Below, piece by piece: positions 1 through 55,260 of a stretch of 55,260 nucleotides of DNA. A program made the translations under genes and the position numbers. The stretch's first letter is position 1. Every line of letters begins with the position of its first letter. The DNA comes from Planctomycetota bacterium (GTDB lineage: Bacteria; Planctomycetota; Phycisphaerae; UBA1845), in the NCBI GenBank assembly GCA_016860685.1, contig BOJX01000009.1:1-55260 (forward strand), written 5' to 3'. Below the pieces are notes generated by a model. That model made no database searches. It worked only from the letters and a program-made list of their open reading frames with translations, and was not told the DNA's origin.

Positions 1-128
1 TCGATCTTCGTCAGCTCCTTCTCGATCATGTGCGTGACGAAGTCGTCCACGCTGGTGTACCCCGCGATCTCGGTGACCTTCTTAAGGCGGTCATAAAGAT
101 GCCCGTCGATTTTGATCTTCTCAGCCAT
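1..128 (-). CDS. Small helical hypothetical protein (partial, 3' end off window)
   Basis: The minus strand reads ATG at 128 and stays open to the window edge, giving MAEKIKIDGHLYDRLKKVTE and onward, 42 residues visible. An upstream GAGGACGAC could act as a weak ribosome site. The product is small, charged and predicted helical, with a ribbon-helix-helix-like look (short basic start, then amphipathic helices), but no family can be proved. It lies just downstream of the two phosphodiesterase genes on the same strand, with a gap of about 60 bases, and is probably co-transcribed with them. The ORF track misses it because its stop lies outside the window. Confidence 0.6.
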   Translation of the reverse strand, partial: MAEKIKIDGHLYDRLKKVTEIAGYTSVDDFVTHMIEKELTKI

Positions 129-190
129 GTCGTCCTCGTGTTTCGTTCCTCGTCCCGCCTTCAGGCGGCGCCGCGCCGCCGGCGACACGT

Positions 191-2365
191 CTATTTCGGG
201 GGCGCAAACAAGTTCCGTCCCGTCATTTTCTCGGGCTTCTCGATCCCGAACTCCGCGAGAATCGTCGGCGCCAGGTCCGTCAGGTTCGGATCGGTCACCG
301 TGATCTTCCGGTTGCTCAGCAGGATACCGGGAACGAGTTCAGCGGCAACGCAGTGATCCGCGCTCCACTCTCCGGTGTTGTTGTAAATCCACTTCAGCGA
401 CAGGTCGCCCGTCCCCCCGAGGCGCACGACGTACTCGCGGTGCAGCCCGACGATGAGGTCCGGCGTGTGCTGGTCGAACTTGCCGCCCGGGGCGTAGTCT
501 CCGTGGTACACTTCGTCCGTTCGGTAGACCGTCTTGACCACCGGGCGCTCGTCCAGCGGGTCGCGCGTCGCCCGCAGCTTGTCCGATATTTCGCGCAGGA
601 CGGCGTCCCGATCCTTCGGATCCACGGCGCCCTGCGGTTCGCGGCCCTTCAGGTTCAGGTAAATCGCGTTCAGACCGAAGCTGTAGGCCTTCGTCTTCGA
701 CCAGTCCACCAGGTCGTTGAGACTGCCGCGGCGCTTCTCTTCGTCCTTAAGCGCGATGAAGCCGTTCTCCAGCAGCCAGGTGTTGAGGTTGAGCTTGCGC
801 TTGTAGCGCATGAAGCCGTGGTCGCTCATGACGAAGACGGTCGCGTCGTCGCCGGCCTTCTCCAGCACTTTCGCAAGCTCCGCGTCGCACTGGACGTACG
901 TTTCGCGCAGCGATTTCGTGTATTTCTCGGCGTCCTCGTCGTCGCGCACGGGGTGATCGGTGAACTCCTCCGGTTCGCCGGGCTCGGGCTCCCAGTAGAA
1001 GACGTGCCCGACGAGGTCCGTGCTGGAGAAGTAGAAGAACAGCAGCCCGTCCTTGTACTCGGAAAGGGCGTGCGTCAGGAGCTTTTTGCCCTCGTCCATC
1101 ACGAACTGCGTCTGCGTTTTGTAATCCTCGTCGTCGAAGAGGCGCAGCTCAGTGGCGTACCCGCCGAGGTCGATCTTGATCTTCGCCTCGCGGGCGTGGA
1201 AGTCCTCGGCGAAGCCCTTCGTGTAAAACGGTCCGACGCCCTTCGCCAGCTCCTGCGCGAAGTCGTCCGGTTCGGTGATCTTGCCCGAGGGATACGCCGG
1301 ATCGAAGTTGATCGGCGTGACGTAAAGCTCGGGCGGGTCGGCCTTGCGCAACTGGAAGCGGACGATCCCGCGGCTCCCCGCGCCGCCGCCGGGGTCGTAA
1401 GGCGACGGGAGAAACACGACGGGTTTCCAGTCGCTCCACTCTCCTTCGCGCAGAAGGAACTCGACGGGCTGGTCCATCCCCCACTTCGGCGCCTGATTGA
1501 CGTAGGAGATCCGGGCGATCGACTCTTCCCGATCCGGTTCGATGTAGATCGGGATCGTCATTTCCGCGCCCTGCGCGGCGATGACCATCGGGTTGGGGAT
1601 GCCCGCCAGCTTGCAGTGCCAGCGCCGCGTCTCCATGTCGTACTTCAGCGGCGCAGCGCGCCCGCCATCATCCGGACTTCCGACGTCGTCGTCGAATTCG
1701 GCGCTGAACCACTGAAAGGTGCCCTGCGTGCCCATCAGATCGGTCGTGCCCATCCCGGACAACGCCTTGACGTACCCGTGCTTTGACTCGCTGGGCGGGT
1801 AGTTCGCCGGTATGCGGTAGAGGCGCGAGGGGACGCCCCTCTCGTCGAGGTAATCCCAGAACGGTTTGCCGCCGCGCTTCAGCAGCAGCTTGCTGGATTC
1901 CTGCCACGGCATCGGCATGTAGAACCCCAGCATTTCGTAGGGCTTTTCGCCGTAGGTGGTCTCGTTCGTGGAGTAAAAGGGAACGATCTGGCCGTCCTTG
2001 AACTCACGATGAATAAAGTCGAAGACGCCGTGCGCGCCGGGGTCTCCGCCGACGATGAAGTTGGACCACGCCACCGGGCTTTGCGGCGGGACGCTCGTCC
2101 CCAGCTCCCAGAACCCGCCCTTCGCCGCAAGTTTCGAGAACGTCGGCATCCGCCCCTCGTCCATCAAGCGCCGCAGCAGGCGCGGGTCCATCCCGTCCAG
2201 ACCGAGCACGATGACTTTCTTCCCCTCGGCCTTCGACGCCTTCTCGCCGCAACCGGGCAGCACCAGCCCGACCAACACCAGGGCGACAAGGAGTGCGGAT
2301 CGCAATCCGTCCGCGACGCACGCCGCACTCCCCCAGTCACGCTCTGTCCGGCATGTCGCCTTCAT
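191..2365 (-). CDS. Alkaline-phosphatase-superfamily phosphodiesterase, predicted lipoprotein
   Basis: A type I phosphodiesterase/nucleotide pyrophosphatase-like protein. After a hydrophobic segment ending in a lipobox (LVLPGC) comes the first metal-ligand motif VIVLGLDGMDP, then the nucleophile region SPVAWSNF, and later VMSDHGF and SADHC, the Asp/His ligand motifs of the superfamily. It is probably anchored to the outside of the cytoplasmic membrane; the substrate is unknown. The track ORF (to 2695) overextends into the upstream gene. Three starts compete: ATG 2365 (used here), ATG 2386 with GAAGGA seven bases upstream, and TTG 2306, which would give a textbook lipoprotein signal beginning MRSALLVALVLVG. 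The first two lie in a small dispersed repeat (see 2361-2400), so the N-terminus is uncertain. It is paired with a paralogue 33 bases upstream. Confidence 0.85.
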   Translation of the reverse strand: MKATCRTERDWGSAACVADGLRSALLVALVLVGLVLPGCGEKASKAEGKKVIVLGLDGMDPRLLRRLMDEGRMPTFSKLAAKGGFWELGTSVPPQSPVAWSNFIVGGDPGAHGVFDFIHREFKDGQIVPFYSTNETTYGEKPYEMLGFYMPMPWQESSKLLLKRGGKPFWDYLDERGVPSRLYRIPANYPPSESKHGYVKALSGMGTTDLMGTQGTFQWFSAEFDDDVGSPDDGGRAAPLKYDMETRRWHCKLAGIPNPMVIAAQGAEMTIPIYIEPDREESIARISYVNQAPKWGMDQPVEFLLREGEWSDWKPVVFLPSPYDPGGGAGSRGIVRFQLRKADPPELYVTPINFDPAYPSGKITEPDDFAQELAKGVGPFYTKGFAEDFHAREAKIKIDLGGYATELRLFDDEDYKTQTQFVMDEGKKLLTHALSEYKDGLLFFYFSSTDLVGHVFYWEPEPGEPEEFTDHPVRDDEDAEKYTKSLRETYVQCDAELAKVLEKAGDDATVFVMSDHGFMRYKRKLNLNTWLLENGFIALKDEEKRRGSLNDLVDWSKTKAYSFGLNAIYLNLKGREPQGAVDPKDRDAVLREISDKLRATRDPLDERPVVKTVYRTDEVYHGDYAPGGKFDQHTPDLIVGLHREYVVRLGGTGDLSLKWIYNNTGEWSADHCVAAELVPGILLSNRKITVTDPNLTDLAPTILAEFGIEKPEKMTGRNLFAPPK

Positions 2366-2400
2366 TCTGCATTCCGCATTCTGCATTCCACATTCCTTCA
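2361..2400. repeat. Dispersed GAATGCAGAATGC-type repeat, copy 1
   Basis: On the minus strand this reads as iterated GAATGC(A/G)GAATG units. It fills the junction between two phosphodiesterase genes and encodes the odd peptide MQNAECRMK if translated. The same words recur at 41029-41112 inside another gene, there as an imperfect inverted repeat. It looks like a small non-autonomous palindromic element. Confidence 0.6.
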
Positions 2401-4593
2401 AACGACCGCAGCCTCCGGTTTTTGTTGCGGCGGAAGCGCCGTTCCGGTGTCGGCCTTCTGCCCCCAGTTGAGCACGCGCAGCGGCTTGCCGTCCATGATG
2501 TCGGGAGTGGGGATGCCGAACATGTCGAGCGCCGTCGGTCCGATGTCCATCAGACGCGGAGCGTCGGCGTCGATCGCTCGGTTGCAGAACATCACGCCTG
2601 GAACCAGCGACGGGTGGATGCAGTGGTCGCCGCTCCACGCCTTCACGTTGTCGCAGAACGTCGTGTCGGTGATGTCGCCGATCGCCGCCTCCCACGAGAC
2701 GCGGTAGCCTTCGTTGTACCCGACGATGATGTCCGGGGCCTCCTCTTTGAAGGGACCGCGGTAGATGACCCGCGAATCCATCGCCCGCTTGACCGCCGCC
2801 TCGCCGGTCTGCGGATCCTTCAGTTCATTCATCTTCGCGCAGATCTCCTCGCGGAGCTTGCGCTCCTCCTCGCCCGGTTCGACGATGCCCTGCGACTCGC
2901 GCTCCTTCACGTTCAGCCAGACCCCGGCCAGACCCAGGCAGTACGCCCGCGTCTTCGACCAGTCCACGTTCGCCAGGTATTTCGCGCCGGGTTTGGCGTC
3001 GGGCTTGAGCGTCATGTAGCTGTTTTCGATCAGCCAGCGGTTCCAGTCGATGCCCCGCCGGAAGGAGTTGAACCCGTGATCGCTGATGACGAAGAGCAGC
3101 GTCTTGTCGTCGTTGGTCTGGTCGAGCACCTTGCCCACCAGCTTGTCATTGCGGATGTAAAGCTCCTCGATCGCCTTGCGGCGCTGGCGGTCGGGCGGGC
3201 ACTGGCCTTTCTGTCCGGGATGCTTCGGGTCGATGTAGCGCCAGAACATGTGCTGGATGCGGTCCGTGCCGTCGAAGACGCACACGACCAGCCCCTCTTT
3301 CACCTTCTTGAGGGCGTCGAAGAACATGATCTCCCGCTCGTGATCAGCCTCGATGCACTGGTGCAGGAACCCGTCGTCGTCGAGAATCTTCTCATTCATC
3401 GCCCAGGTGTCCTCGGCCAGGCCGAGCGTGGCGAACTTGCCCTGTGTTTTGGAGAGATACGTGGCGTAAACGCCCGGATGGGAGATCGGCATCGCCGGAG
3501 CGTCCGGGTCGATGTTCAGCGGCGTGACGTACATCTCGAAGTGCGGCGAAGTGGACAGCAGCAGGATCTCGCAGATGCCCGAGACTTTGCTGCGGAAGCC
3601 CATCTTGAATTCAACGGTGATCCACGGCGTGTACTTTCCGGGCGTGAGGGCGTGCGTGTCTTTGCCGATCCGCAGCTTCGCGCTGCCCGTCGCCCGGTCG
3701 ATCATCACGCGGAACGGCGCTCGCACCGGCTTGCCGTCCTTGCCCGGCGGGCCGACGAAGTAGGAATCCACGACGTCGTCTTTGACTTCGACGTGAATCT
3801 GCTCGCCGCCGGTGTGCTCCGCGTTCTTCCCCTTCGACGTGTAAAAGGAGAACGTTCCCTGGCTGCCGCGCAGGTCCGGAAGACACATCGCCGACAGCAG
3901 CACGCCGCGATGCTTCTCCGGAGGCCACGTGATCGGCACGCGGATGATGCTCGAGAAAATGCCGTATTCGCCGAGCGTCGTCCAGAACGGCTTGCCGCGA
4001 CGCAGTCCGCGCATCTCCGGCGCGCCGTAGGGAATCTCCTTACCGAGGATTTTCACCGTGCGACGGTGGCTGCTGATATGCACGGAGGACATCTGCGGCA
4101 TGTAGTTGCGCCGGTCCCGGGTGAGGAAGTCGAAGATGTTGTGCTTTCCAGGGTTGCACCCGGTGCTGAAGCTGGACCACGCGACGGGGGACAGCGGCGG
4201 CGCGACCGTCCCGAGACGCTTGTAACAGCCCTGCTGCATCAGGCGCTGGAAGTTCGGCAGCTTTCCTTCCGCCAGGTACTGCTCAAACAGCTTCGGCTCC
4301 ATCCCGTCCAGCCCGAGCACGACGACGCGGCGGACGCGGGCGCGGGCGTGCGCCTTGCGGCGTTTGAAGAACCGGATCAGGGCGCGGATCGGGGCGGTGA
4401 TCAGGGCGATGAACCCCAGGAACATCGCCACCAGGATGCCGAACGCGGATGACGCCGCCGCGAACCCCGCACCGGGACCGATATACGCGGAAACCGGCGC
4501 AGCGCACGACAGCAGGGCGGCGACGAAAACAAAGACGATCAAAGGTCTGCCGCTCCGCCGTCGACGCCTCTGTGAACCGCACCTCAGTTTCAT
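2398..4593 (-). CDS. Membrane-anchored alkaline-phosphatase-superfamily phosphodiesterase
   Basis: A paralogue of the downstream gene, about 731 aa from ATG 4593, chosen because AGGTGA sits six bases upstream; the track start at 4683 adds 30 unlikely residues. The N-terminus has a basic stretch, a signal-like hydrophobic segment ending in VSA, then the motif YIGPGAGFA and a second hydrophobic segment (about residues 40-75), so the catalytic domain is probably tethered outside the membrane. Metal and nucleophile motifs are present: VVVLGLDGMEP, SPVAWSSFSTG, VISDHGF and SGDHC. The substrate is unknown; a phosphate ester or nucleotide is possible. A candidate promoter (4749-4777) and a 5' UTR hairpin (4699-4733) lie upstream, and the three minus-strand genes down to the window edge look like one operon. 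Confidence 0.85.
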   Translation of the reverse strand: MKLRCGSQRRRRRSGRPLIVFVFVAALLSCAAPVSAYIGPGAGFAAASSAFGILVAMFLGFIALITAPIRALIRFFKRRKAHARARVRRVVVLGLDGMEPKLFEQYLAEGKLPNFQRLMQQGCYKRLGTVAPPLSPVAWSSFSTGCNPGKHNIFDFLTRDRRNYMPQMSSVHISSHRRTVKILGKEIPYGAPEMRGLRRGKPFWTTLGEYGIFSSIIRVPITWPPEKHRGVLLSAMCLPDLRGSQGTFSFYTSKGKNAEHTGGEQIHVEVKDDVVDSYFVGPPGKDGKPVRAPFRVMIDRATGSAKLRIGKDTHALTPGKYTPWITVEFKMGFRSKVSGICEILLLSTSPHFEMYVTPLNIDPDAPAMPISHPGVYATYLSKTQGKFATLGLAEDTWAMNEKILDDDGFLHQCIEADHEREIMFFDALKKVKEGLVVCVFDGTDRIQHMFWRYIDPKHPGQKGQCPPDRQRRKAIEELYIRNDKLVGKVLDQTNDDKTLLFVISDHGFNSFRRGIDWNRWLIENSYMTLKPDAKPGAKYLANVDWSKTRAYCLGLAGVWLNVKERESQGIVEPGEEERKLREEICAKMNELKDPQTGEAAVKRAMDSRVIYRGPFKEEAPDIIVGYNEGYRVSWEAAIGDITDTTFCDNVKAWSGDHCIHPSLVPGVMFCNRAIDADAPRLMDIGPTALDMFGIPTPDIMDGKPLRVLNWGQKADTGTALPPQQKPEAAVV

Positions 4594-4698
4594 ATCGTTC
4601 ACCTGTCTGACCGCCGATGTCGGCAGCGTCCCCGCCCCCGCGGCGCCCGGCTGGTCGTTGCGCTTGCTACTGCTTAATTTCAAAAGGTTTGTGCGATG

Positions 4699-4733
4699 CT
4701 CGGTGATCCGGAGGACGACTGACGCTCACCGAG
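4699..4733 (-). other. Inverted repeat in 5' UTR of phosphodiesterase operon
   Basis: CTCGGTGA and TCACCGAG form a perfect 8-bp stem around a 19-base loop. It starts a few bases downstream of the predicted transcription start on the minus strand and about 105 bases before the ATG at 4593. It could be an RNA hairpin or an operator palindrome. No T-run follows on either strand. Confidence 0.4.
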
Positions 4734-4748
4734 TCCCGTCACGTTCGA

Positions 4749-4777
4749 ATCCTAAGCCCGGTCCCTGCCCGTCGCAA
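4749..4777 (-). promoter_or_regulatory. Candidate sigma70-type promoter for phosphodiesterase operon
   Basis: On the minus strand TTGCGA (4777-4772) is followed after 17 bases by TAGGAT (4754-4749); each hexamer matches four of six consensus positions. It lies 155 bases upstream of the ATG at 4593. Confidence 0.35.
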
Positions 4778-4779
4778 CC

Positions 4780-5153
4780 GAAGGCATGTCCTCTTCGGTA
4801 TCCACCCAACACCCGCCCTGACGTTCATCGGATCGGCGAAAAAACGCAGATCGTTTTGGATCGCGGCAACGAAAGTTGCGCGCCGGCGCCGGACGGGTCG
4901 GACGAGCAGACGGACCGTCCCCCCCGCGAAACGTATGCGGGTTCGAAATTATTGCCGGGCGAAGTCAGCGGCTGCGGATTGAGGCGGGTGTTTCAACTTC
5001 GTCCGATATCAGGGGCGATCCTGAACCGGGTTTTTCCCTGAATCGTTTGTACAATAACGATTTTGGAAGCGCATCAAGTTTGACCCGCCGCGCGACGGCC
5101 GGTAGGTTCGCGGAGGGTCGCCTGCGCGTCGGGCGCCCGCAAACCGGACGGAC
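4780..5153. other. Intergenic region, divergent genes; no gene seen
   Basis: This is the remainder of the spacer between the minus-strand phosphodiesterase and the plus-strand PEP-synthase-like gene. It has no convincing coding frame. A TACAAT hexamer at 5050-5055 in a locally AT-rich stretch could be a -10 element for the plus gene, but no good -35 element accompanies it. A GTTCGAATCC word at 4742 resembles a tRNA T-loop, but no acceptor stem exists. Confidence 0.4.
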
Positions 5154-7463
5154 ATGGAAACCGTGCAGGAACGCAGCCGCGACGTCAGCACCCGCCTCGA
5201 AAGCCACCTGCGCAGGCATCCGGCGCTGAGTGACCGGATCTACCGCCAGCTTCTGATCGCGCTGCACACCCGGGGCATCGCCACGGTGGACGCGATTCAT
5301 GACGAGGCCCGGACCCGCGCCGGGCGCGAAAGCCGGCCCAACCTGGACGACCCGAACCGTGCGGAGCGGGACCGCCTTGACGAGTTGGACCGGGTTTGGC
5401 TGCACGAGCTGATCCGGGAGCACGTCTGCCGTCATTTCACCGTCGAGGATCTCGACGATCTGGTCAACCTGACGGTGAAGCGAGAGGAGGTGTATCTGAT
5501 CGAAGACCTCGCGACTCAGCGGGAGGTTTCGTTTCGGGCCCTCTCCCAGCAGCTTCAGACGTTCGCGGCGCTTCCGGAGGGGGAGACGAAGCTGGAGCAG
5601 GCGGAGGTGCTGGGCACGCGCGTCTCGCTGACGAGGCACTTCATCAGCGACGACCTCGATTACATCGGGGTAGCGAAGAAATTCCTCCGCGTGCGCGATT
5701 TCGCTGAACTGACGAAACGGATGGTGTCCACGGACAAGGCTGTCGGAAAGATCGGCGGCAAGGCCGGGGGCATGCTGCTGGCGTATCACATCCTCCAGCA
5801 GACGGAATCACGGGCGAAACCGTTCCTGCCGGTGGCGCTGCCGGAATCGTACTTCATCCGCTCGGACCTCATCGAGGAGTTCATGCGGATCAACCGGCTC
5901 GGGGAGTGGCAGAATCAGAAATACAAGCCGATCGACCAGGTAGCCAACGAATATCCGCTGATCAAGGGGGTGTTCCGCAACGGGGACTTCCCCGTGGAGA
6001 TCATGCAGTCGCTGCGGCGCATTCTCGCGGAGGTGAACACGCACCCGCTGATCGTGCGATCGAGCAGCCTGCTGGAGGACCGCTTCGGCACGGCGTTCTC
6101 GGGCAAATACGCCAGCGTATTCGTCGCCAACCAGGGCGATCTGGAAAGCCGCCTGCACGCCCTGCTCGGGGCGATCGCGGAGGTCTACGCCAGCACGCTC
6201 GCCCCGGACCCGATCCAGTACCGCCGTGAGCATCACCTCATCGACTATCAGGAAGACATGGCGGTCATTATTCAGAAGGTCGTCGGCGTTCAGTACCGGC
6301 ACTACCTCCTGCCGCTTTTTGCGGGCGTGGCGTTCTCGCGGAACGAGTACCGGTGGACGCCGCGCATCCGACGCGAGGACGGGTTGATGCGGCTGGTGAT
6401 GGGCCTGGGTACGCGGGCGGTGGATCGCGTCGGGTCGGATTACCCCCGGATGGTGGCGCTGGGCGCGCCGACGCTGCGCCCGGAGTCGAGCGCCCTGGAC
6501 ATCATCCGGTACTCGCAGCGCACGGTGGACGTCATCAATCTCGAGGCGAACCGGTTCGAGGCGGTGCGCCTGACGGACCTTCTGGACCCGTCGCAGCCTT
6601 TTCCGATGCTCGATCGGATCGTGTCGGTCCGGCGAGAGGAGGGTTTGTATCCGCCGACCAGCGTGCTGGTGGAGGGCGACCCGTCGAGCCTTTACATCAC
6701 GTTCGACAAGCTGCTGTCGGGCGGGGTGTTCGCGCCGCACGTGAAGGACATGCTTCACCGGCTGGAGGAGGCATACGGTCAACCGGTGGACATGGAGTTC
6801 GCCAGCGACGGCGAAATGTTCTACGTGCTTCAGTGCCGCCCGCTGTCGCAGGCGGAGCAGAGCCAGGCGGTTTCGATCCCGTCGGACGTGCCCGAGGCGG
6901 ACGTGCTGTTTTCGGCGGACCGTTACGTGCGCAGCGGGTGGGTGTCGGGGATCGAGTACATCGTGTACGTGGATCCGGTGGCGTATGACCGGGTGGAGAC
7001 GCGCGAGCGGCGGGTGGCGATCGGACGGGTTGTCGGGCGGCTGAATCACGTTCTTCCGCGGCGGAAGTTCATCCTGATCGGACCCGGGCGGTGGGGCAGC
7101 AACGACATCCGCCTCGGCGTACCGGTGCGGTACGCGGACATCCATCACTCACGGATGCTGATCGAGGTGGCGCGGCAGAAGGGCGGGTATGTCCCCGAAG
7201 TTTCGTTCGGAACGCATTTCTTTCAGGATCTCGTCGAGGCGCGGATCGACTACCTGCCGCTGTATCCGGATGCTGAGGGGATCCGCTTCAACGAGGGGTT
7301 CTTTCAACAGGCCCGCAATCTCCTCCCGGATCTGCTTCCGGAGGACGCGGATCTCCAGCAAGAGGTGCGGGTGATCGACGTTCGTGCGGCGTCGCGCGGG
7401 CGGACGCTGACGGTGGCGATGGACGGCAACTCGGATCGGGCGCTGGCGTTCCTCGGCGCCTGA
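5154..7463 (+). CDS. PEP/pyruvate-binding (PPDK_N-like) domain protein
   Basis: A 769-aa protein whose central part (about residues 195-570) resembles the nucleotide/pyruvate-binding N-terminal domain of pyruvate phosphate dikinase and PEP synthase. It shows GKIGGKAGGMLLAYHIL, the phosphohistidine-enzyme signature LIVRSSSLLEDRFGTAFSGKY, and VLQCRPL near the domain end. A helical N-terminal region of about 180 aa precedes it and a C-terminal region of about 200 aa without a recognised domain follows (IGPGRWGSNDIRLG, SFGTHFFQDLVEA). No phosphohistidine swivel or PEP-barrel domain is visible, so it is unlikely to be a complete dikinase and may be a phosphotransferase with another acceptor. ATG 5154 follows the spacer directly. 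The next gene starts 26 bases downstream. Confidence 0.75.
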   Translation: METVQERSRDVSTRLESHLRRHPALSDRIYRQLLIALHTRGIATVDAIHDEARTRAGRESRPNLDDPNRAERDRLDELDRVWLHELIREHVCRHFTVEDLDDLVNLTVKREEVYLIEDLATQREVSFRALSQQLQTFAALPEGETKLEQAEVLGTRVSLTRHFISDDLDYIGVAKKFLRVRDFAELTKRMVSTDKAVGKIGGKAGGMLLAYHILQQTESRAKPFLPVALPESYFIRSDLIEEFMRINRLGEWQNQKYKPIDQVANEYPLIKGVFRNGDFPVEIMQSLRRILAEVNTHPLIVRSSSLLEDRFGTAFSGKYASVFVANQGDLESRLHALLGAIAEVYASTLAPDPIQYRREHHLIDYQEDMAVIIQKVVGVQYRHYLLPLFAGVAFSRNEYRWTPRIRREDGLMRLVMGLGTRAVDRVGSDYPRMVALGAPTLRPESSALDIIRYSQRTVDVINLEANRFEAVRLTDLLDPSQPFPMLDRIVSVRREEGLYPPTSVLVEGDPSSLYITFDKLLSGGVFAPHVKDMLHRLEEAYGQPVDMEFASDGEMFYVLQCRPLSQAEQSQAVSIPSDVPEADVLFSADRYVRSGWVSGIEYIVYVDPVAYDRVETRERRVAIGRVVGRLNHVLPRRKFILIGPGRWGSNDIRLGVPVRYADIHHSRMLIEVARQKGGYVPEVSFGTHFFQDLVEARIDYLPLYPDAEGIRFNEGFFQQARNLLPDLLPEDADLQQEVRVIDVRAASRGRTLTVAMDGNSDRALAFLGA

Positions 7464-7489
7464 CGCGGGCGCGGACGACGGGGCTCCCG

Positions 7490-8599
7490 GTGACATCAGG
7501 CTGCGACATTCTTTACGTCATCACGGACCTCGACATCGGGGGCGTTCCGCTGCACCTGTTCCGGTTGGCGACGGCGATGCGCGACCGGGGAAAGCGCGTC
7601 TTGGTCGTGTCGCTGTCTCCGCCGGGTCCAGTGGGGGAGCGGTTGCGCGGGGCGGGCGTCGAAGTCCTCTCGTGCGAGGCGGCGGGGGGACGGGATATCC
7701 GCGTATTTTCGCGCCTGGCGCGGATCATCCGGCGCGTCCGCCCGCGGCTGGTTCATGCGCTTCTTTTTCACGCGAATCTCGCCGCGAAAGTCGCGGCGCG
7801 CCTGGCGTGTCATCCGCGCGAGCAGGTGTTGTGCGAGATTCAGACGGTGGAGATCGAGCGGCGGTGGCATCGGATCGTGGATCGCTGGACGCACGGGGGG
7901 TGCCGCGCGACGATCGGGAACTCGCCGTCGGTGGTGGAGCATCTGGCGCGCGAGGCGCGGATCCCGGCGGAGAAGCTGAGACTGGTGCGCGGCGGCGTAG
8001 ACGTGGAGGCGCTGGCGGCGGCGCCGGCGGCGGACCGGGCGGCGCTCAACCTCGCGCCGGACGATCGAATCCTGCTGTGGGTCGGGCGCCTGGACCCGAT
8101 CAAGGGACTCGACGTTCTTCTTCGCGCCTTTGTTCGGATTTCCGCGGCGGTTCCGGAGGCGGTGCTGCTTCTGGCGGGGGACGGCGCGCTGCGTGGATCG
8201 CTGACCGCGCAGGCGTCGGCGCTGGGGATCGCGGAGCGGGCGCGCTTTCTCGGGATGCGGCGAGACGTGCCCTCGCTGATGAAGATCGCCGAGGCGTTCG
8301 TGTTCCCGTCGCGGACGGAGGGGCTGCCGAATGCGATTCTGGAGGCGTTCGCGTGCGGATGTCCGGTGGTCACGACGGACGCGCCCGGGTGTCGCGATCT
8401 TGTCACTTCCGGCGTGACGGGGCTGGGGACGCGCGTCGGCGACGAGGCAGGCCTGGCTGAAGCGGTGATCCGGATCATGAGCGACAAGTCTCTGGCATCT
8501 TTGCTGGCGGCGGCGGCGCGTCATGAAGTGTCAACAAACTGGCACTTTTCGGGAACGATCGAAGCGTATGAGCACGTCTACGCGGAGCTGCCGGGCTGA
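7490..8599 (+). CDS. Glycosyltransferase family 4 protein
   Basis: A 369-aa GT-B fold glycosyltransferase. The N-terminal half opens with the typical acceptor-domain strand and glycine loop (VITDLDIGGVPLHLFRLA). The C-terminal half has WVGRLDPIKGLDVLLRAF and the nucleotide-sugar-binding region FPSRTEGLPNAILEAFACG, with the EX7E-type glutamates of family GT4. It should transfer a sugar from a nucleotide-sugar donor to a lipid or glycan at the cytoplasmic membrane face; the acceptor is unknown. The start is GTG 7490. It follows the PEP-binding protein closely and ends about 100 bases before the strong promoter region of mraZ. Confidence 0.85.
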   Translation: MTSGCDILYVITDLDIGGVPLHLFRLATAMRDRGKRVLVVSLSPPGPVGERLRGAGVEVLSCEAAGGRDIRVFSRLARIIRRVRPRLVHALLFHANLAAKVAARLACHPREQVLCEIQTVEIERRWHRIVDRWTHGGCRATIGNSPSVVEHLAREARIPAEKLRLVRGGVDVEALAAAPAADRAALNLAPDDRILLWVGRLDPIKGLDVLLRAFVRISAAVPEAVLLLAGDGALRGSLTAQASALGIAERARFLGMRRDVPSLMKIAEAFVFPSRTEGLPNAILEAFACGCPVVTTDAPGCRDLVTSGVTGLGTRVGDEAGLAEAVIRIMSDKSLASLLAAAARHEVSTNWHFSGTIEAYEHVYAELPG

Positions 8600-8698
8600 G
8601 GCGGTTTCGACAGATTCCGCCTTTGCCTCGCGGTGCGGGTTCTGAAGTGGAGCAAGTCGGCGCCGGGCAAGGAGTCCGATAACAAAATTATTTTTTGC

Positions 8699-8750
8699 TT
8701 GACAGTTGACTTTTTTTCTTGATTCCGTAACACCGCAATATATAGTGGGC
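8699..8750 (+). promoter_or_regulatory. Promoter region of the mraZ/dcw cluster
   Basis: A conspicuous AT-rich island in GC-rich DNA. Candidate -35 elements are TTGACA (8699-8704), TTGACT (8706-8711) and TTGATT (8719-8724); candidate -10 elements are TATATA (8739-8744) and TATAGT (8741-8746). The best spaced pair is TTGATT and TATAGT with 16 bases between. A leader of about 150 bases to the GTG of mraZ would follow. Confidence 0.6.
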
Positions 8751-8850
8751 TGTGAAGGTGGGTAACTCATTATGGAGTGTGGTTGTTCAAGGCTTTGTTA
8801 AGCAAAGGGTTGACGTTAGGAGCAGGCGAAAAAATGCGCTTGCGTGGGGT
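8745..8850 (+). promoter_or_regulatory. Possible MraZ-binding TGGG boxes in the mraZ leader
   Basis: MraZ in other bacteria represses its own operon by binding short TGGGN repeats near the promoter. Here TGGGC (8746-8750) and TGGGT (8759-8763) lie at and just after the -10 region, and a second run of TGG words occurs around 8840-8895. The 13-base spacing differs from the 10-base spacing known in E. coli, so this is only a candidate operator. Confidence 0.3.
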
Positions 8851-8904
8851 GGTTGGATGTGGTAGGATTTCCCCCGGAGTGGATGGGGTTGGGAATCCTG
8901 CTGC

Positions 8905-9375
8905 GTGGCGAACCGGTACTTCATTGGCGAATACACGAAACCGCTCGACGAGAAGAATCGGTTGCGCATCCCGGATTCGATGCAGCGTGTGATTGAGGTG
9001 CAGCAGGGGGAAAATCGAGGGCTTTTCATCGTGTTGGGGGAGCAACCGGGGTCTTTGTCGCTTTATACCGAGCCCGTGTTCGACGAACTGGTGACGCGGT
9101 TGAAGACGGACACCTTGGAGTCGCCGGAGGCGATCGACTTCGAGTTGAATTTTTTCCCGCAGGTGCATCACGTGACGGGGGACGCGCAGTGGAGGTTCGT
9201 CCTGCCGGAGCAATTGCGAAAGAGAGCCGGCCTGAAGGATCAGGTGGTTCTCGCAGGTCGAGGACGGCGGATCGACGTCTTCGAGCCTGAAGCCTACGCA
9301 TCGGCCACGGCGGGCCGAAAGGAGGGGTGGCCGAACTGGTCGCGCTTCCTGCGGATGGAATCGCGGAACAAGTGA
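8905..9375 (+). CDS. mraZ: MraZ, SpoVT-AbrB-fold transcriptional regulator
   Basis: A 156-aa protein beginning with the MraZ signature: YFIGEYTKPLDEKNRLRIP matches the FxGEYxHxLDxKxRLxIP motif, and the second half repeats it as VTGDAQWRFVLPEQLRKRAG with a GRGRRIDVFEPEAY ending. MraZ forms ring-shaped oligomers and regulates the dcw cluster from its first position, the position it holds here. The start is GTG 8905, fixed by the conserved motif; no ATG is near. About 640 bases separate it from rsmH, unusual because these two genes normally adjoin closely. Confidence 0.9.
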   Translation: MANRYFIGEYTKPLDEKNRLRIPDSMQRVIEVQQGENRGLFIVLGEQPGSLSLYTEPVFDELVTRLKTDTLESPEAIDFELNFFPQVHHVTGDAQWRFVLPEQLRKRAGLKDQVVLAGRGRRIDVFEPEAYASATAGRKEGWPNWSRFLRMESRNK

Positions 9376-9905
9376 TGTGCGTGCGGAGCGAGGGGGCGCG
9401 GCCGCAGCGAGTGGAAGTCGCGGGGTTGGCGCACCGTGAGACAGGGACGTGGCGGCGCGTAAGCGTCGGGAGACGTTCTTGGGCGCGCAGCGGAACAAGG
9501 CGGTTCCGCTTCCGCGGGTATCAGCGGGCTTTCCGGGAGAGGATCCGGGAGCTTTTAAGCAGAATCGGGGCATCGCTTCACGGTTCAGGACGGGCGCTGA
9601 AGCGGTGCCGGGTGGGATCTGCGGGGGACTTCGAGCCGATCCGGAGGCGGCGGGTCGCCGTGCATGAGAGTATGCCCGGTGGTCCGGTCGACGACCGGAG
9701 GCGAGTGCGGAACCGGTGAGGGGAAGGAGACCTTCAGGAGCTTCGCGGCGCAGCAGCATGAGGCGACCTTGCCGCGAAACTGTGTTCTGACCGGCCGGTT
9801 CGATGTCGGACTTCGTCCGCCGCGAGGCGGTGCGGCAGATCACCACGAGCGCGGGATCATCCCGTCGTCAGGGATGCGCGACAGATCCCGCCTTTTTTTT
9901 GCGGG
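9376..9905 (+). ncRNA. Candidate structured RNA between mraZ and rsmH
   Basis: No convincing protein is encoded here; the overlapping track ORFs are Arg-rich shadows. The strand can fold into many strong, mostly non-overlapping hairpins: AGCGTC-GGGA-GACGTT (9462-9477, GNRA-type loop), AGCGGAAC/GTTCCGCT (9489-9510, 8 bp), CATCGCTTCA/TGAAGCGGTG (9571-9607, 10 bp with one G-U), TCCGGTC/GACCGGA (9683-9699, 7 bp, 3-base loop), GAAGG/CCTTC (9723-9735), TTCGCGGC/GCCGCGAA (9742-9778, 8 bp), and CCGCC-GCGA-GGCGG (9817-9830, GNRA loop). It ends in a terminator-like structure with a T-run. It could be a free ncRNA or the long leader of rsmH. The conserved cores of RNase P RNA, tmRNA and SRP RNA were looked for and not seen. 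Confidence 0.45.
9851..9900 (+). terminator. Attenuator-like terminator with alternative stems before rsmH
   Basis: Segments GCGGGATC, ATCCC, GGGAT and GATCCCGC follow in order and are directly succeeded by C and a run of eight T. First and fourth pair perfectly over 8 bp; third and fourth form a compact terminator hairpin; second and third, or first and second, form competing hairpins. It lies about 115 bases before the rsmH start, so it could terminate the mraZ transcript or attenuate the downstream operon. Confidence 0.6.
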
Positions 9906-10016
9906 TCTTTGACGGGGAAGCACGGGAGCGGCAGTCGGCGTCGAGGGATCGCTCGAAGCGCCCTTCGCAGGTGGACATGCGGGTGCGCCGACCGGGATGC
10001 GTGAAGGGGCGTTGAA

Positions 10017-11000
10017 TTGTCCGGGGGTGGGCGAGGGCATACTCCGGTCCTGCTCGACGCGGTGATGCGCTGGCTGCGGGTTCAGCCGGATGATGTGGTG
10101 GTGGACGCCACGATCGGGCTGGGAGGACATTCAGCGGCGTTAGGCTCACGGCTTGGGTCCGGGGGAACGCTGATCGGCCTGGACCGCGACCCTGAAGCCT
10201 TGCGGAAGGCTGGAACGGTCCTTGCGGGGCTGGCATGCCGAGTCGTGATTCGGCAAGCGAATTTCGGTGAGTGCGCAGCGGTGCTGGCGGAGACGGGCAT
10301 CGGTCGTGCGAATGTGATCTTCGCGGATCTGGGTGTGAATTCCGAGCAGCTCGACGATCCGGCGCGAGGGTTTTCGTTTCAGGCGGACGGTCCGCTGGAC
10401 ATGCGGCTGGATCCGGATGCGCCAATGCAGGCATCGGACCTGGTCAACCGCCTGTCCGAGAAGGAGCTGGGCGACCTGATTTACGATAACGCGCAGGAGC
10501 CGGCGAGCCGGAAGATCGCACGTCGGATTCATGAGGCGCGTCGCAGCGGCCGGATTATGACGACGGGGCATCTGGCCAGGCTGGTGTGCGAGGCGCTGGG
10601 GGTTGACCCGTCGTCGAGGCGAAGCCGGATTCACCCGGCGACGCGGACGTTTCAGGCGCTTCGGATCGCGGTGAATGACGAGATGAGCGCGTTGGACCGG
10701 TTTCTGGAAGCCGCGCCGGACCTGCTGCACGCTGGAGGCCGGATCGGTGTGATCAGCTTTCACAGCGGGGAGGACCGGCGGGTCAAGCGTGATTTTCTGC
10801 GGCGTCGCGGCGAGGGCGTATACCGGATCGTGACAAAAAAACCCGTCGTCGCCGACGAGTCGGAGCGCGACGCGAATCCGCGGTCGCGCAGCGCGAAACT
10901 CCGGGTGGCGGTGCGTGAGCCGGCGGGGGAGGCGTGGATCGCGGCGGGAGGCGCCCCTGAGCCGGATGAGGGGAGTGACGAGACGGGCGACGAATCCTGA
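10017..11000 (+). CDS. rsmH: 16S rRNA (cytosine1402-N4)-methyltransferase RsmH (MraW)
   Basis: A 327-aa class I SAM-dependent methyltransferase that modifies C1402 in the decoding region of 16S rRNA. The N-terminal GHTPVLLDAVMRWL motif, SAM-binding VVDATIGLGGHSAALGSRL, the central DLGVNSEQLDDPARGFSF and the C-terminal ISFHSGEDRRVKRDFLRRR are all characteristic. The start is the rare TTG 10017, chosen because the conserved HTPVLL motif lies only seven codons in; AAGGGG lies about nine bases upstream. Length is normal for the family. It is the first gene after the structured 530-base stretch and probably opens the main dcw transcription unit. Confidence 0.92.
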   Translation: MSGGGRGHTPVLLDAVMRWLRVQPDDVVVDATIGLGGHSAALGSRLGSGGTLIGLDRDPEALRKAGTVLAGLACRVVIRQANFGECAAVLAETGIGRANVIFADLGVNSEQLDDPARGFSFQADGPLDMRLDPDAPMQASDLVNRLSEKELGDLIYDNAQEPASRKIARRIHEARRSGRIMTTGHLARLVCEALGVDPSSRRSRIHPATRTFQALRIAVNDEMSALDRFLEAAPDLLHAGGRIGVISFHSGEDRRVKRDFLRRRGEGVYRIVTKKPVVADESERDANPRSRSAKLRVAVREPAGEAWIAAGGAPEPDEGSDETGDES

Positions 11001-11033
11001 AAGACATTCGTAAGCGGAGCACTGAGGACGACG

Positions 11034-12014
11034 ATGGCGCGCGAGACGAAGGTGGCGTTGATTCTGGGGCTGGCGTTCATCATCTGCTTTGCGGCGATCT
11101 TGACGCGGCGGGCTGGGGAACCGGGTCTGGCGGACGGCGTAGACCGGTCGACGCGGATCGATCTGGGGACGGTGGCAGGAGGGAGTCTGAAGGATACGGC
11201 GGTCCGGCTTGCGGCGGATGCGAAAGATGCGGCGGCGGAGGCGATCCCGGCGTTGAGTTCGGGGATGTCCGATCTGGTGACGGAAACCGGACGTGCGTTG
11301 GACGCCCTGACGGGCGGCGAGAAGGGCGCTCCGGGCGGGAGGGTGAACGCCGCCGCGCCGGATGCATCGGAGCGACACAAGAAACTTGAACAACTGCTGG
11401 ACGAGCGTCTTTCCGGGCCGAAGGGCGGAGCGTCGCCGTCGCCGGATCCGATGAAAGAGACCCAGGTCGCGGACGCGGGAGCGAAGCCTGCGGGTTCCGT
11501 CGCCGGGAGGCCGGATAAGGCCACGACGAAAACGCACGCGGTGGCCAAGGGTGAGACGCTGATGCAGATCGCGCGAGCTCAATACGGACCGCAGTGGAAG
11601 GCCGGGCTGGATGCGATCATGAAAGCGAATGCGGACAAGATCCGCGATGCGAACCAGATCCCCGCAGGAGTAAAGCTGGTTGTGCCGGTTCTGAGCGTCG
11701 ACGGGTCGTCGAGCAATCGGGCTGAGGCGAAACCGTCGGGTGCGAAGGCTCCGCTCGGCGGAAGCGGTGAGAAGACCGCGGCGGCACAAGGTGGGCGACC
11801 GTCGCTGGCGTCGGCGAAGGGATCGGCTCGTCAACACGAGGTGCGCAACGGGGAGACGCTTTACTCGATCGCGCGGACGGTGTTGGGGGACGCCAGCCGC
11901 TGGAAAGAGATTCACGAGATGAACAAGGACGTGCTGCGCGATCCAGCTCAGGTCCGCGCCGGGATGAGGCTGCGACTGCCGGAGGGAACATCCGGGAGAA
12001 ACGGATCGACATGA
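11034..12014 (+). CDS. Membrane-anchored protein with two LysM domains
   Basis: A 326-aa protein with an N-terminal membrane segment (VALILGLAFIICFAAIL, about residues 7-23), a long low-complexity linker rich in Ala, Gly and Lys, and two LysM-like repeats: THAVAKGETLMQIARAQYG (about 164 onward) and QHEVRNGETLYSIARTVLG (about 265 onward). LysM domains bind N-acetylglucosamine-containing glycans such as peptidoglycan, so the protein probably links membrane and wall. Its position between rsmH and the ftsL-like gene suggests a role in division or wall synthesis. Its TGA overlaps the ATG of the next gene (ATGA), so translation is coupled. Confidence 0.85.
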   Translation: MARETKVALILGLAFIICFAAILTRRAGEPGLADGVDRSTRIDLGTVAGGSLKDTAVRLAADAKDAAAEAIPALSSGMSDLVTETGRALDALTGGEKGAPGGRVNAAAPDASERHKKLEQLLDERLSGPKGGASPSPDPMKETQVADAGAKPAGSVAGRPDKATTKTHAVAKGETLMQIARAQYGPQWKAGLDAIMKANADKIRDANQIPAGVKLVVPVLSVDGSSSNRAEAKPSGAKAPLGGSGEKTAAAQGGRPSLASAKGSARQHEVRNGETLYSIARTVLGDASRWKEIHEMNKDVLRDPAQVRAGMRLRLPEGTSGRNGST

Positions 12015-12298
12015 AGACCGGGCGCTGGCTGGGCGCAATGCTCCTGTTGTTGGGAACGGGGCTGGGGGTGGTTCACCTTCGGACGGAGCAGTCGCGGTGC
12101 GCGGCGAGGATTCTGTCCTCGGAGACGGAGCGACTTCGCCTGCGCAGCGAGTTGTGGGCGTATCAAACGGGGGTCGCGCGGCTTCGCAGCCCGGGAGCGG
12201 TTCGCGACCGCCTTGCGAGACTGGAGGCACAGTCGCGGTCCGGCGCCGGTGTGGAGGTTTCTGACGCAAGCCCCGGGATGACGTTGACCAGCAGGTAA
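12011..12298 (+). CDS. ftsL: FtsL-like bitopic division protein
   Basis: A 95-aa protein with a short cytoplasmic start, one membrane segment (LGAMLLLLGTGLGVVHL) and an extracytoplasmic helical stretch (SSETERLRLRSELWAYQTGVARL) with coiled-coil character. This topology, size and position between rsmH and ftsI are those of FtsL, which scaffolds the septal synthase with FtsB and FtsQ. Sequence conservation in FtsL is poor, so the call rests on topology and context. ATG 12011 overlaps the stop of the LysM gene by four bases. Confidence 0.65.
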   Translation: MKTGRWLGAMLLLLGTGLGVVHLRTEQSRCAARILSSETERLRLRSELWAYQTGVARLRSPGAVRDRLARLEAQSRSGAGVEVSDASPGMTLTSR

Positions 12299-12304
12299 GT
12301 TTCA

Positions 12305-14119
12305 ATGACCCAGGGAACCAGCAGGTTCGCAGCCGTCCGTCGCCGAACCGGGGTCTGGGTGTTGACCGGGTTGATGGCGCTGCTGCTGTCGACGGCGGGG
12401 CGGCTGGCATACGTTCTGAAGACGGACGGCGAGCGGCTGGCGGGTCTTGCGGAGCGTCAGCAGTTCAAGCGGATCGTCCTGCCTGCGCGGCGCGGCAGTA
12501 TTTTTGACGATCGAGGCCGGATGCTCGCGGGGACGCGGCGCGTTCCCGATGCCTTTGTCGACGCCCGCCTTCTTTTCAATCTCATCGAAAACGAACACCC
12601 GGACGAGGCGGCCCGGGAAGCGGCGTTCCGGGACTGGTGTGATCAGGTCGCGGTGCGACTGAACCTTCCGGGTGCGAAGGTTGCGGAGTTGATCCGGCAA
12701 CGTTCCGCATCGTCATATGTGATCCTGAAGCGTGAGCTGGATGAAAGCGAGGCGGCGGCGATCCTGAATCTGGATGATGCGTTCAGCCGGGCGGTGGGGG
12801 TGACGCCGGCGTCGGCGCGCGTGTACCCGCTGGGATCGTCGATGGCGCACGTGGTCGGGTTTGTGGGTCGAGAAGGGCACGGTTTGGAGGGGATTGAGCG
12901 CCGTTTCGACGAAATGCTGTGCGGAACGGATGGAGAGCGGAGGACGACCTGCACGGTTTCGCGCGGGTCGCTGGATCTGCGGCTGGACGGAGCCCGCGAC
13001 CCGGTGGACGGTCGTCACGTGGTGCTGACGACGGATGCGGAGATCCAGCGGATCGTCGAGGAGCAACTCGCGTCGGCGGTGGAGAAATTCTCGGCGGAGA
13101 GCGCAGTCGGGGTGGTGATGGACCCCCGGACGGGCGACGTGCTGGCGCTGGCGTGTGTGCCGACGTACGATCCGAACGAGCCTGCGGCAAGTCCGACGGC
13201 GGCACGACGGAACCGGGCGATCACGGATCCGATCGAGCCGGGAAGCTGCTTCAAACCCTTTGTCGGATCGCTGGCGCTTCAGGAGGGGTTTGTTTCGTCG
13301 CGGGAGTCGATCAACTGTCATCACGGTCAATATTTCTTCGGGGCGCGACGGGTGCGCGACACGCATCCGCAGGGATACCTCGATCTTAAGGGCATCATCG
13401 TTCACAGCAGCAACATCGGGATCGGGACGATCGCGGCGCGGATGCCGAAGGAAGCGATGGAGCGGTTTGTGCGTTCCTTCGGGTTCGGTGCGCCGACGGG
13501 GATTGAGCTTCCTGGGGAATCTGGGGGGATCGTCAAACCGTCAACGATGTGGTCGGGATATTCGACGGTGTCGCACTCTTTCGGTCAGGAGTTGGCGGTG
13601 ACGCCGCTTCAGCTAGTGACCGCGCTGTGCGCGATGGTGAACGGGGGCGAACTTCCCGCCCCGCGGATCGTGCGCGGGGTATTGAACGCCGACGGATCGG
13701 TCGTGGAGTGGAACGAGGGGTTGAAGGTCGTGCGCCGGGTGCTGCGCGAGGATGTCGCGTCGTTGTTCGGCAACGAGATCCTTCCGGCGGTCGTGGAGGA
13801 CGTTCAGGAAGGCAACCTCAAGTCGCAGAAGTACACGACGCTGGGGAAGACGGGGACGGCGCAGGTTCCGTATCCGAACCGGCCGGGGTACGAGCCGGGC
13901 GCCTACGTTGGGTCGTTCCTCGGCGCTGGACCGGTGGGGGACGCGCGGCTGGCGGTGATCGTGATGGTGCGCAAGCCGAACCCGTCGAAGGGTTATTACG
14001 GGCGGACCGTGGCGGGTCCGGCGGTGAAGGCGATTCTGGAGCAGTCGCTGGAGTATCTGGGGGTTCCGCCGGATCGCGAGCCGAAAGCCGGAGTTCGCCT
14101 GACGGATCTCGGGGGGTAG
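12305..14119 (+). CDS. ftsI: Penicillin-binding protein 2/FtsI-type transpeptidase
   Basis: A 604-aa class B penicillin-binding protein. A membrane segment lies at about residues 16-35, followed by a pedestal domain containing RRGSIFDDRGRMLA, and a transpeptidase domain with SxxK motif SCFK (about 312; context IEPGSCFKPF), SSN (about 368; HSSNIGIGT) and KTGTAQ (about 514). It cross-links septal peptidoglycan outside the membrane and normally partners FtsW, encoded five genes downstream. The active-site serine is followed by Cys rather than the common Thr. ATG 12305 lies six bases after the ftsL-like stop. Length is normal. Confidence 0.92.
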   Translation: MTQGTSRFAAVRRRTGVWVLTGLMALLLSTAGRLAYVLKTDGERLAGLAERQQFKRIVLPARRGSIFDDRGRMLAGTRRVPDAFVDARLLFNLIENEHPDEAAREAAFRDWCDQVAVRLNLPGAKVAELIRQRSASSYVILKRELDESEAAAILNLDDAFSRAVGVTPASARVYPLGSSMAHVVGFVGREGHGLEGIERRFDEMLCGTDGERRTTCTVSRGSLDLRLDGARDPVDGRHVVLTTDAEIQRIVEEQLASAVEKFSAESAVGVVMDPRTGDVLALACVPTYDPNEPAASPTAARRNRAITDPIEPGSCFKPFVGSLALQEGFVSSRESINCHHGQYFFGARRVRDTHPQGYLDLKGIIVHSSNIGIGTIAARMPKEAMERFVRSFGFGAPTGIELPGESGGIVKPSTMWSGYSTVSHSFGQELAVTPLQLVTALCAMVNGGELPAPRIVRGVLNADGSVVEWNEGLKVVRRVLREDVASLFGNEILPAVVEDVQEGNLKSQKYTTLGKTGTAQVPYPNRPGYEPGAYVGSFLGAGPVGDARLAVIVMVRKPNPSKGYYGRTVAGPAVKAILEQSLEYLGVPPDREPKAGVRLTDLGG

Positions 14120-14295
14120 GGGACGGCCGTGAAGTGTGAAGTGAATGTCAAATGCGCTGGCGCGGCGTGGAGCATAGTCCGGCGAACGTAGGCGAAGCCC
14201 GGACCGCGCGGTATCGGGGATGATTCGGGGGCGTAGAATCGGCGGAACATCGTCTGCGCGAGTTGCGGGATTTCAAGTCACAGAAGGTTCACGTC

Positions 14296-15810
14296 ATGTT
14301 TGAAGGCGTCGGCTTGCACGAGTTGCTGAGGGCGGCGGGCCTCGAGGAGGTTTGTCATGCACCTGGATGCACGGGCTCCGGGCGGGTGATCACGGGGGTG
14401 ACGGAGGACTCCCGCAAGGTGATTTCCGGGGCGTGCTTCGTGGCGGTGCGCGGGACGGCGGTTGACGGGCATCGGTATGTGAAGGATGCGGTGGGTGCGG
14501 GGGCCGCCGTGGTAGTGGTCGAGGATGTGGGGATCGTCGAGAAGGGCGCGGTGGTGATCCGCGTGAAGGACACACGTGTTGCCCTGGCGCGGCTGGCAGC
14601 GGCGTTTTACGGCGTGGATTCTCACGGGGCGGCGGGATTCCCGCTGATCGGAGTGACGGGCACTAACGGGAAGACGACGACGGCGTATCTGCTGCGCTCG
14701 ATGCTGTCGGCCGCGGGGCATCGGCCCGCAATGCTGGGGACGATCGAGTACGACCTGATGGTGCGGAAGGTGACCGCTCCGCTGACGACGCCGGGAGCGG
14801 TGGAGCTTTGCGCTGCGCTGGGGGAGGCGCGGCGCGCCGGGGCCACGGCAGCGGCGATGGAGGTCTCCTCACATGCGTTGGACCAGCGGCGGTGCGACGG
14901 CCTGCGGTTCGAGGTTGGAGTGTTCACGAACCTCTCGGGGGATCACCTGGATTATCACAAGACGATGGAGGCGTACTTTGCGGCGAAACGACGCCTTTTT
15001 GAGATGCTGGAGAGGGAGGCGACGGCGGTGATCTGCGCCGATGATGCGCGGGCGGACGAGCTGAGACGGGCTACGCGGGCGCGGGTGCGGACGTTCGGAT
15101 TGAGCGAGGCGGACGTGACGGCGCGGATCACGCGGTTGGACGGCGCGTTCAGCGAGTTTGTCATCGACGGTCTTGCGGGTCCGGTGCGGGTGCGGTCGCG
15201 TCTGATCGGCTCGCACAACGTTTTGAACATTCTCGGGGCGGCGACGGCGGCGGAGGCGGTGGGCGCGACGCCCGAGGCGATCGAGCGCGGAGTCGCGGCG
15301 GTCGACGGGGTTCCGGGTCGTCTGCAACGGGTCGAGCGGGACGACTGCGCGTTCCGGGTGTACGTGGATTATGCGCACACGGATGCGGCGCTGGAGAACG
15401 TGCTGCGCGTGCTGCGTCCAGTGACGACGGGACGAATCATCACGGTGTTCGGGTGCGGGGGCGACCGGGATCGGACGAAGCGTCCGCGGATGGCGTGTTC
15501 GGCGGCGGCGGGATCGCACGTGGTCGTGGTCACGAGCGACAATCCGCGGACGGAGGATCCGCTGGCGATCATCGAGGAGATCGTCAGCGGGTTCGACACG
15601 GAGGGGCGGCGGAAGGCGCACATTGAGCCGGACCGTCGGGCGGCGATCGGGTGGGCGCTTTCGCAGGCGCGGCCGGGAGACACGGTTCTTATCGCCGGCA
15701 AGGGTCACGAGGACTACCAGATCGTCGGTAAGGTGAGGCATCAGTTCGATGATGCGGCGGTGGCGGCGGAGTTTCTGAAAGGCGCGCCGGGATTGCGCCA
15801 CGCGGGTTGA
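14296..15810 (+). CDS. murE: UDP-MurNAc-L-Ala-D-Glu:meso-DAP ligase MurE
   Basis: A 504-aa cytoplasmic Mur ligase. The ATP-binding motif GVTGTNGKTTTAYLLRSM (about 118-135) and the acceptor motif DNPRTEDP (about 415) are present; DNPR is the motif of enzymes that add meso-diaminopimelate rather than lysine. It makes the UDP-MurNAc-tripeptide, the substrate of MurF encoded next. The track start is TTG 14263, but ATG 14296 has AGAAGG eight bases upstream and begins with the expected MFEGVGLHELLRAAG, so it is preferred. A 176-base spacer separates it from ftsI and contains a 6-bp hairpin and a weak TAGAAT element. Confidence 0.92.
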   Translation: MFEGVGLHELLRAAGLEEVCHAPGCTGSGRVITGVTEDSRKVISGACFVAVRGTAVDGHRYVKDAVGAGAAVVVVEDVGIVEKGAVVIRVKDTRVALARLAAAFYGVDSHGAAGFPLIGVTGTNGKTTTAYLLRSMLSAAGHRPAMLGTIEYDLMVRKVTAPLTTPGAVELCAALGEARRAGATAAAMEVSSHALDQRRCDGLRFEVGVFTNLSGDHLDYHKTMEAYFAAKRRLFEMLEREATAVICADDARADELRRATRARVRTFGLSEADVTARITRLDGAFSEFVIDGLAGPVRVRSRLIGSHNVLNILGAATAAEAVGATPEAIERGVAAVDGVPGRLQRVERDDCAFRVYVDYAHTDAALENVLRVLRPVTTGRIITVFGCGGDRDRTKRPRMACSAAAGSHVVVVTSDNPRTEDPLAIIEEIVSGFDTEGRRKAHIEPDRRAAIGWALSQARPGDTVLIAGKGHEDYQIVGKVRHQFDDAAVAAEFLKGAPGLRHAG

Positions 15811-15860
15811 ATCGGGCGTGAGACGAGAAGAGGCCGAGGTCAACAACCGGGAGGTCGAGG

Positions 15861-17369
15861 GTGCATCCGATCAAGATCGCTGATATTGCGGCGGCGGCGG
15901 GGGGAGCGTGGACGGGACCGCAGGGCGTGGTGATCCGCGGGATTGCGACGGACTCGCGGGCGGTGCGTTCGGGGGACTTGTTCGTTGCAATCGTTGGGCA
16001 ACGACTTGATGGTCATCATTTTCTGGCGGATGCGCTGCGTGCCGGGGCGGCGGCATGCCTGGTGGAGCGTGAATGCGCCGAGGGTGCGTGCGCTGGCTTG
16101 CGCGACCGGATGATCGTCGTGGATGACACGATTGCGGCGCTGGGACGGCTGGGCGGGTGGTACCGCCGGACGGCGCTTACAGCGCGGACGACGGTGATTG
16201 GCGTCACGGGCAGCAACGGGAAGACGACGACGAAGCTGATGATCGACCACGTGCTTGCGGGGGAGCTGGCGGGCCGGGCGTCGGAGCGGAGCTTCAATAA
16301 CGCGATCGGGGTTCCGCTGACGCTGCTGTCGGCGGAAGCGACGGATGATTATCTGGTTGTGGAGATCGGGACGAGCGCGCCGGGGGAGATCGACGCACTG
16401 TCGCGGATGGCGCAGCCGGACGTGGCGGTGATCACGTCGATCGGAGCGGCGCACCTCGCAGGGCTGGGCGACGTGGCGTCGGTGGCGGCGGAGAAGGCGT
16501 CCATCCTGCGGCATGTGCGTCGCGGGGGGCTGGCGGCGGTGAACATCGACGCCGCTGAGATTCTCCCTCATCTTCCGGGGATTCCGGCGCCGGGGCGTCA
16601 TCGAGATCGTGTGCGCGGCGAGGTTGCGGCATTTCCGGGGGCGACGGTGGGTCGTGGCGGGTTGTTGCGCGAGGAAGGAGATTCGAACTACCGGCTTTGC
16701 ACGGTGGGCCGCAATCCTCAGGCGGACTTGTTTGTGACGTGCATCGAAGGGGATCTCGACGGAACTTCGTTCGTTCTGGATGGAGACACGGCGGTTCGGT
16801 TGCGACTTCCCGGGGCGCATCACGCGACGAACGCGGCCCTGGCGTACGCGGTGGCGCGATGGATGGGGTTGACGTCGCAGACGGTGGGGGAGCGTCTTTA
16901 CGAATTCGTGCCACCGTCGGGACGGACGCGTCGGGTGGATTTCGGCGACGTGACGTTGATCGACGACGCGTACAACGCGAACCCGTCGAGCATGAGGGCG
17001 GCGCTGGACATCCTCTCCTCAGTGCGCGGGCGGCGGCGCGTGTTTGTGATGGGGGAGATGAAGGAACTGGGATCCGCGGCGGTGGAGTGGCACCGGAAGA
17101 TCGGTGAGGCGGCGGCAAGGGCTGGGGTGGATCTGTTTATTGCAGCCGGCGCTCACGCCCACGCGGCGGCGCAGGCGGCGGCATCCGCGGGGGTTTCCGA
17201 GATTGTACTTTGTGATGATGCGGGGCACGCGGCGGATCTGATCGTGAGCCGGGTAGGGCAGGATGATGTGATCCTCGTGAAGGGATCGCGCGCGGCTGGG
17301 CTGGAGGTGGTGGTTCAGCGCCTGGAGTCGGCGCTGAGCGGTTCGAGGCTGATCCGGGCCGCGTCATGA
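15861..17369 (+). CDS. murF: UDP-MurNAc-tripeptide:D-Ala-D-Ala ligase MurF
   Basis: A 502-aa Mur ligase that adds the D-Ala-D-Ala dipeptide made by Ddl. It shows the N-terminal MurF domain start (IADIAAAAGG, IATDSRAVRSGDLFVAI), the ATP loop VTGSNGKTTTKLMIDHVL (about 114-131), SFNNAIGVPLTLL, and DDAYNANPSSMRAALDIL, the last being diagnostic of MurF. The start is GTG 15861 with GGGAGG upstream. It follows murE after 50 bases and is followed by mraY. Length is about 50 aa above E. coli MurF, apparently from surface insertions in the middle domain. Confidence 0.92.
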   Translation: MHPIKIADIAAAAGGAWTGPQGVVIRGIATDSRAVRSGDLFVAIVGQRLDGHHFLADALRAGAAACLVERECAEGACAGLRDRMIVVDDTIAALGRLGGWYRRTALTARTTVIGVTGSNGKTTTKLMIDHVLAGELAGRASERSFNNAIGVPLTLLSAEATDDYLVVEIGTSAPGEIDALSRMAQPDVAVITSIGAAHLAGLGDVASVAAEKASILRHVRRGGLAAVNIDAAEILPHLPGIPAPGRHRDRVRGEVAAFPGATVGRGGLLREEGDSNYRLCTVGRNPQADLFVTCIEGDLDGTSFVLDGDTAVRLRLPGAHHATNAALAYAVARWMGLTSQTVGERLYEFVPPSGRTRRVDFGDVTLIDDAYNANPSSMRAALDILSSVRGRRRVFVMGEMKELGSAAVEWHRKIGEAAARAGVDLFIAAGAHAHAAAQAAASAGVSEIVLCDDAGHAADLIVSRVGQDDVILVKGSRAAGLEVVVQRLESALSGSRLIRAAS

Positions 17370-17423
17370 TGGCGGAGCGAGGAGAGGGCGTCGGGCAGGA
17401 AGGATCGCCGGTTCGGACCGACC

Positions 17424-18560
17424 GTGATTTATCATCTTTTTCACTATCTGACGGAGGGCAAGCATTACGCGTACGAGAACAGCCTCTTCCGGGCGACCGT
17501 CGCGGGGTTGTTCTGTTTTCTGGTCGTTCTGCTGAGCGGTCCGGCGGTGATACGAGTTCTGTTGCGGTTCAAGATCGGTGATCGGCCTCAGTTCGATCGT
17601 GCGGACCTCAATGAATTGATGAAGAGCAAGGCGAACGTTCCGACGATGGGGGGGATTCTCATCATCGGGGCGATGATTGCGGCGGCGCTGCTTTTCGCTG
17701 ACCTGACGAACTTCTACGTCGTGATGGGCCTGGTGACGCTGTTGTGGCTGGGCGTGCTGGGAGGGGTGGACGACGCATTGAAGCTTCGCGCGGCGCGGCG
17801 CGGGGAGCGGCGCCGGGACGGGTTGCGGACGGCGGAGAAGCTGCTGTTTCAGTTGGGTCTGGGCGTGGTGCTGGGGACGTTCATCTTCCGGTACGGGGGC
17901 GAGAATCATGCGATCAGCGCCGTGTCGGGGGCGATGCCGTCGTACCGGATCCTGGATGTGCCGTTTTACAAGCCGGGGATCGCGCTGGGCGTGGTGAGCT
18001 TCATGCTCATCACGGTGCTGGTAATGACGGCGTCGTCGAACGCGGTGAACCTGACGGACGGGCTGGACGGGCTTGCGGCCGGGTGTGCGGCGCTTTGCAC
18101 GGTGGTGTTTCTCGCGTTGACGTTCATCGTAGGCACGGAGTCGGCGGCGCGGCGTCTGCTGCTTCCGCACGTGCCGCTGAGTCTGGAGCTGGTGGTACTG
18201 CTGGGGGCGATGCTCGGGGCGTTGCTGGGGTTTCTGTGGCACAACTGTCATCAGGCGACGGTTTTCATGGGCGACACGGGATCGCTGCCGCTGGGGGGAT
18301 TGCTGGGCTACGTGGCGGTCGTGACGCGGCAGGAGCTGATGCTCTTCATCGCCGGGGGCGTGTTCGTGATCGAGGCGCTGTCGGTGATTCTTCAGGTGTC
18401 GTATTTCAAGATGACGGGAGGGAAGCGGATCTTCGCGTGCTCGCCGCTGCACCATCATTTTCAGATGCGGGGATGGTCCGAGCCGAAGACGGTCGTGCGG
18501 TTCTGGTTGATTGCGGCGTTGTGCGGCGGAGCGGCGCTGGCGACGATCAAATTGCGGTAG
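17424..18560 (+). CDS. mraY: Phospho-MurNAc-pentapeptide translocase MraY
   Basis: A 378-aa polytopic membrane enzyme that transfers phospho-MurNAc-pentapeptide to undecaprenyl phosphate, making lipid I. Family motifs include the N-terminal MIYHLFHYLTE, KANVPTMGGILI, GGVDDALKL with the catalytic aspartates, NAVNLTDGLDGLAAG (about 206), MGDTGSLPLGG, and CSPLHHHFQMRGW (about 338) with the HHH motif. About ten hydrophobic segments are visible. The start is GTG 17424. The usual downstream neighbour murD is missing; ftsW follows directly. Confidence 0.94.
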   Translation: MIYHLFHYLTEGKHYAYENSLFRATVAGLFCFLVVLLSGPAVIRVLLRFKIGDRPQFDRADLNELMKSKANVPTMGGILIIGAMIAAALLFADLTNFYVVMGLVTLLWLGVLGGVDDALKLRAARRGERRRDGLRTAEKLLFQLGLGVVLGTFIFRYGGENHAISAVSGAMPSYRILDVPFYKPGIALGVVSFMLITVLVMTASSNAVNLTDGLDGLAAGCAALCTVVFLALTFIVGTESAARRLLLPHVPLSLELVVLLGAMLGALLGFLWHNCHQATVFMGDTGSLPLGGLLGYVAVVTRQELMLFIAGGVFVIEALSVILQVSYFKMTGGKRIFACSPLHHHFQMRGWSEPKTVVRFWLIAALCGGAALATIKLR

Positions 18561-18587
18561 CCGCGGCTTGAGCAGAATGAGGGGGTC

Positions 18588-19775
18588 GTGCTGAACGAGC
18601 GGTTGGACAGGGCGGAAGGGCCGACGCACGGCGCGTGGTTCATCGTGGTCGCCGCGGCGCTGACGTGCATCGGATTAATGATTGTCGCGTCCGGCAGCGC
18701 CTCGCTTCAGCGCCCGCTGCTGGGTCCGGAGTTTCTCAAGACGACGTTCGGCCGACAGTGCGTGTTCGTCCTGGCGGGCACAGCGATCATGATGCTGACG
18801 GCGAAAGCGGTCGGACCGTGGCTTCTGGCGTCGCGCGATCGGTTGCGGGCCGCGGTGTGGATCGGGGTCGTCGTGACCGTGGTCAGCCTGGTGTCGGTCA
18901 AAGTCTTCGGGGACGTGACGCGAGGGTCGCAGCGATGGCTGAAGTTTTCACTGGGCGGGTTCGATCTCGGGTTTCAGCCGTCGGAGCTTGCGAAGCCGGT
19001 TCTGATCGGGTTTCTGGCGCTTTTTCTGACGCGGGATGGGGTGGATGCGCGGTCGCTGCGGAAAACATTCATTCCGGTGCTGGCGGTGATCGTCGTCGGC
19101 GGGTTGTTGATCGGGCTTGAGGATCTGGGGACGGCGGCGCTGACGTGCCTTGTGGCATGCCTGATGGTGTGGATCGGCGGGTGTTCATACCGGCACCTGA
19201 TCACGCTGGGGGTTGTCAGCGTGCTCGGGTTGGCGGCGCTGATCTGGTTCGAGCCTTACCGGATGGACCGGTTGTGGGCGCACCAGAATCTCTGGAACGA
19301 CTCCCAAGGGAAGGGGTATCAGGGCGTTCAATCGCTGCTGACGCTGGGCTCTGGCGGGTGGTGGGGGCGCGGTCTTGGCGCGGGGGTGCAGAAATACGGT
19401 TACCTGCCGGAGAGCCGGACGGACTTCGTGTTCGCGGTGCTGTGCGAGGAGCTGGGTTTCGTCGGCGGGGCGGTCGTGATTGCGTTGTTTGCGTCTTTCA
19501 TCTGGCTGGGCGTGGGGGCGATGCGGACGGCGCGGACGGGCGTCGAGACGCTTCTGGCGTTCGGATTGACGGCGCTGATCGGGTTTCAGGCGCTGATCAA
19601 CATCGCGGTGGTGACGGTCTGGATTCCGACGACGGGCATTCCTCTGCCTTTTATCTCGGCAGGAGGGTCGAGTTATCTGGTGTTCAGCGCGATGGTAGGG
19701 ATGCTGGCGGCGGTCGGGACGCGGTCGGCGATGAATGAAGCTGCCGTGTCGGTTGAGGTTTCTGAGGAGTCATGA
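18588..19775 (+). CDS. ftsW: FtsW-type SEDS lipid II polymerase
   Basis: A 395-aa SEDS-family membrane glycosyltransferase with about ten membrane segments. Diagnostic motifs are FQPSELAKPVLIGFLA, LGTAALTCLVACLMVW, RTDFVFAVLCEELGFVGG and PTTGIPLPFISAGGSSYL near the C-terminus. It polymerises lipid II glycans with its class B PBP partner, presumably the FtsI encoded upstream. The start is GTG 18588. Presence in the dcw cluster favours FtsW over RodA. A divisome without FtsZ would need another scaffold to position this pair. Confidence 0.92.
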   Translation: MLNERLDRAEGPTHGAWFIVVAAALTCIGLMIVASGSASLQRPLLGPEFLKTTFGRQCVFVLAGTAIMMLTAKAVGPWLLASRDRLRAAVWIGVVVTVVSLVSVKVFGDVTRGSQRWLKFSLGGFDLGFQPSELAKPVLIGFLALFLTRDGVDARSLRKTFIPVLAVIVVGGLLIGLEDLGTAALTCLVACLMVWIGGCSYRHLITLGVVSVLGLAALIWFEPYRMDRLWAHQNLWNDSQGKGYQGVQSLLTLGSGGWWGRGLGAGVQKYGYLPESRTDFVFAVLCEELGFVGGAVVIALFASFIWLGVGAMRTARTGVETLLAFGLTALIGFQALINIAVVTVWIPTTGIPLPFISAGGSSYLVFSAMVGMLAAVGTRSAMNEAAVSVEVSEES

Positions 19776-19778
19776 CGG

Positions 19779-20945
19779 TTGGAGCGCGCGGTGGGAGAGG
19801 GGCTTCACATTGTGTTTGCCGGAGGCGGGACAGGGGGTCATCTGTACCCCGCCCTTTCCGTTGCGCGTGAGTTGCGGCGGCGGGTACCGGGAGTGCGGAT
19901 CACGTTCTTCGGATCGGATCGACGGATTGACGAGACGGTTCTGGGAGGAGAGGGGTGCGAATTCGTGGCGCAGGCGCTGCCGCGTCTGGCGCGGGCGCCG
20001 TGGCGTTGGCCCGGGATACTGGCGAAACTGCGGGTCGCACAGGTCTCGTGCCGGCAGTGGATGACGACTTACTGTCCTGCGGTGGTGATCGGTAGCGGAG
20101 GGATGTCGAGCCTTCCGGCGATGCTGGAGGGGCGGCGGGCGGGTGCGGCGACGGTGTTATTCAATCCGGACGCACTGCCGGGGCGGGCGAACCGGTTTCT
20201 GTCCTCGCGCGTGGACCGGGTGCTGGTGCAGTGGGAGCAAAGTCGGGCGCATTTTCCGGTTGCGTCGAGGGTTGACGTGACGGGGTGTCCGGTGCGGGCG
20301 GAGTTTCTGAGCGAGGAGCGTCCGGATCCGGTGCGGTTCGGATTGAAGAGGGGCAAGCTCACGCTTCTGGTGACGGGAGCGTCGCTGGGGGCGCGGAGCG
20401 TCAACCGGGTAGTGACGGCCTGCCTGGATCGGATCGAGCGGCGCGGCGATCGGTGGCAGGTGCTTCACCTGACGGGTGAGGCGGATTACGCGGAGGTGAG
20501 GCGGGCGTACGCGGGCCGTGGGGTTCAGGCGACGGTGTTGTCGTTCACGCATGAGATGCCGTCGGCGCTGCGGCTGGCGGACCTGGTGGTTGCACGGGCG
20601 GGGGCGTCCACGCTGGCGGAGCTGACGATCGTGGGTCGCGCGTCGATTCTGATGCCCTACCCGCATCATCGCGACCAGCATCAACGTATGAACGCGGGCG
20701 TCCTTACGGACAGCGGTGCGGCGGAACTCGTGGATGACTGGGTGGATCCGCTGCGGAATACGGAGCGGTTTGGTGCTGTGTTGGAGACGTTGATGGACGA
20801 CGACGCGCGGCGGATGACGATGGCGGTTCGGGCGGCGCGTCTCGGGCGGCGTGACGCGGCGGATCGTGTTGCGGACGTTGTACTGGAATGCGCCGGCGCA
20901 CGCACATTGTCGAACCTGGATCGTGCGGAATCTGTGATGGTCTGA
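19779..20945 (+). CDS. murG: MurG, lipid II-forming N-acetylglucosaminyltransferase
   Basis: A 388-aa GT-B glycosyltransferase that adds GlcNAc to lipid I at the cytoplasmic membrane face. It has the G-loop IVFAGGGTGGHLYPALSVAREL, then GSGGMSSLPAMLEGRRAG in the acceptor domain, TGASLGARSVNRVV, and VARAGASTLAELTIVGRASILMPYPHH, the donor-site signature. The start is probably TTG 19779, three bases after the ftsW stop; GTG 19791 is an alternative. The variant NPDALPGRANRFL replaces the common NxxPGxTN. Confidence 0.92.
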   Translation: MERAVGEGLHIVFAGGGTGGHLYPALSVARELRRRVPGVRITFFGSDRRIDETVLGGEGCEFVAQALPRLARAPWRWPGILAKLRVAQVSCRQWMTTYCPAVVIGSGGMSSLPAMLEGRRAGAATVLFNPDALPGRANRFLSSRVDRVLVQWEQSRAHFPVASRVDVTGCPVRAEFLSEERPDPVRFGLKRGKLTLLVTGASLGARSVNRVVTACLDRIERRGDRWQVLHLTGEADYAEVRRAYAGRGVQATVLSFTHEMPSALRLADLVVARAGASTLAELTIVGRASILMPYPHHRDQHQRMNAGVLTDSGAAELVDDWVDPLRNTERFGAVLETLMDDDARRMTMAVRAARLGRRDAADRVADVVLECAGARTLSNLDRAESVMV

Positions 20946-21063
20946 TCGGCGCGTGCCCGATAGAAAGGGTTGCGCGCCTTACAATGCGCGGAGTTTTTCT
21001 GCTGAAGCGAGGATGCGACGAGGGAAAGCGGCAGGAGCCGCCGGGACCAGGGGAGGAGACCCG

Positions 21064-22473
21064 ATGCATTACCAGTTGAACACGATCGAGCAAAGGATGA
21101 ACTGGCAGGGCAAGCGGATTCACATGGTAGGCATCGGCGGCTGCGGCATGATGGGCGCGGCGTCGATCCTCGCGGAACTCGGCGCGCGGGTGAGCGGGAC
21201 GGACCGTCAGGGCTTCGAGGGCGTGGGCGAGCTGGTGCGTCGCGGGGTGAAGGTGGTGATCGGGCACGGGGCGGAGTTTGTGCCCGAGGGGGTGGATGTC
21301 GTGGTTCGGACGGCGGCGGCGCCTGCGGATCACGTGGAGGTTCGTGCGGCGGAATCCCGCGGAGCGGTGTGCCTGAAGTACGCGGAGCTGGTCGGGCAGT
21401 TCATGTGCGGACGGGTCGGGGTGTCGATCGCCGGGACGCACGGGAAGACGACGACGACGGCGATGACGGCGCACATTTTCCGGACGGCGGGGCTGTCGCC
21501 GACGTTCGTGGTGGGGGCGAAGTCGAGCCAGCTCGGGGGGAGCTCGGCGCTGGGCGAGGGGCCGCACTTCATCGTCGAGTCGTGCGAGTTCGACCGGTCC
21601 TTCCTTCAGTTCTACCCTTACTACGCAACGATCCTGAACATCGAGAAGGATCATTTCGACTGTTTTCCGAAGCTTGAAGATCTGGTCGAGGCGTTCGGGC
21701 AATTCGCCCGGCAGGTGCATCCGCAGGGGCGGCTGCTGGTTCGGGCGGAGGACGCCCTGGCGCGGGAGGCGGCGGGTGAGACGACCGCGCGGCTGGAGAC
21801 GTTCGGACTGACGGACGACGCGGATTGGCGAGCGGAGGGGCTGGTGGGTTGCCGCGGGGCGTTTGCGTTCACGGTCGTATACCGGGGGCGGCGCGTGCTG
21901 ACGACGCATTTGAAGGTGTTGGGCGAGCATAACGTTACGAACGCGCTGTCGGCGGCGGCGGTGTCGATCCACGCGGGGGTTTCGCCCGAGGCGGTGGCGG
22001 AGGCGCTGGCGACCTTCGAGGGGGCGCAGCGGCGGATGACGTTCAAAGGCGTCCCGCGCGGGGTGACGATCGTGGATGATTATGCGCATCACCCGACGGA
22101 GATTCGCGTCACGATCGATGCGGTGAAGCGGTCGTGCGATCCGCGTCGGACGTGGGTGATCTTCCAGCCGCATCAGTTCTGCCGGACGAAGTACCTGCTG
22201 GAGGATTTCGCGCGATCGTTCGACGCGGCGGACGAGGTGATCGTTCCGGATGTGTACGACGCGCGTTCGGAAGGGGGGATCGAGCGGGATGTCAGCTCGG
22301 GGACGCTGGTGGCGCGGATGCGCGAGCGCGGGGTGCGCGTCCGGCATGTGCCGCAGCTTAAGGAAGTGACGGAAGTGGTGGCGCCGGAGCTGGCGGCGGG
22401 GGATCTGGTGCTGACGTTGGGCGCCGGGGACGTCTGGAAGGTGGCGGATGAGCTGGTGGCGAGGATGGCGTGA
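21064..22473 (+). CDS. murC: UDP-MurNAc:L-alanine ligase MurC
   Basis: A 469-aa Mur ligase catalysing the first amino-acid addition. It has the Rossmann start IHMVGIGGCGMMGAASIL, ATP loop IAGTHGKTTTTAMTAHIF (about 121-138), and FEGAQRRMTFKG and DDYAHHPTEI (about 335-344), all MurC features. The track start at 20953 gives an unlikely Arg-rich leader; ATG 21064 has GGGGAGGAG upstream and is preferred. Its last 26 bases overlap murB. A spacer of about 118 bases after murG has no obvious element. Confidence 0.92.
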   Translation: MHYQLNTIEQRMNWQGKRIHMVGIGGCGMMGAASILAELGARVSGTDRQGFEGVGELVRRGVKVVIGHGAEFVPEGVDVVVRTAAAPADHVEVRAAESRGAVCLKYAELVGQFMCGRVGVSIAGTHGKTTTTAMTAHIFRTAGLSPTFVVGAKSSQLGGSSALGEGPHFIVESCEFDRSFLQFYPYYATILNIEKDHFDCFPKLEDLVEAFGQFARQVHPQGRLLVRAEDALAREAAGETTARLETFGLTDDADWRAEGLVGCRGAFAFTVVYRGRRVLTTHLKVLGEHNVTNALSAAAVSIHAGVSPEAVAEALATFEGAQRRMTFKGVPRGVTIVDDYAHHPTEIRVTIDAVKRSCDPRRTWVIFQPHQFCRTKYLLEDFARSFDAADEVIVPDVYDARSEGGIERDVSSGTLVARMRERGVRVRHVPQLKEVTEVVAPELAAGDLVLTLGAGDVWKVADELVARMA

Positions 22474-23326
22474 TCGCATCGAGACGGATGCTCCGCTGGG
22501 TGCGCGGACGTGGTACCGGATCGGCGGACGGGCGAAGTGGCTGGCGCATCCGAGTGATGCGGAAAGCCTGTCGCGGTTGATGTCGGCGGTCGCTGCCGAG
22601 GGCGTGCTCTGGAGGGTGCTGGGGCGCGGCGCGAACGTGCTGGTCCGTGACGAGGGTTTCGACGGCGTCGTCATCGTTCTGGATGCTCCGGCGTTTACGA
22701 AGATGACATTTGAGGATGCTTCGGTGTGCGTCGGGGGCGGGGCGGACCTGATGAAGCTCTGCAAGGCGTGTTGCCAGCGCGGGTTGTCGGGGTTGGAAGG
22801 GCTGGCGGCGATCCCGGCGAGCGTCGGCGGGGCGGTGCGGATGAACGCGGGGGGCCGGTACGGCGAGTTCGGCGACCGGGTCCGGAGCATCAGCGTAGTG
22901 GAGACGGGCGGTGCGTTGCGCGACCTGTCTCGGGAGGACGTCGGGTTCGGATACCGGACGTGGGGGCTGGGGCGCGCGGTCGTGACGGAGGTGGTGATGG
23001 ATCTTGTCCGCGACGATCCGGTGCGGGTGCGCGGGCGGTTCAAGGAATACTGGCGGTTGAAACGGGCGACGCAACCGGTGGGCGAGCGCAGCGCGGGCTG
23101 CGTTTTCAAGAACCCTCCCGGCGCGTCGGCCGGAAGGATGATCGACGAGGCCGGGCTGAAAGGCGAGCGCTGCGGCGGGGCGCAGGTCTCACCGCGGCAT
23201 GCGAATTTCATCGTGGCGTCGGCGGACGCGCGGGCGTCGGACGTGTTGGCGCTGGCGCAGCGCATGCGTGATCGGGTGCGCGAGCAGTTCGGAGTTGAGC
23301 TGGAGCAGGAGATGGAGGTGTGGTGA
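22448..23326 (+). CDS. murB: UDP-N-acetylenolpyruvoylglucosamine reductase MurB
   Basis: A 292-aa FAD-dependent reductase that converts UDP-GlcNAc-enolpyruvate to UDP-MurNAc. The FAD-binding motifs TWYRIGGRAKWLAHP and GRGANVLVRDEG, then GLEGLAAIPASVGGAVRMNAG, and the C-terminal SAGCVFKNPPGASAGRMIDEAGLKG are recognised. The catalytic proton donor in the SxGSxFKNP motif is Cys here rather than Ser, a variation known in the family. The short form (about 290 aa, lacking the extra loop of E. coli MurB) fits type II MurB. ATG 22448 lies within murC. Confidence 0.92.
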   Translation: MSWWRGWRDRIETDAPLGARTWYRIGGRAKWLAHPSDAESLSRLMSAVAAEGVLWRVLGRGANVLVRDEGFDGVVIVLDAPAFTKMTFEDASVCVGGGADLMKLCKACCQRGLSGLEGLAAIPASVGGAVRMNAGGRYGEFGDRVRSISVVETGGALRDLSREDVGFGYRTWGLGRAVVTEVVMDLVRDDPVRVRGRFKEYWRLKRATQPVGERSAGCVFKNPPGASAGRMIDEAGLKGERCGGAQVSPRHANFIVASADARASDVLALAQRMRDRVREQFGVELEQEMEVW

Positions 23327-23363
23327 CGCCGCACCCGCGTTTTTTTCCGGGGGAGAGAAGCGG

Positions 23364-24353
23364 ATGAAGTCGATCGGAAGCGGGGGCGTGGGGCGTGGTC
23401 CGCTGCGCGTGACGGTGCTGGCGGGGGGCGTCGGAGTCGAGCGGGAGGTGAGCCTTCAAAGCGGGGCCGGCGTGTTCGAGGCGATGAGGCGGCTCGGGCA
23501 TCACGCCGCGCTTTGCGACATCGGTCCGGACGATCTTTCAGCGCTGGATGAGCCGGCGGATTTCGTTTTCATTGCATTGCACGGGGAGTTCGGCGAAGAC
23601 GGCCGGTTGCAGCGGGAGCTGGATCGTCGCGGGCTGCCTTATTGCGGGAGCGGCGCGGAAGCGTCGGCGGCTGCGTTCAACAAGGTGACGGCGAAGCGGC
23701 GGTTTGCCGCGGCCGGCGTGCCGACGCCGGCGTACGTGGTGGCGACGGCGAACGTTTTCGACGACGCGGTGGCGTGGATGCATCCGCCGTGCGTGGTGAA
23801 ACCGTCTGCGTCGGGCAGCAGCGTGGGAACCAGCATTCCGAAGGACCGCACGTCGCTCGCCGCGGCGGTGCGCGAGCGGATTGAGGCAGAGGGGGAGGCG
23901 CTGATCGAGCAGTACATTCGCGGACCGGAACTGACGGTCGGCGTTCTGGGCGAGACGGCGCTGCCGGTGTGCCAGATCCGCACGAAGCGGGAGTTCTACG
24001 ACTACCAGGCGAAGTACATCGACGACGACACGGAGTATCTTTTTGACGTTGATCTGCCCGGAGAGTTGCTGGCGCATGTGCAGCGGCTGAGCCTGGCGGC
24101 ACACCGGGCGCTGGGTTGCGAGGTGTTCTCGCGGGTGGACTGGATGATCGACCGGGAGAGCGGGTCGCCCTTTGCGCTCGAAGTGAACACGATCCCGGGG
24201 TTCACGAGTCATTCGCTGCTGCCGAAGGCGGCGGCGCGCGTCGGGATCACGTTCGACGGACTTGTGCAGCGGATCGTGGACGAGTCGCTGGACCGGTGGG
24301 AGGCGCGGCGATGCGACGGTCCGACGACAGTTCGGCGGGCGGTGGCGGTCTGA
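23364..24353 (+). CDS. ddl: D-alanine-D-alanine ligase
   Basis: A 329-aa ATP-grasp ligase making the D-Ala-D-Ala dipeptide for MurF. It shows VTVLAGGVGVEREVSLQSG, FIALHGEFGEDGRLQ, PYCGSGAEASAAAFNK, the ATP-grasp lysine region CVVKPSASGSSVGTS and the C-terminal metal-binding LEVNTIPGFTSHSL. The long track ORF (23199) overlaps murB; ATG 23364 with GGGGGAGAG upstream is preferred and gives the family-typical length. The gene closes the mur part of the cluster, followed by a 195-base spacer containing a dispersed palindrome and then the ftsQ-like gene. Confidence 0.92.
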   Translation: MKSIGSGGVGRGPLRVTVLAGGVGVEREVSLQSGAGVFEAMRRLGHHAALCDIGPDDLSALDEPADFVFIALHGEFGEDGRLQRELDRRGLPYCGSGAEASAAAFNKVTAKRRFAAAGVPTPAYVVATANVFDDAVAWMHPPCVVKPSASGSSVGTSIPKDRTSLAAAVRERIEAEGEALIEQYIRGPELTVGVLGETALPVCQIRTKREFYDYQAKYIDDDTEYLFDVDLPGELLAHVQRLSLAAHRALGCEVFSRVDWMIDRESGSPFALEVNTIPGFTSHSLLPKAAARVGITFDGLVQRIVDESLDRWEARRCDGPTTVRRAVAV

Positions 24354-24450
24354 CGGGTTTCGTTCAGGCTGGATGTTGCGGACACGGCGAGGGTTGCGTC
24401 CTGCGGCGACGAGCAAGAAGAGGGGTTGCGAATTCATCGGAGCAGGGCGA

Positions 24451-24517
24451 AAGAAGAACGTTTCCTGACCTTTGACATCGCTGCGCGACGTCAAGGGCAG
24501 GCGGGTGCGGCTCGGTT
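24451..24517. repeat. Dispersed palindromic repeat, family 2, copy A
   Basis: About 65 bases closely matching a second copy at 27797-27865. The core is an inverted repeat, CCTGACCTTTGAC (24464-24476) against GTCAAGGGCAGG (24490-24501), followed by a shared GCGGG.GCG.CTCGGTT tail. It lies in the ddl-ftsQ spacer. Confidence 0.7.
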
Positions 24518-24548
24518 TTGAAGCCGGGTTCGAGGGATTCACCGGGGC

Positions 24549-25427
24549 ATGAGCACACGAAAGAAGAAAAAAACAGCGCCATCAGAATCCCGGACGGGGT
24601 GGTTGCATCGGGCGTGGGCGGTCTCGCGCGGTGCGGTCGGCCGCATGTTGGCGGTAGGGGGGCTTCTCGCGACGGCTGCGGGGGCGCTGGCGATCGTTGA
24701 GCGGACGGTCGAGGCCGAGATCGCGTCCAGGGCGCGGGCGAAGTGGGTTTTCGAGGGCGTTCCGGCGCGGGTCAGTGACCTGGTGACGGAGGATCTGACA
24801 AAGCGGCTGGAGGGGCTGAGCGCGCGGGACTGGACCGATCCGCGGTTGTGTTCCGAGGCGGCGCAGGTGGCTGGACAAAGTCCGTGGGTCAGCGAGGTTC
24901 GCCGGGTTCGGCGGGTCTCGGACGGAACGATCCGGATCGAGCTGGCGTGTCTTGAACCTTTTGCGATGGTGGACGCGGGGAACGGGTATGCGCTGGTGGA
25001 TCGCGACGGCGTTCGCCTTCCCGGGTTGTACGCGTTTCATCAGACGTGGAAGCTGATTCAGGGGGTGGCGGCGGTGCCTCCGGACGCGGGGCGGCGCTGG
25101 GACGGCGCGGACCTTCACGCCGCCTTGAGCCTTCTTGCGCGACTGAAGCGTGAGGCTTTCGCCGATCAGATCACGGCGGTTCTCGTTCACAACTTTTCCG
25201 GGCGCAACAACCCGCTGACGGCGCATATTGAGCTGGCGACGGACCGGGCTGGCGGGCGCATCCGGTGGGGGTCCGCGCCGGGGAGCGAGCTGATTGAGAA
25301 CTCCGTCGAGGAAAAGCTGGCGCTGCTGCGGGCGAATCATCGCCTGACCGGGCGGGCCGACGCCGGGTATCCGGTCATTGACATCGTGACCTACCCGGAT
25401 CGTTTCGTCATCCCGGGTACCGAGTAA
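24549..25427 (+). CDS. ftsQ: FtsQ/DivIB-like cell-division protein
   Basis: A 292-aa protein with a Lys-rich cytoplasmic start (MSTRKKKKTAPSES), one membrane segment (about residues 30-50) and an extracytoplasmic region of about 240 aa. Weak FtsQ-like features appear: SEVRRVRRVSDGTIRIELACLEPFAMVDAG followed by LVDRDGVRLPG, the usual beta-domain pattern of 'vxrxxPxtlxIxvxErxPvA ... lvDxdGxvf'. Position after ddl at the end of the dcw cluster supports this. Sequence identity to FtsQ would be low, so a search is needed. No ftsA or ftsZ follows. Confidence 0.65.
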   Translation: MSTRKKKKTAPSESRTGWLHRAWAVSRGAVGRMLAVGGLLATAAGALAIVERTVEAEIASRARAKWVFEGVPARVSDLVTEDLTKRLEGLSARDWTDPRLCSEAAQVAGQSPWVSEVRRVRRVSDGTIRIELACLEPFAMVDAGNGYALVDRDGVRLPGLYAFHQTWKLIQGVAAVPPDAGRRWDGADLHAALSLLARLKREAFADQITAVLVHNFSGRNNPLTAHIELATDRAGGRIRWGSAPGSELIENSVEEKLALLRANHRLTGRADAGYPVIDIVTYPDRFVIPGTE

Positions 25428-25445
25428 CGCCGCACCGGCGTCTTT
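25427..25445 (+). terminator. Weak terminator after the dcw cluster
   Basis: ACGCCG, loop CAC, CGGCGT form a perfect 6-bp hairpin directly at the ftsQ-like stop, followed by CTTTCC. The T-run is short. Confidence 0.35.
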
Positions 25446-25541
25446 CCGGGCTGAGTCCCGCCCCGGATCAGGGGCGAGGGATCGCCGGACTCGCTTTCCC
25501 GTGGCGTCCTGGCGGGGTTGCACGGGGCGAAACTGCGCCAG

Positions 25542-25569
25542 TTGCAGCCTGCGGACCCTCACGTATAAT
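25542..25569 (+). promoter_or_regulatory. Promoter of rpmI-rplT
   Basis: TTGCAG (25542-25547), 16 bases, then a perfect TATAAT (25564-25569), about 49 bases before the rpmI ATG. This is the best consensus promoter in the window and separates the ribosomal genes from the dcw cluster. Confidence 0.75.
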
Positions 25570-25617
25570 GCCCGGCCCGCCGGTCAGTCGACCGCGCAGG
25601 TGGGGGATGGGTGACGT

Positions 25618-25815
25618 ATGCCTAAGATGAAGACCCACAAGGGTTTAAAAAAGCGGATTAAGATCACGGCCAACGGCAAGGTCAAGCACAAGCGCCCGAA
25701 CGCGAGCCACCTGATGAGCGGGAAGAGCGGAGACCGGGTGCGTCGCTTGCGCAAGGACGCCGTCCTGAACAACGTGATTTCCAAGAACATCAGGATTCAG
25801 ATGGGCAAGGCGTAG
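25618..25815 (+). CDS. rpmI: 50S ribosomal protein L35
   Basis: A 65-aa very basic protein with the L35 signature PKMKTHKGLKKRIKITANGK and KHKRPNASHLMSGKS. It is a large-subunit component. Length and order with rplT are typical. infC, which commonly precedes it, is absent; the gene has its own promoter instead. Confidence 0.95.
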   Translation: MPKMKTHKGLKKRIKITANGKVKHKRPNASHLMSGKSGDRVRRLRKDAVLNNVISKNIRIQMGKA

Positions 25816-25874
25816 GCCTGGCCGGCGCATACCGGGTGGCGAGTCCGGCGTGCAGCACACAGGAGGATTGAGCA

Positions 25875-26249
25875 ATGCCTAGAGCAAGGATGGGTGCGGC
25901 CAGTCACCGGCGGAAACGCCGGACGCTGAACGACGCCAAGGGATATCGGTCAGCGCGAAGCAAATGTTTCCGGTTGGCGAAGGAGGCGGTCATCCGTGCG
26001 GGGGTTTACGCCTTCCGGGATCGCCGCCGTCGCAAGCGGGATTTCCGCTCGCTGTGGATCACGCGGCTGACGGCGGCGTGTGAGGCGCGCGGGATCAAGT
26101 ACAGCCGGTTCATCCGCGCGATGCAAGGCGCGGGCATCGAGCTGAACCGCAAGATGCTCAGCGAGATTGCGATCCACGCTCCGGCGGATTTCGACGCGAT
26201 CGTCGAAGCCGTCCGCAAGCATCTGCCGAAGGATCGCGCGGTTGCGTGA
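25875..26249 (+). CDS. rplT: 50S ribosomal protein L20
   Basis: A 124-aa basic protein that binds 23S rRNA early in assembly of the large subunit. Recognised from the N-terminal RMGAASHRRKRRTLNDAKGY, YAFRDRRRRKRDFRSLWITRL and LNRKMLSEIAIHAPADF. AGGAGG sits eight bases upstream of the ATG. It is followed by a strong terminator rather than pheS. L20 often autoregulates its operon through the leader RNA; no obvious mimic structure was identified by eye. Confidence 0.95.
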   Translation: MPRARMGAASHRRKRRTLNDAKGYRSARSKCFRLAKEAVIRAGVYAFRDRRRRKRDFRSLWITRLTAACEARGIKYSRFIRAMQGAGIELNRKMLSEIAIHAPADFDAIVEAVRKHLPKDRAVA

Positions 26250-26300
26250 TGGTGGACGTGGGAGCGGGCGATCAGCGCCCCTGTGATGAAAGAAATTACG

Positions 26301-26333
26301 AAGACCCGACGCTGACCGGCGCCGGGTCTTTTC
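26301..26333 (+). terminator. Intrinsic terminator after rplT
   Basis: AAGACCCG and CGGGTCTT form an 8-bp stem, extended inside by CGC/GCG after one mismatch, followed by TTCGTT. It ends about 50 bases after the rplT stop. Confidence 0.75.
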
Positions 26334-26435
26334 GTTGATGGAGCGCTCGTTGTGGGTGGGACGCGCCGGTAGCGACGACCCCTTCTCCGGAAACGGCGTT
26401 TGACCGCATGTGAGGTGCGGTCATCATAGGCGGGC

Positions 26436-27764
26436 ATGACGCCGCCGGACCAGGCCGATCGCATCACCGCGGAGGATCTCCGCCCGGTGTGGACTGCGCT
26501 GGATCCGGAGGAGCGGGCGGAGGCGTTCCGCCTGCTGACGCCGGAGGACGGCGACGATCTTTTTCAGGGGCTGTCCACGCTGGATCAGGTCGAAGTGCTG
26601 CGAGCGCTGTCGCCCGGAGAGCGACGACTCTGGGTCCGCGCGCTGGCGCCGGACGACGCGGCGGACCTGCTTCAGGAAATGCCTGCCGAGGAGAGGCAGG
26701 TCTGGCTGGACCTGCTCGACGAAAGCACGCGGCGCGAGGTGAAGGTTCTGCTGGCGTACGCGGAGGACGAGGCCGGCGGTCTGATGAGTCCGCGCTTCGC
26801 CCGCATCCGGGCGGATATGACGGTGGATGAGGCGATCGGCTACCTGCGACGTCAGATCCAGGCCCACCTCGAGACGATCTACTACGCGTACATTCTCGAT
26901 CAGCAGCAGCGCCTGGCGGGCGTCGTCAGCCTGCGCGAGTTGTTCGCGGCGCGGGGCGTCGCTCCGGTCGCCGACGTGATGCACCGCGACGTCATCAGCG
27001 TTCCGGAGAACATGGACCAGGAGCAGGTGGCGGGCGTCTTCGCGGAGCATGACCTCGTGGCGATCCCGGTGGTGGACGCCGAGGGCCGCATGAAGGGCAT
27101 CGTCACGGTGGACGACATCGTCGACGTGGTTCAGGAGGAGGCGACGGAGGACATCCAGAAGATCGGCGGTATGCAGGCGCTGGACGCGCCGTATCTTCAA
27201 ACCGGTTTCCTGCCGATGCTGAAGAAGCGCGCCGGGTGGCTGGCGTTCCTTTTTGTCAGCGGGATGCTGACGACGGTGACCCTGGACCACTTTCAGGCGG
27301 AAATCGTGCAGGCGGGAGTGCTGGCGGTGTTCATGCCGCTGATCATCGCCAGCGGGGGCAACTCCGGGTCGCAGGCGTCGACGCTGGTGATCCGCGCGAT
27401 GGCGCTGGAGGAGGTGAAGTTGCGCGACTGGTGGCGCGTCGTGCGGCGGGAAATGCTTTTCGGCGTGGCGCTGGGGGTGATCCTCGCCGTGCTGGGTCTG
27501 GTGCGGATCGGGCTGACTCAGGTGGTTTCGGGCGGATACGGTCCGTATCAACTGGTGCTCGCGCTGAGCGTGTCGCTGAGCCTGGTGGGGGTGGTGGTCT
27601 GGGGGACGATCTGCGGGTCGATGCTGCCGTTTGTGCTGCGGCGCCTCGGGCTGGACCCGGCGAGCGCGTCGGCGCCCTTCGTGGCTACGCTGGTGGACGT
27701 GGCGGGGCTGCTGATCTACTTCAGCGTCGCGCGGGCGCTGCTGGGAAACATGCCGGCGGGATAG
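26436..27764 (+). CDS. mgtE: Magnesium transporter MgtE
   Basis: A 442-aa Mg2+ channel/transporter. The N-terminal helical MgtE_N domain (about residues 10-115; LAPDDAADLLQEMPAEERQ, YAEDEAGGLMSP) is followed by two CBS domains (about 120-245; VVSLRELFAA and GIVTVDDIVDVV) that sense Mg2+, then five membrane helices (about 265-440) containing FMPLIIASGGNSGSQASTLVIRA, the pore signature. The start is ATG 26436. No M-box-like leader was seen in the short upstream spacer. It is probably monocistronic, followed by a dispersed palindrome. Confidence 0.94.
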   Translation: MTPPDQADRITAEDLRPVWTALDPEERAEAFRLLTPEDGDDLFQGLSTLDQVEVLRALSPGERRLWVRALAPDDAADLLQEMPAEERQVWLDLLDESTRREVKVLLAYAEDEAGGLMSPRFARIRADMTVDEAIGYLRRQIQAHLETIYYAYILDQQQRLAGVVSLRELFAARGVAPVADVMHRDVISVPENMDQEQVAGVFAEHDLVAIPVVDAEGRMKGIVTVDDIVDVVQEEATEDIQKIGGMQALDAPYLQTGFLPMLKKRAGWLAFLFVSGMLTTVTLDHFQAEIVQAGVLAVFMPLIIASGGNSGSQASTLVIRAMALEEVKLRDWWRVVRREMLFGVALGVILAVLGLVRIGLTQVVSGGYGPYQLVLALSVSLSLVGVVVWGTICGSMLPFVLRRLGLDPASASAPFVATLVDVAGLLIYFSVARALLGNMPAG

Positions 27765-27796
27765 GGCGGCGTTTCAAGACCTTCGGAGTTGAGGGT

Positions 27797-27865
27797 AAAA
27801 AGAGCGCTTCCTGACCCTTGACCTCGCATCGCCACGTCAAGGGCAGGCGGGCGCGACTCGGTTAG
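27797..27865. repeat. Dispersed palindromic repeat, family 2, copy B
   Basis: A second copy of the element at 24451-24517. The core inverted repeat is CCTGACCCTTGAC (27810-27822) against GTCAAGGGCAGG (27836-27847), pairing over about 12 bp with one mismatch, then the shared GCGGGCGCGACTCGGTT tail. Here it lies 30 bases after the mgtE stop and could act as a terminator-like hairpin. Confidence 0.7.
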
Positions 27866-27920
27866 GGCGTTGCGTCGAAGCCCGATCCGTCGACGTGTCA
27901 GCGTCGCCCGCGCCCGATCA

Positions 27921-28004
27921 TGCCCGGAAGAGGACTCGAACCTCCACACCCTTGCGGGTACATGGCCCTCAACCATGCGCGTCTGCCAGTTCCGCCACCC
28001 GGGC
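27921..28004 (-). tRNA. tRNA-Leu (GAG)
   Basis: The minus strand starts GCCCGGGTGGCGGAACTGGC and folds as a class II tRNA: acceptor GCCCGGG/TCCGGGC (one G-U), anticodon arm CATGG-TTGAGGG-CCATG giving anticodon GAG, long variable arm ACCC-GCAA-GGGT, and T-loop TTCGAGT. Discriminator A73; CCA is not encoded. It decodes CUC/CUU leucine codons. Confidence 0.93.
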
Positions 28005-28190
28005 GTCGCAGATCGGTTTTTTTCACAATGACCGGGGCTGACGCGCCGTCCACCGCGAAAGATCGGTTTCTTACCGCGCCGCGCCACACGCGCCAAGTTT
28101 ACGGAATCTGCCGGGAAGTCCGGCTGGCGGACGGGCGGCGCGGGTCCGCCTCGGGTTTGCGTCCGGTGTGGTTCGTCGCGTTGATGAGAA

Positions 28191-28676
28191 TCAGTAAGAC
28201 AGCCCGTTGCGCCGGACGTGGACATACGGGGCGCGGGCCGAATCCCCGAGCGCCGCAATGACCTGCCCCGCAAAGACCACGTGGTCGCCGGTCTCCAGCC
28301 GTCCGCAGACTCGGCAGCCCAGCGCGGACGCGCCCTCCGAAAGCGTCGGACCGAATTCCGTGTCGTCCACGGTCCATCCGGTGAAGGCATCCTCCTCCGG
28401 CGAGAACCCGCGGCCGAAATGCTTGAACCACGCGGTCGAGCAGGATTCCGCGGCGACGTTCAGCACGAACGCGGAGGAAGCCTCAATGAGCGACTGCACC
28501 GGTCGACCGCGCCGCACCGCCACCGTGACGACCGGCGGATCGAACGACGCCTGCTGAAACCAGGACGCCAACATTCCGGTGCGTCGTCCGGCGTGAGCGG
28601 CGGTCAGGATTCCCGCGCCGCTGGGGATGCGCCCCAGCGCTGCGGCGACGGCGTCTCGTTCCGAGGAAAGCGGCAT
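28191..28676 (-). CDS. Flavin reductase (DIM6/NTAB) family protein
   Basis: A 161-aa FMN-binding split-barrel protein. The N-terminal LGRIPSGAGILTAAHAG followed by GMLASWFQQASFDPPVVTVAVRRG is the characteristic flavin-reductase-like start, and FVLNVAAES and CRVCGRLETGDHVVFAGQV complete the pattern. It would bind FMN or FAD, possibly reducing it with NAD(P)H or acting as an oxidase; the partner is unknown. It is encoded 151 bases downstream of cysK on the same strand. The substrate cannot be told from sequence. Confidence 0.85.
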   Translation of the reverse strand: MPLSSERDAVAAALGRIPSGAGILTAAHAGRRTGMLASWFQQASFDPPVVTVAVRRGRPVQSLIEASSAFVLNVAAESCSTAWFKHFGRGFSPEEDAFTGWTVDDTEFGPTLSEGASALGCRVCGRLETGDHVVFAGQVIAALGDSARAPYVHVRRNGLSY

Positions 28677-28827
28677 ACGTGTTCAGCCCCTGTCGAGGAT
28701 TGAATGAGCGGTGCGGCGGCGTCGCCGGGCGACCTCTGGCGAAGCATGCCCGCCCCCGGCCGCCGCACGCCCCTGGGTGTCCCCGCGTCACGAGCGAATT
28801 GTCACCCGGCGCAGCCGTGACGACAGG

Positions 28828-29775
28828 CTACTTCTGATCGAAGAGCGCCGTCGACAGGTAGCGTTCGCCGAAGCTCGCCAGCACCGTCACGATCGTCTTG
28901 CCCTTGTTTTCCGGCATTCGGGCGACGCGGTCCGCCGCGCAGAGCGCCGCGCCGGAGGAGATGCCGCAGAGAATCCCCTCCTCTTTCGCCGCACGCTTCG
29001 CCCACGCGAAGGCGTCTTCGCTGGAGACGAGCACCGTGTCGTCAATGACGTCGAGGTTCAGGACGCCGGGGATGAAGCCCGCGCCGATGCCCTGAATGAG
29101 GTGCTTGCCCGGTTGAAGGGGTTGGCCTTTGCGCTTCTGCGTGATGACGGGCGACGTTTCCGGTTCAACGGCGTAGCACTTGAAGCCCGGTTTGCGCGAC
29201 TTGATGACCTCGCCCACGCCGGTGATCGTGCCGCCCGTGCCGACGCCCGCGACCAGGATGTCGGCTTTACCGTCCGTGTCGTCCCAGATCTCCAGGGCCG
29301 TCGTCTTGCGGTGAATCTCGGGGTTCGCCGGGTTGTTGAACTGCTGGGGAATCCAGCCGTTGGGATCCTCGGAGGCGAGGCGCTCCGCCGCGGCGACCGC
29401 GCCGCGCATGCCTTCCGCCGCCGGCGTCAGCACCAGGTTCGCCCCCAGCAGCTTCAGCACGGCCCGGCGCTCCATCGACATGCTCTCCGGCATCGTCAAC
29501 GTCAGGCGATATCCGCGCGCGGCACACACAAAGGCGAGCGCGATTCCCGTGTTTCCCGACGTCGGCTCGATGATGTGCGTCTTCGGATGGATCTTTCCGT
29601 CGCGCTCGGCGGCGTCAATCATTGACACGCCGATGCGATCCTTGACGCTGGCCAGCGGGTTGGAGAACTCGAGCTTGGCGAAGACCGTCGCCGGGGCGTC
29701 GATCAGGCGGCGGATTTTAACGAGAGGGCTCTTACCGATTGTTTTGGTGATATCTTCAAAGCGGCCCGGAATCAT
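28828..29775 (-). CDS. cysK: Cysteine synthase A (O-acetylserine sulfhydrylase)
   Basis: A 315-aa PLP enzyme that makes cysteine from O-acetylserine and sulfide. It has [13 protein letters not shown], the PLP-lysine region [11 protein letters not shown], the substrate loop [13 protein letters not shown], and the phosphate-binding [12 protein letters not shown], all family-typical; [13 protein letters not shown] and GISSGAAL follow. The track ORF begins upstream at 30003; ATG 29775 with GGGAG upstream starts the conserved [15 protein letters not shown] good promoter (29823-29852) lies just upstream, inside the overextended frame, which supports this start. Confidence 0.93.
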
Positions 29776-29822
29776 CTTGCGTCTCCCATCTCGGCCGGCG
29801 ACGGCGCTCGGCGCTGGGTATG

Positions 29823-29852
29823 AGCATACGATTCGCGCCCGGCGCATGTCAA
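29823..29852 (-). promoter_or_regulatory. Promoter of cysK
   Basis: On the minus strand a perfect TTGACA (29852-29847), 18 bases, then TATGCT (29828-29823), with the cysK ATG about 48 bases downstream. Confidence 0.6.
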
Positions 29853-29935
29853 CAAAACCCAACCCTGTGCCCAGGCCGGAACCAGCCGTTCCCCCGGGGA
29901 AGGCATGCCGCGGCGCTGCATCCCCCGCAGGGAGA

Positions 29936-31696
29936 TCAGACCTCGACGCGCTCGAAATGCCTCGCCCCGACGGACAGGACGGCCGACCCCACGGACAAGG
30001 CAATAATCAGCACAATCGCCGCGAAGCCCACCGTTTCCCACGTCGGCAGTCCCAGCGGATCCTCGCGCTGCGCCCGCCACGTCGCGTAGCCCGTCACCGT
30101 CAGCAGCACCCCGGACAGCAGCACCGACGCCACCAGGTTGATCGTCCCGCCCATGCCGTTGGCGATGCGCGCCGTGTTCAACTGGTGGAACATCGGCCAG
30201 CGCGCCCCGATCCCCACCGCCAGCGAGCACAGCCCGAAGCATACCGCCAGCGTCACCGCCAGGTGGATCAGCGCCCACCGCCAGTCCAGCTTGAGCAGGA
30301 TCATCTCCAGGCTCAGCGTCGCGCCCGCCACCAGCAGCGTCACGGTCAGCGCGAAGGCGAACTTCGCCACGAGAATCCGCCCCCGCCGGATCGGCAGCAG
30401 TCCGATCAGCCACAACTGCCGACCCTCCAGCGAGATCATCGGGTACACGAACCGGCTGGTGAACGTCGCCAGGATCAGGCTCACCGCGCAGAGGTTCAGG
30501 AAGGGGATGATGAGCGTCCACGCGCCGCTGGTGAGGTCGCCGTGACGGTAGGGGATGTTCATCAGGTAGAACGTCATCAGTCCGAAAAGGATCAGAAGCT
30601 GGCTCCACTGCAACGGATCCCGCAGGAAGGTGCGCAGATCCTTGACCGCGATCCGCCGAAGCGCCGGTGACAGATAAAAGAACACGGCTTCGAGCAGGCT
30701 TGCCGGCTGGTCCGCCGCGCTGACGCGGACGCCGTGACGCGCGGACGTGGCGGTGTCGTACGCCGCTGCCAGATGCCGCGCGACGAGGTGAACCGCGATC
30801 CAGCTCAGGAACGCGCCGTTCGCCAGCGTCACAAACAGGTAGCCCAGCGACTCGTCGAGGCGGTTGCCCATCGCGTGGTCGATGCCCTTCGCCACCCACG
30901 TGTTCGGCCACAATGCCGACTCGACGAAATGCACCTGCGTCAGGAACTCGCGCAGCCACTTCTCGCTGTCCATCGGAAGGCGCTGAAACGTCATCAGCAG
31001 ATACGCGACCGCGAAGCACGCGGCGGCGCCCGCGGCCTTGAGGAAGCGATGCTTGATCTTCCGCGGGAAAAACCGCGCGATCGCCCACGCCAGCCCCAGC
31101 CCCAGCGCTCCGGGGATCGGAATGAACGCGAGGAAGAACGCCAGGAACAGGGGATAGAACATGCGCGGTTCGGCCGTCGCGTCCGCCATCGCCATCATCA
31201 GCGGCAGCCCCAGCAGGATCAGCGACCAGCTCGAAAACACCAGGGTTTCCAGGTACTTGATGAGCACCGCGTCCACCGGCGGCAGCGGCAGCGACAGCAG
31301 GTAAGGGACTTCCTCGCGCGAAAACAAGGATCCGAACGCCAGGATCGCGTTCGAGAACACCAGCAGCGCCAGCATCGCCAGGAAAAAGAAGTTGAAAACC
31401 AGCGGGATCGCCACCACGCCTTCCAGCGGCGTCTGCCTCAGCAGGCGGAAAACGTGCAGGAAAAGCCCGTAAAGCCCGAACCAGATAACGACGACAAACA
31501 GCGCCGTCATCGCAACCCGCACCGGCGCCTCCGTCAGCACCGATCGAACGTGGTTGATCGTCAGGCGGCCGCGCATCCGCAGCATCAGTCCGAACTTCGA
31601 CCTCGGAGCCCGCTTCGGGGGGCGGGGCGGCGCCGGTCCGAACGGCGCGAGCGCCGCGACCGCCTCTACCGGCGCCGAATCAGACGACGGTCTCAT
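29936..31696 (-). CDS. ABC-2-type transporter permease, large
   Basis: A 586-aa integral membrane protein with about 12-14 hydrophobic segments arranged in two halves. A cytoplasmic start rich in Pro/Arg precedes the first segment; [16 protein letters not shown] and [25 protein letters not shown] are the cytoplasmic coupling-type sequences found in large putative ABC exporter permeases. It is encoded directly downstream of its ATPase, overlapping it by 17 bases, so the two are translationally coupled and form one exporter. The substrate is unknown. ATG 31696. Confidence 0.8.
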
Positions 31697-32447
31697 CGCC
31701 CGTCTCCGTCATGCGCAGGAAAATGTCCTCGAGGGAGTGTTCGCGCGTCGCCCGTGTCTTCAACTCGTCCAGCGTGCCCAGCGCGACCAGGTGCCCCGCG
31801 TTGAGGATGCCGATCCGGTCCGCGATCGCCTCCGCCACCTCCAGCGTGTGCGTGCTCATGAACACCGTCCGCCCCGCGCGGGCCCGCTCCCGGAAGGCGT
31901 CTTTCACCGACCGCGCCGTCCGCGGGTCCAGTCCCACCATCGGTTCGTCGATCACCAGCACTTCCGGATCGTGCATCAGCGCCGCCGCCAGCACGACCCG
32001 CTGCTTCATGCCGTGACTGTAGGTCTCCGTGAGGCGGTCGAGGAACTCGCCCAGCGCAAGACGCTCGATCAGCGGCTTCAAAGCGTTCCGCCGCTGCTCA
32101 ACCGTCATGTCGTACATCTGCCCGACGAATTCGAGGAACTCGCGTCCCGTCAGCTTGTCATAAAGGAAAGGTTGATCCGGGACGTAGGACATCAGCGCCT
32201 TCGCCGGCGTCCCGTTCATGTTCATTTCGTGCCCGCAGACGGTCACGCGCCCCGTGTTCGGACGCAGCAGACCGGCGATCATCTTGATCGTCGTCGTTTT
32301 CCCCGCCCCGTTCGGACCCAGAAAGGCGAAGATTTCCCCGCGGCGGATCGTCAACGACAGGTCCGCCACGGCCACCTGCCGCCCGTAGCACTTGCGCACG
32401 CCGACCAGCTCGATCGCCGGCCCTACGCTGGACGGTTCCGCGCTCAT
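31680..32447 (-). CDS. ABC transporter ATP-binding protein
   Basis: A 255-aa ATPase with Walker A GPNGAGKTTT, a divergent signature YSHGMKQRV in place of LSGGQ (frequent in ABC-2 exporters), Walker B VLVIDEPMVGLD and switch His in STHTLEVAE. It energises the permease encoded next. ATG 32447 (MSAEPSSVGPAIEL) is preferred over the longer Arg/Glu-rich track start at 32516. It is preceded by a membrane-anchored protein 120 bases upstream, probably in the same operon. Confidence 0.92.
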   Translation of the reverse strand: MSAEPSSVGPAIELVGVRKCYGRQVAVADLSLTIRRGEIFAFLGPNGAGKTTTIKMIAGLLRPNTGRVTVCGHEMNMNGTPAKALMSYVPDQPFLYDKLTGREFLEFVGQMYDMTVEQRRNALKPLIERLALGEFLDRLTETYSHGMKQRVVLAAALMHDPEVLVIDEPMVGLDPRTARSVKDAFRERARAGRTVFMSTHTLEVAEAIADRIGILNAGHLVALGTLDELKTRATREHSLEDIFLRMTETGDETVV

Positions 32448-32567
32448 GCGTTGCTCTTTCACCCTTGTTCCGTCGTCTCGTTGTTCGCTTCGACGACCGC
32501 GCCCTTCAGACCGCAACCCGGCTCGGCCAGTCCGTCCCGCACGGACGTCCGGCGGCCCCCGCCGTCG

Positions 32568-33413
32568 TCACCGCCGCCCCTCGCCGTCGGGCAACTCCCA
32601 CAACCGCCGGCTGTCCGACGCGATCCGATGCAGCGTCTCATCATAACGTTCGCGCAGGAGGCGGATCGTCGATCCGACCGGCAGGCGCACCTCCTGCACC
32701 TGCACGACGCCTTCATCATCGACCCAGGCGGTGACGCCTTCCGCCTCGACGACGAAGCAGTCCCGCGTGCCGAAATTCGTCGCCCGCTTTTCGCGACCCG
32801 TCACGCGGACGACGACGGGCCTGAACTTCTCCGAAAGATTCAGCAGCGCCGCCAGCGGATTGATGACCTGCATGCGCCACGACTGCCCGACCGACAGTTT
32901 CGGCAGCGTTGTGAACGGGTTGAACGCCTCGGCGATCATATCCGCCTCGCCGACCGGAACCTTGAAAGGCTTGATCCCGCCCAGCCCCGCGTCGAGCGTG
33001 AACGCGAAATCCTGCGGAAACCGCTCACCGCTGAGCGTGATCGGAAACCCGTGATTGCTGACCCGCAACTCGACCTTCAGGCTGTCCAGCGCGCCTTCAG
33101 GTGTGAACGTGGCGCCGCCCTCGACGCGCAGCGAAGGCAACTGCGGGACCAGGTCTTCCAGGAGGATGAGATCCTCGCGCTCGATCACCTGCGGGCGGTA
33201 TCGGTAGATCGTCCACATTGTGCCGATCCGCCCGTTATCCCGGAACACCCCGCATTGAAGCTCGACCGTCCGACCCTCTGCCAGCCAGTCCGCCCGCAGC
33301 GGGCTGGGCGCGGGGCTTGCGGTCCAGATGGGGAGCAGGTCGTGTTTGACCAGCCAGCCGGTAGCCGCCACCCACGATGCGACAATGATGAACCCCAGCA
33401 GACGCGCGTACAC
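32568..33413 (-). CDS. Membrane-anchored hypothetical protein upstream of ABC genes
   Basis: A 281-aa protein not recognised as a named family. One N-terminal membrane segment (LLGFIIVASWVAATGWLV) is followed by an extracytoplasmic, mostly beta-predicted region with repeated alternating hydrophobic strands (LKVELRVSNHGFPITL, FAFTLDAGLGG, FVVEAEGVTAWVDDEG). It resembles surface or periplasmic lipid/outer-membrane-sensor-type folds only in a general way. Shared strand and order suggest it works with the ABC exporter encoded downstream, for example as a periplasmic adaptor. ATG 33413 is used. Confidence 0.6.
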   Translation of the reverse strand: MYARLLGFIIVASWVAATGWLVKHDLLPIWTASPAPSPLRADWLAEGRTVELQCGVFRDNGRIGTMWTIYRYRPQVIEREDLILLEDLVPQLPSLRVEGGATFTPEGALDSLKVELRVSNHGFPITLSGERFPQDFAFTLDAGLGGIKPFKVPVGEADMIAEAFNPFTTLPKLSVGQSWRMQVINPLAALLNLSEKFRPVVVRVTGREKRATNFGTRDCFVVEAEGVTAWVDDEGVVQVQEVRLPVGSTIRLLRERYDETLHRIASDSRRLWELPDGEGRR

Positions 33414-33512
33414 TCATCAACTCCGCCGTCTCCCCTCCGACCGCCACGTTCGCCGTGCGCATCGGACCGGGCGACCGATTCTAGCGCTGCCCGGAAGGGA
33501 CGGTCAATCAAC

Positions 33513-33547
33513 GAGAAAACCCCCTCCGGCCCGTCGGCGGGAGGGGG
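33513..33547 (-). terminator. Intrinsic terminator after DUF1579 gene
   Basis: On the minus strand CCCCCTCC and GGAGGGGG pair perfectly over 8 bp around a 12-base loop and are followed by TTTTCTCG. It lies 45 bases past the stop of the lipoprotein gene and separates it from the ABC operon. Confidence 0.75.
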
Positions 33548-33591
33548 TAGGACGGAAATCGACGGGGACCGGAGCGCCCCGCTGCCGCGCG

Positions 33592-34155
33592 TTACTGCTT
33601 TCGGCTGGTGCCTTTCATGCTCATCGTCTTCTGCGTCTTCCAGGAGTTCCACTCCGTGTGCGTCCACTCCATCGTATTGTCGTCCACGAAGCGCATCGTG
33701 CCTTCCATCACGGAGTCCTGCATGCCGGAACCCTTGCCCTTCACCGTCCAGGTGCGCGTCGCCGCGTCATACGTCGCCGTTCCGTCGCCGACGCCCCCGA
33801 AGCTGTCCATCCAGCGCATCTGGTACTTCCCGCTCTTCGGATCATAGGACCACATCCCGATGCCCTGGAATTTGTCCTCGCCCATCGAACCGCTAAAGCG
33901 CTCCAGCAGCACCCACTTGTCGCACTCCCACGCGACCACCGACGTGCCCGTGCCCTTCATCGGTTCAGGCATGCCCTCCATCGTGCACTCCCACGACGCG
34001 CTCCACGTTCCCGTGAACGCATTCAGCGCGTCCAGCTCCGCCGGGCGCGACGGCGCCTGCATCATCTCCTCCATGTTCATCTTGTTCGACGCGCATCCCG
34101 AAACCAGCGCGCCCATCACGCAAAGCCCCAACACCCCAAGCCCCTGCTTTTTCAT
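33592..34155 (-). CDS. DUF1579 family lipoprotein
   Basis: A 187-aa protein starting with a lipoprotein signal (LGLCVMGALVSGC) and continuing with a DUF1579-like domain: ELDALNAFTGTWSASWECTM, WECDKWVLLERFSGSMG, FQGIGMWSYDPKSGKYQMRWMDS, TMRFVDDNTMEWTHTEW. Such domains form a small beta-barrel, possibly ligand-binding, of unknown function. ATG 34155 is chosen over the track start because AAGGAGAAGCG precedes it at ideal spacing. It is monocistronic, with its own terminator. Confidence 0.8.
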   Translation of the reverse strand: MKKQGLGVLGLCVMGALVSGCASNKMNMEEMMQAPSRPAELDALNAFTGTWSASWECTMEGMPEPMKGTGTSVVAWECDKWVLLERFSGSMGEDKFQGIGMWSYDPKSGKYQMRWMDSFGGVGDGTATYDAATRTWTVKGKGSGMQDSVMEGTMRFVDDNTMEWTHTEWNSWKTQKTMSMKGTSRKQ

Positions 34156-34452
34156 TCGCTTCTCCTTGTTCATAAGACATGTGTCAAAACCGAACCGCGC
34201 CCGTCAAGGAAACGCCTGATTCTCACGCGGGCCCGTCGGCTTTGAACGCGCGTTTCATCGTCCGATTCAGGCCGCGCAGCGCCTTCTTCGTGCCACCCCG
34301 CCGCGAACACGATCGGTTTCCCGTTCGTGGACCGCACCCGACGCTTACCCTAACGGATCGGGACCGGCGGTGTCCAGCCTCCCCCCGGCAAGGCGGTGCA
34401 ACACGGCGCGACGGGTTGTCGCCGCCGAGCGCCCGGTTTAACGTAGTGGACC

Positions 34453-35667
34453 GTGATTTTCCTGCGCATCTTCAAGATGGCCTTGGTCAGTCTCCGGGCG
34501 AACTTCCTTCGGTCGATCCTGGCGACGCTCGGCGTCATCATCGGCGTGGCGGCCGTGATTTCCGCGGTTTCCGTGCTGAAAGGGATGGAGCGCGACATCC
34601 TCCAGCGCTTCGAAGCCCTGGGCGCGGACCAGCTCATCGTGATCAACGGCAGCAGCGACCGCACCCGCCGCCGTGGCGTCATGCCCCCGTCGCTGACCCT
34701 CGACGACGAAGCCCTGATTCGTCGAAAAGCGTCGGAATCCGTCAGGGCGACCTGTCCGCAGATGCAGCGCCCGGCGCAGGCGCAGAAGCTCGCCCGCACC
34801 ACGCAATGCACGATGATGGGCACCAGCGACGCCTACGCCTCGATGAACAGCTACGAACCCGCCGACGGGCGCTTCCTGGAACCGGAGGATCTCAACGGCA
34901 ACGGGGCGTTCGTCTGCGTCCTCGGACACCAGGTCAAGCAGGATCTCTTCGGCGCGCGCCCGGCCGTCGGGCAGGACGTCGATCTCAACGGCAAGCGCTT
35001 CATCGTTCGCGGCGTGATGGAGGAGCGCGGCATGTTGGGCTTCGTCGAGGTGGACAACATGGTGTTCGTCCCCGTCACGACCCTTCAGCGGATGACCGGG
35101 GCGAGGTATCTCGACATGCTCGTCGTGCAGGCCGCCGAGTCCCGCAGGCTGTCCTCCTGCCTCGACAGCGTGACACGCATCCTGCGGGAGTCGCACAATC
35201 TCCGCGCGGGCGAGCCGGACGACTTCCAGATCCTCACTCAGGAGCAGGCGAAGAACCAGCTCCGCGACGTCACGCTCATCATGGCCGTTGTGCTCTACAG
35301 CATCGCGGGCATCTCGCTGGTCGTCGGCGGGATCGGGATCATGAACATCATGATGGTCTCGGTGACGGAGCGGACGCGGGAGATCGGCGTGCGCATCGCC
35401 GTCGGGGCGCGACCCGTGGACATCTGGTTCCAGTTCTTCGTCGAGGCGGGGGTCATCAGCCTGCTCGGCGGGGCGCTGGGGGTGGTGGTGGGTTACGCCT
35501 TCAGCGACCTGCTGTCGCAGATCACCGCGGTGCTCAAGACATACACCCCGCCCGCGAGCATCGTGATGGCGCTGGCCGTGGCGACCTTCGTCGGCCTCAT
35601 CAGCGGCCTCTACCCCGCCATCCGCGCCGCCCGGATGGACCCGGTGGAGGCGCTGCGGTTCGAGTAG
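34453..35667 (+). CDS. MacB/FtsX-type ABC transporter permease
   Basis: A 404-aa permease with the MacB layout: one N-terminal membrane segment (ILATLGVIIGVAAVISAVSVLKG), a periplasmic MacB_PCD domain of about 230 aa (AMDRL-like ALGADQLIVINGSSDR onward), then three C-terminal membrane segments containing GIGIMNIMMVSVTERTREIGVRIAVGARP, the family hallmark. MacB-type systems transmit force to an outer partner rather than move substrate across the membrane. Usually an ATPase and a membrane-fusion protein are adjacent; neither is in this window beside it. GTG 34453 start. Confidence 0.88.
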   Translation: MIFLRIFKMALVSLRANFLRSILATLGVIIGVAAVISAVSVLKGMERDILQRFEALGADQLIVINGSSDRTRRRGVMPPSLTLDDEALIRRKASESVRATCPQMQRPAQAQKLARTTQCTMMGTSDAYASMNSYEPADGRFLEPEDLNGNGAFVCVLGHQVKQDLFGARPAVGQDVDLNGKRFIVRGVMEERGMLGFVEVDNMVFVPVTTLQRMTGARYLDMLVVQAAESRRLSSCLDSVTRILRESHNLRAGEPDDFQILTQEQAKNQLRDVTLIMAVVLYSIAGISLVVGGIGIMNIMMVSVTERTREIGVRIAVGARPVDIWFQFFVEAGVISLLGGALGVVVGYAFSDLLSQITAVLKTYTPPASIVMALAVATFVGLISGLYPAIRAARMDPVEALRFE

Positions 35668-35724
35668 GAGCGTCTCGTAATGTCCAATAATAATCGCTTT
35701 TGAGTGTTATCATCAACGATTTTG

Positions 35725-35739
35725 CCCCCCCCCCCCCCC
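35725..35739. repeat. C15 homopolymer tract
   Basis: Fifteen consecutive C on the plus strand between TTTTG and ATTTTT, in the spacer before a Cys-rich secreted protein gene and about 105 bases upstream of its ATG. It could be a slippage-prone tract or an assembly uncertainty. Confidence 0.8.
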
Positions 35740-35843
35740 ATTTTTCTCTTGCAATGGGAACGGTCGCCGTTCGATAGTCACCGTGAGTAGCTCGGGTGGA
35801 TTGTTCTGCCTACGCCGAGGTTGTCCCAGTATGGAACCCGAAT

Positions 35844-36329
35844 ATGAGGCGAACGATTTTCCTGCCGGTCTTGGGGCTGTGCCTGACCGTGGTTTCCGTC
35901 CGATCGAGCGAGGCGGCCGCGCTGCCTGAGGCGTCGCTCGGGGCGCTTGCCCCGATGCCGACGGCAGCGGCAAGCGGTACAATGATTGACGACGAGTGCG
36001 GTGGCGGGCGTTGTGGATTGCCCATCCCAGCCGATTGTACCGAACTTACGTTCTGCAAGTGTCGAGAAGGAGTGAGCCAATGCAACCGCCGAAACGTGCC
36101 GGAGAACGACACATGGTTTGCGGCGACGGAGAACCAGCAGACGTATTATTGCCTCAACCTTCAATTGGAGATTTGCTACTCTCGCTATGACTGCATTTCA
36201 GGGCCAGGAGGCATTTATTGCGAAGAGGATGACGACTGTTATACCGGGCCGTTGTTTCAGGAGTACCTTGAAGAAGCGTACCGGCTTGTGGTTCCTCCGA
36301 CGACGTGCAGTCCGGACTCGTCGGAGTAA
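35844..36329 (+). CDS. Cys-rich secreted hypothetical protein
   Basis: A 161-aa protein from ATG 35844, which begins a good Sec signal peptide (RRTIFLPVLGLCLTVVSV, cleavage near SEAA). The track start at 35796 adds 16 residues before the signal and is less likely. The mature part is acidic with at least ten Cys (ADCTELTFCKCREGVSQC, CYSRYDCISGPGGIYC), suggesting disulfide-bonded surface or extracellular life. The family is not recognised. Base composition is less GC-rich than the surrounding genes, like the next two ORFs. Confidence 0.6.
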   Translation: MRRTIFLPVLGLCLTVVSVRSSEAAALPEASLGALAPMPTAAASGTMIDDECGGGRCGLPIPADCTELTFCKCREGVSQCNRRNVPENDTWFAATENQQTYYCLNLQLEICYSRYDCISGPGGIYCEEDDDCYTGPLFQEYLEEAYRLVVPPTTCSPDSSE

Positions 36330-36385
36330 TTGCGGCTCGATGAAGAGCGATTGTTTCAGAAGGCTTCACGAATTGGAGTCACCCG

Positions 36386-37732
36386 ATGGCCATGCTCTAC
36401 CTGTTAATCGTCATTGGATTTGCGGATGAGTTGAACTGCTCCTACTCCGACCCGCTGAAGCAGGCGATGGATCAGAGACGGTCGTTTAACAGTGCGCGAG
36501 TGGAGTGGTCGCTTAGCGTTCCGGGGCAATCGGAGCCACGTTATTACACATCGACCTACGCGGGGGAGGATGCCCTGTTCGTTTACCGCGGTCTTGGTTT
36601 GGGCCTAAGAACGCCGGAGCCGGATCGCATCGGGCAGCCGTTCGCCTTCTCAGAGCAGCGAGTTTTAACGGCGGGGTCGCAGCAATGGGTTTATAATGAG
36701 GAGAGCCTGGCTGCCCATGTTTACAGCGACTCTCCGAGGACGCCGAGCTGGAATCCTCTGCGGATCGGGTTCGATCCTGTGTTCGTCGCAGAGACGGATT
36801 CTCCTTGGTGGAGAACGAAGGACCCGTCCGAGGTGGACGTTCATTCCGTTCCCGGGGGGATTATGGTCACGTATCGTTACGCCAACGGGAATTCGGTGTC
36901 CTGGGTTCTTGATGCATCCTATGGCTTCCAGCCGACGCGATGCTTCTCCTCGGTTGACGGGCGCGAGCGGTACCACTGTGAGACGGAGTACGAGGAGTTC
37001 GATGGGCGGTGGACTCCAAGCCGGGTCTCATACTGGGCTGACGGCGTTCCGACCATGCATGTTGATGTTCCGTACGTGGAATTCGATCGTCCGGATCATC
37101 CGAACAAGCTGACCCCGGAGCATCTCGGGCTCGTCCCGGGGATACAGATCATTCAATCAGGAGAGTCTCAACCTTTGATGTGGACTGGTGCAGAGGTTGT
37201 GTCCATTGAGGAATTCCGACGCAGGTGGGAGTCCGGACTGATTGATGGTTCCGGGATCTACGCGTTAATCGAGCGATCCAAGGCGCCCAATGGGATGTGC
37301 CGCTTTCCGGATAAACAGGATCCGGATTTATTATTATTGTCAGAGGCGGCTAAGGTCAAGCGAGAACCCCGTCTTTGGGAAGAGTACGTCCGGCGCTTTA
37401 TCTCAGTGTATCGACTGGACTCAAGCCAATCTCAACGGGCATGGGCACATCATCGCGAGTGCCTGAATTCGCTGCATGAGTATCGGCGGAAGCAAGACGG
37501 CGAGCTTTCCGAGCTTCGCGAGCGTGAAAAGCAATTGGAGGAGGGATTGTCTGGTTCACCGGCTCAGGTGGCGGAACTGAGTTCGGTGCGCGCCCGGATC
37601 GAGCGGATCGAGGGTTTTGAGGCAAGGGTTTTTGACGAAAGACTGCGACCGGGCTTGGATAAGATGCCGACGCGCGCGCAGATAGACGCCGCCCGGAAGG
37701 CCGTGGAGTCCCTTGTTCGGAAGGTGGACTGA
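36386..37732 (+). CDS. Hypothetical secreted protein with C-terminal helical domain
   Basis: A 448-aa protein of no recognised family. A short hydrophobic start (MLYLLIVIGFA) may be a signal. The middle (about residues 35-255) is beta-rich with many Trp/Tyr (YRYANGNSVSWVLDASYGF, WTPSRVSYWADG) and resembles outer-membrane-lipoprotein-sorting type beta folds in pattern only. The C-terminal 130 aa are helical with coiled-coil character (LREREKQLEEGLSG) and closely match the C-terminus of the next ORF. Lower GC and more frequent TTA codons mark it as part of a compositional island. Confidence 0.6.
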   Translation: MAMLYLLIVIGFADELNCSYSDPLKQAMDQRRSFNSARVEWSLSVPGQSEPRYYTSTYAGEDALFVYRGLGLGLRTPEPDRIGQPFAFSEQRVLTAGSQQWVYNEESLAAHVYSDSPRTPSWNPLRIGFDPVFVAETDSPWWRTKDPSEVDVHSVPGGIMVTYRYANGNSVSWVLDASYGFQPTRCFSSVDGRERYHCETEYEEFDGRWTPSRVSYWADGVPTMHVDVPYVEFDRPDHPNKLTPEHLGLVPGIQIIQSGESQPLMWTGAEVVSIEEFRRRWESGLIDGSGIYALIERSKAPNGMCRFPDKQDPDLLLLSEAAKVKREPRLWEEYVRRFISVYRLDSSQSQRAWAHHRECLNSLHEYRRKQDGELSELREREKQLEEGLSGSPAQVAELSSVRARIERIEGFEARVFDERLRPGLDKMPTRAQIDAARKAVESLVRKVD

Positions 37733-37736
37733 TTGA

Positions 37737-38402
37737 CCCCTTGGAATTCCCGTTGGGGCAAGCGTCGCGTCGGGCGGCACGGTTCTCGTGTGGGATGGTG
37801 CAAAGGCGATTCCCATCCAGGAGGCGCATGCCCGCCGGGCGGCTGGAGAATTGGACTTTGCAATAATTCAGAAACTGCTGGCGGATCATAAGGAAGGTCG
37901 GTCGCAAGGTCGGACGCCGTTGTCCGATGCCGGACTCGGTGCTTGGGATATTGCATTCTCCGCGGACGATCCTGTCCTTGGGTCGGAATTCGTGCGTCGG
38001 TTCGTCCGAGCGTTCAGGCTGACCCAGGAGCAGGCACAGAAGGCCTGGGAAATCCACCGAATCTGCCGTGGCGATGCGGTGGCGCATCTTCGGGAGCGGC
38101 GCGCGGAGCTTGAAGCGGTCGCATCGAAGCTGGCGGGCCTTTCGTCCTCCTCGGGAGCAGAGGCCGAGCAACGTCGAGTCGCGCTTCTCGAAGAGCAACG
38201 TCGCCTGCGGGCGCCGGTGGCTCGCTTATTCGAAGAGCGATTAAGACCGCAACTGGTTGCTCTGCTTACGCCGAGGCAGAAGGAAGAGGCGATCAAAGAA
38301 GAATCCGCCAAACCGGGTTCAACCGGGATACACCGAATCCTGGCGGCCGCGGACCATGACCGAGCGATCCGACAAGCGGAATCCGGCGAGCGACCTAAGT
38401 AA
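37737..38402 (+). pseudogene. Probable remnant or truncated paralogue of the 36386-37732 gene
   Basis: The track ORF begins at GTG 37788, but the frame is open from 37737, five bases after the upstream stop, and reads coding-like sequence (PVGASVASGGTVLVWDGAKA) without a start codon. Its C-terminal half aligns with the upstream protein: EFVRRFVRAFRLTQEQAQKA against EYVRRFISVYRLDSSQSQRA, and RLFEERLRPQL against RVFDERLRPGL. The beta-rich middle domain is missing. It may be a decayed duplicate, or a short functional gene from GTG 37788 (204 aa). Confidence 0.5.
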
Positions 38403-38487
38403 GTGATTCCCATCGCCCGCCGAGATCGGGGATCGCGAAGGGTGAACCCCGTCAGATTCGTTCACTAGAATCGGCTGACGCGCCGAT

Positions 38488-39501
38488 ATGCTGCTTGTGA
38501 AGTTCGCTGTCCTCACCAGCGTCGAGATGCGGCATCGTTATGTGGCCAACGCGCTGCGGCGGGCGCTGCCTGTCGTTGCGGTCGGGTATGAGCGGACGGG
38601 GTATTCGCCTGCGGCGACGGCGTCGGACGCGGATCTGACCGAGGACGAGCGGCGCATCGTTCGGGAGCATTACGAGGACCGCGCCCGGCAGGAGGAGCGG
38701 TCCTTCGGGCAAGACGCCGCGTTCATCGAACACGGTTCGTCCGCCGGTTCCGCCGGCGTCGCCGTCGCTTGCGCCGCAGGAGCAATCCCTGCCGATTCGG
38801 GTGCGGTAAAGGTCTCGGCGGCGGCAACCGTTTCGGCAGCGAAGGCCGGCACGGCTGCGGAAATCGGACCGGTTGGTTCGGACTGCGCAAAGGAAACGGA
38901 AGTTTCGCGCGGGTCGGGAGTAGCAGACGCGGGTTGTTCCGTCAGGCCCATCGCGCCCGGCAAGCTCAATTCGGCGGACACGCTGCGGTTCCTGCAAGAG
39001 GCCGGAGTGGACGCGCTGCTCGTTTACGGCACGAACCTGATCAAGCCGCCGCTGCTGGACGCCTTCGCCGGGCGGATCATCAATCTGCACCTGGGCCTGT
39101 CGCCGTATTACCGGGGGACGGCCACGAACTTCTACCCGCTGCTGAATGACGAACCGGAGTACATCGGGGCGACGGTCCACCTGATCGACGCGGGGATCGA
39201 CAGCGGTCCGATCCTGCATCACGCCCGTCCGGTCATCGCCGCAGAAGACGGTCCGCACACGATCGGGTGCAAGGCGATCCTGGCCGGGTTGGAGAAAATG
39301 ATCCTCGCGGCGCACGAACTGAGCGAGGGTCGGCTCGCCCCGGTTCCGCAGTGGTCCGTCCCGAACCCGCGCCTGTATCTGCGGCGCGATTTCCACCCAC
39401 GACAGGTGGTCCGTCTGCACGAGATGCTGGCGGACGGTCTGATCCCGCGCTACGTCGCCCGCGCGGCGGAGGTTGCCTCGCGGGTGAGGCTGGTGGAGTG
39501 A
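38488..39501 (+). CDS. Formyltransferase-domain protein with Ala-rich insertion
   Basis: A 337-aa protein with the formyl_trans_N fold: strand FAVLTSVEMRHRYVANALRR, then VDALLVYGTNLIKPPLLDAFAGRIINLHLGLSPYYRGTATNFYPLLN, matching the catalytic N...H...D arrangement (N and H in INLHLG, D in LIDAGIDSGPIL). It should bind N10-formyl-tetrahydrofolate or a related carbamoyl donor and act on an unknown amine. An Ala/Gly/Val-rich stretch of about 75 aa (about residues 85-160) of low complexity is inserted between the first helices, not usual for the family. The C-terminal extension is short; it lacks the Fmt C-domain. Confidence 0.75.
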   Translation: MLLVKFAVLTSVEMRHRYVANALRRALPVVAVGYERTGYSPAATASDADLTEDERRIVREHYEDRARQEERSFGQDAAFIEHGSSAGSAGVAVACAAGAIPADSGAVKVSAAATVSAAKAGTAAEIGPVGSDCAKETEVSRGSGVADAGCSVRPIAPGKLNSADTLRFLQEAGVDALLVYGTNLIKPPLLDAFAGRIINLHLGLSPYYRGTATNFYPLLNDEPEYIGATVHLIDAGIDSGPILHHARPVIAAEDGPHTIGCKAILAGLEKMILAAHELSEGRLAPVPQWSVPNPRLYLRRDFHPRQVVRLHEMLADGLIPRYVARAAEVASRVRLVE

Positions 39502-39560
39502 TTGTTCCGGCGACGGGAAGCGTTCCGCGCGGCATCGGTGGAGAATAAGATAGCCTCCCG

Positions 39561-40544
39561 ATGCCGCACCACAGCGCTCTCAACATCCCGTCGCTGTTTT
39601 TCTCTCTTGGCGTCGCAGCAGCGCTTTTCGCCAGGCAGGACGTCGCCCCCGACCTTGACGCCTCCGTCGAAGTATCCCGGGCGATCGAACCGGCGAAGCC
39701 CCCGACGATTATTCCCTGGCTGGAGATGAACCTGCCCTACGAGGACGTGGCGTCGAGGCCTGGCGTGTCGGGGCTGGATTATGCCCGCGAAGGGCTGAAG
39801 GCGTGGGCACAGGTGACGGACGTGGCGATCGTGACGACGGTTCCGGCGCGCGTGGAGGGCGTGTACGCGGCGTTGATGCGCGACAAGCCCGCGAACCTTC
39901 ATGTGATCGGCGGGTTCAAGACGCACTTTGATCTGCGTCCGACGTTTCACGAGGCGGCGGGGTGGGGGCGCCTCGCCCGCGCGGCACGGCGCGTGGTCGC
40001 CCTCACGGGGAACAACGTCGTTGTGCTTGAGAACGAGACCGCGCTGGGCGAGTTTCACGGTGGGCGATCGCCGGAGACGCTGGCGGAGATTTCAGCGGTT
40101 CTCAGACCGCTTGCGGAGACCGGGCTGGAGTTCTGGTGGAACATGCCCGTGGTGCTGCTCGACACGCCGTCGAATGCGCGACGCCGGGAGAACACGGCGG
40201 AGCTGACGCGCCGCGTGTACGCCGCCGTGCCGCGCTCCCGCTTTTTGACCGGCTATCGCGCGTGGGCGGAGAACCCGCTGGCGGAGGCCCTGCGCGGGGC
40301 GGAGGCGCGGATGCACGAGACAGTCCCGGAATCCCGCACCGTCGAGAAGCTCCAGGTGCGCCTCGCCGGTCAGCCGTATTCGGGGGGAAAGCGGTTCTTC
40401 ACTCCGGCTGAGGCCTTGCAGGAACTTTCCGGTCGAAAGTCCGCCGCGTGCATCGTCTACACCGGCGAGACGGACTGGGTTCGCGTCGCCGAGGAGTTCG
40501 GTCGCTTGATGCGCATCGATCCGAATGCGGCGCGGCGAGAATGA
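39561..40544 (+). CDS. Hypothetical protein, possibly secreted
   Basis: A 327-aa protein not assigned to a family. A weak signal-like N-terminus (SLFFSLGVAAALFA) is followed by alternating alpha/beta sequence (VAIVTTVPARVEGVYAAL, NLHVIGGFKTHFDL, RRVVALTGNNVVVLENE, LEFWWNMPVVLLDTPS), which reads like a TIM-barrel glycoside-hydrolase-type fold with acidic residues at strand ends, but no signature is certain. It starts 59 bases after the formyltransferase-like gene on the same strand and may be co-transcribed with it. Confidence 0.6.
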   Translation: MPHHSALNIPSLFFSLGVAAALFARQDVAPDLDASVEVSRAIEPAKPPTIIPWLEMNLPYEDVASRPGVSGLDYAREGLKAWAQVTDVAIVTTVPARVEGVYAALMRDKPANLHVIGGFKTHFDLRPTFHEAAGWGRLARAARRVVALTGNNVVVLENETALGEFHGGRSPETLAEISAVLRPLAETGLEFWWNMPVVLLDTPSNARRRENTAELTRRVYAAVPRSRFLTGYRAWAENPLAEALRGAEARMHETVPESRTVEKLQVRLAGQPYSGGKRFFTPAEALQELSGRKSAACIVYTGETDWVRVAEEFGRLMRIDPNAARRE

Positions 40545-40558
40545 CGCGAGGGATTAAG

Positions 40559-40584
40559 CGGTGACGAGCGCCGAGAGGTCACCG
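40559..40584. terminator. Hairpin between convergent genes
   Basis: CGGTGAC and GTCACCG form a perfect 7-bp stem with a 12-base loop between two genes that point towards each other. No T-run is present on either strand, so termination is only suggested by position. Confidence 0.3.
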
Positions 40585-40616
40585 GTTCGAGGAGCGGTTC
40601 CGCCGCGTGCCGCCGT

Positions 40617-41945
40617 TCAGTACACCCCCTCGACGATCGGCACGGCGAAGCCCGAGAAGGGGCGGACGTCGCCGGCGCCGTCCCAGGGATAGCGTTCGCA
40701 CGGGGGATGTCGGACGGCCTCGTCGCGTTCGAGGAAGCGGGGCATGAAGAACTCGCGGGTGAGGGTGGTGAGACGGACGCGGCCTACTTCGCCGTAAGCG
40801 ACGAGACGGTGACGTTCGCCGCCGCGTCCGGGGTTAGCAGCGCCGGCGCCGTGCGGCGGGATGTGCCAGGCGTCGGGATTCTCCGTGGATTTCGGATCGA
40901 CGACTTCAATCACGGCGCGCGGATGCGGAGGATGATAGATCACCGCGTAACGGTCGTCCGGGTCGAAGGGCTTGTGCGTGGCGAGACCCATCAGGGTGTT
41001 GCCGTAGGTGGGGACGAAATCGATGGGGCATGCGGAATGCGGGATGCGGGAAGCAGAATGACCCGCGTCATGAGATTGACGTTCTTTATGCTTCATTCTG
41101 CATTCTGCGTTCGCGTTCTTGTTCGCATTCGCGTTGCCTGGAGCAGAGGTTGCAGAATCCGCTTCGTGACGGGCGCGGCTCGGTTTCCACCAGTCGGGTC
41201 CGCCTTCCAGCAATTCCTCCCGGGCGAAGCGGTGGAACTGGGCGGTCATCGAGGTTCCGCCGCAGAAGACGCCGGTGATGCCGGCCTGCACGAGGGAGAT
41301 TTTTTCGCACAGCGCCTCGAGCAGTTTCGGCGTGGCGAACATGCAGCGGATGTTGGGATGCGCGCGGAGGATCGTGAGCGCCTGATTGATGACGTGGTCC
41401 TTGTACTCGTGCATCAGGTCCATCCGGGAGGACTTGATGAGCTTCGTCACCCAGCGCGGGTCGAGGTCCACGCAGAAGCAGATGCCGCCGCGATACTGCG
41501 CCAGGTGCTCGACGGCGAGGCGCAGGCGGCGGGGGCCGGACGGACCGAGCATGAGCCAGTCGGCGCCCTTCGGGAAGTAGCGATCGTCCAGGGTTTCGCT
41601 GAACATCTCGTAGTCGATGCGGAAGTCGTCGATATTGATGCGCGTCTTGGGCACGCCGGTGCTCCCGCCGGTTTCGAAGACATACACGGGTTTGTGCGCG
41701 AGCCCCCTCGGCACCCAGCGCCGCACCGGTCCGCCACGCAGCCACTCATCCTGGAACGGCGGAAACAGGTCGAGATCGGCGTAGGCATGCACGTGCTCGC
41801 GCGGATCCCAACCGAGGCGGTCGGCGTACTCCAGCCAGAAGGGACAGCCGGTCTTCGGATCGAAATGCCACGCGATGATGTCGCGGACGTGGGCGTCCAG
41901 CGTTTCCCTCGCCGCCTCGACGCGCTGCTGAAGCTGAGCATTCAT
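40617..41945 (-). CDS. Adenylate-forming ligase-like protein (phenylacetate-CoA ligase/CapK-like)
   Basis: A 442-aa protein with an AMP-binding-like P-loop VYVFETGGSTGVPKTRINID (about residues 85-105), FATPKLLEALCEK, GVFCGGTSMT and a late YGEVGRVRLTTLTREFFMPRFLERD, as in the phenylacetate-CoA ligase branch of the adenylate-forming superfamily. It probably activates a carboxylate. The usual YGxT motif appears as TYGNTLMG. Directly before it lies a foreign-looking Asn/Ala/His-rich stretch of about 45 aa containing NANANKNANAECRMK, encoded by a dispersed repeat that keeps the frame open. ATG 41945 is used; the track start is longer. Confidence 0.75.
   Translation of the reverse strand: MNAQLQQRVEAARETLDAHVRDIIAWHFDPKTGCPFWLEYADRLGWDPREHVHAYADLDLFPPFQDEWLRGGPVRRWVPRGLAHKPVYVFETGGSTGVPKTRINIDDFRIDYEMFSETLDDRYFPKGADWLMLGPSGPRRLRLAVEHLAQYRGGICFCVDLDPRWVTKLIKSSRMDLMHEYKDHVINQALTILRAHPNIRCMFATPKLLEALCEKISLVQAGITGVFCGGTSMTAQFHRFAREELLEGGPDWWKPSRARHEADSATSAPGNANANKNANAECRMKHKERQSHDAGHSASRIPHSACPIDFVPTYGNTLMGLATHKPFDPDDRYAVIYHPPHPRAVIEVVDPKSTENPDAWHIPPHGAGAANPGRGGERHRLVAYGEVGRVRLTTLTREFFMPRFLERDEAVRHPPCERYPWDGAGDVRPFSGFAVPIVEGVY
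41029..41112. repeat. Dispersed GAATGC-type repeat, copy 2, inside a coding sequence
   Basis: An imperfect inverted repeat: GGAATGCGGGATGCGGGAAG and AGAATGA on the left (41034-41061) against TTCATTCTGCATTCTGCG on the right (41092-41109), with a spacer of about 30 bases. The right arm shares TTCATTCTGCATTC with the copy at 2361-2400. It lies in frame within the ligase-like gene; the neighbouring 41113-41135 continues as degenerate GTTCGC/ATTCGC units. Confidence 0.6.
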
Positions 41946-41976
41946 GCAACGAATTGACCGGTCGCCGCCCGGAGTG

Positions 41977-43068
41977 TCAAGCGGAGGCGTGCGAAACCAG
42001 ATAAGCCTCCAGTTTGCGCTGAGCCGTGCTGAGAGGCGGGTCCGTTCCGGAAGACGTGAGCGGTCTCCAGCGTCCGGTGACGGTCGGTCGTGCGCCGATA
42101 TTGACGCACACCACGTACACGTCAAAGCGGACGGTGCGGTGCGTGAGCACGTGTCGGACGTTTCCTACGTGGTGCGGGTACGCCGCGGCGCGAGGCAGGA
42201 GCCGCCGGCAAAGGTCCAGCGCGGCGGTGTCGCGGTCGGCGTGAGGGAGGCATTCGGCCGTCGGCCACATGTACAAGCCCGCCCACAATCCGCGGTCGGG
42301 TCTGCGCACGAGGAACGTTTGCTCCTTGCGGAGGATTGCGAGAGCGACGACGTGCAATGTGCGGGGGGACTTCGGTAGCGGCGCTTTGCGGCGAGCCGGA
42401 AGCGCCGCGGTTCGGTCTCGGCTGGGGCACAAAGCGCGGAGCGGGCAGCGGGAGCAATCCGGAGATCGGGGGGTGCAGATCAGCGCACCAAGCTCCATCA
42501 AAGCCTGATTGAAATCGCCGGGGCGCCGCGGGGCGACAAGACGGGCGGCGAGCGTTTCATTCTGCGGGCGGCTTCCGGCAGACTTGGGATCGTCGCCGCG
42601 GAGGCGAGAAAGCACACGGCAGACGTTCCCGTCCACCGCCGGGACGGCGATGTTGAAGGCGATCGACGCAATCGCGCCGGCGGTGTACGCCCCGACGCCG
42701 GGCAGCGCGCGGAGCGCTTCCACGTCTTTCGGGATGCGGCCTCGGTGACGGTCCACGATGGCGCATGCCGCGGCATGAAGGTGGTGACAGCGGCGGTAGT
42801 AGCCCAGCCCCGCCCAGAAAGGGAGGATGTCGTCGATCGACGCCGACGCCAGAGATCGCAAGGTCGGGAAACGGCGCATGAAGCGTTCGAAATAAGGCAG
42901 GACGGTCTTCACCTGGGTCTGCTGGAGCATGAATTCGGAAACGAGCGTGGCGTAAGGATCGGGGGGGGTGCCCCGCCAGGGGAGTTCGCGGCGATGCCGG
43001 TCATACCAGCGCAGGAGGCGCCGGCGTACGATCGGTGCTGCGGATTCGAGCGAGACGGTGGTTCGCAC
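41977..43068 (-). CDS. mutY: A/G-specific adenine DNA glycosylase MutY
   Basis: A 363-aa base-excision-repair enzyme that removes adenine opposite 8-oxoguanine. It shows LPWRGTPPDPYATLVSEFMLQQTQV with catalytic Glu, the helix-hairpin-helix LRALPGVGAYTAGAIASIAFN, catalytic Asp in AVDGNVCRVLSR, and the iron-sulfur ligands Cx6Cx2Cx5C (CTPRSPDCSRCPLRALC). The C-terminal NUDIX-like domain that reads 8-oxoG follows (RTLHVVALAILRKEQTFLVRRP). The track ORF start (43113) lies inside the tRNA-Arg gene; GTG 43068, just downstream of the tRNA, is more plausible. It overlaps no other gene. Confidence 0.92.
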   Translation of the reverse strand: MRTTVSLESAAPIVRRRLLRWYDRHRRELPWRGTPPDPYATLVSEFMLQQTQVKTVLPYFERFMRRFPTLRSLASASIDDILPFWAGLGYYRRCHHLHAAACAIVDRHRGRIPKDVEALRALPGVGAYTAGAIASIAFNIAVPAVDGNVCRVLSRLRGDDPKSAGSRPQNETLAARLVAPRRPGDFNQALMELGALICTPRSPDCSRCPLRALCPSRDRTAALPARRKAPLPKSPRTLHVVALAILRKEQTFLVRRPDRGLWAGLYMWPTAECLPHADRDTAALDLCRRLLPRAAAYPHHVGNVRHVLTHRTVRFDVYVVCVNIGARPTVTGRWRPLTSSGTDPPLSTAQRKLEAYLVSHASA

Positions 43069-43086
43069 GGTTGCGTGAGCCTGTAT

Positions 43087-43160
43087 TGCGCCCGGGAGGA
43101 CTCGAACCTCCAACCTTCAGATTCGAAGTCTGCCACTCTGTCCAATTGAGCTACGGGCGC
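43087..43160 (-). tRNA. tRNA-Arg (TCG)
   Basis: The minus strand starts GCGCCCGTAGCTCAATTGGA, with acceptor GCGCCCG/CGGGCGC, anticodon loop CTTCGAA giving TCG, and T-arm GGAGG-TTCGAGT-CCTCC. The top anticodon-stem pair is a G-A mismatch. Discriminator A73; CCA is not encoded. It lies 18 bases upstream of mutY and may share its transcript. Confidence 0.93.
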
Positions 43161-43377
43161 GGACCTGCGGCAGTCATGTCGTCGCCGCGCGGCGATGTTA
43201 TCGACCGTGCGGCGGGGGGTAAAGCCGCGCCGATGCGAGGCAGGAGGCTGTCGCAGTTCATGCCGGCGCAGCGCGAGCGATCGAACGTGGAAGGCGCGAT
43301 TTCGGTTTCGCGGTCTGATCGGGTAGGATCGGGAGGTCGGATAGGGGGAAGTCGGAACGAAAAAAAAGGGGGGGCGT

Positions 43378-44943
43378 ATGCACGAGGGGATGATGCGCAG
43401 GGTCGTTGAAAGAGCGGTGGGAGGTGTTGCGGCGGCGGTCGCGGCGGGAGTGTTGTTTTCGGATGCAAAGGCCGCGGAGGATCGGAGCGGTCCGCTGCCC
43501 GAGATCATGTCCCCCTTCAGTGTTGACGGTCAGGGGGCGGAAGGTTTCGTTGGTTTGCGCTTTACGGGGGAACTGTCGGGGGCGGACTGCGGCGAGGGAG
43601 CGTTCGTGATGTCGTCGTTTGTGCTCGGGGACGGGACGACCGCGGAACTGCTGCTGGAGCCGATGCAACTGACGACCGAAGACGCGAGGCTGGTGATCGG
43701 AACCCGTGGGGGGGATCGGCCTGCCGCGCTGCCGAACGTGGCGTTGTATTCGGGGCAGGTGGTCGGGAAAGCGGACAGCCGGGTGTTCCTGAGCCTTTCC
43801 GAGGGGGCGCAATACGGATACGTGATCGTGGACGGGGCGACACACGTTCTTTCGAGCGGACCGGCGGGTCAGGGGCTGCCGCCGGTGATCTACCGGACGG
43901 ACGCCGTGCCGGAGGAAGCGTTCAACTGGGCGGACTGGATGTGTTCGGTGGGAGCGTCGGAGCGGGTTGAGGCGGTCGGCGCGGCGGATTCCGGACGAGA
44001 GGAGACGGCCGGGGGAGAGGAGCGTCCGCCGTGCCGCGTGGCGGTGATCGCCGTGGAGACGGACTGGGAGTACACGGGGAACATCTTCGGCGGCAACACG
44101 GAGGCTTCGGCGGCGTATGCGCTGACCCTGTGGGGCGCGGTGTCGGAGATTTACAAGCGGGACGTGAACACGAGCCTTCGGATCAGCTTCCTGCGGGTCT
44201 GGGAAAGCGACTCGGATCCTTATGCCGGCGGCGGTCTGGGAGAGTTCCAGAATTACTGGAACGCCAACATGAGCCACGTTCCGCGCCACGCCGCGCACAT
44301 CCTCAGCGCCGGGTACGGGGGAGGCGTGGCGTATCTGCCCGGGCTTTGCAACTGGGGATACGAATACGGGCTGTCCGGGGCGCTTGCGGGTTACTTTCCG
44401 TATCCGCTGCGCGATCACAGCAACTACAACTGGGATCCTTTTGTCGTTTCGCATGAGCTCGGGCACAACTTCGGCGCGCCTCACACGCACGATCACAATC
44501 CGGTGATTGACGGGTGCGGGCTGGGGGACTGCTCGGACGCCTTCAACGGGACGATCATGAGTTACTGTCACGGATGCGCACGCGGGATGTTCAACATCGT
44601 GCTGCGTCTGCATGAGCGGTCGATTTCGGAGGCGATCCTGCCGTGGCTGCGGCGGGCGAACTGCGACCTCACCGTGGATCCGGAATGCGCGATCACGTGC
44701 GGCGACGTCAAGAAGATGACGGCGCGGTGCAGTGCGCGGGGTCAGGTCAGCCTGAAGGTGCGGTTGCGGAATGAGGATCATAACGGGCAGGAGGTCGTGG
44801 TGAATCTCGACGGTCGGGCGTTCGCGTTTACCGTGCACGGGGACCGGGTGGCGGAGAAGGTCTGTTGTTTCGCGGGTCCGGTGACGGTGTCGCTCGAGAG
44901 TCCGTCCGGGTGCGTGCCGCCGATCGAGACGCCGTGTGAGTAG
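43378..44943 (+). CDS. Secreted M12-type zinc metalloprotease
   Basis: A 521-aa exported protein. After a signal-like N-terminus (AVGGVAAAVAAGVLF) comes a propeptide-like region of about 180 aa (FSLSEG-type VFLSLSEGAQYGYVIVDGATHVL), then a catalytic domain with VAVIAVETDWEYTGNIFGG and the zinc motif HELGHNFGAPHTHD (HExxHxxGxxH, starting about residue 359), as in reprolysin/ADAM-like M12B metzincins; the Met-turn is GTIMSYCHG. A Cys-rich tail of about 90 aa follows. It should be an extracellular or periplasmic endopeptidase. It ends 15 bases before rsgA but is probably regulated separately. Confidence 0.82.
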   Translation: MHEGMMRRVVERAVGGVAAAVAAGVLFSDAKAAEDRSGPLPEIMSPFSVDGQGAEGFVGLRFTGELSGADCGEGAFVMSSFVLGDGTTAELLLEPMQLTTEDARLVIGTRGGDRPAALPNVALYSGQVVGKADSRVFLSLSEGAQYGYVIVDGATHVLSSGPAGQGLPPVIYRTDAVPEEAFNWADWMCSVGASERVEAVGAADSGREETAGGEERPPCRVAVIAVETDWEYTGNIFGGNTEASAAYALTLWGAVSEIYKRDVNTSLRISFLRVWESDSDPYAGGGLGEFQNYWNANMSHVPRHAAHILSAGYGGGVAYLPGLCNWGYEYGLSGALAGYFPYPLRDHSNYNWDPFVVSHELGHNFGAPHTHDHNPVIDGCGLGDCSDAFNGTIMSYCHGCARGMFNIVLRLHERSISEAILPWLRRANCDLTVDPECAITCGDVKKMTARCSARGQVSLKVRLRNEDHNGQEVVVNLDGRAFAFTVHGDRVAEKVCCFAGPVTVSLESPSGCVPPIETPCE

Positions 44944-44958
44944 GACATCGCGGGCCTG

Positions 44959-46101
44959 ATGAGCGACGAGACGCCGGGCAAGCCTGATTCTCCGAAAGGC
45001 CGCAAGGTCCGCGTCTCGTTCCGGCGCAACCGAAGCCGTCCGGGCCGAATCAAGGACTGGACGAAGCGGGCGTCGGAGGCGGAAGGCGGCGACGTCGAGA
45101 CACACAAAGTCGAGTCGGTGCGTGCGAAGGGCGCGCTGTCCCGCAAGCGGACGATCATCGTCAGCGACGAACCGTCGGGGGAACTGATCCGCGGGGTGGT
45201 TCTGTCGATCCTCGGAGGGTTCAACGAGGTCGAGGCGGACGGGCGGTTGTGGCGCTGCCGGATGCGCCGCATTCTGAAGACGCGGCTGATCGAGGCGCGC
45301 AGTCCGCTGGCGGTCGGTGACCGCGTGCTTTTCCGGGTGGCAGCGGGCGACGAGTCCGCGCCGGCGGAAGGCCTGATCGAACATGTCGAGCCCCGGACCA
45401 GCGAGTTGACGCGGCGCGTGATGAACCGCCTGCACACGGTGGCGGCCAACGTCGACCGGGCGGTGATCGTCGTGTCCGCGGGTTTGCCGCCTCCGAAACC
45501 GCACTTGATCGACCGTTACATTGTTGCGGCGCTGAAAGGGGGGATCGTCCCTGTCGTCTGCCTCAACAAGGTGGACTTGGATCCGGAAGCGGCGGACCTC
45601 CTTGAGCGCTACCGGGCGCTGGGGTACGCGGCGCTGGCGACCAGCGCGGTCCGCGGCGACGGGATCGAGGCGCTGCGCGAGGTGTTGACCGGGCGATCGT
45701 CCGTCATCGTGGGTCAAAGCGGGGTCGGGAAGACCGCGCTTCTGAACGCGATCCAGCCGGGACTGGACCTGCGCGTCGGTGAGCTGGACCGGCGGTGGGG
45801 GAAGGGGCGTCATACGACGACGAACGCGCGGCTGATCCCTCTCGACGGCGGCGGCGTCATCGTGGACACTCCCGGGGTCCGGACGCTGGACATCACGCTG
45901 ATCGGGAAGTACGAGCTTGAGCGATTTTTCGTGGAGTTCATCCGACTTGTGCCGAATTGCCGGTTCCCGGATTGCACGCACGTGCATGAGTCGGATTGCG
46001 CGGTGCGCGACGCGGTTGAGCGGGGAGAGATCCACCCTGATCGGTATGAGAGTTACGTGCGTCTTTTCACGGATCCGGCGCACGAGCCGGTCTACGACTG
46101 A
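44959..46101 (+). CDS. rsgA: Small ribosomal subunit biogenesis GTPase RsgA
   Basis: A 380-aa circularly permuted GTPase that checks maturation of the 30S subunit. Motifs come in permuted order: an OB-fold (about 65-130; GFNEVEADGRLWRCRMR), G4 NKVD (about 203), G1 GQSGVGKTALLNAI (about 251), G3 DTPGVRTLD (about 303), then the zinc-binding CRFPDCTHVHESDC (about 334-347). The basic N-terminal extension of about 60 aa is longer than usual. ATG 44959. It is followed by cdsA after 15 bases, a tight pair. Confidence 0.94.
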   Translation: MSDETPGKPDSPKGRKVRVSFRRNRSRPGRIKDWTKRASEAEGGDVETHKVESVRAKGALSRKRTIIVSDEPSGELIRGVVLSILGGFNEVEADGRLWRCRMRRILKTRLIEARSPLAVGDRVLFRVAAGDESAPAEGLIEHVEPRTSELTRRVMNRLHTVAANVDRAVIVVSAGLPPPKPHLIDRYIVAALKGGIVPVVCLNKVDLDPEAADLLERYRALGYAALATSAVRGDGIEALREVLTGRSSVIVGQSGVGKTALLNAIQPGLDLRVGELDRRWGKGRHTTTNARLIPLDGGGVIVDTPGVRTLDITLIGKYELERFFVEFIRLVPNCRFPDCTHVHESDCAVRDAVERGEIHPDRYESYVRLFTDPAHEPVYD

Positions 46102-46116
46102 GCGGAGCCCTGCGGC

Positions 46117-47121
46117 ATGACCTCCCACGCTGCCCAGCGGGTCACCTACGGCGCGATCGCGATCCTTTTTCTGGTCACTCTGACGGCGGTCGATGCAGCG
46201 GCGGCGCAGGCGGAATCCACGTGGCCGGCGCTTGCGGCGCTGGTGCGCCACGGGAGCGTGATCCCGCTGACCTTCATCGGGTTGACGCTGGCTGCGGCGG
46301 CGGAATTGCGGCGCATCCTGGCCGGGGCGGGCTGCCGTCCGCACGCACGGTGGGCGTACGTGATGATCGTTCTGCTGATGTCGCAGCCGTGGATCGCACC
46401 GACGGGCTGGTTGGGGTACGCGCCGCAGCATCGAGAAGGGGTCGTTGGTCAGTTCGTGCTGCTGGGGCTGGCCACGGTGGGCACGATGTGGCTCCAGGTG
46501 CGTCGTCGTGATCCGTCGCGGACGCTGCGCGACGCGGGTTCGACGCTGCTGATGATTCTGTACCTGGGGCTTCTTCCGTCGTTCGGTCTTCAATTAAGGT
46601 GCGGGTGGGATGTGGACCCCGGGCGGGGGGCGTGGACGCTGTTGTTTGTGATCCTGATGATCAAGGGATCTGACATCGGGGGTTACCTGGTCGGAAGCGT
46701 TTTCGGGCGACACAAGCTCATTCCGGAGATCAGCCCGTCGAAATCGTGGGAGGGAACGATCGGGGGCGTAGCGTTAAGCGCCGGGTTCGCGCTGGGTCTG
46801 GTTGCTACGGCGCGGATGCTGGGTGCGATTGCCGGAGGGCTGTGGGAAAGCGAGGTCGAGTCGATTGGTGCGTTGGTTGACGAAGTGTTCGGGGTGTTTG
46901 ATCGCCTTGGATATATTCGGGCCGGTGTACTGGGGGCAGTTCTGGCGTTTTTTGCATTGTTGGGTGATTTATTTGAGTCCTGCATTAAACGTGAGGGCGG
47001 TGTCAAAGACTCGGCTTCTCATATCCCGACTTACGGAGGTATACTTGACCTGCTGGACAGTCCCTGTGGCGCATTGCCGGTCGCGTGGTTCCTGCTGCGG
47101 GAGGCGTGGGGCGTGCTTTGA
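46117..47121 (+). CDS. cdsA: Phosphatidate cytidylyltransferase
   Basis: A 334-aa polytopic membrane enzyme that makes CDP-diacylglycerol, precursor of phosphatidylglycerol and other phospholipids. About eight hydrophobic segments are present, and the C-terminal CdsA signature is complete: KGSDIGGYLVGSVFGRHKL, SPSKSWEGTIGG, and LFESCIKREGGVKDSASHIPTYGGILDLLDS. The N-terminal third is divergent and Ala-rich. ATG 46117. It lies between rsgA and phoH with short gaps. Confidence 0.92.
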   Translation: MTSHAAQRVTYGAIAILFLVTLTAVDAAAAQAESTWPALAALVRHGSVIPLTFIGLTLAAAAELRRILAGAGCRPHARWAYVMIVLLMSQPWIAPTGWLGYAPQHREGVVGQFVLLGLATVGTMWLQVRRRDPSRTLRDAGSTLLMILYLGLLPSFGLQLRCGWDVDPGRGAWTLLFVILMIKGSDIGGYLVGSVFGRHKLIPEISPSKSWEGTIGGVALSAGFALGLVATARMLGAIAGGLWESEVESIGALVDEVFGVFDRLGYIRAGVLGAVLAFFALLGDLFESCIKREGGVKDSASHIPTYGGILDLLDSPCGALPVAWFLLREAWGVL

Positions 47122-47204
47122 CGAGCCGCGTGAGGCTTCGGCGGCTGTCCGGATTTTGAAGGAGTCGGCAAAGCCGGCGTCGCGGGAGGCGCCGGCGGAC
47201 GAGC

Positions 47205-48167
47205 ATGGGCGACGCAGAAACGGTTGAGCTGACGTTGACGATCGGCGACCCCCGTCATCGCGGCGCGTTGTACGGTCCTGCGGACCGTCACCTGCGTCGG
47301 ATCCGCACGGCGTTCGACGTCCGCATCAGCGCCCGTGACGATCATGTGCGGATCAGCGGCGGGGCGGACGCGGTGGACCGCGCGCGGTCGGTTCTTGAAG
47401 AGCTTCAAACGCGACTTCGAAGCTCCCCTCTTCTGGATGACGAGCATGTGGTGGACGCGATCCGCCGGGTGGACGTTCGTCGCCCGGAGTCGGGGTCTTC
47501 GTCGCTGCGCGTCTATCTGGCGTCGGCTCATGTCACGCCTCGAACCGCCGGGCAGGAGGCGTACGTCAATGCGATCCGAAATCATGACCTGACGATCTGT
47601 CTCGGGCCGGCCGGTACGGGAAAGACCTATCTGGCGGTGGCGGTGGCGGTGTCGATGCTGAAAGAGGGATTGATCCGGTCGATCGTTCTGGTTCGTCCGG
47701 CGGTGGAGGCGGGGGAGAAGCTCGGGTATCTGCCGGGCGACCTTCAGGCGAAGGTGAATCCTTATCTGCGCCCCCTGTTCGACGCGATGCACGACATGAT
47801 GCCCTTTGAGCAGGTCCGGAACTTCATCAAGAACGACATCATCGAGATCGTGCCGCTGGCGTTCATGCGCGGGCGGACACTGAATCATGCGGCGGTGATT
47901 CTCGATGAAGCGCAGAACGCGACGGTGCGTCAGATGCTGATGTTCCTGACGCGCCTGGGCAACGGGAGCAAGATGATCGCGACGGGGGACGACACGCAGG
48001 TGGATCTGGAGTCCGACCGTCAGAGCGGGCTGACGGACGCGGTGAAGCGGCTGGGGCAGACCCCCGGGGTGGCGATCGTGCGGTTGACGGAGGTGGATAT
48101 TGTGCGGCATCCGCTGGTGCAGCAGATCGTGGATGCATACGGAAACATGATGCAGCCGCGGGGATGA
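47205..48167 (+). CDS. PhoH family ATPase (YbeZ-like)
   Basis: A 320-aa protein with an N-terminal KH-like region (about 1-95; LTIGDPRHRGALYGPADRHLRRI) and a PhoH P-loop domain with Walker A GPAGTGKTYLAVAVAV (about 132-147), RPAVEAGEKLGYLPGDLQAKVNPYLRPL, Walker B VILDEAQNAT and TGDDTQVDL. It is a predicted RNA-linked ATPase/helicase-like protein acting with YbeY in ribosomal RNA quality control; ybeY lies two genes downstream, the classical association. ATG 47205. Confidence 0.92.
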   Translation: MGDAETVELTLTIGDPRHRGALYGPADRHLRRIRTAFDVRISARDDHVRISGGADAVDRARSVLEELQTRLRSSPLLDDEHVVDAIRRVDVRRPESGSSSLRVYLASAHVTPRTAGQEAYVNAIRNHDLTICLGPAGTGKTYLAVAVAVSMLKEGLIRSIVLVRPAVEAGEKLGYLPGDLQAKVNPYLRPLFDAMHDMMPFEQVRNFIKNDIIEIVPLAFMRGRTLNHAAVILDEAQNATVRQMLMFLTRLGNGSKMIATGDDTQVDLESDRQSGLTDAVKRLGQTPGVAIVRLTEVDIVRHPLVQQIVDAYGNMMQPRG

Positions 48168-48260
48168 CCTCGACCGTGCGAAAGCGTTGAGCGGCGCGGG
48201 AGCGCGGGCGTTCCGACGGAGCATCGGGTTTGGGATCTCACGCAGCAGGAATGCAGGGAG

Positions 48261-50588
48261 ATGGCGACGGTTCGACGAATCCAGATTGACAAGCGGCTGC
48301 GCGTCGGAGGGCCGACGAGCGGACCGGCGTGGTTGCGCGTTCTGACGGGTCGCGCGACTCGCCTGGGGCTTGTGCTGGCGCTGGGCTCCTGCGGGGTGAG
48401 TCTTTACGGGCCTGAGCCTCTGCCGTACCGGCTGGGTCAGCGAATTCAGTCGCCCGTCCTCGCGCGGGTGGATTTCGACGTTCCGGATCCGACGACGACG
48501 GAGTTCGAGAGGCGGAAAGCGCGGGAAAGCGCCCCCAGTCATTACGTGTTCGACCCGGCGGCCGGGCAGCGCGTCGTGGCGAGTGTTCGGGCGTTGATGC
48601 AGGGTGCGGCGGAACAGGTGTCGCTGGAAGCGCTTCATGCTGCGGACGGGGCGCTGAAGGTCGTCGATGGCGCGGCGTACGAGCGGGTGAAGGCATTCAC
48701 GTCGGGGCAGACGCCGGAGGCGATCCAGGCGGAGCTGGATGCGTTGAGTGCGGCGTTGCTGACGGCGTATACGGCGCGCGACGTGGCGCGAGAGCCGCGT
48801 GATCCGCGTTCGACGGCGGACTGGATCATCGTTCACGGCGGACCGACGGAAGCGCAAGAATCCCGCGTCGTTCCGCTGGACAAGGTGGCGGCGCTGGAGG
48901 AGCCGGAGGAGGTTCGGAAGCTTTCGGAATCGGCGGCGTCGTGTCTGTCGGAGCCGCTGCGGTCTGCGGCGACGGCGCTGATTCAGGAGCGGCTGACGTC
49001 CGCACCGACGCTTCGTTACGAGGCGGATCGGACGCTTCGGGAGATGGGTCTGGCGGTCGATCGTATTCCGGAGGCGCGGTTTGCGTACAAGCGCGGAGAG
49101 GCGTTCGTGGTTCCCGCGGCGGGTGTCCGGTCCAGCGTTTTGACGACGCGGGAGAAGGAGCTTCTCGAGGCGCATCGCGAGGCGTGGGCCGGGTACCTGC
49201 GTTCGGAGGGGCTGGAGGCCTCGGCGATGCGGCGCGAGGCGCGGCTGCAAACAGCGGGACGGTTGACGCTGGTGGCGCTGGTGGCGATCGGACTGGTGAT
49301 GTACCTGGCCCAACATCATCCGCGGTTGCTGGAGTCGCGGACGAAGTGCTGGGCGTTTTCTCTGCTGGTGCTTTGCACGTTGATCAGCGCGCGATTGCTG
49401 TCGGTGCAGTGGCCGGATTATCGGGAGCTGACGTTGGCGCCGGCGCTGGTATGTGCGAGCGCGTTTGCGATTTTTTTCCCGTCGCGGCTGGCGATCGGGG
49501 CGATGAGCATTCTGTGCGTGATCGTCGTGCTGGTGGCGCGGGAGTCGCTGACGTTGCTGCTGACGATGGCGACGGCGTCGAGCGTGATGGCATTTCAATT
49601 GAGCGCAATCCGGGCTCGAACGCGGATTCTGACGGCGGGGTTGGTGACGGCGGTGGCGGCGCCGCTGGCGGGGATATCAGGGGATCTGGTTGGGGGGGAG
49701 TCGCTGGCGTTCGCCCTTCAGTCGGCGGGCTGGGGGGCGGCGTGTTCGTTGGGAGCGGCGTTCTTTGTGTCGGGCGTGCTGCCCTTTGCGGAGGGCTTTT
49801 TCCGGCTGGCGACGCCGCTGATGCTGATGCAGTGGCGGGATTCGCGTCAGCCGCTGCTCCAACTTCTGGCGCGGGAGGCGCCGGGGACATACCAGCACAG
49901 TTTGACGGTGAGCAAGCTGGCGGAGGAGGCGTGCCAGGCGATCGGCGCCGATGACCTGCTCGCTTCGGTCGGGGCGTTGTATCACGACGTGGGGAAGATT
50001 CTGAAGCCGGAGTACTTCACCGAGAATCAGACGGCGCAGATCAACCTTCATTCGACACTGGCGCCGAAGATGAGCCTGCTGATTATCCTGGCGCACGTGA
50101 AGGACGGGGTTGAACTTGCGCGGGAGTACCGCCTTCCACCTGCGTTAATCCCCTTCATCCGCGAGCATCACGGGACGACGCTGGTGCGGTATTTTCACAA
50201 CGTTGCCGCGGAGCGACAGCCGTCGATTGCGACGGGGCGTCATGACCGGGGGGTTCCGGAGGCGGAGTTCCGATATCCGGGACCGAAGCCCCGGACCCGA
50301 GAGACGGCGGTGCTGATGCTGTGCGATGGGGTTGAGGGGGCGGTGCGTTCGCTCCGCGATCCGGCGCCGGGCCGGATCGAGAACGTCGTACACTCGATCC
50401 TGATGGATCGGCTTAACGACGGGCAGTTCGATGATTGCGAGATCACGCTGGCGGACCTGCACAAGGTCGAGCAGGCGCTGGTGAAGGCATTGTGCAGCCT
50501 TTATCACGGGCGGGTGGCGTATCCGAAGATGGGCGAAAGCGGCGGGCGTCGTGAAACTCCGCCGCAGCCGAAGCCCGCAGCGGTGTGA
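48261..50588 (+). CDS. 7TM receptor-type HD phosphohydrolase (PgpH-like)
   Basis: A 775-aa protein with a basic cytoplasmic start, one membrane segment, an extracytoplasmic 7TMR-HDED domain of about 250 aa, about seven membrane helices (about 330-520; VALVALVAIGLVMYLA onward) and a cytoplasmic HD domain: EAPGTYQHSLTVSKLAEEA with metal-binding His, LYHDVGKILKPEYF (HD about 575), and IREHHGTTLVRYF. PgpH members hydrolyse cyclic di-AMP. The gene sits between phoH and ybeY, a common order. ATG 48261 follows GGGAG. Substrate assignment is by family, not proved here. Confidence 0.9.
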   Translation: MATVRRIQIDKRLRVGGPTSGPAWLRVLTGRATRLGLVLALGSCGVSLYGPEPLPYRLGQRIQSPVLARVDFDVPDPTTTEFERRKARESAPSHYVFDPAAGQRVVASVRALMQGAAEQVSLEALHAADGALKVVDGAAYERVKAFTSGQTPEAIQAELDALSAALLTAYTARDVAREPRDPRSTADWIIVHGGPTEAQESRVVPLDKVAALEEPEEVRKLSESAASCLSEPLRSAATALIQERLTSAPTLRYEADRTLREMGLAVDRIPEARFAYKRGEAFVVPAAGVRSSVLTTREKELLEAHREAWAGYLRSEGLEASAMRREARLQTAGRLTLVALVAIGLVMYLAQHHPRLLESRTKCWAFSLLVLCTLISARLLSVQWPDYRELTLAPALVCASAFAIFFPSRLAIGAMSILCVIVVLVARESLTLLLTMATASSVMAFQLSAIRARTRILTAGLVTAVAAPLAGISGDLVGGESLAFALQSAGWGAACSLGAAFFVSGVLPFAEGFFRLATPLMLMQWRDSRQPLLQLLAREAPGTYQHSLTVSKLAEEACQAIGADDLLASVGALYHDVGKILKPEYFTENQTAQINLHSTLAPKMSLLIILAHVKDGVELAREYRLPPALIPFIREHHGTTLVRYFHNVAAERQPSIATGRHDRGVPEAEFRYPGPKPRTRETAVLMLCDGVEGAVRSLRDPAPGRIENVVHSILMDRLNDGQFDDCEITLADLHKVEQALVKALCSLYHGRVAYPKMGESGGRRETPPQPKPAAV

Positions 50589-51163
50589 GTTTCGGTGCGG
50601 AAGCGACGTCGATGGACGAGGAGCCGCCTTACCAACTGAGCTTAAGCGCGACGCCGACGAGCGATCCGCATTCGCGGGAGTTGATTCTGCGCGTCGTGCG
50701 AGAAATCCTTCACCGCCACGGATGCCGCGCGGCGAACATTCACGTGGCGCTGGTGGACGATCAGCACATCGCTGATCTGAATGAGCGTTTCCTTCAACAT
50801 GAGGGCGCGACCGACGTTCTGTCCTTCGACCTTTCGGAAGGCCGCGGGGGTGAGGTGGAGGGCGAGATCGTGATCTCGCAGGACACGGCGCTTTGCGAGG
50901 CGCGGCGGCGCGGTCATGATCCGGCGGTTGAGCTGGCGTTGTACGCCGCTCACGGCGCGCTGCATCTTCTCGGTCTGGATGACGGGACGGAGGAGGAGGC
51001 TCGTCTCATGCATGCACGGGCGGACGACGCCCTGGAGGCGTGCGGACTGGCGCGGATTGCTCCGAAGGAGAGCGAGGACCGCGAGGATTCCGGCGCCTCC
51101 GGACCGGAGGGGGCGCGCGGCGCGCCCCTCTTAAACGGAGTTCGTTCCGGCTGGCGGGGGTAA
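50585..51163 (+). CDS. ybeY: Endoribonuclease YbeY, rRNA maturation factor
   Basis: A 192-aa metalloprotein for 16S rRNA 3' processing and quality control. It has IADLNERFLQHEGATDVLSFDLS, EGEIVISQDTAL and the zinc motif HGALHLLGLDD (about residues 121-131). In the canonical HGxLHLxGYDH the third ligand is His; here that position is Asp. The C-terminal 40 aa are unstructured and acidic/Gly-rich. GTG 50585 overlaps the stop of the previous gene; ATG 50612 (MDEEPPYQLS) is a plausible alternative. Confidence 0.9.
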   Translation: MSFGAEATSMDEEPPYQLSLSATPTSDPHSRELILRVVREILHRHGCRAANIHVALVDDQHIADLNERFLQHEGATDVLSFDLSEGRGGEVEGEIVISQDTALCEARRRGHDPAVELALYAAHGALHLLGLDDGTEEEARLMHARADDALEACGLARIAPKESEDREDSGASGPEGARGAPLLNGVRSGWRG

Positions 51164-51200
51164 AGAGGCGAGCGGCGCCCGGGGTTCGGGGTCGCGATGG

Positions 51201-52499
51201 GTGGACACGATGTCTCACTGGTTGGAATTAATGCTCTGGGGTTCGGCGGATGTGCTGCTGCTGACGCTGGCGGCGGCGGCGAACCTCGCCCTGCGCACGT
51301 CGCTGGCGCGGCTGGCGGGCGAAATGGAGGGGTCTGCGCATGAAGAGCGTCTCAGCCGGTTGTATGCCTCCCGGCAGCAGTTTCTTCAGGCGACGGGGCT
51401 TCTGCGCATCGGGGCGATCCTTGTCCTGGTGCTGATCGTCCTTGCGTTTCTTGAGGAGACGCAGTTCGGATCGGATCGGACGCGTTCAGCGTGGGCTTTC
51501 CTGGTGACGATCCTGCTTTGCGCGGTTTTCGCCCTGGCGATTCCCGCAGGGATCGAGCGTTATGCGGGAGAGACGCTGATTTTGCGTTGTGCGCCGGTGC
51601 TTCAGGCGGTGCGCATCGTGTTGTTCCCGTTGCTGTGGGTGCTGGGCATGTTCGATCCGCTGGTGCGCCGGCTCGCGGGAGTCAGCGACGAAGAAAGCAG
51701 CCAGACCGTCGACGTGGAGCGTGAGATTCTCGGCGTGGTCAGCGAGGGGGAGCGCCAGGGCGCGGTCAGTCAGGACGAACGCGAGATGATCGAGTCGGTG
51801 ATCGAGCTGCGCAACCTTCACGTCAACGAGATCATGACGCCGCGGACGGATATTGTGGCGGTTCCCGTGGACGCGACGCTGGAGGATGTGCGGCGGACGA
51901 TCCGCGAACACGGTCACTCGCGCATTCCCGTGTATGAGGAGACGATCGACCGCGTCGTGGGTGTATTGTACGCGAAGGATCTGCTGCAGATCGACGACGC
52001 TCCGAACTTCGATCTTCGGGCGGGACTGCGGACGCCGCTTTTTGTGCCGGAGACGAAGCGCGTCCGGGATCTGTTGCACGAGTTTCAGCAGCAGAAGATC
52101 CATCTGGCCGTCGTGCTGGACGAATACGGCGGGACGGCGGGGCTGGTTACGATCGAGGACATCATCGAAGAGCTGGTCGGCGACATCTCGGACGAACATG
52201 AGCAGCCCGAGGCGCGCCCGGTCGTTCAGATCGATCCGCGCACGTACGACGTTGACGCCCGAATGAGCATCGAGGAAGTCAACGAGGAGCTGCGCATCAA
52301 CATCCCCGAGAGCGAATATTACGAGACGATCGGCGGATTCATATCGTCGTCGCTGGGGCGGATCCCGGGCGTCGGGGATTTGTGTCGCCACGACGGCATC
52401 GCGTTCGAGGTCGTGGACGGCGACGCACGGAAGGTGTCGCGTCTGCGTATCCGCCTGCCCGACGAGTTGGGGCAGGAGGCTGAAGAAGTCCGCGCGTAA
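51201..52499 (+). CDS. CNNM/CorC-type hemolysin-family transporter with CBS domains
   Basis: A 432-aa protein with an N-terminal DUF21/CNNM-like membrane domain (about 1-160, about four hydrophobic segments), a pair of CBS domains (about 205-325; [73 protein letters not shown]) and a C-terminal CorC_HlyC FAD-like domain ([20 protein letters not shown]). Such proteins are linked to Mg2+/Co2+ export. The order ybeY-corC repeats the E. coli ybeY-ybeX arrangement. GTG 51201 or ATG 51210. Confidence 0.9.
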
Positions 52500-52509
52500 T
52501 CCGCCGGGA

Positions 52510-53868
52510 TCAGGTCAGGCCGGCGATCGGTCGGCCGTCGCGGACGATGCGGATCGGGCGATCTCCCGGCGCCATCAGATCCTTGTCGGGATTGACCCCA
52601 AGCTGCGTGAAGATCGTCGCCGCAACGTCGCCGGGCGAAACCGGTCGATCCTTCGGTTCGGTGGCGTAGGCGTTGGACTCGCCGATGACCTGCCCGCCGC
52701 GCACGCCGCCGCCCGCGACCGCGATGCTGAACACTTTCGGCCAGTGATCCCGTCCCCGATCTTTGTTCAGTTTCGTGGTGCGTCCGAACTCGGTGCCGAG
52801 GACGACCAGCGTTTTCGGGAGGAGTCCGCGCAGGTCCAGGTCGCGCAGAAGCGCGGCGTACCCCTGATCCAGCGGGGGAACGAGGCCCCTCATTCCGCCG
52901 TGGATGTCGACGTGCATGTCCCAGCCGCCGGAAAAGACGGTGACGAAGCGAGCGCCGGCTTCGATCAGGCGCCGCGCCATCAGGAGGCGCTGTCCGATCG
53001 GCGTGCGCCCGTAAGCGTCGCGAATCACGTTGGGTTCGGCGGCAATATTGAAAGCCTCACGGGCGCGCGGAGAGCTGATCAGGCTGTAAGCGCGCTGGTA
53101 AAAGGCGTCCATCGCGTCGAGCGCGTCGCTGTCCTCCAGTTTGCGGAAGTGCGCGTCCACCGCGGCGAGCATGCCCTTGCGCCGGTCCATCCGGGTCTCA
53201 TCCACCCCGCCGGGCAGACTCAGGTCGCGGACGACGAACTGCTGGTTCGAGGGCTCGGCGCCGAGCGAGAAAGGTCCGAACGCCGAGCTGAGATAACCCG
53301 TGTGCGCAAAACCGAAACCGCCCCCGTCGTCCGGGACGCAGATGTAGGGGGGCAAGTCGTTGCGCACGCCGAGTTCGCAGGAGACGACCGACCCGAGGCT
53401 GGGGTACGTGACGGCCGGGCTGGGCTTGTACCCGGTCAACATATTGTGCGCGCCGCGCTCATGCGCGGCTTCGCCGTGGGTCATTGAGCGGATGAACGCG
53501 ATCTTGTCGGCAACCTGGGCGGTGTGTCCCCACAACGCGGAAATCTGCACGCCGTCGACGTTGGTTCCGATCGTGCCGAGTTCGCCGCGAATGTCGATCG
53601 GGGCGTAAGGCTTCGGATCGAAAGAGTCGATGTGGCTCATGCCGCCTTCGAGAAAGATGTAAATAACGCCGTCGCAGGGAGGCGTCTTCGGCGTTGAGGG
53701 GTTCTGCGCGGCGCCGACCGGTGCAGCCGCGGCGGCGCGAAGCGCGAACCAGTCCCCCAGCGTCAGCCCCGCGGCGCCGACGAACCCGACGCGAAGCATC
53801 TCGCGCCGCGTCACGCCGCGCATGTGCCAGGGATCCTGCTGATACAAGGGGAGTCCGACATCGGTCAT
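52510..53868 (-). CDS. DUF1501 domain protein, Tat-exported
   Basis: A 452-aa protein of the DUF1501 family abundant in Planctomycetes. The N-terminus has a twin-arginine-type signal (TRREMLRVGFVGAAGLTLGDWFAL); the mature part is sulfatase/alkaline-phosphatase-fold-like: VIYIFLEGGMSHIDSFDPKP, HGEAAHERGAHNMLTGYKPS, VVLGTEFGRTTKLNKDRGRDHWP. Members often pair with DUF1549/DUF1553 or PPC proteins, and a PPC-like gene lies divergently 98 bases away. The biochemical role is unknown. ATG 53868 has GGAGGA upstream and is preferred to the track start at 53901. Confidence 0.9.
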   Translation of the reverse strand: MTDVGLPLYQQDPWHMRGVTRREMLRVGFVGAAGLTLGDWFALRAAAAAPVGAAQNPSTPKTPPCDGVIYIFLEGGMSHIDSFDPKPYAPIDIRGELGTIGTNVDGVQISALWGHTAQVADKIAFIRSMTHGEAAHERGAHNMLTGYKPSPAVTYPSLGSVVSCELGVRNDLPPYICVPDDGGGFGFAHTGYLSSAFGPFSLGAEPSNQQFVVRDLSLPGGVDETRMDRRKGMLAAVDAHFRKLEDSDALDAMDAFYQRAYSLISSPRAREAFNIAAEPNVIRDAYGRTPIGQRLLMARRLIEAGARFVTVFSGGWDMHVDIHGGMRGLVPPLDQGYAALLRDLDLRGLLPKTLVVLGTEFGRTTKLNKDRGRDHWPKVFSIAVAGGGVRGGQVIGESNAYATEPKDRPVSPGDVAATIFTQLGVNPDKDLMAPGDRPIRIVRDGRPIAGLT

Positions 53869-53913
53869 GCGCCTTCCTCCTTTGCCGACGGCAGGCGACA
53901 AGCCTGCGTCGCG

Positions 53914-53942
53914 TTGACGGCTCGAAACGGTTGCGCTACTTT
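53914..53942 (+). promoter_or_regulatory. Candidate promoter of the PPC-like gene
   Basis: TTGACG (53914-53919), 17 bases, TACTTT (53937-53942), 25 bases before the ATG at 53967. A 6-bp hairpin GCAGGC/GCCTGC (53891-53907) lies in the same divergent spacer. Confidence 0.3.
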
Positions 53943-53966
53943 ATGCAATTGACGGGGGAGGGGTCA

Positions 53967-55260
53967 ATGAGATTCACCGTGCAATTCAGTTTCCTTCGTC
54001 AAACGACTCCGCTTCAGCGGTTGTCGGGACTGCGGCGCGGCCGGTCGGCGTTCTTGATGCTCCCGACGGTCTTCGCGACGGTCTGTCTCGCCTCGGCTCC
54101 GCCCGCGATCGAGAGCGTGTTTCCGCGCGGCGGGCAGCGGGGGACGGACGTGGTGGTCACGTTCCGCGGCGCCCGCCTTGAGGCTCCGCTCGACGTGGTG
54201 TGTCACGAGCCGGGTGTCACCTGCGTCGCCGTCGAGGCGGTGGAGCCTGGCGTAGCGAGAGCGACGCTCCGCCTAGCGCCGGATGGCGCACCGGGGTTGC
54301 GATTTCTGCGGTTGCGGACGGCGGCGGGCATTTCAAACGGGCGCTTGTTCTGCGTCGGCGCCTTGCCGGAAATCGCCGAAACTGAACCGAACCAGACTTC
54401 GCAGGCCGCACAAGCGATTACCCTGCCGGTCTGCATAAACGGCGCGATTCCACCGGAAGACGTGGACGTCTTTTCCTTTGCAGGGGCGGCGGGGCAGGTT
54501 GTCTCGGTCGAGATCGAGGGGCAGCGCCTCGGGGACGTGTTGTTTGACCCTCGGATTGCGTTGACGGATTTGTCAGGAGCCGAACTTGCCGTTGCGGATG
54601 ACTCGCCCCTGCTGCGTCAGGACGCCGCGCTGACGGCGACGCTTCCGGCGGAAGGGATGTATTTCGTGGTGGTGCGCGAGACGGCCTTCGGGGGGGCGGG
54701 GAACGCGCACTACCGACTTCACGTCGGGTCTTTCCCCCGGCCTGCGGCGTCGCACCCCTGCGGGGGGCAGGCGGGGAGCACCGCGCCGGTGACGTGGATC
54801 GGAGGAGGGGGATCGACGCAGAGCGTGACGCTTCCCCCAGAACCCGGGATCGTGTACGTGCCTGCAATCGACGAGCGCGGCATAAGTCCCAGTCCGATGC
54901 CCTTTCGGGTGTCGGAGTCGGGGGTTGCCATCGAAGTCGAACCGAACGACAGCCCGGAGCAGGCGACCCCGCTGACGCTGCCGGGCGCGGCGTCGGGCGT
55001 CATCTCGGGGGCGAGAGAAGTTGATTACTTTGTGTTCGACGGCGCGCAGGGTCAGTCTCTTGAGGCGCGGTTGTTCGCCCGGCGACTCGGGTCACCGCTG
55101 GATGCGGTGATTGAAGTGCGAAGGCTCTCCGGTGGCGAGGGCGCCGGGAATGACGACGCGGCGGGTGCGGACAGCGTGTTGCGGTGGACGTGTCAGGCAT
55201 CGGAGAAGTACGTGATCGCCGTGCGCGACCTGCTCTGGCGAGGAGGCGGCGAGTTCGTGT
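53967..55260 (+). CDS. Secreted PPC-domain-like protein (partial, 3' end off window)
   Basis: An open frame of 431 codons from ATG 53967 to the window end, absent from the ORF track because no stop falls inside. A long signal region (LMLPTVFATVCLASA) precedes an IPT/TIG-like start SVFPRGGQRGTDVVVTFRGARL. Two pre-peptidase C-terminal (PPC)-like beta domains follow, each opened by a typical EPN motif: AETEPNQTSQAAQAITLP with DVDVFSFAGAAGQVVSVEIE, and VEVEPNDSPEQATPLTLPG-like with VDYFVFDGAQGQSLEARLF. It is a predicted extracellular or periplasmic protein. Similar genes accompany DUF1501 genes in planctomycetes, in keeping with the divergent neighbour here. Confidence 0.85.
   Translation, partial: MRFTVQFSFLRQTTPLQRLSGLRRGRSAFLMLPTVFATVCLASAPPAIESVFPRGGQRGTDVVVTFRGARLEAPLDVVCHEPGVTCVAVEAVEPGVARATLRLAPDGAPGLRFLRLRTAAGISNGRLFCVGALPEIAETEPNQTSQAAQAITLPVCINGAIPPEDVDVFSFAGAAGQVVSVEIEGQRLGDVLFDPRIALTDLSGAELAVADDSPLLRQDAALTATLPAEGMYFVVVRETAFGGAGNAHYRLHVGSFPRPAASHPCGGQAGSTAPVTWIGGGGSTQSVTLPPEPGIVYVPAIDERGISPSPMPFRVSESGVAIEVEPNDSPEQATPLTLPGAASGVISGAREVDYFVFDGAQGQSLEARLFARRLGSPLDAVIEVRRLSGGEGAGNDDAAGADSVLRWTCQASEKYVIAVRDLLWRGGGEFV

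Follow-up and report, generated by a model that had tools for sequence, protein, structure and literature searches.

A structured RNA downstream of mraZ in Phycisphaerae as a candidate CsrA-titrating sponge

The small RNAs CsrB/CsrC and RsmX/Y/Z of the Gammaproteobacteria carry GGA motifs in hairpin loops, end at an intrinsic terminator and occur in genomes which encode CsrA; CsrA sponges of this kind are known so far mainly from that group. Hairpins bearing an ANGGAN hexaloop are bound by RsmE (PMC7652899), and fliW is anti-correlated with BarA-UvrY, the system which drives CsrB/RsmZ-type sRNAs (PMC4682653). The available description of Xanthomonas RsmU (PMC7694677) presents it as an mRNA-derived sponge of RsmA. 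UpsM was described as an sRNA from the 5' leader of the dcw cluster in Rhodobacter sphaeroides (PMC5089854). The literature searched, the coverage of which is incomplete, contained no account of a CsrA-antagonist RNA from Planctomycetes.

A candidate for such an RNA lies between mraZ and rsmH of a Planctomycetota bacterium of the class Phycisphaerae (assembly GCA_016860685.1, contig BOJX01000009.1). The stretch of 55,260 nt which was analysed is referred to as the window. Its RsmH has its nearest named counterpart, at 98%, in 'Phycisphaerae bacterium isolate MAG_25'. A sequence-only reading of the window had proposed a novel structured RNA in a gap of about 640 bases, which contains no credible protein and is closed by a terminator with a T-run. 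The spacer from the mraZ stop codon to the opening of the rsmH frame measures 641 nt, none of the protein frames in the window copy is credible or matches Pfam, and a stem followed by U8 is present (Table 1). A simple terminator scan of the region did not call this structure, presumably because its apical loop exceeds the loop limit of 8 used in the scan. Between positions 8550 and 10100, the sole sigma-70-like promoter match (one found, 0.1 expected) is situated upstream of mraZ, which suggests that mraZ and the spacer RNA are co-transcribed. Scanning the spacer against Rfam at gathering and at permissive thresholds gave nothing credible; neither a Csr/Rsm family nor any other known family was matched. 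The mraW RNA motif lies upstream of mraW (rsmH). It is listed for Actinomycetales (RF01746, PMC2864571), and its covariance model had no match in the spacer. UpsM is likewise a non-coding RNA closed by a terminator in the dcw cluster region; however, by its description it lies upstream of mraZ and belongs to the Rhodobacteraceae, whereas the RNA reported here follows mraZ and bears loops of the CsrA type.

Beyond the genus, a similarity search with the spacer DNA gave chance matches only; therefore, the spacers of relatives were gathered via rsmH and mraZ. Each of the 50 genomes of the order which could be resolved has an mraZ-rsmH spacer of 258-806 nt. A strict hairpin was defined as an A-N-G-G-A-N hexaloop on a stem of ≥ 4 bp. 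All 71 such hairpins of the 50 spacers lie on the mraZ strand, the opposite strand having 0, while shuffled sequences gave 2.3 ± 1.6 (maximum 8). Their density is 2.6 per kb in the spacers compared to 0.15 per kb of strand at other loci of the same genomes. A mid-spacer hairpin termed M2 accounts for 28 of the 71 and another 8 are near the 3' end; the remaining 35 are found elsewhere, hence the signal is not merely one inherited hairpin. Judged by loop and stem, the recurrent hairpins of the relatives are of the shape bound by CsrA/RsmE. The earlier suggestion of a leader that responds to the state of the wall or of division is not supported, since the recurrent feature is this type of binding site and not a ligand-binding aptamer, and since the hairpins stay with mraZ, not with rsmH, where the two genes are separated. 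Inside the mraZ coding regions of relatives, 26 further ANGGAN hairpins were observed, some of them conserved (e.g., window positions 9230-9245), which are possibly additional CsrA-type sites or a result of codon constraint.

M2 has the form GCGA[ANGGAN]UCGC on an outer stem and shows clear covariation among the homologous spacers. In its alignment, 90.5% of cells are paired, 27 cells are doubly changed and 7 of the 9 pairs have changed on both sides. On none of three measures (paired percentage, covariation score and number of cells changed twice) did any of 500 shuffles come up to the alignment, and slid versions of the stem had 27-52% of cells paired. A second element, M3, forms the apex of the terminator; its sequences were selected through a search for the core CANGGANG. 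M3 is clear by eye and statistically weaker than M2: 78.9% of cells are paired compared to at most 53.5% when slid, and several covariation measures are no better than in shuffles. RNAalifold gave no consensus for M3, probably because the register of its bulge varies.

The M2 covariance model matched the mraZ-rsmH locus only, in 27 genomes (E < 0.02). In family f8, in which mraZ and rsmH lie apart, the hairpins follow mraZ. Ahead of rsmH, six regions of f8 were read: four have no ANGGAN hairpin on either strand and two have one each. Within the same class, locus L168 contains 7 ANGGAN hairpins in 500 nt and L167 contains 3. Outside the class, mraZ normally runs directly into rsmH, almost always without such hairpins. 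Among 40 loci outside the order, not counting the separately tallied class set to which L167 and L168 belong, an ANGGAN hairpin was found only in the class member L143 and in the phylum loci L154 and L175.

In the window copy, the folding energy of the spacer is better than that of dinucleotide-shuffled controls (z -2.45; 0 of 100 shuffles as good), in line with the folded RNA proposed initially. The 50 homologous spacers behave alike: their mean z is -2.9, 35 of them fall below -2, and a Wilcoxon test gives p 5e-15. As the opposite strand folds with nearly equal stability (-2.4), the energy alone does not reveal the strand. Several hairpins noticed in the sequence beforehand are present, namely at 9464-9475 and 9490-9509, a long stem at about 9571-9607 and CCGCC[GCGA]GGCGG at 9817-9830. 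While these stems are real in the sequence, not every listed stem is conserved, as a relative with 90% identity no longer has the one at 9683-9699. Of the 20 GGA motifs in the window RNA, 6 are predicted to be open, compared to 2.9 ± 1.3 in shuffles (maximum 5 of 25) and none on the opposite strand. A relaxed loop count gave 12 on the plus strand and 3 on the minus strand, which is a moderate excess only over the 7.7 in shuffles. Strict ANGGAN hairpins are absent from the window copy, the M2 covariance model had no match in the window genus, and the GGA of M3 may be masked there by a competing CAUCCC/GGGAUG pairing (0.19 open). The window genus is a divergent member of the RNA family; hence, more confidence is placed in the family than in the window copy.

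Table 1. Positions of features at the mraZ-rsmH locus of the window, and loci of RNA-B in related genomes.
Feature	Position or locus	Strand	Remarks
Sigma-70-like promoter match, TTGATT-16-TATAGT	8719..8746	+	upstream of mraZ; consensus match only
mraZ	8905..9375	+	PF02381
Structured RNA region	9376..9900	+	taken from mraZ stop to end of terminator U-run
M1, GCCGCAGCGAGTGGAAG	9401..9417	+	reverse complement of the first 17 nt (5' block) of RNA-B
Hairpin CGUC[GGGA]GACG	9464..9475	+	tetraloop GGA unpaired with probability 1.00; also present in G002 and G003
Hairpin GCGGAAC[AAGGCG]GUUCCGC	9490..9509	+	hexaloop with GGC replacing GGA, degenerate site
Hairpin CCGG[GAGAGGAU]CCGG	9533..9548	+	loop GGA 0.91 open; not kept in G002/G003
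Long stem, apical GUUC[AGGAC]GGGC pentaloop	9571..9607	+	GGA fully open (1.00); not assigned to M2 of the relatives
Hairpin UGAGG[GGAAGGAGA]CCUUCA, core AAGGAG	9717..9736	+	GGA 0.97 open; core in 4/4 genus members
Intrinsic terminator, stem GCGGGAUC/GAUCCCGC followed by U8	9851..9900	+	stem 9851-9891; read from sequence
M3, terminator apex GUCGUC[AGGGAU]GCGCGAC	9864..9882	+	CA-N-GGA-N-G core aligned in 38 sequences
rsmH (mraW)	10017..11000	+	PF01795; TTG start in ORF list
RNA-B loci	L192-L194, L196-L201, L203, L205-L236		

Within the genus, the spacer is 97% identical to that of G002, with four-fold sites 91% identical in mraZ and 87% in rsmH, and 88.3% identical to that of G003, with 79% and 73%, respectively. 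Conservation of the spacer thus exceeds that of silent sites, which places the spacer under purifying selection. In the comparison with G001, which diverges most within the genus (about 40% at four-fold sites), three blocks are still kept, each of which includes GGA: GCCGCAGCGAGTGGAA (9401-9416), GAGGGGAAGGAGACC (9718-9732) and the terminator apex GTCGYCAGGGATG (from 9864). Accordingly, the regions kept furthest across the genus are 9401-9416, 9717-9736 and 9864-9882. Purifying selection, covarying pairs in homologous spacers and the lack of an Rfam family support the initial proposal of a conserved structured RNA.

In 59 of 60 relatives csrA was found, and fliW likewise in 59 of 60; as csrA is almost universal in the order, its co-occurrence with the RNA tests nothing. 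The genome from which the window derives encodes two CsrA proteins, both with an MLVL start and a VHR motif, which we take to include the RNA-contact residues Leu4 and Arg44. One of the two csrA genes adjoins fliW. With CsrB/RsmZ-type RNAs the mraZ-linked RNA shares repeated exposed GGA loops, pronounced in the family and moderate in the window copy, the 3' intrinsic terminator and a host genome encoding CsrA; it differs in its lack of an Rfam match, in its position next to mraZ and in the presence of fliW in the host class. The loop type differs as well: relatives have RsmE-type ANGGAN loops, whereas the strict test gave 0 for E. coli csrB. The strict test therefore detects sites of the RsmE type specifically, and a count of 0 in the window copy is not a disproof. 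In the relaxed count, csrB has 9 loops compared to 1 on the other strand, comparable to the window spacer.

On balance, we regard the mraZ-linked spacer RNA as a likely CsrA-titrating sponge, similar to CsrB/RsmZ in action, unrelated in sequence and outside those Rfam families. Transcribed together with mraZ, the spacer would form a structured RNA whose 3' end is at the terminator near 9900 and which would offer several GGA loops, which in most relatives are true ANGGAN hexaloops on short stems. Binding of CsrA dimers to these loops would lower free CsrA, as for CsrB/RsmZ in Gammaproteobacteria, and in this way the activity of CsrA would become tied to expression from the mraZ promoter. The sponge would act on top of control by FliW, presumably also present in these bacteria carrying fliW and csrA. 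RsmU, as far as its description goes, is similar in being a CsrA/RsmA-sequestering RNA derived from an mRNA, but comes from another phylum. If the proposed titration is true, CsrA-titrating RNAs extend well beyond the Gammaproteobacteria, CsrA is connected to the MraZ/dcw locus, and the fliW-containing Phycisphaerae make joint control of CsrA by FliW and an sRNA directly testable.

A 13-mer of the spacer, GCAGCGAGTGGAA (9404-9416), is found in 58 of 60 relatives. Much of this recurrence stems from its being antisense to another conserved element, termed RNA-B, which is apparently an undescribed small RNA. Read on the strand opposite to the 13-mer, this element shows a TATAAT-like box in several genomes and then CUUCCACUCGCUGCGGCACCC, a loop containing GACCGCGCCAA, GGGUGCCGCACGCC and finally a run of U. 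RNA-B is almost invariant over about 63 nt, has a terminator at its end, occurs in varying gene contexts and is unlinked to mraZ. A model search found RNA-B once in most genomes of the order (53 of 60 at E < 1e-13, one weaker at 5e-9), and it had no Rfam match at the gathering threshold. The exact pattern is absent from 392 genomes of the phylum, including the genome of the window; this assembly is 90% complete, and three congeners have RNA-B. The 5' block and the apical loop of RNA-B look like antisense seeds. M1, the spacer element complementary to the 5' block, may be a pairing site for RNA-B. With at most 2 mismatches, it occurs in 25 of 50 spacers and never on the reverse strand (0.28 expected). 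Most core changes in these copies are A-to-G or C-to-T and by our reading preserve pairing with RNA-B via G-U; across all listed spacers, including the chance-prone ones with 3 mismatches, 15 of 31 core changes preserve pairing. Whole-duplex energies of spacers with RNA-B from RNAduplex did not discriminate (mean z -0.41, 3 of 28 below -3), GC-rich sequences forming long duplexes anyway; therefore, an ungapped seed test was used instead. In family f4 (L116, L119), M1 is found close to rsmH, in the 3' end of the spacer, and not close to the mraZ stop, as though this module had been relocated. Another possible site for RNA-B, GGCGCGG, which is present on the plus strand of 23 of 50 spacers and on the minus strand of 2, was considered and rejected, as the strand bias of G-rich sequence could explain the counts; the motif reads the same backwards, thus a reversed-motif control carries no information.

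Several other explanations have to be weighed against titration. The spacer might simply be GC-rich, with chance stems and an ordinary terminator, since high GC makes stems common and both strands fold about equally well. For the family, this is contradicted by the tests of shuffles, strand, conservation and covariation. To hold for just the window copy, it would require a loss of constraint, of which the conservation comparison shows none, and we consider this explanation highly improbable. The region might also be mainly the mRNA of a small protein, the hairpins being a CsrA-controlled leader and a terminator and the window genus a decayed remnant. Within the class, the gene for a conserved small protein of about 70-80 AA with the pattern xRLxRVRxLGGxFxxVxFS lies in the mraZ-rsmH spacer or follows mraZ, and five members scanned gave no Pfam family above threshold. 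Its ORF is present in 24 related genomes (e.g., L026, L035, L086, L143, L167 and L170), including class members such as L143 and L170 in which hairpins are few or absent, and is missing from the window genus; a conserved frame, the caveat attached to the first proposal, thus applies to relatives and not to the window genus. However, 32 of the 50 spacers lack the ORF and still have 40 hexaloop hairpins, every one of them on the mraZ strand; hence, the ORF does not explain the hairpins. As the window spacer without the ORF is still more conserved than silent sites, we judge the mRNA explanation improbable, if less so than chance stems.

The main rival is a role in cis, in which CsrA, perhaps with RNA-B, acts on the mraZ-rsmH intercistronic RNA and sets mraZ mRNA stability or read-through at the terminator into rsmH and the remainder of the cluster, without titration in trans. 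The fixed position of the hairpins behind mraZ, the CsrA-type loop on top of the terminator and M1 about 18-85 nt past the mraZ stop in f1 genomes with a good match fit this role. So does the number of strict sites, which is 1-3 per RNA in most genomes and low for a sponge. On the other hand, the hairpins persist where rsmH is elsewhere, and the 7 sites of L168 exceed the need of one cis switch. We infer titration rather than cis control and hold the latter to be rather unlikely. Slightly less doubtful, though still tentative, is an extension of the sponge to a hub with two inputs: in one class of planctomycetes, the mraZ-linked sponge and FliW would both control CsrA, RNA-B would pair with the 5' end of the sponge at M1, and transcription of division genes would be linked to CsrA-controlled lifestyle genes.

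Besides rsmH at this locus, many relatives carry a second, weaker rsmH-like gene (e.g., G002:C2:48170-49096). Some of these second genes are situated within open frames of > 800 codons.
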